The position numbers and the translations under genes were made by a program. A stretch of 39,568 bases of DNA from Dehalococcoidia bacterium (GTDB lineage Bacteria; Chloroflexota; Dehalococcoidia; Dehalococcoidales; UBA1222): the NCBI GenBank assembly GCA_003597995.1, contig QZJY01000014.1:1-39568 (forward strand), given 5' to 3'. The notes beneath the pieces were generated by a model. The model was given only the letters and a program-made list of their open reading frames with translations, ran no database searches and was not told where the DNA came from. Shown piece after piece: positions 1-39,568 of this stretch; within the stretch, counting starts at the first letter, position 1, and the number at the start of each line of letters is the position of its first letter.

Positions 1-450
1 AGCCAAGTACAAAAGGTACAAAGGGATGCCTGTACTGCCTATACCGTGTACAGATATGATGTTACCCTCAGGCTCTTGAATGACGGCGCGGAGAACGTGT
101 CGGGTTGGCTCAAGATGCTCCTTGTGGATACCACAAAGGAGGAGGGGCACAATATCATAGATACCCAATATGTACAGGTGGATGTCCCGGCCCAGACGGT
201 AGTGAACAACGCCTATAAAGTGGTATTCGGTAGCGGTCTGGACCAGCCGGGCCGCACCGAGGTGCGCGCTGAGGTAGTTGTGGGTAATGTGCCGGATTCC
301 ACTTGCAATGGTACAGGGAGAATCGCGCTGAATACATGGCCTTTTGTTAATGGGCTCAAGGCTCATTTTATCGAAACAGTGCGGACGACGGAGCTGTACA
401 CTCCGCCTCCAGCCATTGATTGGGAGAAGTATGTTTTTTTTAATCAATAA
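1..450 (+). CDS. Unknown protein, 5'-truncated by window edge (paralogue of 1335-1814)
   Basis: The frame is open from base 1, so the true start lies outside the window; a GTG at 46 is only an internal candidate. The 149 visible residues align without gaps to the product of 1335-1814, with well over half the positions identical by eye. Shared blocks include KVQRD, YTV, RYDV, SGWLKM, DTQYV, FGSGLD and GNVP. Both copies carry a CNG(T/S)G motif near residue 110, resembling half of a DnaJ-type CxxCxGxG zinc repeat, and both end in NQ. No signal peptide or membrane segment is visible in this part. Alternating hydrophobic residues suggest a beta-rich fold. I do not recognise the family, so no function is given. 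The stop lies 20 bases before the lipoprotein start at 470, so the two may be co-transcribed. Confidence 0.7.
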   Translation, partial: SQVQKVQRDACTAYTVYRYDVTLRLLNDGAENVSGWLKMLLVDTTKEEGHNIIDTQYVQVDVPAQTVVNNAYKVVFGSGLDQPGRTEVRAEVVVGNVPDSTCNGTGRIALNTWPFVNGLKAHFIETVRTTELYTPPPAIDWEKYVFFNQ

Positions 451-469
451 GTGGACTTTGACTCAGGCG

Positions 470-913
470 ATGACAAAATTAATTGTCTCTCTACTGGTAG
501 TTATGCTGGTCATTAGCCTATCAGGATGCGCCGGAACGAGTTTTGTTGCTCCCCAGCCTTTGATGATTAGACCATCTCCAATCATCGTAGAGATGAAGCC
601 GGTGTATGACGAGTACATATCCAATACGGCGGCAGCCGATGCCAAATATTACGGGCGACGACTTCAATTCACTAGTTTAACTGTGGATAAGGTACTGCGC
701 ACTGGCGGGAGAGCACCCTCCGTCAACGACAACTTCATGGTGGGCGATTTCAAGTTCATCCTCAGGTACCCCTCGGACGTGGAGAAAATGTCCGAAGGGA
801 CACTAGTCGATGTGGTCGGCGAGTGCCGTGGAATGATGTTCGGCTATATACTCATAGTTGACTGTTGGATCAAGGTTATTGGCGGTGTTGTGACACCCTG
901 GATGGGTTATTAG
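470..913 (+). CDS. Predicted lipoprotein with OB-fold (tRNA_anti-like) domain
   Basis: The product has 147 residues. It starts with a lipoprotein signal: MTK, a hydrophobic run of about 14 residues, then the lipobox LSGC with the acylated cysteine near residue 20. It should therefore be exported and anchored to the membrane. The mature part, from about residue 55, contains a small beta-barrel pattern (YYGRRLQF...VVGECRGM...VDCWIKVI) like the tRNA_anti-like OB-fold found in many bacterial lipoproteins of unknown role. The frame stays open upstream to 344, but the ATG at 470 is chosen because it puts the signal peptide at the N-terminus. It follows the unknown gene ending at 450. The OB-fold assignment is pattern-based and the function is unknown. 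Confidence 0.65.
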   Translation: MTKLIVSLLVVMLVISLSGCAGTSFVAPQPLMIRPSPIIVEMKPVYDEYISNTAAADAKYYGRRLQFTSLTVDKVLRTGGRAPSVNDNFMVGDFKFILRYPSDVEKMSEGTLVDVVGECRGMMFGYILIVDCWIKVIGGVVTPWMGY

Positions 914-932
914 CCAGGGAGACTCGCGTCAA

Positions 933-1325
933 CTACTCGTAGCGCAGGGCTTCAACCGGATTTTTCCTGGCCGCACGCAGGGCCGGTACTACCCCAAAGA
1001 CTATGCCTGCTCCCATGGATATACCCAGAGCCAGAGCTATAGACTGGGGAGTGACCTGAGCCGGAATCCCCAGTCTTAACTCTATTATAAAAGCCGCCCC
1101 GAATGACAAGACCAGCCCAACCAGACCACCCAAGAAACCCAGAGTGACTGATTCAACCAGAAACTGGGACAGAATGTTACCATCGGTGGCACCAACCGCC
1201 TTGCGTATGCCGATTTCCTTTGTCCTTTCAGCCACAGCCACCAGCATGATATTCATAATGCCTATGCCTCCGACTAGAAGCGATATAGCAGCGATGCCTG
1301 CAACGGCAGCGGTTCTGTCAACGGC
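933..1325 (-). pseudogene. C-terminal fragment of a MacB/FtsX-type ABC transporter permease
   Basis: The minus-strand reading has the hallmark C-terminal core of MacB-like permeases: LLVGGIGIMNIMLV, then ERTKEIGIRKAVGA, two more membrane segments, and the terminal ARKNPVEALRYE. Homology runs upstream of the ATG at 1256 to about base 1325 and then stops. The N-terminal membrane segment and large periplasmic domain, normally about 250-280 more residues, are absent. In their place is the plus-strand unknown gene starting near 1335. No ATPase partner is nearby. The piece cannot encode a working permease, so it is called a gene remnant. An assembly misjoin at about 1320-1335 would give the same picture. 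Confidence 0.75.
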
Positions 1326-1334
1326 ACTCCCGGA

Positions 1335-1814
1335 ATGGAAAACGTATCTGTCCTGGAGGCGAATAGCCAGGAAATCAAAGTCCAGCGCGATTCATGCGGT
1401 ATCTATACCGTTTTCAGATACGATGTATCAGTGAGCTTGCTAAATGAGGGGGTGGAAGAAGCCTCTGGCTGGTTGAAAATGACTCTTATCGACACCTCCA
1501 AAGAGGAGGGACAGGGAGCGCTGGATACACAATACGTCAAAGTAGATGTTCCAGCGGGCTCGGTAAGCGGCAATACCTACACCGTTATTTTCGGCAGCGG
1601 CCTGGACCGTTGGGGTGCCACTACCGTGAAAGCAGAAACTGTAATCGGGAATGTTCCGTGTGCCGCGTGTAACGGAAGTGGCAAAATACCTCTCAACCTT
1701 TTACCTTTCATCAGCAGCTTAAAATCTTATTTGAACGAACGAAGTCAGGAAATATCCCCCTACAATCCCCCTGTGTACGTTGACTGGGACCACTATGGCT
1801 TTTCCAACCAATAA
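1335..1814 (+). CDS. Unknown protein, paralogue of the gene at 1-450
   Basis: This 159-residue protein begins MENVSVLEANSQE and then aligns along its length with the partial protein at 1-450 (SQxxKVQRD, RYDV, SGWLKM, KEEG, LDTQYV, FGSGLD, GNVP). Here the cysteine motif is fuller, CAACNGSGK, matching a CxxCxGxG half-site. It ends YGFSNQ. No ribosome-binding site precedes the ATG, and the frame is open back to 1278, so this copy may itself be truncated at the junction with the permease fragment. No signal peptide or membrane helix is seen. The family is unknown; the gapless match between the two copies shows that the sequence is or was under protein-level selection. Confidence 0.65.
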   Translation: MENVSVLEANSQEIKVQRDSCGIYTVFRYDVSVSLLNEGVEEASGWLKMTLIDTSKEEGQGALDTQYVKVDVPAGSVSGNTYTVIFGSGLDRWGATTVKAETVIGNVPCAACNGSGKIPLNLLPFISSLKSYLNERSQEISPYNPPVYVDWDHYGFSNQ

Positions 1815-1916
1815 AGAGGATATGATAACCAAAGAATATTTGTATTGTGCGACATATTCGGTTTGCCTTTTGTTGATTTAAACACGTGATTTCTGCTCCA
1901 AAGCGAGTGTTCTGAG

Positions 1917-2219
1917 CTAGGATTGGCCAGCATTCGTCTTATCATTTGCCAGCCGGTTAAGTTCCTCTCTGTCTTTCAGCATGCTGCCCCACCAGAAGTA
2001 AAGCGCTAAAAGGAACACAATCACCAGCCCCATGCCCATCCATACAGCAGGCCAGAACCACGAGGCCGGTATTTGCGGATACCTCATCACCAGGTACAGC
2101 ATGAATGCCGCCATGAGAACAAACACGAATACCAGCAGGATGATAATGAGGAACGTCCAGAGCGCCGTCTCCGCGATGTCGAGAACGGCGGCCAGAAACC
2201 TGCTGGATTTCGATGTCAT
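1917..2219 (-). CDS. Small integral membrane protein, unknown
   Basis: The product is 100 residues with two long hydrophobic stretches, about 17-44 and 54-76, separated by RYPQIPASWF, and a charged C-terminal tail (KDREELNRLANDK). This predicts two membrane helices. The ATG at 2219 is preceded by GAGGAAAG about 13 bases upstream, a loose ribosome-binding site. No family motif is recognised. It lies alone on the minus strand, downstream of repeat-rich DNA. Hydropathy and the absence of a competing frame support it as a real gene. Confidence 0.6.
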   Translation of the reverse strand: MTSKSSRFLAAVLDIAETALWTFLIIILLVFVFVLMAAFMLYLVMRYPQIPASWFWPAVWMGMGLVIVFLLALYFWWGSMLKDREELNRLANDKTNAGQS

Positions 2220-2546
2220 AGCGCTGATATTTCTTTCCTCGGTTAATGTATAAAAATCATTTCCCTCTCCCCTTGTGGGAGAGGATTAAGGTGAGGGGTA
2301 GTTAAAGAGGTCAGTTTGAGAGACTTCATTCGATAAGAATCTCCCTTAATCCCTCTTTTCCAAAGAGGGACAATAAAAATTCTCTTCCCCTTGGAAAGAG
2401 TTTGCCGTGAGTCTGCCTCAGGCAGATAAATGTTTGAGAGGGGTAATATTCCCCATCCCGTCTCTCCCCTTGGAAAGGGGAGATTAAGAGGGATTCTTTC
2501 CGATTGATTACCAAATATTGCACATCAGGGTCGATACGAAAAGCAT
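2220..2546. repeat. Gene-free stretch made of intergenic palindromic repeats
   Basis: Several short repeat modules fill this gap. A hairpin of the type CTCTCCCC...GGGAGAGG followed by ATTAAGGTGAGGG lies at about 2267-2299. A reverse-orientation copy of the main repeat lies at 2331-2376. A composite copy at about 2388-2446 encloses the palindrome TCTGCCTCAGGCAGA (2412-2426). A full forward copy (CTCTCCCCTTGGAAAGGGGAGA, AAGAGGGATTCTT, then ATTGCA) lies at 2461-2521. No protein-coding potential is credible here; the open frame at 2326-2565 is only translated repeat. Confidence 0.8.
2412..2426. repeat. 15-bp palindrome, compensated variant
   Basis: TCTGCCTCAGGCAGA differs from TCCGCCTCAGGCGGA at two symmetric positions, so the stem stays perfectly paired. 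It is nested in a larger composite repeat at about 2388-2446. Confidence 0.8.
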
Positions 2547-3314
2547 TTACAGGCTCTTGACCCACTCCACGGCATTCTTGTAGATGGCCGAACCCAGGCT
2601 GCTCTCTTTAGCTTCTCCGCGCGTCCAGCGGGGATGCTGGCTCGCCCGGATATGGTCTTCGGGGTGCGGCATGAGCCCGAATATGCGCCCGGTGGCGTCC
2701 GTAATGCCGGCGATGTCTTTCATTGAGCCGTTGGGGTTGTGGGGATAGCCTGAATGCTTTCTCCCCTCGGCATCGGTGTAATAGAGCGCCACGTCCAGGC
2801 TGTCTATCACCTCGGGGGCGGCCACCAGCTTGCCCTCGCCGTGGGCCACCGGCACGTAGATAGTCTGGATGCCCTTGGTGAAGACGCATTTGCTCTTGGG
2901 ATTAGCCGTCAGGTAAACCCAGCGGCACTCGAAGCGCCCGGAGTCGTTGTTGGCGAGCGTGACAGTCTGCCCTTTGGACATGGGCCCCGGCAGTATGCCC
3001 GCTTTTACCAGTGTCTGGAAGCCGTTGCATACGCCCAGCACCAGCCCGCTGCGCTCGATGAAAGGCTCTATCTCCGCTCTCAGTTTGAGGTTGAGCTCGC
3101 TCGCCAGCACCCTGCCTGCGCCCAGGTCGTCGCCGTAAGCAAACCCGCCGGGGAAGACTACAACCTGGTAGTCGGCAAAGCGGAAAGCTGATGCGGCCAC
3201 CTGGTTGATGGTGGCAAGTTGCGTCAGGGCTCCCGCCTGCTGGAAGGCCGCCGCTGTTTCCTCGTCGCGGTTGGTGCCGGGTGCGCGCAGTATCAAAACG
3301 TTTACATTGCTCAT
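2547..3314 (-). CDS. purQ: Phosphoribosylformylglycinamidine synthase, glutaminase subunit PurQ
   Basis: This class I glutamine amidotransferase subunit supplies ammonia from glutamine to PurL in step four of cytoplasmic purine synthesis. From the ATG at 3314 it is 255 residues. Visible features are the N-terminal strand and APGTNRD motif, PGGFAYGDDLGAG, the nucleophile cysteine in GVCNGFQ (residue 96), and the His/Glu pair in GLMPHPED near the C-terminus. The C-terminal part is longer than in the roughly 227-residue Bacillus type. The frame continues to an upstream ATG at 3347, but those 11 residues (GNQNPKESEH) are not family-like and are partly repeat-derived. It lies 263 bases downstream of purL on the same strand, with repeats between them. 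Confidence 0.95.
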   Translation of the reverse strand: MSNVNVLILRAPGTNRDEETAAAFQQAGALTQLATINQVAASAFRFADYQVVVFPGGFAYGDDLGAGRVLASELNLKLRAEIEPFIERSGLVLGVCNGFQTLVKAGILPGPMSKGQTVTLANNDSGRFECRWVYLTANPKSKCVFTKGIQTIYVPVAHGEGKLVAAPEVIDSLDVALYYTDAEGRKHSGYPHNPNGSMKDIAGITDATGRIFGLMPHPEDHIRASQHPRWTRGEAKESSLGSAIYKNAVEWVKSL

Positions 3315-3577
3315 ATGTTCAGATTCTTTGGGGTTTTGGTTTCCCATCCCCTTAATCCCCTTCCCTCAGGGAAGGGGAAATTATTTAAGAGGGTGGACGC
3401 TGCGGTGTCCCCCTCTTGCAGGATCTTCCCCTGAAGAAAAAGGGTGACCGGGTTTGACCTTATTATTTTCTCAAACATTACTTTTAAATCTTTTTATACT
3501 TCTCTCCCTTGACGGGAGAGACAAGAGTGAGGGTGAAAGTTTTGAAAACCACTCACATCATGTCTATTTAACTGAGT
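3315..3577. repeat. Repeat-filled gap between purL and purQ
   Basis: About 3350-3400 holds a reverse-type hairpin (CCCCTTCCCTCAGGGAAGGGG) followed by TTTAAGAGGG. At 3412-3428 (minus strand) is the 17-mer GAAGATCCTGCAAGAGG, also found at 15588-15604. At 3501-3537 is a CTCTCCCTTGACGGGAGAG hairpin with a GTGAGGGTG tail. No gene is visible. Transcription from purL to purQ would have to pass these hairpins. Confidence 0.7.
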
Positions 3578-6445
3578 TTACCAGCGCAGGGGTTTCTGCC
3601 ATGACTCTTTGAGCGTTTTTATCGGGAGCGAGATGACCAGTTTACCCTTGAGTCCCTTGACTTTGAGTGTATTACCGGGCGTCACCTTGCCGATAAGGGC
3701 GAAAGAGTTGCCGCGCAGCGTATTCTCGAACTCCTCCTGGTTGCCGGGTTCTACCTCAACCAGAAAACGCGAGTTGGACTCGGAGAAAAGTAAAACGTCG
3801 TCGCGCTCGATGTCCTCGCCAGTCGGAATTTTCCCTAGCGAGACCTCCGCCCCCAGGTTTCCGGCGAAGGCCATCTCGGCCAGCGCCACCCCCAGCCCTC
3901 CCTCCGACAGGTCGTGGCATGATTTGACCAGGCTCATCGAGGTTGCCAGGCTCAGGCTGTCCATCAGCTTGCGCGAGGTTTCGGGCCTGACCTGGGGAGA
4001 ATTGTTTCCCACATAGCCTAGCCGCGAGTAATACTCGGAGCCGCCGAGCTCAGCGAAAGTTTGGCCGACGAGATACAGGAGGTTCCCCGCTTGTTTTAAG
4101 TCCATGGAGATGGCTTTAGACGAATCCTCCATTACGGCCATAGCCGAGATGAGCAGCGTGTGCGGGATGGAGATGCGCTTGCCCTCATGCTCGAACTCGT
4201 TGTTCAGGCTGTCCTTGCCCGAAATGAAAGGCGTTTTATAAGCCAGTGACATGTCATAGCAAGCCTGAGACGCTTTCACCAGCGCCCCCAGGCTCTGTTT
4301 GTCCCGGACGCTGCCCCAGCAGAAATTATCCAGCAGCGCCGCCTGTTTCAGGCTGCCGCCCACGGCGATGATTTGTCTAAGAGCTTCATCTATGGCGGAG
4401 GCAGCCATCCAGTAGGGGTTGACGTCGCCGTAGCGCGTGTTGATGCCGTTGGAAATAATCAGCCCGCGGCTGGACGTTGCCACCGGTTTAATGATGGCGG
4501 CATCGCCCGGTCCGTCCTCGGCTTCCCCGACGAGGGGCTTGAGCACGCTGGCGCCCTGCACCTCGTGGTCGTACTGGCGGATGACCCATTCCTTGCTGCA
4601 CACGTTCCATGCCCCCAGTATCTTGAGCAGCGTGTCGTTATAATCGCCGGAAGGCGCGAGTTCCGGTTCGGGATGTATAGGCCGGGTCCATTCGGCAGCC
4701 AGCGACATTTGCGGCCTGCCGCCGTGCAGGAACTCCATTTGAAGGTCGCAGACGGTGTGCTCTTTATAATACAGGGTTAATTTCTTGTCGTCGGTGAACT
4801 CGCCGATGACGGTAGCTTCCGCCCCTTCCGCGGCGAATATCTCCAGCAGCTCTTCAACATTGGCCGGAGGCACGGCCAGCAGCATGCGCTCCTGCGACTC
4901 AGATATCCATATCTCGGAGTACGACAGTCCGGCATATTTGAGCGGCACTTTATCGAGGTAGACCTTGACGCCCGTCTCTTCGCCCATCTCGCCCACGGCG
5001 GAAGACAGTCCCCCGCCGCCGCAATCGGTGATGCGCGAGAAGAGCTTTTTGTCTCTGGCTTTTAAGAGGCCGTCGAGCACCTTCTTCTCCACGATGGCGT
5101 TGCCTATCTGCACCGAGGTAAACGAGAGCTCGGTCGAATCGCGCGTCAGCTGTTCCGAGGCGAAGGTGACGCCGTGTATGCCGTCGCGCCCGGTGCGCCC
5201 GCCCGCCAGCACCACCTTATCTCCTGGCTTTTGTTTGCCCTGCTGCGACATGTCCTTGGGCATGATGCCCACCGTGCCGCAGAAGACCAGCGGGTTGGCG
5301 GTGTAACGCTCGTCGAACAGGATAGCCCCATTAAGCGTGGGGATGCCCAGGCGGTTGCCGTAATCGGCTACCCCCGCCCTTACTCCCTTGAAGACCCGTC
5401 TGGGATGCAGCACGCCCGGAGGCAGGCGGTTGAAATCGAAATCCGGCGGGCCGAAGCAGAAGACGTCGGTGTTGGCGATGGGTTTGGCTCCCAGCCCTGT
5501 CCCCATGACGTCGCGCACCACCCCGCCCACGCCGGTGGCCGCCCCGCCGTAAGGCTCGATGGCGGAGGGGTGGTTGTGCGTCTCCACCTTGAAGCAGACG
5601 GCCCAGTCGCCGTCGAAGTCGATAACGCCGGCGTTGTCCCGGAAAACGGAGAGGCACCACGGCGGCGAAAGCTCCTTGGTGGCTTTCATGACCGTCGCTT
5701 TGAGCAGGTTGTCGATGCTCTGCCCCTCGAAATCGAAGCGCGCCTTGAAGGTCTTGTGCACGCAGTGCTCGCTCCAGGTCTGCCCCAGCGTTTCCAGCTC
5801 CGCATCGGTAGGGTTGCGCTCAAGCTTGTTGTAATACTCTTTGACCGCCGCAATTTCCGGGGTGTTGAGGCTGTAGTCGCGCCCTATCTGCGAGAGCTGT
5901 TCCGAGGTCGCTCCGAGCAGGTCGATATGCCTCAGCTTGAAAACATACTTCGGGCTTTCGGGGAAGGCTTTAGGCGTTTCCTTAACTACATGCTGGATGA
6001 TGGGGTTGACCAGCAGCCGGGCTTTTATCATGTCCAGCTCGCTTGAGTTGAGAATACCCTGTATGCGGTAGCGCTGGGCCGTCTTGGCGGCGCGGATGGT
6101 GGTTATGCTCATGTTGGAGAGCGCCTGCATCAGCGTTTCTTCCACCGGGTCGGTGACGCCGGGGTTATAGGTTACGGTGATGTTGTGAATCTCGGCAGTG
6201 TCGGCGTTCTGGAGGGGCGAGTCCGCCTGAGGCGGATACTCCTGCGTGATGGGGTCGACCAGCAGCTCGCGGGTGATGCGTTCCAGTTCTTTAGGCGTGA
6301 GCGAGCCGTCCAGCCAGTAGAAATCGCTGACGGTTACGTAGATGTCTTTCTTATGGATGCCCAGGTCGTGGATGCCACGCACTATACCGGCACCGCGCGG
6401 GTCGGGCTGTCCCTGCTTCAGGCATACTTCGATGCTATAAATCAA
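3578..6445 (-). CDS. purL: PurS-PurL fusion: phosphoribosylformylglycinamidine synthase synthetase subunit
   Basis: This 955-residue protein converts FGAR to FGAM using ATP and PurQ-derived ammonia. Residues 1-75 and 86-160 are two PurS-like modules (MIYSIEVCLK... and IHNITVTYNPGVTDP...), taking the place of a free PurS. The PurL catalytic body follows, with TWSEHC (about 223-228), the ATP/metal segment KVETHNHPSAIEPYGGAATGVGG, DCGGGGLSSAVGEMGEE, GKDSL and HDLSEGGLGVALAEM. The start is TTG at 6445, supported by GGAG six bases upstream. Residues 70-75 (YPPQAD), in the linker between the PurS modules, are encoded by a 15-bp palindrome (6222-6236) that also occurs between genes at 15531-15545. 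It is probably transcribed with purQ. Confidence 0.95.
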   Translation of the reverse strand: MIYSIEVCLKQGQPDPRGAGIVRGIHDLGIHKKDIYVTVSDFYWLDGSLTPKELERITRELLVDPITQEYPPQADSPLQNADTAEIHNITVTYNPGVTDPVEETLMQALSNMSITTIRAAKTAQRYRIQGILNSSELDMIKARLLVNPIIQHVVKETPKAFPESPKYVFKLRHIDLLGATSEQLSQIGRDYSLNTPEIAAVKEYYNKLERNPTDAELETLGQTWSEHCVHKTFKARFDFEGQSIDNLLKATVMKATKELSPPWCLSVFRDNAGVIDFDGDWAVCFKVETHNHPSAIEPYGGAATGVGGVVRDVMGTGLGAKPIANTDVFCFGPPDFDFNRLPPGVLHPRRVFKGVRAGVADYGNRLGIPTLNGAILFDERYTANPLVFCGTVGIMPKDMSQQGKQKPGDKVVLAGGRTGRDGIHGVTFASEQLTRDSTELSFTSVQIGNAIVEKKVLDGLLKARDKKLFSRITDCGGGGLSSAVGEMGEETGVKVYLDKVPLKYAGLSYSEIWISESQERMLLAVPPANVEELLEIFAAEGAEATVIGEFTDDKKLTLYYKEHTVCDLQMEFLHGGRPQMSLAAEWTRPIHPEPELAPSGDYNDTLLKILGAWNVCSKEWVIRQYDHEVQGASVLKPLVGEAEDGPGDAAIIKPVATSSRGLIISNGINTRYGDVNPYWMAASAIDEALRQIIAVGGSLKQAALLDNFCWGSVRDKQSLGALVKASQACYDMSLAYKTPFISGKDSLNNEFEHEGKRISIPHTLLISAMAVMEDSSKAISMDLKQAGNLLYLVGQTFAELGGSEYYSRLGYVGNNSPQVRPETSRKLMDSLSLATSMSLVKSCHDLSEGGLGVALAEMAFAGNLGAEVSLGKIPTGEDIERDDVLLFSESNSRFLVEVEPGNQEEFENTLRGNSFALIGKVTPGNTLKVKGLKGKLVISLPIKTLKESWQKPLRW
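6222..6236. repeat. 15-bp palindrome inside purL
   Basis: TCCGCCTGAGGCGGA is an inverted repeat with a one-base centre. The same element, in the opposite orientation, occurs between genes at 15531-15545, and a variant with paired changes occurs at 2412-2426. Here it lies in frame within purL and encodes part of residues 70-75. Confidence 0.85.
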
Positions 6446-6461
6446 GCGGTACTCCAGTTGT

Positions 6462-6620
6462 CATTGCGAGCGACTGAAAGGAGCGCAGCAATCGCATTGG
6501 TTGACTGACTAACATTGTTATTGAAGTGGGCATGGGTCATAATTCCGAGATTGCCGCGTCGTCCCGATAAAAATATTTGATTTGTGATAGATGTATCGGG
6601 ACTCCTCGCAATGACGATCC
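6462..6620. repeat. Inverted pair of TCATTGCGAG-type intergenic repeats
   Basis: At 6462-6487 the sequence runs GTCATTGCGAG...GCAATCGC, and at 6547-6616 a complementary arm runs GATTGCCGCGTCG...CTCCTCGCAATGACG. Together they form a long, interrupted inverted repeat in the gap between pdxS and purL. Related sequence appears at 18497-18532 (ATTGCGATTCTTCGCC...CAGAATGAC). Repeats of this type are common between genes in several bacterial groups; the function is unknown. Confidence 0.7.
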
Positions 6621-6622
6621 GG

Positions 6623-7507
6623 TTACCAGCCCCTGCCTGCCAGAAGCTCCTGCGGCGGTATCTTGGAGATTTCCAGGCCCTTCATGGCATCGCCCAGGTC
6701 TCTGGACACCTCGGCAATGACGGAGGCGTCCTTGTAGTGCGTGGTGGCCTTGACGATGGCCTTGGCCATGGCGGAAGGATTGGATGATTTGAAGATGCCG
6801 GAGCCCACGAAGACGCCCTCGGCCCCCAGATACATCATGAGGGCGGCGTCGGACGGCGTGGCGATGCCTCCGGCGGCGAAATTGACCACCGGCAGCTTGC
6901 CGGAATTGTGTACTTCGATAACCAGGTCGAGCGGCGCTTGAATCTCCTTGGCGAAGGCGGGCAGTTCGTCCTGGGGTAAAGCGGATAACTTGCGGATGTC
7001 GTCCATGACGGTGCGCATGTGGCGCACGGCCTCCACGACGTTGCCGGTGCCGGCCTCGCCCTTGGTGCGTATCATGGCGGCGCCCTCGCCGATGCGGCGC
7101 AGGGCCTCGCCCAGGTTGCGGCAGCCGCACACGAACGGCACTTTAAAATCGTGCTTCCACACGTGGTGAGCCTCGTCGGCGGGGGTGAGCACCTCGCTCT
7201 CGTCGATATAGTCCACGCCGATGGCCTCCAGCACGCGGGCCTCCACGAAATGCCCGATGCGGCACTTGGCCATGACGGGAATGGTGACGCATTTCATGAT
7301 GTTCTCGATGATAGTAAGGTCGGCCATGCGGGCCACCCCGCCGGCGGCGCGGATGTCGGAAGGCACGCGCTCCAGAGCCATGACGGAGCAGGCTCCGGCA
7401 TCCTCGGCTATCTTGGCCTGCTCGGCGTTGATAACGTCCATGATGACGCCGCCCTTGAGCATCTGGGCCAGGCCGGTTTTAAGTTTCCAGGTACCAGTTT
7501 CCTGCAT
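6623..7507 (-). CDS. pdxS: Pyridoxal 5'-phosphate synthase lyase subunit PdxS
   Basis: PdxS makes PLP from ribose 5-phosphate, glyceraldehyde 3-phosphate and ammonia supplied by PdxT. The 294-residue length is typical. The TIM-barrel lyase shows the catalytic lysines K81 (MAKCRIGHF) and K149 ([10 protein letters not shown]), the substrate aspartate in VIMDV (residue 24), and the phosphate-binding FAAGGIATP and VFVGSGIF loops. The ATG at 7507 is supported by AGGAG about nine bases upstream. The glutaminase partner PdxT is not next to it and is absent from this window, so it is presumably encoded elsewhere. Confidence 0.97.
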
Positions 7508-7880
7508 AGTTTTATATCTCCTGAGACCTATAATCTAGCACAAATTCGGGAGATTGTGAAATAAAAAGCGGAATATCCATGCTGGAGGGCATAAAGGATG
7601 GCCGAAGCATCTGGAGGGGAGGAATCCGCTGATTTCCTCTCCCATCGCGGAAGAGGTTAGGTAAGGGTGTATTCCCCCAATCAGTCTCTCCCTTTGGAAA
7701 GGGGAGATTAAGCCTGCACTGAGCCCCATCAGTCGGGCGAATGTGAGGGATTCTTTCTGCTATGCTACTCACAATTGCATAAAAAGACTCCCGTTGCTAG
7801 GAAGCCCGATATAAATATTGAACTTATCGCCTATACGCAGAGGGCTTGCGACATATCGCCACGCTCCCTATAATGTCCGC
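7508..7880. repeat. Gene-free stretch with a repeat copy carrying an insertion
   Basis: The stretch separates the divergent pdxS and the gene at 7881. At 7684-7779 lies a copy of the main repeat: CTCTCCCTTTGGAAAGGGGAGA then ATTAAG, about 33 inserted bases, AGGGATTCTTT, and finally ACAATTGCA. The promoter for the next gene is at 7846-7874. No coding sequence is credible in the rest. Confidence 0.65.
7846..7874 (+). promoter_or_regulatory. Sigma-70-type promoter placed for a leaderless transcript
   Basis: The -35 box is TTGCGA (7846-7851), the spacer is 17 bases, and the -10 box is a perfect TATAAT (7869-7874). The ATG at 7881 comes only six bases after the -10 box, where transcription would be expected to start, and no ribosome-binding site exists between them. 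Confidence 0.75.
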
Positions 7881-8303
7881 ATGATTCCGCAAGAAGCTCC
7901 TCAAACAGCAGCACTGGACTACCGCGTAAGAAGCGGGGCGGACCAGTTCTACTGGATCGCCGGCCTCGGCGTGGCCAACTCTATCCTGTATGCCATCAAC
8001 GCCGTTCTATTTTTCCCTATGGGTCTGGCGGTGACGCAACTGCTGACTGCCATAAGCAGGAGTCAGACGCTCGAGATGCGCGCGGTCAGCGGCCTGGCGG
8101 TGCTGGTATTCCTGGGGATATTCTTACTATCGGGCTACTACGCCAGAAAAGGCGAGCTGTGGGCTTTCATCCTGGGCGGGGCGGTCTATCTCTTCGATGC
8201 GGTGCTGCTGATAATCCTGGGTGACTGGTTTGCGGCGGCCATCCACGGCTTTTTCCTGTATTACATCATCCGCGGGATTATCTTTCTCAAGAAGTCGGAA
8301 TAG
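7881..8303 (+). CDS. Four-helix membrane protein, unknown
   Basis: From the ATG at 7881 the product is 140 residues. A soluble N-terminus (MIPQEAPQTAALDYRVRSGADQ) is followed by hydrophobic stretches near residues 25-47, 70-87, 95-112 and 113-132, predicting four membrane helices, and a charged end (FLKKSE). An upstream TTG at 7818 would add 21 residues, but they overlap the promoter, so the ATG is preferred. The transcript is probably leaderless. The family is not recognised; similar small four-helix proteins are common and mostly uncharacterised. The gene precedes tRNA-Thr on the same strand. Confidence 0.65.
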   Translation: MIPQEAPQTAALDYRVRSGADQFYWIAGLGVANSILYAINAVLFFPMGLAVTQLLTAISRSQTLEMRAVSGLAVLVFLGIFLLSGYYARKGELWAFILGGAVYLFDAVLLIILGDWFAAAIHGFFLYYIIRGIIFLKKSE

Positions 8304-8354
8304 ACTTATCGCGGGAATTCTCTCGCGGAGCTTTTATTAAAAAGCCCCTTTTGC

Positions 8355-8360
8355 TATACT
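8355..8360 (+). promoter_or_regulatory. Probable -10 box of tRNA-Thr
   Basis: TATACT lies 10 bases before the tRNA 5' end. The best -35 candidate, TTTATT at 8333-8338 with a 16-base spacer, is poor. Confidence 0.4.
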
Positions 8361-8370
8361 TTCACTTGAC

Positions 8371-8446
8371 GCCAGCGTAGCTCAGTTGGTAGAGCAGCTG
8401 TTTCGTAAACAGCAGGTCTCGAGTTCGAGTCTCGACGCTGGCTCCA
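8371..8446 (+). tRNA. tRNA-Thr (anticodon CGU)
   Basis: A full cloverleaf can be drawn. The acceptor stem is GCCAGCG / CGCTGGC, the D arm contains AGCTCAGTTGGTAGAGC, and the anticodon stem is GCTGT / ACAGC with loop TTCGTAA, giving anticodon CGT. The T arm contains GTTCGAGTC. The discriminator base is T at 8443, and CCA is encoded at 8444-8446. It reads ACG codons. Confidence 0.97.
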
Positions 8447-8451
8447 ACTGC

Positions 8452-8898
8452 CTAAACCCGTTTAACATTGCGTTTTTCCTCAGCGAGCAAGTTAGCAATC
8501 CCTATCTCAATAACTTCGTGAAATAGCTCAATACGCTTTGCCAATTTAGCCCTGCTACTTGTCTTATGTCTTTCATTTAAACCACGCCTTTTAACCAATT
8601 CTTGGAATTTTTCAATGTCTTCAGGTAGCAGGACTGGATTGTGCAATAAAACCTCGTGGCATTCGTAACAAAAAACCTCTGATTTTCCTTCAATCTGCCA
8701 AGGGTCTTTCTTAAATATACCTTCTCTCTGTTCACCTGGATTATTCTTTGAACGACCATAGAAACGCTCAGCGATGTAGTGATGTTTTGTAGCATGTGAA
8801 CGACCTTTAAGCGTGGGTTGGGCGTATACGTTAGGGAGATGGTTGACTAAGCACCCACAGATAGCGCATCTATCATCCATAACAATTAACCTCTTCAC
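8452..8898 (-). CDS. Possible HNH-type zinc-binding nuclease
   Basis: This 148-residue product from AT-rich DNA contains CAICG (about residues 11-15), a histidine pair (KHHYIAERFYGR) and then CYECHEVLLHN (about 78-88). The order CxxC, HH, CxxCH...N is what many HNH endonucleases show, with zinc cysteines around a His-metal core. The remainder is helical and charged (KRRGLNERHKTSSRAKLAKR). The gene ends five bases from the tRNA-Thr 3' end on the opposite strand. Its base composition differs from the neighbouring housekeeping genes, suggesting transfer. The alternative is a non-catalytic zinc-finger protein. Confidence 0.55.
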   Translation of the reverse strand: MKRLIVMDDRCAICGCLVNHLPNVYAQPTLKGRSHATKHHYIAERFYGRSKNNPGEQREGIFKKDPWQIEGKSEVFCYECHEVLLHNPVLLPEDIEKFQELVKRRGLNERHKTSSRAKLAKRIELFHEVIEIGIANLLAEEKRNVKRV

Positions 8899-8925
8899 GC
8901 AATTAGCTTAACTCATGCTTATGTT

Positions 8926-9345
8926 TTATTTTAGGATAATCGCAAGCAGTCCTGTTGCTGCGCCTATTATTCCAGTTATTACCGCACCAACAGAAACCCA
9001 ATCTAAAATAATCTTGCGCCTTGCAGCCTCTTCCTCTCTAATAGTTGAGCGAACTTTAGCTATTCCAGCTTCTGTCAAGTAAGACCTGCTATTTACTTTT
9101 TCCCACATCCCACCCTCCCCGCTATCAGGCATAGGCAGTAATAAACTTCTTGCCTTTCTTATGAGCTGTTCTGTTACGAAGAACATGATTTCAGTTTCTA
9201 GTTCGTAACGTTTTTCTGCGAATTCATGAATAAGCTTTTCCTTTTCATCTTTTGATGTATTCTTGCTTTCCGCTTTTCCAATTGCAATTTTATAATCTCT
9301 TGAATTACTTTCAATTTGACGATTTAGCCTTCGCAGTTCAAACAT
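8926..9345 (-). CDS. Unknown protein with coiled coil and C-terminal membrane anchor
   Basis: The 139 residues begin with a charged helical region rich in Lys and Glu (about 1-60, probable coiled coil). A middle part follows, then REEEAARRK and one hydrophobic helix at the end (VGAVITGIIGAATGLLAIIL). The layout suggests a tail-anchored membrane protein with a cytoplasmic coiled coil. It lies 27 bases upstream of the HNH-like gene on the same strand and shares its AT-rich composition, so the pair is likely one acquired unit. No family motif is recognised. Confidence 0.55.
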   Translation of the reverse strand: MFELRRLNRQIESNSRDYKIAIGKAESKNTSKDEKEKLIHEFAEKRYELETEIMFFVTEQLIRKARSLLLPMPDSGEGGMWEKVNSRSYLTEAGIAKVRSTIREEEAARRKIILDWVSVGAVITGIIGAATGLLAIILK

Positions 9346-9670
9346 TTATCTACTCCTTTTAGAGCTTTATCTAATTTTAAGCGTCTCGTGCTCGCAAGTA
9401 AATACGCTTTTTTCTGAGAGCTAACGATTTAGGTGCAAAATATAAAATTGCGCACTTTAGGCTTGAAGAGGGCTGACCGATTTGGAACCCCAAATTGTAT
9501 GAAAACGTGGCGTCCAGAGGAGTGCAGACCCCTCTGGACATCTAAGGCGGACCCTGCAAGGAGAAGGGGTAAGGTGATGAGGTTACTATCACCTCGCCTT
9601 GGTCTGAAGGCTCTATGATATAATCAAAGCGAAAACTCTTTAGCATTTCCCATCGATAGGAGATAAAAAT
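9346..9670. other. Gene-free stretch with inverted repeats
   Basis: Two hairpins are visible: GTCCAGAGG...CCTCTGGAC (9511-9540) and AAGGTGAT...ATCACCTCGCCTT (about 9571-9600). The segment CCTGCAAGGAGAAGGGGTAAG near 9553-9573 resembles repeats at 15591-15614 and 3412-3431. The ribosome-binding site AGGAG for the next gene is near 9657-9661. No copy of the tRNA-Thr 3' end, as an attachment-site duplicate, was found. Confidence 0.5.
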
Positions 9671-10444
9671 ATGAGCCGCTTTGCCGATAAACTCAAAACC
9701 GCCCTCCAGGTAGCCCCGCCCTCCATGGGCTTTTTCCGTAGCGCTCAAGCTTGCGCCAAGCCCAAAATGCTGCTGGTGGCATGGGCGAGTCTGGAAGACC
9801 TGGAGAAATCCACGGCGATGCTCGAAGGTGCCGACGCCGCCGTCCTGCTATCCGCTAAAATTCCTCCCGCCAGGACGCTCAAAGCTCTGGTCAAGTCGCT
9901 GGGCGAAATGCCGTGGGGACTGTGGGCGGAGGATGCACAGAACCTCAAAGCCCTCGACAGCGCGGGCGTGGACTTCGCCGTCTTCGCGCCGGAAAAGATG
10001 CCGCTGGCTGCCGCCGGGGAAGAAAAACCGGGCCGCGTCGTGGGCATCCCATTCGACCTGGAAGACAGCCTGGCGCGCGCCGTGAGCGAGCTTCCGGTCG
10101 ATGCCGTGATAATCAACTCACCCGGCACTGCCCCGCTCACCTTTCAGGACCTGATGCGTTTCCGCCGCCTGGGTGACTGGATAAGTAAACCCCTGCTGGC
10201 GGTCGTTCCCGCCCCCCTCACCGAAGGCGAAATCAAGGCACTGTGGGACGCGGGCATCGATGCGCTGGTCGTCTCGCTCACAGCCGAAAATCAGGCAGGG
10301 TTTAAGGCACTGCGCGCGACGCTCGACGGGCTCACTCTTACGGCCAAGCGCAAGTGGATGAAGGCGCGAGCCATCGTGCCCGTCATAAAACAGGAAGAAG
10401 CCGCCCATGAGCACGAGCCGGATGAGGGCGGCGACGACGAGTAG
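9671..10444 (+). CDS. Unknown soluble protein, possibly TIM-barrel-like
   Basis: The product is 257 residues with regular alternation of short hydrophobic strands and helices (MLLVAWAS, AAVLLSA, WGLWAED, VDFAVFAP, AVIINSP, LLAVVP, IDALVVSL). This is the rhythm of an alpha/beta barrel. An acidic tail ends EPDEGGDDE. No catalytic signature is recognised. The ATG at 9671 follows AGGAG with good spacing. The next gene starts 21 bases after the stop, so the two may be one unit. Base composition matches the core genome, suggesting a lineage-specific conserved protein rather than cargo. Confidence 0.7.
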   Translation: MSRFADKLKTALQVAPPSMGFFRSAQACAKPKMLLVAWASLEDLEKSTAMLEGADAAVLLSAKIPPARTLKALVKSLGEMPWGLWAEDAQNLKALDSAGVDFAVFAPEKMPLAAAGEEKPGRVVGIPFDLEDSLARAVSELPVDAVIINSPGTAPLTFQDLMRFRRLGDWISKPLLAVVPAPLTEGEIKALWDAGIDALVVSLTAENQAGFKALRATLDGLTLTAKRKWMKARAIVPVIKQEEAAHEHEPDEGGDDE

Positions 10445-10465
10445 AGTCTCCGCTCTCTAAATACT

Positions 10466-10903
10466 ATGGGCATACAGATAGACGCTGACGTCCCCAACTG
10501 TTCCGAATGCGGCGCGCTCTCCCACGACAGGCTGACCTGCCAGGAGCGGCTGCATGGCATCCTGGCACTGGAGCAGAGAGACACTGAACTTCAAGCCCTG
10601 CACTTTCTGACTGTTGCAGCCTACAACATACAGCACCCGGCCCAGTTTACGGATGATGCTCTCACCGGACTACGGGAGTCTTTTATCGAATATCTGAGTG
10701 GTAAAATCACCACGGAGGAGATAAGACATCGGACGAATCTGGTGTTTAACGGCCCGAAGAGAGTGACGAAACCCGCCCTCGAACGTACTCCCATCCTGCG
10801 CTGCTGGGAGATGACCACCGCCGATGTCTTTTTGCCCTTCCAGCCACAGGGCACGGCTGAGCGCGTCAAGAAATGGGCGGAGAGCATTAAAAACGAACTT
10901 TAG
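10466..10903 (+). CDS. DUF5946-like protein
   Basis: This 145-residue protein has an N-terminal CSECGALSHDRLTC cysteine cluster, then LTVAAYNIQHPAQFTDDAL. The C-rich start followed by a helix containing YxxQHP fits the DUF5946 family of unknown function. A second half carries KITTEEIRHR and a WxMTTADV segment. It probably binds a metal through the N-terminal cysteines. It follows the unknown gene ending at 10444 by 21 bases on the same strand, with no clear ribosome-binding site of its own, suggesting coupled expression. Confidence 0.65.
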   Translation: MGIQIDADVPNCSECGALSHDRLTCQERLHGILALEQRDTELQALHFLTVAAYNIQHPAQFTDDALTGLRESFIEYLSGKITTEEIRHRTNLVFNGPKRVTKPALERTPILRCWEMTTADVFLPFQPQGTAERVKKWAESIKNEL

Positions 10904-10983
10904 TTCCTCCCCTCCTGTCATTGTCGGACTTGATCCGACAATCCAGAGTTCCCCCAGTGCCTGGGAGGTAAGCCATCCCCTGT

Positions 10984-11101
10984 CCAGTCTCTCCCTTTGG
11001 AAAAGGGAGATTAAGAGGGATTCTTGTTGATTGACCACGAACGATTGCACGCAAAATACCCCTCACTCTTATCTCTCCCCCAAGGGGCGAGAGGATCTTT
11101 A
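10984..11101 (+). repeat. Composite repeat unit, copy A of the local duplication
   Basis: CTCTCCCTTTGG-AAAAGGGAGA hairpin, TTAAGAGGGATTCTTG, ACGATTGCA, then CCCCTCACTCTTATC and a CTCTCCCCCAAGGGGCGAGAG hairpin. The 118-bp unit matches copy B at 11159-11276. Confidence 0.85.
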
Positions 11102-11158
11102 CTGTCTCCTCTCTCTTGAGGGGAGAGGATTAAGGTGAGGGTGGCCGTAATCCCCTAT

Positions 11159-11276
11159 CCAGTCTCTCTCCTTGAAAAGGAGAGATTAAGAGAGATTCTT
11201 ATTGACTTCCCACAATCGATTGCATGCAAGCTACCCCTCACTCTTATCTCTCCCCCAAGGGGCGAGAGGATCTTTA
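11159..11276 (+). repeat. Composite repeat unit, copy B of the local duplication
   Basis: Same order of modules as copy A with substitutions in the first half. In the first hairpin both arms have changed together (CTCTCCTT / AAGGAGAG), keeping it paired. The last 45 bases are identical to copy A. Confidence 0.85.
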
Positions 11277-11304
11277 GGCAGGGAGATGAGGTTCGCATTT
11301 CCAA

Positions 11305-11336
11305 CAAAAAAGCCCCTCGTTAGAGGGGCTTTTTTA
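11305..11336. terminator. Bidirectional intrinsic terminator
   Basis: The stem AGCCCCTC (11311-11318), loop GTTA and stem GAGGGGCT (11323-11330) are flanked by A6 and T6 runs. It lies just after the guaB3 stop on the minus strand and can also stop plus-strand reads coming from the repeat block. Confidence 0.9.
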
Positions 11337-11355
11337 ATATATCCGATTGTCTGGC

Positions 11356-12501
11356 CTAGCAGGTTGGCTTGGTCATCTGCCAGTATTTTCCCTCGGTGAC
11401 GATGGCCGGGGCGATGACTATCTCGGCCTTGTGGAACTCGGCCACGTTGGCCGCCCCGCAGACGCCCATCGAAGTCCGCAGCGCTCCTACCAGGTTCTGG
11501 CTGCCGTGGGTGAGCGAGGTGGGGCCGAACAGTATCTGCTCCAGCGTGCCGTTGGTGCCAACCTTGATGCGCGTGCCGCGCGGCAGCGAGGCGTGGGGGT
11601 TGGCCATGCCCCAGTGGTAGCCCAGCCCGGGCGAGCCCTCGGCCTGGGCGAATATCGAGCCTATCATGACGGCATCGGCCCCGGCTGCCATGGCCTTGCA
11701 CACGTCGCCGCCCTTGCGGAAACCTCCGTCGGTGATAATGGGAACATATCTCTTGGATTCTTTGAAGTAGTCGTCGCGCGCCTGTGCGCAGTCCATGGTG
11801 GCGGTAATCTGCGGCACTCCTATGCCCAGCACCTCGCGTGACGTACAGGCAGCCCCGGGCCCGACTCCCACCAGTATGGCGGCGATGCCGGTGCGCATGA
11901 GTCCGATGCAGGCGCTGTAACTTACGCAGTTGCCCACCACCACGGGGATGGGCACGCTCTTGCACAGCTCTTCGAAAACCAGCCCGTGGGTGCTCTTGGA
12001 AATATGCTTGGCGCTGGTGACGGTGGAGGCCACCACCAGTATATCGGCGCCGGCGTCCACGATGGTCTTGACGTAGCGCTTGGTATTGGCCGGGGTGATA
12101 GCCACGGCGCACACCGCGCCGCCCTGTTTGATGGCCTTTATGCGGACGGTGATAAGCTCCTCGCGGATGGGCTGGGCGTAGGTCTTCTGCATGAGGGCGG
12201 TGACTTCTGTCTCTGAGGCTTTAGCGATTTGGGATAGTATTTCCGAAGGGTTGTCATAACGCGTCTGGACGCCTTCCAGGTTGAGGACGGCTAGTCCTCC
12301 CAGCTTGCCCATGTGCACGGCGAAGGCCGGGTCGGTGACGCCGTCCATGGCGGAGGCGATTATAGGTATCTCGAACTTATGCTTGCCGATCTTGTAGCTG
12401 ATGTCGGTCTGGTCCGGGTTGATGGTCACATCTCCGGGGACGATAGCGACCTCATCGAAGCCGTAAGCGTGGCGCAGTTCGCGGAATTTGGGTTTTGCCA
12501 T
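11356..12501 (-). CDS. GuaB3-type IMP dehydrogenase family protein
   Basis: The product is 381 residues of a (beta/alpha)8 barrel with IMPDH/GMP reductase signatures: PIIASAMDGVTD, ADILVVAST, and the catalytic loop GVGPGAACTSR with C219. DGGFRKGGDVCKAMAAGADAVMIGS (phosphate-binding) follows. The two CBS domains of ordinary GuaB are absent, and length and motifs match the GuaB3 group known from Actinobacteria and Cyanobacteria. The expected reaction is IMP + NAD to XMP + NADH, in guanine nucleotide synthesis. The start is supported by GGGAGGA eight bases before the ATG. The gene stands alone and ends at the terminator at 11305-11336. A GMP-reductase-like role cannot be excluded. Confidence 0.88.
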   Translation of the reverse strand: MAKPKFRELRHAYGFDEVAIVPGDVTINPDQTDISYKIGKHKFEIPIIASAMDGVTDPAFAVHMGKLGGLAVLNLEGVQTRYDNPSEILSQIAKASETEVTALMQKTYAQPIREELITVRIKAIKQGGAVCAVAITPANTKRYVKTIVDAGADILVVASTVTSAKHISKSTHGLVFEELCKSVPIPVVVGNCVSYSACIGLMRTGIAAILVGVGPGAACTSREVLGIGVPQITATMDCAQARDDYFKESKRYVPIITDGGFRKGGDVCKAMAAGADAVMIGSIFAQAEGSPGLGYHWGMANPHASLPRGTRIKVGTNGTLEQILFGPTSLTHGSQNLVGALRTSMGVCGAANVAEFHKAEIVIAPAIVTEGKYWQMTKPTC

Positions 12502-12790
12502 AGAGGATGTCCTCCCTTAAAGAAAAAGCATATCAAAAGGGCAGGCTTCCGTCAAGGAAAAGGCATCGTATTCGAGGGTGGGGGCGAGGGTTTCAGATAG
12601 CCAAGAGGCGTAGGCCGCTTGCACCTTTGCAATACTACAATATCACCTTTGTTTAGGGAGCACTAGACTTAGCTTTGTTCCTCTATTCTTTGCCGGCGCC
12701 TTAAAGGATGATAGTAGTACTGGCATATTTGGTGGCTAAAAAAGGAGAACAGGTCGTTCTGGTTAAAGTTTAGATGGTATGCTTTTACGA

Positions 12791-13114
12791 TTAAAACGAA
12801 AATGGCGGTGGATTCACGCGTTCAACTTTGTAGTTACTCTTACTTTGCTTGGTCTTCTTCTGTAAGGGTGATAGTTTGGCTTTTCCAGTTTTAACCTCTA
12901 TATGAGTAGTGCGTGTGACTCTGCCAGTAATTAGGTTTCTTTCCCGAACAGTAAAGTCCTTGCCTTTAGGCGCTCTTTCTACTTCTTCAACTCGTAACGT
13001 ATGGCGTAATTTTACTATGTCCTCGCCAGCTTTACCTTTTTTACGGTTTCTACTGAGAGTGTCAACCTTGTTTTGACGCTTAGATTTTGGTTTGTCCCCC
13101 CATAAGTCTGCCAT
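12791..13114 (-). CDS. Putative PD-(D/E)XK nuclease-like small protein
   Basis: This 107-residue basic protein has a Lys/Arg-rich N-terminus, then GKAGEDIVKLRH (about 27-38), KGKDFTV (about 50-56), RTTHIEVKTGKAKLSPLQKKT (about 69-88). The order GExx, xDFxV, hhxEVKTG, LSxxQ is the arrangement of the PD-(D/E)XK nuclease core, with E30, D53, E73 and K75 as candidate metal and catalytic residues and Q83 typical of the following helix. It is shorter than most such enzymes. It starts three bases after the stop of the gene at 13118-13300, so the pair forms one unit. The DNA is AT-rich compared with its neighbours. Catalytic activity is inferred only from motifs. Confidence 0.6.
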   Translation of the reverse strand: MADLWGDKPKSKRQNKVDTLSRNRKKGKAGEDIVKLRHTLRVEEVERAPKGKDFTVRERNLITGRVTRTTHIEVKTGKAKLSPLQKKTKQSKSNYKVERVNPPPFSF

Positions 13115-13117
13115 TAT

Positions 13118-13300
13118 TTAGAACACCCCTTTTTTCCCCTTCACCCATGTGCTCTGAAATTCCTTTTCCTCTTTAGCAGCTTTTTTTTCGGCATCAGACT
13201 TTGTTGGGGTTACCCTTAAGCCTACCTTGCCTGATTTGTAGTGGACTGTTCCTATGGTAGCAGTACCTTTCTTTTTCTCACCTATTCTTATTTTTGCCAT
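13118..13300 (-). CDS. 60-residue basic protein, unknown
   Basis: The protein is lysine- and glycine-rich. The first half reads like a beta-hairpin (MAKIRIGEKKKGTATIGTVH, then KSGKVGLRVTP), followed by a charged helix (SDAEKKAAKEEKEFQ) and a short tail (WVKGKKGVF). The ATG at 13300 has GAGGAG nine bases upstream, and a TATAAT box lies about 35 bases further up on the minus strand. It is the first gene of a two-gene unit with the nuclease-like protein. The basic charge suggests nucleic acid binding, or it could be a partner or inhibitor of the nuclease; the sequence alone does not decide. Confidence 0.55.
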   Translation of the reverse strand: MAKIRIGEKKKGTATIGTVHYKSGKVGLRVTPTKSDAEKKAAKEEKEFQSTWVKGKKGVF

Positions 13301-13570
13301 TTGGATACTCTCCTCAATGAAATCTATTTGTTAATTATACCATACGCGGTCAACAAAAAAACGGGTGTAGGGGCGGGTCTCAGACCTACCCTTTTATTAT
13401 GTGGGTAATCCGCTCTCCCTTTAAAAAAGGGAGACTGTCCTGACATGGCGGGACTGAGAGGGATTTTCTCCAGCACCCCGCGTATGTAGGGCACAGCATG
13501 CTGTGCCCACCAGGAGGACCATAGAGTAGGGGCGATTGGCCAATCGCCCTGTGCCGTCTATCCCCGCCCC

Positions 13571-13634
13571 GTCTCTCCCCTTGGAAAGGGGAGACGAAGA
13601 GGGATTCTTTGGATAACCTGCCAGCGATTGCATT
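13571..13634 (+). repeat. Main palindromic repeat, full copy
   Basis: GTCTCTCCCCTTGG-AAAGGGGAGAC, then GAAGAGGGATTCTTT and, after about 17 bases, CGATTGCA. It matches the copies at 2461, 10984, 11159 and 17411 in all three blocks. Confidence 0.8.
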
Positions 13635-14111
13635 CTCGATGCCTAATTAGAACATGACAAATCCCCGTATCTTTTCCGCCCCTCCCGTGCTAATATCAGC
13701 ATGGAGCAGTCCTTTAACAACCAGCTATTCCACTCTCCCTTTCGCAAAAGGGAGACCTGCCGTGAGGTCACTCACGGCGGAGAGGGATTTTCCCCTCAAG
13801 TGTTCTCCTATCCATCTTGCAACCCTTTAACAAATAACTAGGGGCGTTTATTTGGTCCTCATTTGTTCCGCTCCGTGCGTAAGAATATGGGAACCAATGC
13901 CCCGGACGCCGCTTTTGACCCGGAATTTCATGCGTGGGCTCGAAAACGAATCTTCCAGATCGAATGCCCCCATGCGTGTTGCCTTAAAAACGATTCAAAG
14001 CTAAATGAGAAACCAATCGTCGTTTCAACGGTTCGACTCCCACGCCTGCGTCATGCCTGAAGCGGAGTCAATCGTTTCCTTAAAATAGGCGCTTCCCCGA
14101 AACAAAAACGA

Positions 14112-14140
14112 ATGACATGCCTTCTGCCTTACGCTATAAT
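14112..14140 (+). promoter_or_regulatory. rsmI promoter
   Basis: ATGACA (14112-14117, five of six bases match TTGACA), a 17-base spacer and a perfect TATAAT (14135-14140). The ATG of rsmI is 11 bases after the -10 box, so the transcript would have a leader of only about five bases. Confidence 0.75.
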
Positions 14141-14151
14141 ATATTGACATA

Positions 14152-14967
14152 ATGCCTACGCTCTACGTTGTGGCCACGCCCATCGGCAACCTGGAAGACA
14201 TGACCTTCCGCGCCGTGCGCATCCTCAAAGAGGTCTCCCTGATAGCTTCGGAGGACACCCGCACCACCGCCCATCTCCTCTCGCGCTACGAGATAAAGAC
14301 CCCCCTCACCAGCTACTTCGAGCATAACAAGAAGGCTAAGCTGGATTACCTCCTCTCGAAGCTGGCCGAAGGCGATGTCGCTCTCGTCTCCGAGGCGGGC
14401 ATGCCGGCCATCTCCGACCCCGGCTACGAGCTGGTTGTCGCGGCGCAGCAGCGAGGTATCCTCGTCGTGCCTGTTCCGGGGGCTTCCGCCTTCATCTCGG
14501 CGCTGGCTGTCTCAGGGTTGCCCACCGACGCCTGCCATTACCTCGGCTTCCTGCCGCGCAAGGCGGGCGACCGCAAACGGCTGCTGGAGTCCGTGACGTC
14601 GGAACGCGTGACGCTGGTGGCCTACGAAGCCCCCCATCGCCTGAATGAGGCATTACATGATATACTGTCTGTGTTGGGCAACCGCCGTATCGCCGTCTGC
14701 CGCGAGCTGACCAAGCTGCACGAAGAGGTCTTTCGCGGCACGGTGCAAGAGGCGATTGACCATTTTATAGAGCCCCGTGGAGAACTGACGCTCATCATAG
14801 AGGGACGGACTGGGGAGCCCGAAAGCGCCGAACCGGAGAAGGTAATCGCGAGGCTCCGCGAGATTCGGGAGTCGGGCGCGTCGGCGAAAGAGGCGACCGA
14901 GCAGGTGTCGCGCGAAACTGGGGTTTCACGCCGCTCACTTTACCGCGAGTGGCTCAAGTTAAAATAG
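14152..14967 (+). CDS. rsmI: 16S rRNA 2'-O-ribose C1402 methyltransferase RsmI
   Basis: This SAM-dependent methyltransferase modifies C1402 in the decoding centre of the 30S subunit. The 271-residue length is typical. It begins with the diagnostic LYVVATPIGNLEDMT, then SEDTRTTAHLL, a YFEHN segment, VALVSEAGMPAISDPGYELV (SAM-binding), PVPGASAFISALAVSGL and LTLIIEGRTG. The last 40 residues form a helix-turn-helix-like tail (KEATEQVSRETGVSRRSLYREWLKL), also normal for RsmI. Transcription probably starts just before the ATG. The next gene begins 24 bases downstream, so rsmI heads a run with the zinc-ribbon protein. Confidence 0.96.
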   Translation: MPTLYVVATPIGNLEDMTFRAVRILKEVSLIASEDTRTTAHLLSRYEIKTPLTSYFEHNKKAKLDYLLSKLAEGDVALVSEAGMPAISDPGYELVVAAQQRGILVVPVPGASAFISALAVSGLPTDACHYLGFLPRKAGDRKRLLESVTSERVTLVAYEAPHRLNEALHDILSVLGNRRIAVCRELTKLHEEVFRGTVQEAIDHFIEPRGELTLIIEGRTGEPESAEPEKVIARLREIRESGASAKEATEQVSRETGVSRRSLYREWLKLK

Positions 14968-14991
14968 CAAATAGAATCAGGAGTTCAGGAT

Positions 14992-15444
14992 ATGAGAAGA
15001 GGTTGTCTTTCGGTCGGTACAGTCAACTGCGACATTTGCAAGCACAAAATCCCCTATCCCGACCGCTACGTCATGGTAGACGAGGATGCCAAGGGCAATG
15101 AGGTTGAGAAGGGCGGCAAGAGCGTGCGTTACTGCATAGAATGTGCCCAGAAGAAGGGCTATGTCCACTATAAAGAGATAAAGGGTGAGATGATGCTCAC
15201 CTTCCTGCGCGAGAGCGAAGTTCCCCCGTCCACCGCAACCCCGGCCCCCGCCCCGGTTGAAGAGGCTAAAGAGACCAAAGAGGTCAAAGAGACCATAGAA
15301 ACCAAAGAGCCCAAAGTGGCCAAAGCGGCCAAAGAACCCAAGGCGGCTAAAGAGAGCAAAGCAACCAAAGATAGCAAAGTGACCAAAGATAGCAAAGTGA
15401 CCAAAGTGACCAAAGTGACCAAAGGGCCTAAAGAGAAAGGCTAA
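14992..15444 (+). CDS. Zinc-ribbon protein with Lys-rich repetitive tail
   Basis: The 150 residues have two parts. Residues 1-75 hold CDICKHKIPY and YCIECAQKKGY, two CxxC pairs that would bind one zinc ion. Residues 80-150 are low complexity: a Pro/Ala linker (TATPAPAPVEE), then about 20 imperfect copies of a three-residue unit of the type (T/A/S)K(E/A/V/D), ending KGPKEKG. The coding DNA there is made of 9-base units like GACCAAAGT. The tail resembles the basic, disordered tails of nucleic-acid-binding proteins. AGGAG lies eight bases before the ATG. Its place between rsmI and metG suggests a translation-related role, by inference only. Confidence 0.75.
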   Translation: MRRGCLSVGTVNCDICKHKIPYPDRYVMVDEDAKGNEVEKGGKSVRYCIECAQKKGYVHYKEIKGEMMLTFLRESEVPPSTATPAPAPVEEAKETKEVKETIETKEPKVAKAAKEPKAAKESKATKDSKVTKDSKVTKVTKVTKGPKEKG

Positions 15445-15679
15445 AGCTCGTTCGAGACACGGGTATGTTTGAGAGGGGCGCGTGCCCCTCTCTTGTTTGG
15501 GATTGGTTATTGAGATTGGCGTCCAGAGCATCCGCCTCAGGCGGATATAAAGTGTGCAGATACTTGGAAAACGCAATCGTGACAGGAGAAGATCCTGCAA
15601 GAGGATGGGGGTAAGCTCTGCCTTAATCTAGCCTATTTGGCCGATTTGTGCTAAATTACATCTTGTTTTGGATTGAAAT
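15445..15679. other. Gap before metG: hairpin and two repeat modules
   Basis: The hairpin GAGAGGGGC-GCGT-GCCCCTCTC (15471-15492) followed by TTGTTT may end the upstream transcript. The palindrome TCCGCCTCAGGCGGA is at 15531-15545, and the 17-mer GAAGATCCTGCAAGAGG (shared with 3412-3428) is at 15588-15604. Confidence 0.65.
15531..15545. repeat. 15-bp palindrome, intergenic copy
   Basis: TCCGCCTCAGGCGGA is the exact reverse complement of the element inside purL at 6222-6236 and a paired-change relative of TCTGCCTCAGGCAGA at 2412-2426. Confidence 0.85.
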
Positions 15680-17350
15680 ATGAGTGAACGCATCTTAGTC
15701 GCCGTGGCCTGGCCTTACGCCAACAGCCGTTTGCACCTGGGGCATGTTGCCGGAGCGTACTTGCCGGCGGACATTTTTGCCCGCTATCACCGCGTCAAGG
15801 GCGATGAGGTCATCATGGTCTCCGGCTCCGACCAGCACGGCACGCCGGTAACCATTCGCGCTGAAGCCGAGGGCAAGACCCCCGCCGAAGTGGCCGAGAA
15901 CTACCACAAGCTCTTTTTAGAGGATTTCGAGAGGCTGGGCATCTCCTGGGACCTGTTTACCACCACGCGCACCGCCAATCACAAGCAAGTGTCGCAGGAT
16001 ATTTTCCTCAGGCTGCTGGAAAAAGGCTACATCTACAAGCAGACTGTCTCGCAGCCCTGGTGTGAAAAATGCCAGCGCTTTTTACCAGACCGCTATGTCG
16101 AGGGCGCCTGCCCGCTGTGCAAATCGCCTAATGCGCGCGGCGATCAGTGTGAGCAATGCGGCAAGCCCATGAACCCGGCCGATCTGGTGGACGCGCGCTG
16201 CCGCACCTGCGGCACTTCTCCCTCCTATAGGGAATCGGAGCATTTCTTCCTCAAGCTGAGCGCTCTCGAGCAGCCGCTCCTCGCCTGGGTCAAAGACCAG
16301 ACGCACTGGCGCACCAACGTGCTCAACTTCACCACGCGCTACCTCGAAGAAGGCCTGCATGACCGTGCCATCACGCGCGACATCGACTGGGGCATACCGC
16401 TGCCGCTGCCCGGCTATCCCGGTAAGCGCATCTACGTGTGGTTCGAGGCCGTCATCGGCTACCTCTCGGCCAGCAAGGAATGGGCGCAGAGGTCGGGCGA
16501 CAAAGAGGCCTGGCGCAAATTCTGGGAGGGCGGCGCGCGCGGCTATTACTTTATTGGCAAGGACAATATCCCTTTCCACACCATCGTCTGGCCGGCTATG
16601 CTGATGGGCTACGGCGGCCTCAATCTGCCGTATGACGTCCCGGCCAACGAGTTCCTCACTATCGAGTCGCAGAAGTTCTCCAAGAGCCGCAATCTGGCGG
16701 TCTGGGTGTCGGACTATTTTGAGCGTTATGACGCCGACCCCTTGCGCTATCTTCTCTCCGCCAACATGCCGGAAACCTCGGATACCGATTTCTCCTGGCG
16801 CGAGTTCGTCAGGCGCAACAACGACGAGCTGGTGGCCACCTACGGCAATCTGGTGCAGCGCGTGCTCACCTTCACCTATACGCGTTTCGACGGCGTGGTA
16901 CCCACTCCGGGCGCTCTCGATGAGGCGAGCCGTGCTCTGCTGGACAAGGCGCAGGATACCATCGATGTTACCGACAAGCATCTCTACCGCTGCCATTTCA
17001 GGGATGCCATCCGCGCTGCCATGACGCTGGCGCAGGAGGCCAACCGCTACCTGGACGAGAAAGCTCCCTGGAAGGCCATCAAAACGGATAAAGAGGCGGC
17101 GGCTACCTCTCTCTATGTAGCTATCGCGGTCATCACCGCGCTTAAAACGCTGATGTATCCCTTCATCCCGTTCAGTTCCCAGAAGCTACATGGCTATCTC
17201 GGTTTGGCAGGTAAAGTTGAGGACTGCGGCTGGTGTCTAGTCATGCCGGAGCCGGGCACGAAGCTCAACCCGCCGCAGGTGCTTTTCACCAAGCTCGACG
17301 ACGCTGTCATCGAGGAAGAGACGCGCCGCATGGGGCTGGGTGCGGGCTAG
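15680..17350 (+). CDS. metG: Methionyl-tRNA synthetase
   Basis: This class I synthetase charges tRNA-Met with methionine, using ATP. At 556 residues it is the short form without the C-terminal dimerisation/tRNA-binding domain. HLGH (19-22) is the HIGH motif and KFSKS (332-336) the KMSKS motif. Between them lies the connective peptide with four CxxC pairs (CEKC, CPLC, CEQC, CRTC), enough for two zinc knuckles. Other landmarks are WPYANSRLHLGH, GSDQHGTP and YVWFEAVIGYL. The anticodon-binding helices follow (NLVQRVLTF, EANRYLDEKAPW). No good ribosome-binding site is visible before the ATG. The polyprenyl synthetase gene follows on the same strand. Confidence 0.97.
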   Translation: MSERILVAVAWPYANSRLHLGHVAGAYLPADIFARYHRVKGDEVIMVSGSDQHGTPVTIRAEAEGKTPAEVAENYHKLFLEDFERLGISWDLFTTTRTANHKQVSQDIFLRLLEKGYIYKQTVSQPWCEKCQRFLPDRYVEGACPLCKSPNARGDQCEQCGKPMNPADLVDARCRTCGTSPSYRESEHFFLKLSALEQPLLAWVKDQTHWRTNVLNFTTRYLEEGLHDRAITRDIDWGIPLPLPGYPGKRIYVWFEAVIGYLSASKEWAQRSGDKEAWRKFWEGGARGYYFIGKDNIPFHTIVWPAMLMGYGGLNLPYDVPANEFLTIESQKFSKSRNLAVWVSDYFERYDADPLRYLLSANMPETSDTDFSWREFVRRNNDELVATYGNLVQRVLTFTYTRFDGVVPTPGALDEASRALLDKAQDTIDVTDKHLYRCHFRDAIRAAMTLAQEANRYLDEKAPWKAIKTDKEAAATSLYVAIAVITALKTLMYPFIPFSSQKLHGYLGLAGKVEDCGWCLVMPEPGTKLNPPQVLFTKLDDAVIEEETRRMGLGAG

Positions 17351-17410
17351 AAATACACTTCTACCGTCTGATTGTAAAAAACGGGGCTTGTCTGTAAGAA
17401 AACACCTTTA

Positions 17411-17476
17411 CCAGTTTCTCTCCTTGGAAAGGAGAGATTAAGAGGGATTCTTATAGATGGTACAATCACGATTGCT
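17411..17476 (+). repeat. Main palindromic repeat, copy before the polyprenyl synthetase gene
   Basis: TTTCTCTCCTTGGAAAGGAGAGA, then TTAAGAGGGATTCTTA and ACGATTGC. The end of the repeat is within ten bases of the ribosome-binding site of the gene at 17492, so the repeat would form most of its 5' leader if transcription comes from metG. Confidence 0.8.
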
Positions 17477-17491
17477 CATGAAGGAAATAAC

Positions 17492-18460
17492 TTGGAACTG
17501 AAAGAGGCTTACTCTCTGGTGCAGCCGGGGCTGAACGGCGTAGAGGCGGATTTCAAAAACCTCATCGACAGCCAGCGGCAGTTCCCTGAGATGCAGAAAA
17601 TGCTCAAGCAGGTGCTGGTGGGCGGCAAGGTGGTGCGCCCCACACTGACGCTGCTCTGTGGCAGTTTCTATAACTGCAACCTCGCTTTGCTGCAGCCGAT
17701 GGCCACCGCCACCGAGCTGATGCATATTGCCACGCTGGTGCACGACGACGCCATCGATTCCGCCGATACGAGGCGCGGGAACGCCACTATCAATTCCATC
17801 TGGGGGGTGGACCTGGCCATACTTGTCGGCGATTTCCTGTTCGCCCGCGCCGGCGAGATGTCCGCCAGGACGGGCAGCCTCCGCGTGGTGACGCTCTTTT
17901 CGCAGACGCTGGGCATCATTGCGCGCGGCGAGGTGAAGCAGGCGCTTTCGGCTTTCAGGCTGGACCAGACCTTTGAACAATACATCGAGCGCGTGGCCGC
18001 CAAGACGGCGGCGCTTTTCACTCTGGCCACCGAGAGCGGGGCGGTGCTGAGCGGCGCGCCTGAGACGTCTGTGCAAATACTCCACGATTACGGATATAAT
18101 CTGGGTATAGCTTTCCAGATAGTGGATGACATACTCGACTTCGTGGGCAGCGAAAAAGAGGTGGGCAAACCGGTGGGGGCTGACCTGGCGCAGGGCACGG
18201 TGACGCTGCCGGCCTACAAGCTGCTGCAACGCTATCCCAAAGACAATCCACTGCTCAAAATAGCCCAAAAAGAAAACCTGGCTGAGAATATTAAGAAGGT
18301 CATCGAGATGATACGCGCATCGGATATCATCGACGAGTGCTACAAGCTGGCGGGTGATTACTGCAAGCTGGCCTGCCGCGACCTGGACAAACTCTCCGAC
18401 AAGCCTGCCCGCGCGGCACTGGTGGCGCTGGCGGACTACGTGGTCAAACGCAGGAAATAA
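17492..18460 (+). CDS. Polyprenyl (trans-isoprenyl) diphosphate synthase
   Basis: The enzyme condenses isopentenyl diphosphate onto allylic diphosphates to make the chain of quinones or carrier lipids. The 322 residues form an all-helical synthase. The first aspartate-rich motif is HDDAIDSADTRRG (D85, D86, D89) and the second is DDILD (D212-D216). GGKVVRP near residue 45 and GKPVGADLAQGTVTLP after the second motif are also conserved. Start is TTG at 17492, chosen because AAGGAA lies five bases upstream and the domain begins at once. Product chain length cannot be read reliably. It follows metG and ends at a bidirectional terminator. Confidence 0.92.
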   Translation: MELKEAYSLVQPGLNGVEADFKNLIDSQRQFPEMQKMLKQVLVGGKVVRPTLTLLCGSFYNCNLALLQPMATATELMHIATLVHDDAIDSADTRRGNATINSIWGVDLAILVGDFLFARAGEMSARTGSLRVVTLFSQTLGIIARGEVKQALSAFRLDQTFEQYIERVAAKTAALFTLATESGAVLSGAPETSVQILHDYGYNLGIAFQIVDDILDFVGSEKEVGKPVGADLAQGTVTLPAYKLLQRYPKDNPLLKIAQKENLAENIKKVIEMIRASDIIDECYKLAGDYCKLACRDLDKLSDKPARAALVALADYVVKRRK

Positions 18461-18549
18461 TATTGGTTGTTGAAAGACCGCCACAGGCATATGCGGCAAT
18501 TGCGATTCTTCGCCCAGATTGCTTTGGGACTCAGAATGACACCGGCAAT

Positions 18550-18584
18550 AAAGAAAGAGGAGGCTCAAGCCTCCTCTTTCTTTT
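18550..18584. terminator. Bidirectional terminator between convergent genes
   Basis: Long perfect stem AAAGAAAGAGGAGGCT (18550-18565), loop CA, AGCCTCCTCTTTCTTT (18568-18583), with T-rich flanks on both strands. It separates the polyprenyl synthetase gene from moaE. Confidence 0.9.
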
Positions 18585-18599
18585 GTATTAAAGTGCGGT

Positions 18600-19022
18600 T
18601 CAGTCTTGCGCGTTATAGACCGTGCCGTCGGCGTAAGTCTCTTTCTTGGTAGTAGGCAGCTTGGCCTTGAACTCATCCACGGCGAAGGCGCAGGCGGCCA
18701 AGCCTTCGCCCCGGTGTCCCACTCCGATGGCCACCGTCAGGTTGATGTCGTTCACATTCAGCACCCCCACGCGGTGATAGATAGCCATGGCATTCAGCGG
18801 CCAGCGTCTCATAGCCTCTTCGACGATGGATTTCAGTCCCTGTTCAGCGGTCCCATGAGGATCGCTGTACTCTACCGAGCGCACCGCTTTACCGTGCGAG
18901 TTGTCCCTTATGAGGCCGACGTATGTCACCACGCAGCCGCTGTCGCTGGTCCTCACCAGGTTGACCACGGCCTCCGGCGATATGGGCTCGCGCACGATGC
19001 GTGCAAACACTTTTTGCGTCAT
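18600..19022 (-). CDS. moaE: Molybdopterin synthase catalytic subunit MoaE
   Basis: With MoaD this subunit inserts sulfur into precursor Z to make molybdopterin. The product has 140 residues. Family features are the N-terminal VREPISPEAV, GCVVTYVGLIRDNSHGK, VEYSDPHGTAE, IYHRVGVLNVND, VGHRGEGLAACAFAVDEFKAKLP and the lysine pair in KKE. The usual PIWKKE is here PTTKKE, a local change beside the catalytic lysines. It begins eight bases after the ftsH stop without its own ribosome-binding site, so it depends on ftsH transcription. No other molybdenum cofactor genes are in the window. Confidence 0.88.
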   Translation of the reverse strand: MTQKVFARIVREPISPEAVVNLVRTSDSGCVVTYVGLIRDNSHGKAVRSVEYSDPHGTAEQGLKSIVEEAMRRWPLNAMAIYHRVGVLNVNDINLTVAIGVGHRGEGLAACAFAVDEFKAKLPTTKKETYADGTVYNAQD

Positions 19023-19030
19023 TTACAATT

Positions 19031-20974
<1,944 letters not shown>

Positions 20975-21141
20975 GGAAAAAGCTCCTACCTTGTGCTCAT
21001 ATCAGTATAACACAAAACAGGCTTATAGGCAGAAAGTCCCTGCAGCCTGCATGGTTGATGGCGTTTGCTTTGTTTTATCTTATAACCTAATATACTCTCA
21101 AATCGGAAAGGCGGGTATGACCCCGGTCACTAGTTGAGCCT

Positions 21142-21990
21142 ATGGGTAACGTGGAATTTTTAAGCGGCTTTCCCCTTGTATTATTCCTGGTGGGGCTGGG
21201 CTTTCTAGCCGGGAGTTATGGCACTCTGGTGGGCATCGGCGGGGCGGTAGTCCTCACCCCCGTGCTGCTGCTGTTGTATCCCCAGGCTAAACCGGAAGTT
21301 CTCACCAGCATTACCATGGGGATAGTCTTTCTCAATTCTCTCTCCGGCACGATAGCCTACGCTCGCCAGCGCCGTATAGACTACCGCAATGGCATCCTCT
21401 TTGCCTTGGCGACCGTGCCTGGAACCATCCTCGGAGTCTGGACGTTACAATTCATGGCACAGCGGTTATTTGAGGTCATTTTCGGAGCAATGCTACTGGT
21501 TTTTTCAGGTATCATCTGGATGAGGCCGCATATCGAGCTCATCCAGGGTGCAGGCGAGAAGCAAGGCCACCAACGCGTGGTGCTTACCGACCGCAAGGGT
21601 GAGACGTTCACCTATACGTGCAACCGTTCCCTGGGTATCATCCTCAGTTTTGGCGTGGGTTTCATCGCCGGGTTGCTGGGTATCGGAGGCGGAATCATCC
21701 ACGTCCCCATGCTTATCTATGTCTTGTGTTTCCCGACGCATATTGCCACCGCCACCTCGCACTTCATCCTGGTTTTCACAGGCCTTGCAGGAACGCTCAC
21801 CCACGCTGCGTCCGGTACCTACGCCCAGAGCTGGCAGATACTGCTGTGGATAGCGCTCGGTGTAATACCTGGAGCGCAGTTGGGAGCCTGGCTCTCACCC
21901 AGAATCAAGGGTTTGATATTGATACGCCTGCTGGTGCTGGCGCTGGTGCTGGCCGGTGTGCGCTTGGTATTCATGGGCATCCGGGGCTGA
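21142..21990 (+). CDS. TSUP (TauE/SafE) family membrane permease
   Basis: The product is 282 residues of mostly hydrophobic sequence, with about eight membrane helices in two related halves. The first half has GLGFLAGSYGTLVGIGGAVVLTPVLLL and the second GVGFIAGLLGIGGGIIHVPMLIYV. These duplicated G-rich motifs define the TSUP family, whose members export or import sulfite, sulfonates or related anions. A cytoplasmic loop (QGAGEKQGHQRVVLTDRKGETF) joins the halves. The substrate cannot be told from sequence. The ribosome-binding site is weak; a TATACT box lies at about 21090. It converges with the next gene, four bases between stops. Confidence 0.88.
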   Translation: MGNVEFLSGFPLVLFLVGLGFLAGSYGTLVGIGGAVVLTPVLLLLYPQAKPEVLTSITMGIVFLNSLSGTIAYARQRRIDYRNGILFALATVPGTILGVWTLQFMAQRLFEVIFGAMLLVFSGIIWMRPHIELIQGAGEKQGHQRVVLTDRKGETFTYTCNRSLGIILSFGVGFIAGLLGIGGGIIHVPMLIYVLCFPTHIATATSHFILVFTGLAGTLTHAASGTYAQSWQILLWIALGVIPGAQLGAWLSPRIKGLILIRLLVLALVLAGVRLVFMGIRG

Positions 21991-21994
21991 CGCG

Positions 21995-22822
21995 TTACAC
22001 CTTCTGGTAGCTCTCTTTCAGTAGCAGGGCGTCCTCTTCACGGTTGGGGCTTTCACAGATGACCGTCCCGCCGGCGCCGTGGTCTTTCAGTGCCCTCAGG
22101 AGGTCTTCGTATCTCAGGTCTGAGGAGCGTATCGGCAGGTGTTTCTTCTCTCCGCCTTTGCCGTATTCGATGCCGGAGATGTGGATGTGCATGTCCCCCA
22201 GCGCTTCCTCTCCCAGGCTTTTCTTCAAATCCCTCAGCAAGCCGCTGAATTCCTCGTAAGAGTTGTTGTTGCCGGCACGGGCGTGCCAGTGGGCGAAATC
22301 GATGCAGGGTGCCACCCTCGGCAGCTCGCTGGTGAGCCTTACTATCTCATCTATGGTTCCGAACTGAGTGGGCTTGCCGGCGCTCTCGGGCCGCAGGGTG
22401 ATGGAATTGTCGTCGGCATCCAGCTTTTCTAACACCTCCCCAATAGCTGTTTTAACAGTCTCATATACCTTCTCAGGCGGGTCGCCGAGATAAAAACCGG
22501 CGTGAAACACGATGCTTTTTGCCCCGCAGATGTTGGCTATTTTGGCGGCCTTGTGCAGCATACCCTGGCTGGAATGCAGCTTGGGACGCTCGTGGGCGTT
22601 GAAGTTGAGGTAGTAAGGCCCGTGCACGGAGAGCTTTATTTTATTGTTAAGGGCTATCCCGGCCATGGCCTTCGCGTGGGCTTCGTCGAGATAAACGCCC
22701 TGTACGAATTCAATCTCCATGCAGTCCAGGCCGAGGGCGGCCACACGCCGGATGCCTTCGCCAGTTTCTTGCGGCCAGGTGCTGAGGGGGATGCCGGCGG
22801 TGCCGAAAAGCAGGTTTGCCAT
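21995..22822 (-). CDS. Endonuclease IV-like TIM-barrel protein
   Basis: The product has 275 residues from the ATG at 22822. Metal-binding motifs of the endonuclease IV / xylose isomerase-like barrel are in order: SVHGPYYLN, IVFHAGFY, LRPESAG, CIDFAHWHARAG, DMHIHISG and VICESPN. These give the histidines, glutamates and aspartate expected for a trinuclear zinc site. The likely role is repair of abasic sites in DNA, although some members of this branch have other or unknown substrates. There is no ribosome-binding site. TATACT ends six bases before the ATG, so the transcript is probably leaderless. Confidence 0.82.
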   Translation of the reverse strand: MANLLFGTAGIPLSTWPQETGEGIRRVAALGLDCMEIEFVQGVYLDEAHAKAMAGIALNNKIKLSVHGPYYLNFNAHERPKLHSSQGMLHKAAKIANICGAKSIVFHAGFYLGDPPEKVYETVKTAIGEVLEKLDADDNSITLRPESAGKPTQFGTIDEIVRLTSELPRVAPCIDFAHWHARAGNNNSYEEFSGLLRDLKKSLGEEALGDMHIHISGIEYGKGGEKKHLPIRSSDLRYEDLLRALKDHGAGGTVICESPNREEDALLLKESYQKV

Positions 22823-22828
22823 CAACAG

Positions 22829-22834
22829 AGTATA
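22829..22834 (-). promoter_or_regulatory. -10 box for a leaderless transcript (endonuclease IV-like gene)
   Basis: TATACT on the minus strand, six bases before the ATG at 22822. No convincing -35 box is found at normal spacing. Confidence 0.5.
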
Positions 22835-22977
22835 GCAGTTGAATCAGCATCGAGGCTAGTTGATGTCGCGACGCTCTTGTTTACCGATGGAGGCGAGTAA
22901 ATCTCGCAGGGTGGATTTCAAACACGCCCTGCGTGACCGTGAGAATGAAACGTTGAATATTAGATAAGAAAGCCTGA

Positions 22978-23217
22978 TTAGTTTTGCTTTGAGAGGGCTA
23001 CTTTCATCAGATAAACCCCGGCCAGGAAAAGGACAAAAAACACTATTACTAGCAAAGTGGCTTGCCATAGAGAATGCAGCGGCAGCGAGCCCAGCTTATC
23101 CCACTGCTGGATGATGGGCGAAGAGGTGGCGGATGCCACGAACCCGATGACCCCCCCGGCGAATAAAATTCCTCCAAGGATAAAAACCAGCAGGCCGGCC
23201 ATGATATTACTGCGCAT
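22978..23217 (-). CDS. Small two-helix membrane protein, unknown
   Basis: The product has 79 residues: MRSNIM, a first hydrophobic helix (AGLLVFILGGILFAGGVIGFV), a polar loop (SSPIIQQWDKLGSLPLHSLW), a second helix (ATLLVIVFFVLFLAGVYLM) and a short tail. The ATG at 23217 is preferred to the TTG at 23223 because AAGGAGA lies seven bases upstream of the ATG. No family is recognised. It lies between the endonuclease IV-like gene and the divergent rsfS. Confidence 0.6.
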   Translation of the reverse strand: MRSNIMAGLLVFILGGILFAGGVIGFVASATSSPIIQQWDKLGSLPLHSLWQATLLVIVFFVLFLAGVYLMKVALSKQN

Positions 23218-23335
23218 AGACAATCTCCTTCGCTGGAAAGTATAGGAGAGAGGTTTTGGGCTGGCAAACCAGTTTGGGTGTACGAACGTCGGAAAAGAAG
23301 GCTGTGCTATAATTACATCAGAGAGTCAGGGGGAA

Positions 23336-23689
23336 ATTACAACGAAAGCCATCGATAAAGCCCGCCGCATTGTTGAGATTGCCAGCGACAAGCTGGCGTC
23401 CGATATCGCCCTTCTGGATACCCGCGGCGTCTGCGGGTTCGCCGATTTTTTTGTCATCGTAAGCGGCGAATCCGAGCGCCAGTTGGATGCCATCTCGGAC
23501 GAGATAGCGCAATCCCTCAAGAAAGACGGCGGGATGGCGCCTCTCCACCGCGAAGGAGCTGCCGCCTCCGGCTGGATGCTGCTGGATTACGGCGATATCA
23601 TCGTCCACATCTTCTCGCCCACGGAGAGGCAGTACTACAAGCTCGACGAGATGTGGGGGGCCGCCAAATCCCTGGTCCGCATGGCGTAA
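23336..23689 (+). CDS. rsfS: Ribosomal silencing factor RsfS (non-standard start codon)
   Basis: RsfS binds ribosomal protein uL14 and blocks subunit joining under nutrient limitation. The frame carries the whole domain: KARRIVEIASDKLASDIALLDTRG, FADFFVIVSGESERQLDAISDEI, then GWMLLDYGDIIVHIFSPTERQYYKLDEMWG. No ATG, GTG or TTG occurs in frame before the domain; the first is a TTG at 23483, deep inside it. AGGGGG at 23328-23333 is eight bases before ACG (23342) and two before ATT (23336). ACG is one base change from ATG. The start is given as ATT at 23336 provisionally. The gene converges with the fusion gene, one base between stops. Confidence 0.82.
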   Translation: MTTKAIDKARRIVEIASDKLASDIALLDTRGVCGFADFFVIVSGESERQLDAISDEIAQSLKKDGGMAPLHREGAAASGWMLLDYGDIIVHIFSPTERQYYKLDEMWGAAKSLVRMA

Positions 23690-23690
23690 G

Positions 23691-25526
23691 CTACTGCTTG
23701 CGCTCGTAGCTCAGTATCTCCGAGTCCTTGAAGAATAGTTTCACCTCGTGCTCGGCCGTCTTGACCGAATCGGAGCCGTGCACCGCATTGCGCTCGATGT
23801 TTATTCCGAAGTCTTTGCGGAGGCTGCCTGATTCAGCTCTGGCCGGATCCGTCGCTCCCATTACCGCCCGGATGGTGCGTATGGCATCATCGCCCTCGAA
23901 TACGGCGGCCACGATGGGGCCGGAGGTGATAAAACTTATCAGCTCTTTGAAAAAAGGCTTTTCCTTGTGAGGGGCGTAGTGGCGCTCAGCCAAAGCCCGG
24001 TCCATGCGCAGCATTTTGAGGGCTACCAGCGTAAGCCCTGCGCTTTCCAGCCGCCCGATGATAGCCCCGCTGAATCCCCTTTCAACCGCATCCGGTTTTA
24101 CCAGCACCAGTGAACGTTCCATTTTATGACCTCCATTATATTTCAGCCTGCCAGTATCACAGGTTTGGATAAGCTTTTCAATGTCTGAGACGGTTAGTTC
24201 CGCCAGTGAGTCCACCACCACGTCGGCCAGTTTGAGGCTCTCCTTGGGATGGTTGGCAGCCACCCCCACCGAGCGCATGCCAGCGGCGCGAGCCGCCGCT
24301 ACACCTCCCACGGCATCCTCGATGACAGCACAGCAGCGGGGTTCTATGTTCAGCTTCTCGGCGGCCAGCAGAAAGATCTGAGGGTTAGGCTTCCCATTCA
24401 CTACTTCCTCCCCGCTGACGACGGCCTCGAAAAGGCTTTCTATTCCCAGCATCTTGAGGAAAGTGTTGGTATTCTGACGGGGCGCCGAGGAGGCTACTGC
24501 CATTGGTATGTTACTCCTATGAAGCGCCTCAAGCAGCGCCATGGCTCCGGGCATGGGGCCGACGCCCTCGCAGCGCACGGCCTCGCGGAAAAACTCTGTT
24601 TTCTCGCGGCTGATGGAATCTATCTCTTCTTGAGATGTCTGCTGGCCCAGCACGTCCCGGATAATGTCGTCGTTGCGTAAACCGAAACCCTTTTTGAAAT
24701 CCTCGCGGCTGAAAACCACGCCGCGACTCCTGAATACGGCTTGCCATGCTTCGAAATGCTGTGCCGCCGTATTTACTATGGTACCGTCCATATCCCAGAT
24801 GACAGCGATGCGTTTGCAATCCATGGGCGGCGGCATGGCTCCGGCGCTTTTCGATTTGGGCTGGCTGATATGCGGCCGCCTCAAATAGATGGGTTGTAGC
24901 GTGGCGGCATCGTCGTAGAGCCCTTCAGTTAGCCTTTTTTCACCCAGTGTAGCCAGGGACTCCGCACGCCTCAGTCTGACCGCGGTCGGGGGTATGTCCA
25001 CCTTTTCTCCGAGTGTCGTTCTTAGCTGTTCTAACATATCCTGTGTGGGTTCGCCGCAAAAAACGGTCCGCTCCTTGACGCGGTCGCCAAGTTCATTGAT
25101 GGTTATCAGACTTTCGGGGGCCAGGCAGCGCCACTTGCCATCTGTCAGTTGATAAACCGCATGCGTGATTTCGCCTCTTCCTGCGTTAAAAATGGCGCAC
25201 ACAGGCAGGCCGCTCTCTGCGTGCTGATAGGCCGCAGCTTCGAGCGTGCTGACGCCCACTATGGGCACACTCAGGCTAAAGGCCAGTCCTTTGGCAGTTC
25301 CCAGCCCAACTCTCAGCCCGTTGAAACTACCCGGCCCTCTGGCAACGATAATCCCCTTCATATCCTTGATGTTCAGGGAAGACTGCCTTAGCAGCGATTC
25401 CAGGTGTGGCAGCAGCTCGACGGTATGATTTCTGCCGCATTGCCAGGTTATCTCCACCAGGATTTGCCCCTCATGAATAATTGCCAAGCCGGCTATATCG
25501 CTCGATGTGTCGATAGCCAGATACAT
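23691..25526 (-). CDS. TsaB - HAD phosphatase - nucleoside diphosphate kinase fusion
   Basis: One 611-residue frame carries three complete proteins. Residues 1 to about 220 are TsaB, the partner of TsaD in tRNA t6A synthesis (MYLAIDTSSD, HTVELLPHL, GPGSFNGLRVG). Residues about 236-455 are a beta-phosphoglucomutase-like HAD hydrolase (DMDGT with D245/D247, ASSAPR, GKPNP, EDAVGG). Residues 469-611 are a 143-residue nucleoside diphosphate kinase (VKPDAVERG, active H593 in NAVHGSD). The NDK part begins with Met at 24122, preceded by a perfect GGAGGT at 24129-24134, so free NDK may also be made from an internal start. The gene follows tsaE directly (TAG then ATG). Confidence 0.9.
   Translation of the reverse strand: MYLAIDTSSDIAGLAIIHEGQILVEITWQCGRNHTVELLPHLESLLRQSSLNIKDMKGIIVARGPGSFNGLRVGLGTAKGLAFSLSVPIVGVSTLEAAAYQHAESGLPVCAIFNAGRGEITHAVYQLTDGKWRCLAPESLITINELGDRVKERTVFCGEPTQDMLEQLRTTLGEKVDIPPTAVRLRRAESLATLGEKRLTEGLYDDAATLQPIYLRRPHISQPKSKSAGAMPPPMDCKRIAVIWDMDGTIVNTAAQHFEAWQAVFRSRGVVFSREDFKKGFGLRNDDIIRDVLGQQTSQEEIDSISREKTEFFREAVRCEGVGPMPGAMALLEALHRSNIPMAVASSAPRQNTNTFLKMLGIESLFEAVVSGEEVVNGKPNPQIFLLAAEKLNIEPRCCAVIEDAVGGVAAARAAGMRSVGVAANHPKESLKLADVVVDSLAELTVSDIEKLIQTCDTGRLKYNGGHKMERSLVLVKPDAVERGFSGAIIGRLESAGLTLVALKMLRMDRALAERHYAPHKEKPFFKELISFITSGPIVAAVFEGDDAIRTIRAVMGATDPARAESGSLRKDFGINIERNAVHGSDSVKTAEHEVKLFFKDSEILSYERKQ
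24129..24134 (-). promoter_or_regulatory. Ribosome-binding site of ndk inside the fusion frame
   Basis: GGAGGT lies six bases before the ATG at 24122, where the NDK domain begins. It is translated in the longer frame as part of LKYNGGHK. Its perfect spacing suggests that NDK is, or until recently was, started independently (23691-24122). Confidence 0.8.
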
Positions 25527-26021
25527 CTATATATTATCCTTTTTGAGGGGGGCAAGCGCAGCTGTCAGATCCCGAGTCATTGTCTCATAGCGTGTTCCGC
25601 TCGGGAGTATGTCTATGCTGCGCTCGGATTCCCCTGCATAAGCCAGATTGATAGCAATATGCTCCGGCGGCATGAGCGCCACGGCTTTTTCCGCCCATTC
25701 GATGACGCACACACCATGTCCGTAAAGATAATCATCCAACCCCAGCTCGGCAATCTCCTTGAACTCCAACCTATAAAGATCCATATGGTATAGCGGCAGT
25801 CTGCCGGCAAACTCGCGCATCAATACATAAGAGGGGCTGGCGGCGTTCTCCTTCACTCCCAGTCCCTGCGCTATCCCCTGCGCCAGGCAGGTTTTACCCG
25901 CCCCGAGCGGCCCGCTCAAAAGAAGAATGTCTCCCGAGCGCGCCAGTTCACCGATTATGCGGCCGAGTTGCTGCGTTTCTTCGGAGCTACGGCTGATCAG
26001 TTTAAGACTAGCCTTTGCCAA
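25527..26021 (-). CDS. tsaE: tRNA t6A biosynthesis ATPase TsaE
   Basis: TsaE is the ATPase of the TsaBDE complex that makes t6A37 on tRNAs reading ANN codons. From TTG at 26021 the protein has 164 residues: KLISRSSEETQQLGRIIGE, Walker A SGPLGAGKT, SPSYVLMREF (switch), YHMDLYRLE and VIEWAEKA. The frame is open upstream to 26069, but that part lies inside thiL and is not family-like. The chosen TTG overlaps the end of thiL by 14 bases, with GGTGG about eight bases before it. tsaB follows with no gap, consistent with linked function. Confidence 0.93.
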   Translation of the reverse strand: MAKASLKLISRSSEETQQLGRIIGELARSGDILLLSGPLGAGKTCLAQGIAQGLGVKENAASPSYVLMREFAGRLPLYHMDLYRLEFKEIAELGLDDYLYGHGVCVIEWAEKAVALMPPEHIAINLAYAGESERSIDILPSGTRYETMTRDLTAALAPLKKDNI

Positions 26022-27009
26022 AGTGGTCCCACCCGGCCTTGTCGAATTTATAAGGGCGGCCTTTTGCATCTACAGTCTGTACAACTCCCGGGGAGTTTGC
26101 GGTTATCTCACCGATGACGCTCACAGGCAGGCTGGTTTTTGCCTTGACCTTATCAATAACCGCTGCGCTCGCCGTAAAGAGCAATTCATAATCCTCGCCA
26201 CCTCCCAGCGCCATGTCCAGCGCATGCGAGAGAAATGCCTTACGTGCCGCCGGATGAACGGGTATGTGCTCCACATCGATACGCGCTCCCACTTTGCTTG
26301 CCCGGCAGATATGTCCCAGGTCGGCTACCAGTCCATCGCTAATGTCTATGGCAGCCCGCCCGCCTGCGGCCAGTATCATAGCTCCCTCCGCCAGACGGGG
26401 ACAGGGGCTGAGGAATGCCTGTCTGAGTGGAGCGTCCTCAGCGGTAGGGGCAGCTCCGTTGCTGATGAGCCTGAGACCTGCCGCCGCCGCTCCCAGATAT
26501 CCGGTAACTCCTATCAGGTCGCCGGGTTTGGCTGCGGAACGCCTCAACAGCCGCTTGCCCGCGCTTCCGGTGACGGTCAAGCTGATAAACATGGTATTCG
26601 ACGAGGTGATATCACCCCCGGCGATGGCTATTCCAAACTGGTCCCCCAGCTGTATCAAACCCCGGTACAGTTCGGTGACGTCTTCCACGTCGGTGTCGGC
26701 GGGCAGGCCCAGAGTCACCAGGGCGCATTCCGCCGTGCCCCCCATAGCGGCAATGTCGCTCAGGTTGATAGCCAGGGCTTTCCAGCCCAGTTCGCTCCAC
26801 GCCGCCTGGCCTATCTTAAAATGAACGTTCTGGACCAGGCAGTCGGTGGTGGCCAGCGTAATCTCGTCCGTATTCTTCCATGCAGCAGCATCGTCTCCAA
26901 TACCCGCCACTATATTTTTCCACGAAGGACGCTTTACATCCAGTCTCGTTTCTATCATTTTGGCCAGAATTTCGATCAGCCCGAATTCGCCGACTTCAGA
27001 TACTTTCAT
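26008..27009 (-). CDS. thiL: Thiamine-monophosphate kinase ThiL
   Basis: ThiL phosphorylates thiamine monophosphate to thiamine diphosphate, the last step to the active cofactor. The product is 333 residues, usual for the family. Seen in order: GEFGLIEILAK, VAGIGDDAAAW, TTDCLVQNVHF, WKALAINLSDIAAMGG, IAGGDITSS, IGVTGYLGAAAAGL, AIDISDGLVADLGHI and GGEDYELLFT. These are the ATP- and magnesium-binding motifs of the PurM-like fold. The ATG at 27009 lies seven bases after a TATAAT box and no ribosome-binding site is present, so the operon mRNA is probably leaderless at thiL. It heads thiL-tsaE-tsaB/HAD/ndk. Confidence 0.95.
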   Translation of the reverse strand: MKVSEVGEFGLIEILAKMIETRLDVKRPSWKNIVAGIGDDAAAWKNTDEITLATTDCLVQNVHFKIGQAAWSELGWKALAINLSDIAAMGGTAECALVTLGLPADTDVEDVTELYRGLIQLGDQFGIAIAGGDITSSNTMFISLTVTGSAGKRLLRRSAAKPGDLIGVTGYLGAAAAGLRLISNGAAPTAEDAPLRQAFLSPCPRLAEGAMILAAGGRAAIDISDGLVADLGHICRASKVGARIDVEHIPVHPAARKAFLSHALDMALGGGEDYELLFTASAAVIDKVKAKTSLPVSVIGEITANSPGVVQTVDAKGRPYKFDKAGWDHFGKG

Positions 27010-27016
27010 CGTCTGG

Positions 27017-27022
27017 ATTATA
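27017..27022 (-). promoter_or_regulatory. -10 box of the thiL-tsaE-tsaB operon
   Basis: A perfect TATAAT on the minus strand, seven bases before the thiL ATG. The -35 candidate TTGGAG needs a 19-base spacer and is weak. Confidence 0.6.
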
Positions 27023-27343
27023 ACACGCTCTTGAGGTCTATCTCCAACGATGTGACAGCGTTATATAGAATGACCGGAAGTAATGCTTTTATTCCAAAAA
27101 ATATTGCCGAAAATACTTCCTACCTATATAAATTACTTGACTCTAATGGTAGAATAGTACAAGGGGGAGTTTGACTGGGGTGTGCCCAGGTCTCCAAGAT
27201 AGACCGCATCATTCGAACTTGGAATTTCTAAATAGCTAAAGCGTCATAGAAAAGGCTCCATAAGGGATCTGCCCCCTGTATCGGCTGGCGTTACGCCGAC
27301 TGACTTTAAAAAAGCCGAAGGAGCTTCTGGGGAGGAGTTAGGG
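27023..27343. other. Divergent intergenic stretch, nothing recognised
   Basis: The first 150 bases are AT-rich with no clear signals. A partial inverted repeat (TCGGCTGGCG-TTA-CGCCGACTGA) lies at about 27281-27303. A strong ribosome-binding site GGAGGAG (27331-27337) serves the next gene. I found no RNA gene or riboswitch that I could name. Confidence 0.4.
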
Positions 27344-28075
27344 TTGGTATTCGATTCTGAGGACTTTGTTTTTGAAGCGCCCCCTGCCATCGCGCGGGCC
27401 AGGCGCGTACTCATCAAACCGGTGGCGGGTTACCCCGTGGGCTATCCGATAACCACCAGCCGCGAGATGATGGTATCCATAATCATGGGCATCAGGCAGA
27501 TAAGCGATGCCGATATTCTTATTCTGGAGGGCACCTCCACGGGCGCGCCGGTAGCTCCGATGTACCAGGCCTTGCGCTATGATTTTCCGCGCGTACTGAC
27601 CCTGGACGTGCGCGACACCACGCTGGTCGAAGTAGAAAATCCGCTGCTCAAACCGCTGGTCATGCCGACTTTCATGGTGCCCAATGTCATACTTTCGAGT
27701 GATTATCTCATCAGTGTTACGCCGCTTAAGGTGATCGGTGGCCTGGGGCGTCTTACCATTGCCAACCTGCTGGGACTAATACCGGCCACCAAGTACGGCA
27801 CCGGCACTAGAGGCGGCTGGGAAGAACTGTACGCCCTCGGCATTGATAAAGTTCTGTCTGACCTCTTTTACACCATGCCTTTTGACCTGGGTATAATAGA
27901 GGCCGATCAAAAGTTCATCAGTAAAAATGATCCGGCCAAGGGCGAGAAAGAACCCGTCGGCAAAATCTTCGTGGGAGAGCCGTACAGGGTTGACGTGGAA
28001 GCCTCGCAATCCCTGGGAATCAAGATGGACTACATAAAGCTCATTGACGAGGCGCGAGTGGACCTGGAAGTCTAG
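27344..28075 (+). CDS. DUF362-like protein
   Basis: The 243-residue protein starts at TTG, preceded by GGAGGAG at six bases, an unusually strong site that decides this start. Features are RVLIKPVAGYPVGYPITTSREMMVSIIMGI, DADILILEGTSTGAP, LDVRDTTLVEVENPLL, SDYLISVTPLKVIGGLGRLTIANLLG and DLGIIEAD. The KP...TT pattern, the central acidic glycine-rich strand and the late TPLK...TIANLLG segment resemble DUF362 proteins, whose function is mostly unknown. There are no cysteine clusters, so the ferredoxin domain sometimes fused to DUF362 is absent. It ends at a bidirectional terminator. Confidence 0.65.
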   Translation: MVFDSEDFVFEAPPAIARARRVLIKPVAGYPVGYPITTSREMMVSIIMGIRQISDADILILEGTSTGAPVAPMYQALRYDFPRVLTLDVRDTTLVEVENPLLKPLVMPTFMVPNVILSSDYLISVTPLKVIGGLGRLTIANLLGLIPATKYGTGTRGGWEELYALGIDKVLSDLFYTMPFDLGIIEADQKFISKNDPAKGEKEPVGKIFVGEPYRVDVEASQSLGIKMDYIKLIDEARVDLEV

Positions 28076-28093
28076 CGTGGTTATATTTGGCAT

Positions 28094-28130
28094 AAAGCGA
28101 TGAGGGGCGTAAAACCCCTCATCGCTTTTT
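28094..28130. terminator. Bidirectional terminator
   Basis: AAAGCGATGAGGGG (28094-28107), a seven-base loop, CCCCTCATCGCTTT (28115-28128) then T-rich. It lies between the convergent DUF362-like gene and the histidine kinase. Confidence 0.9.
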
Positions 28131-28172
28131 ATATGCCTTGCAGATGTCGCCGGACAGCTTTTCGCGAGTTTT

Positions 28173-29258
28173 CTATCCAATATGCAGCGGCAGAGTGAAT
28201 GTGAAAGTTGAGCCTTTGCCTTCCTGCGATTGCACACCAATCCTGCCTCCGTGAGCTTCCACCAGGCGTTTGCAGACCACCAATCCCAACCCGATCCCTT
28301 TGATAGAACCTGTTTTCTGCTGGAGTCGTTCGAACGGCTCAAAAATCATACAGATTTCTTCCGCCGACATACCGCTACCCCGGTCGGTAACACTGACAGC
28401 AATGGTAGAATTCTCTATCCTGGCTGAAACGCTCACCTCCTGGTTCTTAGGAGAATACTTGGCGGCGTTCTCCGCCAGATTATATACAATGCGTTCGAGT
28501 CTGGTGCTGTCCGCATTCACCTCGGGAATATTTTCCGGTACCTTATTGATAAACGGATTGGGATATGATTCTCTCAGCCGGTGCAAGACGTTTTCAACCA
28601 GGTTGTGAAGCTTGATGCTGCTGGCATGAAGCTCCAGCCTCCCTGCCTCGAAACGTGTGATCTCCAGCAGGTTTTCCAGCATGACGGCTAATGACTCCGC
28701 GCCTTCGGTGGCGGCATTTACCAGCTGGCGCATTTCTTCGGGCGAGACGCCTGCGGAAACGGCTGTTTTGAGCGAACCGATTATCACGGTGAGCGGTGTG
28801 CGCAACTCGTGTGACACCATGCCGACGAAGGTGTCCTTGAGGTCAGCCAATTTCTTGCGTTCAGTGATGTCCCGCACGTTGCACTGGATTACCGTGTCTC
28901 CGTCCACTCCATAGACGTTGCTGACAAATTCCACATCGATACGGCTGCCACCCTTTGTCTGCAAAGGGAGATTCTCATACCTGATATACGTTTTATCCTG
29001 TAGATTTTGGAATGCTTTCCGGCTGGCCTCAATATCTTTAACCGCTCCGATTTCCCAGAGTTTTTTACCCAGGAATTCCTCTTTGGAATATCCCAGCATG
29101 TTGATGAGGAAAGGGTTGACGTCGGTAATCTGGGCGGTTTTGGCATCAAGAAGCAGTATACCGTCCTGGGCGGTCTCGAACAGCCTGCGGTAACGCAGCT
29201 CTGAGGTTTCCAGACCATGTTCCATCTGTTTGCGTTCGGTGATGTCTTCGATGGCCAA
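28173..29258 (-). CDS. PAS sensor histidine kinase, part downstream of an in-frame stop
   Basis: Read from TTG at 29258 this has 361 residues: the end of one PAS linker (IEDITERKQ), a complete PAS domain (about 22-135, ending [11 protein letters not shown]), HisKA with phospho-acceptor H150 (VSHELRTPL), and HATPase with [18 protein letters not shown] and [18 protein letters not shown]. It lacks membrane helices, so it would be cytoplasmic. The reading frame continues upstream without shift into the PAS fragment 29283-29663, interrupted only by TAA at 29283-29285. The TTG has no ribosome-binding site, so expression of this part alone is doubtful. No regulator gene is adjacent. Confidence 0.8.
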
Positions 29259-29282
29259 GAGTATCGTTTGTGTCTTTTGCCC

Positions 29283-29663
29283 TTAGCTATGCATGCGGCG
29301 AGCGTTGAGAAGCAGAGTTCTCCGGCCCAGCGAATTGAACTCATGCTCGACCTCGAAGTTTTCGAAAAAGGTGTTTTTAGGCAGGAGTTCTTCAAGAAGG
29401 CGGCGCAGGGCTGGTATATCCCACTCGTGTTTGCTGATCTCGTAGATGAGCTGGCCTTCAGTCTCGCTGGGCGTCAAAGAGAACAACTTGTAGAAAAATG
29501 TGTTGGCGGATACCACTCTGAGGTCGGCATCTAGTACCAGCAGGCATTCGCGTATAGTCCCCAGAATACTCTCTGAAAATTTCAGGGCGGCCTGAAGCTC
29601 TTTCACTGACATCTTATTTACATTCTGTGATATTGTTGTTGGCATACGACTGGATGGCTCCAC
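29283..29663 (-). CDS. N-terminal PAS fragment of the split sensor kinase
   Basis: The 126 residues start at GTG (29663) with AGGAGG nine bases upstream. A single PAS domain is visible: ALKFSESILGTIRECLLVLDADLRVVSANTFFYKLF, ETEGQLIYEISKHEWDIPALRRLLEELLPKN, FENFEVEHEFNSLGRRTLLLNARRM. The frame stops at TAA, but the next eight codons (GQKTQTIL) and the kinase follow in the same frame. In family members LNARR is normally followed by a short linker and AIEDITERK, as seen here after the stop. The two pieces therefore form one gene of 497 codons (28173-29663) broken by a nonsense codon, possibly from GAA to TAA. Confidence 0.75.
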   Translation of the reverse strand: MEPSSRMPTTISQNVNKMSVKELQAALKFSESILGTIRECLLVLDADLRVVSANTFFYKLFSLTPSETEGQLIYEISKHEWDIPALRRLLEELLPKNTFFENFEVEHEFNSLGRRTLLLNARRMHS

Positions 29664-29729
29664 AGCCTTAATCCTCCTGGCGTATTCGGCCCCGGTTCGT
29701 CGCAGAGCCTCTCAAATTAAATATATAAT

Positions 29730-29761
29730 AAGGGCAGGCATAAATCAACCGGTCTGCCCTT
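29730..29761 (-). terminator. Probable terminator after acylphosphatase
   Basis: AAGGGCAG (29730-29737) pairs with CTGCCCTT (29754-29761) around a 16-base loop. On the minus strand it is followed by an AT-rich tract (ATTATATATTTAATTT). Confidence 0.6.
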
Positions 29762-29767
29762 GTTTGT

Positions 29768-30052
29768 TTAGAACGTTATACTGAAATCCTGGTATCTTCC
29801 CGTATATTTGCCCCATGTCGGTGAGACGCTTTCCACCACGGCTCTGGGCGGTCCGCGTTTGACCATCTTCAAGAGTTCCTTCAGCTGGGCGCGCTCCCCT
29901 TCGGCTTCTATTTCCACCGTCCTGCCGCCGGGAAGGTTGCGCACATATCCGCCAAGGCTAAGCCTTTCGGCCTGCCGGCGCGTGTAATCGCGGAACATGA
30001 CGCCCTGCACCTGGCCGGTGACGATCACTTTGAGTGCGGCTGGTTCAGCCAT
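29768..30052 (-). CDS. acyP: Acylphosphatase
   Basis: This is a small cytoplasmic enzyme that hydrolyses acyl phosphates. From the ATG at 30052 it has 94 residues, the normal size. The signature VTGQVQGVMFRDYTRRQAE contains the phosphate-binding loop and catalytic arginine, and GYVRNLPGGRTVEIEAEG contains the catalytic asparagine. The usual GVxFR reads GVMFR here. The frame extends upstream to 30112, but the ATG fits the family. It starts 13 bases after the stop of the 47-residue gene, with GAGGCG nine bases before the ATG. Gene order is rnc, small protein, acyP. Confidence 0.93.
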   Translation of the reverse strand: MAEPAALKVIVTGQVQGVMFRDYTRRQAERLSLGGYVRNLPGGRTVEIEAEGERAQLKELLKMVKRGPPRAVVESVSPTWGKYTGRYQDFSITF

Positions 30053-30065
30053 TACACACAGCGCC

Positions 30066-30209
30066 TCAGGATTCGGGTTCAGCTTCCTTGCGTTTCTTGC
30101 GCACCACTTCAACCACTACTGGGGGCGCTACTATCTCGTTGATCGCCTGTTTCTTGGCGCCCTTCTTGGGTTTCTTGCTTTCCTTGCGGTACATTTCGTG
30201 GCTACCCAT
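30066..30209 (-). CDS. 47-residue basic protein between rnc and acyP
   Basis: The short frame runs from ATG (30209) to TGA (30066-30068). Its translation starts MGSHEMYRKESKKPKKGAKK, goes through a hydrophobic middle (INEIVAPPVVVEVV) and ends RKKRKEAEPES. It is preceded by GAGGAGGT five bases upstream, one of the strongest ribosome-binding sites in the window, which is the main reason to believe it. It fits tightly between rnc (36 bases away by stop-to-start overlap-free gap) and acyP (13 bases). The basic ends suggest RNA or ribosome binding, as inference. No known family is recognised. Confidence 0.65.
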   Translation of the reverse strand: MGSHEMYRKESKKPKKGAKKQAINEIVAPPVVVEVVRKKRKEAEPES

Positions 30210-30253
30210 ACCTACCTCCTCAGATTTCGGTATTTAGTTTAGCAAAGCCCGAT

Positions 30254-30946
30254 TCAATCTGTAAAGCTATCGCTCAGCTTTGCCAGCGCCAGCCTGGCGG
30301 CATCAGCCTCGGCCAGCTTCTTGCTGCGGCCGCAGCCCTGAGCCATAACTTCTTCGTGTATCAACACCTCGGCGGTGAAGCGCCTGTCATGGTCCGGGCC
30401 GGCGGTGTCGATGATGCGGTAGGACGGGGTTGTCTTGTAGCGCGACTGTGCCACCAGCTGAAACTCAGATTTATAATCTGTGTCCATCTCCCGGCGCAAC
30501 TTCTCGATTTCCGGTTCCAGCACACGCAGAATAAAGTCACGGGCGCCCTCCCATCCCTGGTCCAGCATGACGGCAGCCGCCAGGGCTTCCATGGCGCCGG
30601 CCAGGTTGGTGGCTTTGGAACGTCCACCGCTTTTTTCCTCGCCTTTGCCCATGAAGAGGACTTCGCCCAGCCCGATGGTCCTGGCTACCGACGCCAGCGT
30701 GCTGCCCCGTACCAGCAGCGAGCGCCGGCGCGTCAGCTCGCCCTCTGCCAGATCGGGGTAGTCTTGATATAGCTTTCTAGCCAGCACCAGCCCAAGGAGG
30801 GCATCGCCGAGGAACTCCATACGTTCATTAGACGGCACAACGGGGTTTTCGTTGACATAAGAACTATGTGTCAGCGCCTCTTCAAGCAGGGAAATGTTTT
30901 TCCAATAGATCCCGATGGTCGATTGAAAGCTGTTCAGGTCCGGCAA
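30254..30946 (-). CDS. rnc: Ribonuclease III
   Basis: RNase III cleaves double-stranded RNA in rRNA maturation and mRNA turnover. The 230 residues begin at TTG (30946) after GAGAGGT. The nuclease domain has HSSYVNE, the signature NERMEFLGDALLGL (40-53) with the metal-binding acidic residues, and later GAMEALAAAVMLDQGWEGA. The double-stranded RNA-binding domain occupies the last 70 residues (DYKSEFQLVAQSRYKTTPSYRI...GCGRSKKLAEADAARLAL). It heads a minus-strand run with the 47-residue protein and acylphosphatase. Confidence 0.96.
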   Translation of the reverse strand: MPDLNSFQSTIGIYWKNISLLEEALTHSSYVNENPVVPSNERMEFLGDALLGLVLARKLYQDYPDLAEGELTRRRSLLVRGSTLASVARTIGLGEVLFMGKGEEKSGGRSKATNLAGAMEALAAAVMLDQGWEGARDFILRVLEPEIEKLRREMDTDYKSEFQLVAQSRYKTTPSYRIIDTAGPDHDRRFTAEVLIHEEVMAQGCGRSKKLAEADAARLALAKLSDSFTD

Positions 30947-31059
30947 ATATATACCTCTCGATAGATAAAATAGACTCTTGCCAAGCGGGTGTCAACCATT
31001 AGAACTAAAAAATGGCTTTCTGCAGATAAATTTTTTAGTAACCGGAGTAAAAGCGGCGA

Positions 31060-31088
31060 TTGCCTATGTTAAACCCAGATGCTATAAT
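31060..31088 (+). promoter_or_regulatory. Promoter of tRNA-Gln
   Basis: TTGCCT (31060-31065), 17-base spacer, TATAAT (31083-31088). The tRNA begins 12 bases after the -10 box. Confidence 0.85.
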
Positions 31089-31099
31089 GCAAGATGCGC

Positions 31100-31173
31100 T
31101 GGGGAATCGTCTAGTGGTAGGACAGCGGACTCTGGCTCCGCCGGCGAGGGTTCGAATCCTTCTTCCCCAGCCA
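31100..31173 (+). tRNA. tRNA-Gln (anticodon CUG)
   Basis: The acceptor stem is TGGGGAA / TTCCCCA, the D arm TCGTCTAGTGGTAGGA, and the anticodon stem GCGGA / TCCGC with loop CTCTGGC, giving CTG. The T arm is GAGGGTTCGAATCCTTC. Discriminator G is at 31170 and CCA is encoded at 31171-31173. The T1-A72 pair fits tRNA-Gln. Confidence 0.96.
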
Positions 31174-31244
31174 ATCCCCCTTTATGCCTATTGACACCCC
31201 TGTCCATTCGGCATTATCATAAGCCAGTTATTGCGTGACAGCAT

Positions 31245-31955
31245 ATGAAGCATTTTAGCATTCTGGTAGCAGACGACGACGAGCGTATCCTTAATTTCTT
31301 GTGCGTGCGCCTCAAATCTGCTGGTTATGAGGTTTGTACGGCGGCCAACGGTATTCAGGCCGTAGACCACGTTCGCTCCAAAAATCCCGATCTGGTGATC
31401 CTCGACCTCATGATGCCTCAGATGGATGGACTGGAGGCTATGCGTGAGATACGCACCTTTGCCACCACTCCTGTCATAATGCTCACGGCGCGTGGCGAGG
31501 ATGACGAGAAGATCCGTGGCCTGAAACTGGGCGCGGACGACTATCTGGCCAAACCATTCAACCCCGACGAGCTTGTGGCGCGAATAGAAGCTGTCAGGCG
31601 GCGCATAGAACCGCAGGATAAGCGCAAGACGCTTGATATTTTCATCCATGGCGATGTCAAAGTAGATTTCAAACAACATGTGGTGACGGTGGCCGGCGAA
31701 GAAAAATACCTCACGCGCATCGAGTGGCTCCTGCTCACCGAGCTGGTGCAGAGCGCCGGGCGTTTTATGACCTATGAAGAGATGCTCAGCCGCGTCTGGG
31801 GTTCGGAATACCAGGGGGATGTGCAGCTACTGCGCACCTGGATAAGCCGGTTGCGCTGCAAACTGGAAAAAAACCCCGGAAGTCCCCAACTCATCCGCAC
31901 AATCCCCAAGTCAGGCTACATCATCCACCACGACACCACAGTTGCCAGCGAATAA
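31245..31955 (+). CDS. OmpR/PhoB-family response regulator (orphan)
   Basis: The protein has 236 residues. The receiver domain has the acidic pocket DDD (10-12), phospho-acceptor D54 in VILDLMMP, T81 and K103 in LAKPF. After a linker, the C-terminal winged-helix domain (about 135-230) shows EKYLTRIEWLLLTELVQSAGRFMTYEEML, the RTWISRLRCKLE recognition helix and IRTIPKSGYI. It would bind DNA as a dimer once phosphorylated. No kinase gene is next to it. The PhoR-like kinase at 35566-37341 also lacks a regulator, so they could be partners, but nothing in the sequence proves it. No clear ribosome-binding site precedes the ATG. Confidence 0.92.
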   Translation: MKHFSILVADDDERILNFLCVRLKSAGYEVCTAANGIQAVDHVRSKNPDLVILDLMMPQMDGLEAMREIRTFATTPVIMLTARGEDDEKIRGLKLGADDYLAKPFNPDELVARIEAVRRRIEPQDKRKTLDIFIHGDVKVDFKQHVVTVAGEEKYLTRIEWLLLTELVQSAGRFMTYEEMLSRVWGSEYQGDVQLLRTWISRLRCKLEKNPGSPQLIRTIPKSGYIIHHDTTVASE

Positions 31956-32015
31956 GCATTGTCCCCCCGGAGCCAGCCTGCTCCGCTTTCTATAGCTCCA
32001 GCTCGAGTCTGCTGC

Positions 32016-32045
32016 TTGACTTCAACGCCTCTTTCAAGAGATAAT
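32016..32045 (+). promoter_or_regulatory. Promoter of tRNA-Glu
   Basis: TTGACT (32016-32021), 18-base spacer, GATAAT (32040-32045). The tRNA starts 14 bases later. Confidence 0.75.
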
Positions 32046-32058
32046 AAAAATCGGTTCT

Positions 32059-32135
32059 GGCGCATTCGTCTAGAGGCCTAGGACGCGTCCCTCTCAAGGA
32101 CGAGACCACGGGTTCGAATCCCGTATGCGCTACCA
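32059..32135 (+). tRNA. tRNA-Glu (anticodon CUC)
   Basis: The acceptor stem GGCGCAT / ATGCGCT has a G-U first pair. The D arm GTCTAGAGGCCTAGGAC is typical of tRNA-Glu. The anticodon stem CGTCC / GGACG with loop CTCTCAA gives CTC. The T arm is ACGGGTTCGAATCCCGT. Discriminator A is at 32132 and CCA is encoded at 32133-32135. Confidence 0.95.
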
Positions 32136-32172
32136 AACACTTGCAAAAATATGGCAGAATAGTCAAAAAGAA

Positions 32173-32202
32173 AGAGGGAGCTAGCAAAAGCTAGCTCCCT
32201 CT
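32173..32202 (-). terminator. Terminator of the subtilisin gene
   Basis: A perfect 13-base stem AGAGGGAGCTAGC (32173-32185), loop AAAA, GCTAGCTCCCTCT (32190-32202). On the minus strand it is followed by TTCTTTTT, so it stops transcription from the protease gene; it may also act on tRNA-Glu reads. Confidence 0.9.
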
Positions 32203-32227
32203 GCTATCCTGACTGAAGGGTAAGTCA

Positions 32228-33418
32228 CTAGGTCGTCTGGTGTCCGGTAGCCGACTCTTCGGCATCCGCCAGTCCATAGCCAAAATATTTGTCCTTCCCC
32301 ACCGTGCCGAGGTCATCCGCTGCCTGCTGGAGGATTTTTCTGACTTCATTAGCGAAGCCATATTTGCCGTCGCTATTCGTGGCTCGGCCAGAAGCAAAGA
32401 CCAGGGCCGCGCTGCCGGCAACGTGCGGCGTCGCCATCGAGGTGCCGGAGAGCGTCGCATAACCACTACCCAGATAGGTAGATAAAATACTGACGCCCGG
32501 AGCCGCCAGCTCTATTTGCGAACCAAAGTTGGAGAACCAGGCCCGCTGGTCGGTCGAGTCAGTAGCCGCAACCGCAATCACGCTATTATACCTTGCCGGA
32601 TAGATGACAGCGCCGGAGCCAGAATTCCCAGCCGCCGCCACCAGCAATACCCCAGCGGCATAAGCGTTGTCGCAGGCTGTCTTGACAGCCTTAGGCGCGC
32701 TAGTGGTGCCAAGGCTCATATTGGCCACATGCATACCTTTAGCCACTGCCCATTGCAGAGCGGCAATAACATCGCTCCAGTAGCCGGACCCACTGGCATT
32801 GAGGACTTTCAAAGCATAAAGGTCAGCCCCCGACGCTACCCCGACAACACCACTACCGTTCTGCTCTGCGGCGACAATCCCGGCCACATGCGTCCCGTGA
32901 CCATTATCATCCAGCGGGTCAGCATCTTTATTCACAAAATCGTAGCCACCGGCATAGGCGGCAGCCAAGTCGGGGTGTGTGTAATCTATGCCGGTATCGA
33001 TAATGCCTACCTTGACCCCAGCCCCTGTTGTCGTCCCCCATGCCTTTTCGGCATCAATCCGGTCAACACCCCATGCCGCTGTCACTTCCGGGTCCGAGCT
33101 ATCTCCCAAACCTGTCGCATAAACCAGACCATCCTCTTCTACTGAGGCTACCCCGGGGATAGCACGCAATGAAGCAAGCACATGCGGTGGCACGGCAACC
33201 ACCGCGCCGTTGATTAAGGACAATAAATCATATGAACCACCGAACCGATGCGCCAGCCCTTTAAGTGCCTCCTCGTTTATTGGGGTACCTTGTTGGAATG
33301 TGACAATAAACCGCTGCAATTTTCCATCAGCACCGGCTGCAGATGCTTGGCCGGTTGAGGTCAAGACCATAATCAGAACAAGCCCAAAAACTAGCCACAA
33401 CTTCATTTTGGTACGCAT
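32228..33418 (-). CDS. Secreted subtilisin-like serine protease (S8)
   Basis: From the ATG at 33418 it has 396 residues. A signal peptide ([19 protein letters not shown], cut near ASA) leads to an I9-type propeptide ([14 protein letters not shown]...VEEDGLV), then the S8 catalytic domain. The triad is D141 (IIDTGID), H174 (GHGTHVAG) and S328 ([11 protein letters not shown]), with the oxyanion asparagine N266 (AAAGN). The enzyme should be exported and self-processed, for extracellular protein breakdown. ATG at 33418 is preferred to GTG at 33424 because GGGAGG lies at proper distance only for the ATG. It has no extra C-terminal domain and stands as a single gene. Confidence 0.95.
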
Positions 33419-33894
33419 TCCCACACCTCCCAGTTAGTTCTACTAAAATTATGGCACTCTAACCGGGGAAAATCAAGGGTGAGAACAGGCTTGAATACCA
33501 ATCTTATCCCGTCTTCGACTTGCTCGTCATCTCAGAGGTTGGGGTTCTTCTTAGAGATAACCGTCGGTGCTTGCCGCAGAATCTACAGGAATGTGACAAT
33601 GCGCTAGAAAGTGCAACATATCTGGTCTAGCGTCGATGGTCCAGTTGTTACTTCAAGGTTTGTTAACACACGCTTGTGATAGCAGAAAGTGGCATCTGGT
33701 ACGATAACGATATATCAAGTACTCAAGCCGTCGCTTGTCTATCGTTCTTGAGTATACGCTCTGTATTTTCGGTATCAGTTCCTTCTTCACAAACGTCAGT
33801 TCAGAATGCTTCCAACGTGGGCTACCAAACACTTTTCCTTGTTTTTGCCAGCAAATTACTAACAGAGCGTTACTGCAACTTCGCGACCCTCGAC
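33419..33894. other. 476-bp stretch upstream of the subtilisin gene, nothing recognised
   Basis: The only clear signal is the ribosome-binding site GGGAGG next to 33418. Overlapping open frames on both strands (around 33653-33946 and 33676 on) have no domain pattern or start signal. No repeat of the main family is seen here, unlike in the other gaps. Confidence 0.4.
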
Positions 33895-34881
33895 TTAAAA
33901 AATGAGCTTGAAAAGCCAGGCAAAGACGTAACCAAGAATCAGGCATGCTGGGAAGGTGATAATCCAGGTGGCCACGATCTGACGGCTCACGCTCCAGTTC
34001 ACCGCCGAGAGCCTCCTGGTGCTACCCACGCCCATGATGGCCGTGCCTATCGTATGAGTGGTGCTCAGGGGGATGCCAAAGTGGGAAGCAATCAGTATAG
34101 CCGTGCTGGCAGCGGTCTCAGCGGCAAATCCGTTCACCGGCTCAAGCCTTGTAATCTTTACTCCCATAGTTTTGATGATACGCCAGCCTCCAAGCGCCGT
34201 GCCGATGGCCATGACCGTGCCGCAGAGGAATACTACCCACAGGGGCACCTCGAAAGTGGGCAAGACGCCACCCAGGAAAAGCGCCAAAGCGAAGACGCCC
34301 ATAAACTTCTGACCATCATTAGAGCCGTGGCTGAAAGCCATGAAACCAGCCGAGAATATCTGCAGACGCCCAAAAAGACGGTTAGTGGGAGTGCGATGGG
34401 CGCGGTGGAAGAGCCGGTAGATGAGAATCATGATGACAAATGCCAGCCCGAATCCCAGGATGGTGGACATACCGAGTCCGATTAGCACCTTGCGCCAACC
34501 CTCCCAGAGCAGAACAGACGGTCCAGCGGCGGCGAGTCCGGCTCCGGCAAGGCCCGCCAGCAGCTCGTGCGTTTCGCTCGTAGGGATACCGAATTTCCAG
34601 GCGGCGGTGGTCCAGACCACTACTGTCAACATCGCCGCGGCTACGACCTCGACGGTGATAATACTGGGGTCCACAATGCCCTTGCCGACGGTAGCAGCCA
34701 CGGCCGTGCCGGTGACGAGCACCCCAGCCATGTTGAGAACCGCGGCCATGGCCACAGCCTTTGCCGGAGAAAGAACGCGTGTGCCAACCACGGTGGCGAT
34801 GGCGTTGGCGGCATCGGTGAGGCCGTTGGTAAACTCTGCCGCCAGGACTAACAATATTGTGATCGCCAGCAAAATTGTCAC
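33895..34881 (-). CDS. Inorganic phosphate transporter, PiT family
   Basis: The protein has 328 residues and about nine membrane helices, with the duplicated PiT signature: FTNGLTDAANAIATVVGTRVL near the N-terminus and GIPLSTTHTIGTAIMGVG near the C-terminus. The central cytoplasmic loop is short (YRLFHRAHRTPTNRLFGRLQ). It imports phosphate with protons or sodium, probably as a metal-phosphate complex. Its ATG lies one base from the stop of the DUF47 gene, which encodes the usual accessory protein of PiT transporters. The two are surely translated together. Confidence 0.95.
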   Translation of the reverse strand: MTILLAITILLVLAAEFTNGLTDAANAIATVVGTRVLSPAKAVAMAAVLNMAGVLVTGTAVAATVGKGIVDPSIITVEVVAAAMLTVVVWTTAAWKFGIPTSETHELLAGLAGAGLAAAGPSVLLWEGWRKVLIGLGMSTILGFGLAFVIMILIYRLFHRAHRTPTNRLFGRLQIFSAGFMAFSHGSNDGQKFMGVFALALFLGGVLPTFEVPLWVVFLCGTVMAIGTALGGWRIIKTMGVKITRLEPVNGFAAETAASTAILIASHFGIPLSTTHTIGTAIMGVGSTRRLSAVNWSVSRQIVATWIITFPACLILGYVFAWLFKLIF

Positions 34882-34882
34882 G

Positions 34883-35509
34883 CTAGGCCGCCTTCAGGGC
34901 GATGCCCTCAAGAATATTGGCCACGTCTTCGCAGCGGTCGATGGCACTCTCCATGTGCTCGTATATTTCTCTCCATTTGATGATGTAGGTGGCGTCCCGC
35001 CCGGTATCGAATATCTCGGCAAGCGCCTGCCGGTAACTGCGGTCCCCCTCGTTTTCAAGACGGTTAATCTCAATGCAGGTTTCCAGCACCCGATGGGCTT
35101 CGGCTCTCTGGTGCATCAGCGGCATGGCCATTTCTATTTCCTTCGTGGCCTTGACAAGTATGGCAGCAAGCTCCCCAGCACGAGCAGTAGGAGCCTCCAC
35201 CTGATATATATACATGGCCTCCACGGCGGCGTGGATGAAGTCCACCACGTCATCTATGGTATGGGCCATAAGTGTGATATCCTCCCTTTCCAGGGGAGTG
35301 ATGAAGCTGCGGTGAAGGAGTGTCGCAATAGCATGTGTAATGCTGTCGCCCGTATGCTCGAGGTTGTTGATAGCCTCCACCTTGCGCGGGATGTCTTTCC
35401 AGTCAGAGACCAATTCCTGGAAAGCCAGAGCTGTGGCCACCAGATTGTGGGCGCTCCGATCGAAAAGGATGAAAAACTGTTTTTCCTGAGGTACTAACGC
35501 TATCTTCAT
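34883..35509 (-). CDS. DUF47 PhoU-like Pit accessory protein
   Basis: The product has 208 residues, all helical, with acidic metal-binding repeats typical of PhoU/DUF47 proteins: NLEHTGDSITHAIATLLHRSFITPLEREDI and the related INRLENEGDRSYRQALAEIF. In other bacteria these proteins control PiT uptake. Gene order kinase, DUF47, PiT on one strand with short gaps supports a phosphate-uptake unit. The start MKIALVPQEKQFF is at 35509, 56 bases after the kinase stop. Confidence 0.93.
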   Translation of the reverse strand: MKIALVPQEKQFFILFDRSAHNLVATALAFQELVSDWKDIPRKVEAINNLEHTGDSITHAIATLLHRSFITPLEREDITLMAHTIDDVVDFIHAAVEAMYIYQVEAPTARAGELAAILVKATKEIEMAMPLMHQRAEAHRVLETCIEINRLENEGDRSYRQALAEIFDTGRDATYIIKWREIYEHMESAIDRCEDVANILEGIALKAA

Positions 35510-35565
35510 GTCCCTAGCATAGCGCTGGGCCTTTAAGGGAGAATTAAGGGGATGTTAAAGATATG

Positions 35566-37341
35566 TTAAATTTGGATTGCCGGCAGGCTGAAGCTAAAAG
35601 TTGAGCCTTTGCCCGGTTCGCTTTCGGCCCAGATGCGTCCTCCATGAGCCTGGACGGTATGCTTGGCAATAGCCAGGCCCATCCCTGTACCCGTGCCTGT
35701 TCTGGACCTGTCAGCCTTGTAGAAGCGCTCGAAGACGCGCGGAAGAACCGCGGGTTCAATTCCCACACCGGTATCTGTTACGCTCACTACTACCTGTGCT
35801 GCCTCGGTACGCGTGCTGACAGTGATTTGTCCGCCATGCGGGGTGAACTTGATGGCGTTATGTAGAAGGTTCACCAGCACCTGGCTCAGGCGCTCCCGGT
35901 CGGCGGATACTTCCGGCAAATCCGGCATAAAACGCTTCACTATAGTAAGCGACTGCCTGGTAGCCAGGGGGGCAAGTTGCTCAATGGCCTCCGTGATAAG
36001 ACCGTTCAGCTGTAGCGGAGCCCGCTCCAGGGTGGTGCGCCCGCTCTCAATGCGGGAGAGCTCGGTGAGTTCAGTCACAAGCTGTGTAAGGCGCTCCACC
36101 TCCGCACGGATTTTCCCCAGAAAATCACGCGCCACGGCGGGCTCCCCGAGAGCGCCTTCCTCCAGTGTCTCCACAAGCGCCCGGATGCCCGCCAGAGGGG
36201 TGCGGAACTCGTGGGAGATATTGCCGACTAGCTCTCTGCGCATGGTCTGCAGGTCCTTGAGCTCGGTAAGGTCCTGAAACAGGAGTAAAGCGCCCTGGTT
36301 AACACCATAGGTTATGGGTACGGCAATCACCCGCAAGTATCTTCCGGAGAGGGAATCAAACTGGGCGCTTTTGTCGCGCCCGGTGCGCAAGCAGTCGGTA
36401 AGAACCTTCTCAACCGCAGCCTCCGGCACGATGGCGGTGACGGGTTTGCCAATACTGGTGGACTTCTCAAATCCGAATAGTCGAGCTGCGGACTGGTTCG
36501 TTATCATGGTATCGCCAGCAGCATTAGCCAGAAGTACTCCATCTGTCATCTGCGCCATTATAGTTTCCAGCTCTCCTCGCTCTTCTTTGAGCTGAGAGAG
36601 GGTAGCGGCAAGTTTAAGAGACATCTCGTTATAGGCGCGCCCCAGATCGCCTATCTCTCCATTCCAGGGGACTGGTACTGTTCGGCCTACCTCGCCAGCG
36701 CTCACCCGTCGCACCTCGCGCGTAAGCTGTATGACCGGATGCGTCACAAGACGGCCTACGACCCATATACCCGCCACGGCAACAACGATAGCCACTCCTA
36801 CGGCAAACGCGATAATGCCAGCGAGGCGAGCGGTTATTTTTTGCACGGTAGTAAGGGGGAGAGCTACACGGGAGACCCCGGTAGTCTGTCCTCCGTCTCC
36901 AGTGATGGCGACCGCCACGTAGAGCATATCCTGATGGCGAGTGCTGCTAAAGCGAATACTCTGGCCATAGCCGGTGGAAAGGGCTGCACGCACCTCCGGA
37001 CGGTCCAGGTGGTTTTCTAGGGTGTCCGGGTCCTCAATTGAGTCCCCCAGCACCGCACCGTCCGGGGCGATAACGGTAAGGCGGATGTCGGTTCCCCGGC
37101 CAAGGCTTTTCACGAGGCTGTCCACGCCGGTTCTGTCCCACAGAAGAGGCGCAACGGAGTGAGAAACCAGGCGCGCCTCCTGTGCCAGCCGCTGCTCCAG
37201 GTTCTGCACCTCGTCATTACGGGAGGAATAGGCCAGGTAAGTCCCGAGGGTTCCCAGGCAGACAGTCACCAGGAGAGCCAGGGGGATGATGAGACGCCAC
37301 TGCAGGCTGCGCACGCTATCCTTCCAGCTTGTGGACCGCAC
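35566..37341 (-). CDS. PhoR-like membrane sensor histidine kinase
   Basis: This 591-residue kinase has a first membrane helix at about 16-38, an extracytoplasmic sensor domain to about 170, a second helix at about 172-196, HAMP (about 197-250), PAS (about 255-360), and HisKA with H377 (NISHEFRTPL). HATPase follows with NLLHNAIKFTP, DTGVGIEP and GTGMGLAIAKHTVQAHGG. This matches PhoR order. The GTG start at 37341 has no clear ribosome-binding site. It precedes the DUF47 and PiT genes, so phosphate sensing is likely. No phoB-like gene is adjacent. Confidence 0.92.
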   Translation of the reverse strand: MRSTSWKDSVRSLQWRLIIPLALLVTVCLGTLGTYLAYSSRNDEVQNLEQRLAQEARLVSHSVAPLLWDRTGVDSLVKSLGRGTDIRLTVIAPDGAVLGDSIEDPDTLENHLDRPEVRAALSTGYGQSIRFSSTRHQDMLYVAVAITGDGGQTTGVSRVALPLTTVQKITARLAGIIAFAVGVAIVVAVAGIWVVGRLVTHPVIQLTREVRRVSAGEVGRTVPVPWNGEIGDLGRAYNEMSLKLAATLSQLKEERGELETIMAQMTDGVLLANAAGDTMITNQSAARLFGFEKSTSIGKPVTAIVPEAAVEKVLTDCLRTGRDKSAQFDSLSGRYLRVIAVPITYGVNQGALLLFQDLTELKDLQTMRRELVGNISHEFRTPLAGIRALVETLEEGALGEPAVARDFLGKIRAEVERLTQLVTELTELSRIESGRTTLERAPLQLNGLITEAIEQLAPLATRQSLTIVKRFMPDLPEVSADRERLSQVLVNLLHNAIKFTPHGGQITVSTRTEAAQVVVSVTDTGVGIEPAVLPRVFERFYKADRSRTGTGTGMGLAIAKHTVQAHGGRIWAESEPGKGSTFSFSLPAIQI

Positions 37342-37421
37342 CGCGCAGTGTCACAGGGTAGTATGGTATTTCTGGAATGGGTTTCTGTATCACGGAAGTT
37401 GCTGACAGCTCCATAAAAAAC

Positions 37422-38258
37422 CTAGCTTACGTCAACCCTAAGATATGTCCTCAGATAAATCTCCGTATCATTGCCCTTATAAAGGTCGAACTCCAGCTTC
37501 TGGCCGGCGCCGGCGGCATCAAAACTGAAAGTGATCGTATAGCTCTGTTTCTGCCCGTTCGTCAGGATGAAACTGGTCTCGTTTTGCTCATTACCGTCTA
37601 TGAAGGCGTGTCCGTCTTCCTGGACGATTCTGATGGTGTACGCAACGTCCAGCTTTTCGTGGTTGGTTAATACGAGGGTGAGCTGGCCTCGCTGCCCCAC
37701 CGCCATGTTCTGCGAGTAGTCCGCGGCCTTGCCCGCCGCCCCCAGCAGGTAGAACTCCGAGTAGGGCTGGGTGTTATTGATGCCCGCGTTGACCACTATC
37801 GCTCCGGCGGCGACAATTGCCAGCACCAGCACTCCCACGAGGAATTTATCTATCATCGGGGTCGCGCGCCGCGGCTCCATACGGTTGAGGTTCATTCTCT
37901 CGCCTTCAGGGAGGTCGCGGCGGCGCCGCCAGGCGATGGCCAGGACTGCGAGCGTCAGGCTTTCCAGAGAAATGAGCAGCGGGTAAACGTCGATTCTCCA
38001 GACGTAACTTAGCAGCAGGCCGTCGAGCATTACCAGCGCGATAGACAGTGCGATGCTATAGGCGATACGCTCGGCGGCGCTGAGGCGCGTCCCGTCCGGG
38101 AAAAAGGCCGTCACGAGGGCGTATCCAGGGATAAACAGCATGAAAGGCACTCCCAGCGTCACACGCGCTGCTAGTGAATCGGTGAACATCACCGCCGGGA
38201 TGAGCAGCAGACTTAATAAGGCCGCCAGTGCCAGGTCGAGGTTGTATTTCAGTCTCAA
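37422..38258 (-). CDS. DUF1616 membrane protein
   Basis: The 278 residues begin with helices at about 8-26 and 30-53 (FMLFIPGYALVTAFFP is the DUF1616 hallmark), then two more at about 62-90 and 92-110. A basic loop (RRRRDLPEGERMNLNR), a fifth helix (about 137-160) and a C-terminal outside domain rich in beta strands (GQLTLVLTNHEK...YTITFSFDA) follow. The function of the family is unknown; many members lie near cell-surface polysaccharide genes, which fits the flippase diverging from it at 38383. Confidence 0.85.
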   Translation of the reverse strand: MRLKYNLDLALAALLSLLLIPAVMFTDSLAARVTLGVPFMLFIPGYALVTAFFPDGTRLSAAERIAYSIALSIALVMLDGLLLSYVWRIDVYPLLISLESLTLAVLAIAWRRRRDLPEGERMNLNRMEPRRATPMIDKFLVGVLVLAIVAAGAIVVNAGINNTQPYSEFYLLGAAGKAADYSQNMAVGQRGQLTLVLTNHEKLDVAYTIRIVQEDGHAFIDGNEQNETSFILTNGQKQSYTITFSFDAAGAGQKLEFDLYKGNDTEIYLRTYLRVDVS

Positions 38259-38382
38259 AAGCGCACCCCGTCGCCATTATAGCATGTACCGCTCAGAGTA
38301 AGAAAAACCACGACCGGGTAATCTGCTTGAATGTTAAGCTTGAACGCGCTAAAGTAGCACCGGAAGATTAAATTCTTACTGT

Positions 38383-39568
38383 ATGAAAGAAATCGAGAAT
38401 CCCCCCGCCGACAACCCGCAAACCAGCGAAGTTCGACCGCTATGGCATTTCTGGCGCATCCCGCTGTATTCCAATGCCTTCTACCTGATAGCGGGCAACG
38501 GGCTGGGAGCAGTTCTCGGGTTTGTCTTCTGGGCGGTTGCCGCCCGCTTTTACTCCCCCGGTGACGTAGGCACAATGTCGGCGGCCATCGCCGCTCTGGG
38601 ATTGCTGGGCAGTTTGTCCCATCTCGGGTTGGGTGTGGGCATCATCCGCTTTCTTCCCGGAGATGATAAACAGGCAGCACGGCTCATCAATTTCAGCCTC
38701 TCGCTAATTTTTATCACCGGCGCACTTCTGGCCGTCATTTTTCTGCTAGGCACCGGACTGTGGTCGCCCGGCCTGGCCCCTTTCCGGCAGGATGCAGGCC
38801 GTTTTATAGTGTTCACACTTTTTACCGCTTTCACCGCTATAGTAACGGTGGCGGACGGAGTTTTTATCGCCCGCCGCCGCGCCGGTTTCGCCATGGGGCG
38901 CGGCCTCTCCATGAATGTTCTTAAACTCATCATGTTAATAACCTTCGCCGCAACGGCACAGGCGTACGGCATATTCACCTCGTGGGGGTCGGCGCTCAGC
39001 ATATCCCTCCTCCTGGGCCTGTTTTTGTTTCTGCCCCGCCTCGTCCACGGTTTCCTGCCCTCTCCCAACCTCGACTGGCACGGCAGGGGTGAGATGGTGC
39101 GCTACTCGCTGGTGAACAACGGAGCCTCCCTGCTGGCGGTGCTTCCCGGGCAGATTCTACCCATCATGCTGCTCGGCAGGCTGGGGGCCGAGGCTAATGC
39201 ATTCTTCTTCATAGCCTGGCAGGTTATGGGAGCCGTATCGATGGTGCCTTCGTCCATCTCAACCTCGCTCTTCGCCGAGGGCTGCCATGACGAAGAAGAG
39301 TTGCTGCATAACGTCCGCCGCAGTCTCAAGCTCGCATTTGCCATCCTGACGCCCGTGGTAATCGCCTTGCTGTTTTTCTCCGCCCCATTACTGCGCGTTT
39401 TCGGAGTGGAATACGCCGGGCATTCCACGCGGCTGCTGCAACTGCTGTCCATCTCGCTGATACCCATGAGCGTAAACCAGGTCTATTTCTCCATACTGCG
39501 GGTGCAGAAGAGGCTGCGGACTCTCAACGTAATGAACGGGGTCATCGCCGTGGTGACGCTCGGGGTGG
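38383..39568 (+). CDS. Polysaccharide flippase (MOP superfamily), 3' end outside window
   Basis: The frame is open from ATG 38383 through the window edge, 395 codons visible. After a Pro-rich cytoplasmic start, hydrophobic segments alternate with short loops: FYLIAGNGLGAVLGFVFWAVAARFYSP, GLLGSLSHLGLGVGIIRFLPG, FSLSLIFITGALLAVIFLLG, and later SLVNNGASLLAVLPGQILPIMLLGRLG and AFFFIAWQVMGAVSMVPSSISTSLFAEG. This is the pattern of Wzx/RfbX-like proteins that flip lipid-linked sugars across the membrane. About ten helices are visible of the usual 12-14. No ribosome-binding site is clear. Genes for surface glycan synthesis are likely to follow. Confidence 0.88.
   Translation, partial: MKEIENPPADNPQTSEVRPLWHFWRIPLYSNAFYLIAGNGLGAVLGFVFWAVAARFYSPGDVGTMSAAIAALGLLGSLSHLGLGVGIIRFLPGDDKQAARLINFSLSLIFITGALLAVIFLLGTGLWSPGLAPFRQDAGRFIVFTLFTAFTAIVTVADGVFIARRRAGFAMGRGLSMNVLKLIMLITFAATAQAYGIFTSWGSALSISLLLGLFLFLPRLVHGFLPSPNLDWHGRGEMVRYSLVNNGASLLAVLPGQILPIMLLGRLGAEANAFFFIAWQVMGAVSMVPSSISTSLFAEGCHDEEELLHNVRRSLKLAFAILTPVVIALLFFSAPLLRVFGVEYAGHSTRLLQLLSISLIPMSVNQVYFSILRVQKRLRTLNVMNGVIAVVTLGV

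What the first reader, a model, noticed from the sequence alone, without database searches (positions are those of the whole stretch)
7846..7883. Textbook promoter positioned for a leaderless mRNA
TTGCGA-17-TATAAT is followed after only six bases by ATG, so transcription should begin at the start codon. There is no Shine-Dalgarno sequence. The same layout is seen at thiL (TATAAT, seven bases), the endonuclease IV-like gene (TATACT, six bases) and nearly so at rsmI (11 bases). Other genes in the window have strong Shine-Dalgarno sites, so two modes of initiation appear to coexist.
Basis: partly seen in the sequence, partly recalled or inferred. Interest (0 to 1): 0.55.

Follow-up and report, generated by a model that had tools for sequence, protein, structure and literature searches.

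The report
Leaderless gene promoters in a Dehalococcoidia bacterium
A promoter sits so close to a start codon that the messenger RNA should begin at the start codon itself; this is a known but minority way of starting translation, and in this bacterial group one gene (thiL) shows it in every relative whose start could be read.

Summary
In detail: TTGCGA-17-TATAAT-6-ATG lies at 7846-7883, without a Shine-Dalgarno (SD) core, and the three companion genes are as described. The genome is a Dehalococcoidia MAG with an intact anti-SD. In a 43% sample, TATAAT-like boxes peak 6-7 bases before start codons. 30 of 611 called genes have one at 5-8 bases; 0 of 30 have an SD core, against 58 of 79 genes whose box lies 20-40 bases upstream. 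So two modes of initiation coexist. Shuffles explain about a quarter (25 of 373 first genes observed, 6.6 expected). The focal gene's one close orthologue keeps TATAAT-6-ATG in otherwise changed DNA; a distant one shows no such box. thiL has TGnTATAAT or TGnTATACT 6-10 bases before its start in all 82 genomes of the order with a readable start, own included (101 searched). The endonuclease-IV-like gene and rsmI vary between near-box and SD-led layouts. Leaderless genes are known, Chloroflexi included (Zheng 2011). This is a new member of a known kind; the fixation at thiL is the most interesting part. No 5' ends were mapped.

The parts
7846..7851 (+). -35-like hexamer TTGCGA (4 of 6 to TTGACA)
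7869..7874 (+). -10 box TATAAT, 17 bases after the -35, 6 bases before ATG
   Evidence: kept in the G004 orthologue
7881..8303 (+). focal gene: 140-aa protein, no Pfam or NCBIfam match, hydrophobic stretches by eye; predicted leaderless
   Evidence: matched in 3 of 101 genomes including its own
27010..27022 (-). TATAAT-7 before thiL, preceded by TG (extended -10)
26008..27009 (-). thiL, thiamine-phosphate kinase, first gene of thiL-tsaE-tsaB; predicted leaderless
   Evidence: (TIGR01379 above cut-off)
22823..22834 (-). TATACT-6 before the endonuclease IV-like gene
21995..22822 (-). xylose-isomerase-like TIM-barrel / endonuclease IV-like gene; predicted leaderless (below NCBIfam nfo cut-off)
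14135..14151 (+). TATAAT-11 (and overlapping TATATT-6) before rsmI; short leader of a few bases or none
14152..14967 (+). rsmI, 16S rRNA C1402 2'-O-methyltransferase
   Evidence: TIGR00096 above cut-off

Best explanation
A housekeeping (sigma-70-type) promoter whose -10 box lies 6 bases before the start codon. RNA polymerase should start at or within a base of the A of ATG, giving a leaderless mRNA, which ribosomes would engage at the 5'-terminal AUG without SD pairing. The genome uses this mode for a few percent of genes beside ordinary SD-led ones. Shown: anatomy, positional peak, mutual exclusion with SD, conservation in orthologues. Inferred: the transcription start and the leaderless translation.
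For: Layout. Peak of TATAAT-like boxes at gaps 6-7 in 373 first genes: 8 and 11 against about 3 per gap at 12-59. Gap 5-8: 25 observed against 6.55 (sd 2.6, max 14 of 200 shuffles); exact TATAAT 10 against 0.94 (max 5). SD core 0 of 30 in box-near-start genes, 58 of 79 in genes with box at 20-40, 333 of 557 in the rest (Fisher 1.9e-13 and 4.4e-12). Focal orthologue in G004 keeps TATAAT-6-ATG. thiL 82 of 82 readable genomes in the order, own included. Control: of 24 SD-led G000 genes with a start-aligned partner in G001, 0 have a near box there and 21 have SD by the looser definition. With gap 6 or 7 the base before the thiL start is a pyrimidine in 26 of 27 and 28 of 32, with gap 8-10 in 12 of 23, which fits a pyrimidine/purine start with +1 at the start codon. 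Anti-SD intact, so lack of SD is gene-specific.
Against: No mapped 5' ends. The pyrimidine-before-start bias is not significant in the genome's own set (19 of 30 against 299 of 557). About a quarter of the 25 first-gene cases are expected from shuffles. The distant focal homologue in G048 (about 29%) shows no such box. Of 3 near-box G000 genes paired in the first G001 sample, 2 keep the box and rsmI does not. In one search, of 5 pairs that I judged to have true aligned starts, 3 keep a box at gaps 6-10 in G000 and 2 do not. Nakagawa 2017 (passages) gives its 2 Chloroflexi species a negative mean on the component it links to leaderless or S1 signals.
Confidence: 0.88

Rival explanations
1. The gene is also or mainly read from a promoter further upstream, giving a 5' leader; the near TATAAT is weak or decorative.
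For: Alternative promoters cannot be ruled out from sequence; many genes of this genome have neither an SD core nor a near box (224 of 557), so non-SD leadered starts may exist.
Against: The near box is the only plus-strand promoter-like site found in 7508-8450 by a consensus scan; the neighbour upstream is divergent with 373 bases between, so there is no co-directional gene to read through from; in the G004 orthologue the box and its spacing are kept in otherwise unlike DNA.
Confidence: 0.07
2. Wrong start codon: the true start is elsewhere (TTG 7818 or an internal codon) and the TATAAT-ATG distance is accidental.
For: The frame is open back to TTG 7818.
Against: TTG 7818 lies upstream of the box and the intervening peptide is not alike in G004 while residues from about 13 on are, so an internal start at GTG 7971 is too late; blind coding score favours 7881.
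Confidence: 0.03
3. Chance: an A+T-rich hexamer near ATG without promoter function.
For: Shuffled upstreams still give 6.55 such cases per 373 genes.
Against: Exact TATAAT with a 17-base-spaced -35 and conservation in the close orthologue.
Confidence: 0.02

Closest known systems
Leaderless genes with a TANNNT -10 about 12 bases upstream of the start (Zheng 2011, PMC3160421; passages read)
   Same: Same layout and same reading; Chloroflexi listed with such genes in 4 of 12 genomes, average 4.7%, TAtaaT-type box at medium G+C. Our 30 of 611 (4.9%, uncorrected) is alike. It also models exchange between leaderless and SD-led orthologues, in Actinobacteria.
   Different: Its main text has no word beginning 'Dehalococc', and the passages I read do not follow single genes such as thiL across an order.
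Deinococcus-Thermus '-10-motif adjacent to ORFs' (Zhong 2025, PMC12340547; outline and passages read)
   Same: -10 next to the start codon, leaderless mRNA, a well-spaced -35 (17 +/- 1) enhances expression.
   Different: About one third of genes there; a few percent here. No word beginning 'Chloroflex' in its main text.
Mycobacterium tuberculosis leaderless transcriptome (Cortes 2013, PMC3898074; passages read)
   Same: TANNNT centred 7-12 bp upstream of start sites; purine start with pyrimidine flank.
   Different: Experimentally mapped; TGn precedes only 7% of TANNNT boxes there, but 82 of 82 thiL boxes here (12 of 30 in the genome's own near-box set).

Membership tests
Bacterial leaderless gene (promoter-adjacent type) | -10 box ending about 5-8 bases before the start codon | tested here: met
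   gap 6 at the focal gene; peak at gaps 6-7 in the genome sample
Bacterial leaderless gene (promoter-adjacent type) | no Shine-Dalgarno sequence | tested here: met
   focal gene and 30 of 30 near-box genes (core 4-mers); a looser definition flagged 3 of 30
Bacterial leaderless gene (promoter-adjacent type) | start codon assignment correct | tested here: met
   (coding score and orthologue)
Bacterial leaderless gene (promoter-adjacent type) | transcript 5' end at the start codon | not testable with these tools
   no RNA data
Bacterial leaderless gene (promoter-adjacent type) | translated from a 5'-terminal AUG | not testable with these tools
   needs ribosome profiling or reporter
Sigma-70-type promoter | two hexamers, 16-18 base spacing | tested here: met
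   10 of 12 matches, spacing 17
Genome-wide loss of SD use | degenerate anti-SD in 16S rRNA | tested here: not met
   GGATCACCTCCTTTCT intact

The most novel reading that the evidence does not exclude
In Dehalococcoidia the thiL-tsaE-tsaB message is held leaderless by selection: an extended -10 (TGnTATAAT or TGnTATACT) has stayed 6-10 bases from the thiL start in every genome of the order with a readable start (82 of 82, own included), and a TATAAT at 6-8 bases is there in the 3 readable members of the class outside it, while other genes of the same window (nfo-like, rsmI) move between near-box and SD-led layouts. If so, expression of the t6A tRNA-modification and thiamine-phosphate kinase genes would be tied to the leaderless mode, for example to the state of the ribosome or initiation factors.
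Probability: 0.35. Interest if true: 0.6.

Novelty: new member of a known kind. Interest (0 to 1): 0.4.

Why it matters
It adds an order of mostly uncultured, partly dehalogenating bacteria (recalled) to those with a clear minority of leaderless genes, shows gene-by-gene switching between leaderless and SD-led layouts within one genus, and offers thiL as a seemingly fixed leaderless gene that could be checked at once in RNA data of a cultured relative such as Dehalococcoides. It also warns that start-codon callers relying on SD signals can miss or shift such genes.

Tried and rejected
The first genome-contig scan, with the methionyl-tRNA synthetase, found no relative; FtsH gave the taxon. A looser SD definition counted 3 of 30 near-box genes and 19 of 82 thiL upstreams as having SD, because it took in 4-mers such as TGAT that the promoter itself can supply. 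With a core definition these became 0 of 30 and 4 of 82; all 4 are GGTG lying across the TG extension, upstream of the box. Two of 82 thiL upstreams have a core 4-mer between box and start. I rejected degenerate anti-SD as a cause. I rejected a genome-wide initiator bias: not significant. Paper searches for leaderless with Dehalococcoid, with Chloroflexota, and with thiamine monophosphate kinase listed 3, 1 and 1 papers, one paper being in two lists. Of these I read passages of one only (PMC10783764) and saw only listings of the others; I saw no report of leaderless genes in Dehalococcoidia, but most subscription journals are not held. The search for experimental start sites in Dehalococcoides listed 6 papers, none of which looked usable by title and abstract start. 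Outside the class, thiL is mostly leadered or without a near box: of 16 upstreams fetched, 2 had no start found; of the other 14, one had the box at gap 7 by script (L305) and a second (L300) by reading the printed letters with a GTG start at the expected place, where the script had taken an ATG 9 bases earlier.

Rows dropped: thiL had a match in 97 of 101 genomes but only 82 had a readable start (30, 52 of 53 fetched and read). The other 15 are partial hits, distant paralogues only, or cut by a contig end (L242). nfo-like: 37 of the 77 genomes with a match were fetched and 35 starts read; rsmI: 30 of 96 genomes with a match, best matches first. All three sets include the window's own gene. 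The G001 comparison used 40 of 57 listed places. 9 had a hit in the G000 sample; I kept 5 with a true aligned start (L324, L333, L341, L342, L344) and dropped 4: L320 (upstream DNA looks coding in both genomes, so an internal ATG), L327 and L332 (hit does not reach the start), L340 (no start codon at the place in G000).

Full report
Check of the observation. The bases are as reported: TTGCGA 7846-7851, 17-base spacer, TATAAT 7869-7874, six bases, ATG 7881. A consensus scan of 7508-8450 gives this as the only plus-strand promoter-like site, 10 of 12 matches. The start codon is sound: a coding-potential caller that sees no upstream sequence chose ATG 7881, and the peptide before it has no likeness to that before the orthologue's start, while the proteins are alike from about residue 13. 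The gene encodes 140 residues, has no Pfam or NCBIfam match and is matched in only 3 of 101 related genomes, one of them its own. A tRNA-Thr gene follows it at 8371.

Where it comes from. The window is part of a 1.80 Mb, 71-contig, 95.5% complete genome. FtsH relatives place it in Dehalococcoidia, the best 78% identical. The 16S rRNA has an intact anti-SD, GGATCACCTCCTTTCT.

Genome test. I called genes in 779,334 bases (window plus 40 stretches, 43% of the genome) with a simple dicodon model of my own, which is not a validated caller. Of 671 genes, 611 have a readable upstream; 373 of these are first-in-unit by a 50-base rule. TATAAT-like boxes (TAnnnT with at least 2 of 3 core matches) in first genes show 8 and 11 cases at gaps 6 and 7 against a mean of about 3 per gap at 12-59. 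That background includes real leadered promoters, so the test is conservative (p = 2e-5). Against 200 dinucleotide shuffles: 25 at gaps 5-8 against 6.55 (maximum 14); exact TATAAT 10 against 0.94 (maximum 5). The split with SD is clean: core SD 4-mers in 0 of 30 near-box genes, 58 of 79 genes with a box at 20-40, and 333 of 557 of the rest. About a quarter of the near-box first genes are expected by chance, so perhaps 3-4% of genes are truly of this kind (my estimate). Five of the 30 are in the window: 7881, 14152 (through its TATATT at gap 6), 22822, 27009 and 19022; the last, eight bases behind ftsH with TAGAAT at gap 5, is likely a false case.

Across the order. TGnTATAAT-N5-8-ATG occurs 1161 times in 101 genomes, against 296 for the pattern read backwards and 686 for the same box at gaps 12-15. 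The near spacing is commoner than the far one in 85 genomes, equal in 4 and rarer in 12. These counts are of patterns, not of called genes.

Orthologues. The focal gene's orthologue in G004 (47-50%) keeps TATAAT-6-ATG in otherwise unlike DNA; the more distant match in G048 (about 29%) does not show it. thiL: 82 of 82 readable genomes in the order, own included, carry TATAAT (77) or TATACT (5) at gaps 6 (27), 7 (32), 8 (11), 9 (9) or 10 (3), all 82 with TG one base before the box; 70 start with ATG and 12 with GTG. 81 of the 82 upstreams are distinct. Three of four class members outside the order have TATAAT at gaps 6-8; the fourth had no resolved N-terminus. Outside the class it is rare: 2 of 14 readable, one of them read by eye. 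tsaE follows thiL closely on the same strand in 28 of 30 loci (of the other two, one locus ends 66 bases on and one has room but no match), and tsaB is found in 23 of 30 loci, several of which end too soon to show it, so this start heads a conserved operon. The nfo-like gene has a near box (gap 4-10) without SD in 23 of 35 and is SD-led in 10 (6 with the box 11-39 bases up and 4 with no box found); 2 have a far box and no SD. rsmI has a near box in 5 of 30 and a far box in 22, 16 of these with SD; 3 have no box found. In the same genus, a first sample gave 35 start-aligned pairs: of 3 near-box G000 genes 2 keep the box in G001 and rsmI does not; of 24 SD-led G000 genes 0 have a near box in G001. 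A second look from the G001 side gave five pairs: three keep a box at gaps 6, 9 and 10 in G000 and two do not; in one of those two (L342) G000 carries the same TGATATAAT 29 bases before the start, against 7 in G001, with an SD in between.

Mechanism. The -10 box occupies about -12 to -7, so a gap of 6 puts +1 on the A of ATG (established promoter geometry, recalled). In thiL the base before the start codon is a pyrimidine in 26 of 27 at gap 6 and 28 of 32 at gap 7, but only 12 of 23 at gaps 8-10, as expected if +1 is the start codon in the first two groups; related genomes are not independent, so I give no p-value. The genome's own set does not show this significantly (19 of 30 against 299 of 557). 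Translation would then begin on a 5'-terminal AUG. That step is inferred from work on other bacteria.

What is known. Zheng 2011 (passages) described this signal and lists leaderless genes in 4 of 12 Chloroflexi genomes, average 4.7%. Zhong 2025 (outline and passages) and Cortes 2013 (passages) give experimental counterparts in other phyla. Nakagawa 2017 (passages) gives its 2 Chloroflexi species a negative mean on the component tied to leaderless or S1 signals, so such a signal is not strong in every Chloroflexi genome. A 2024 survey lists Dehalococcoidia at 59% SD (passage), in line with our 340 of 611. The finding is therefore a new member of a known kind; the fixation at thiL I did not find in print.

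Noticed in passing
window 26008-27009 and orthologues L105-L134, L215-L267: thiL keeps an extended -10 6-10 bases before its start in 82 of 82 genomes of the order with a readable start (own included), heading thiL-tsaE-tsaB.
   Followed up: yes
window 14135-14152 and L135-L164: rsmI has a TATAAT-like box in 27 of 30 loci but the leader length varies, from none in some relatives to SD-bearing leaders of roughly 20-25 bases in others: a switching start.
   Followed up: partly
window 23691-25526 (-): One 611-residue ORF joins TsaB, a HAD hydrolase (beta-phosphoglucomutase-like) and nucleoside diphosphate kinase: a fused protein behind tsaE.
   Followed up: no
window 31083-31100 (+): TATAAT just before tRNA-Gln (31100-31173), probably its promoter; the nearby ATG is accidental.
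   Followed up: no
window 3578-6445 (-): PurL-like protein with a weak PurS-like match towards the N-terminus of the same ORF.
   Followed up: no
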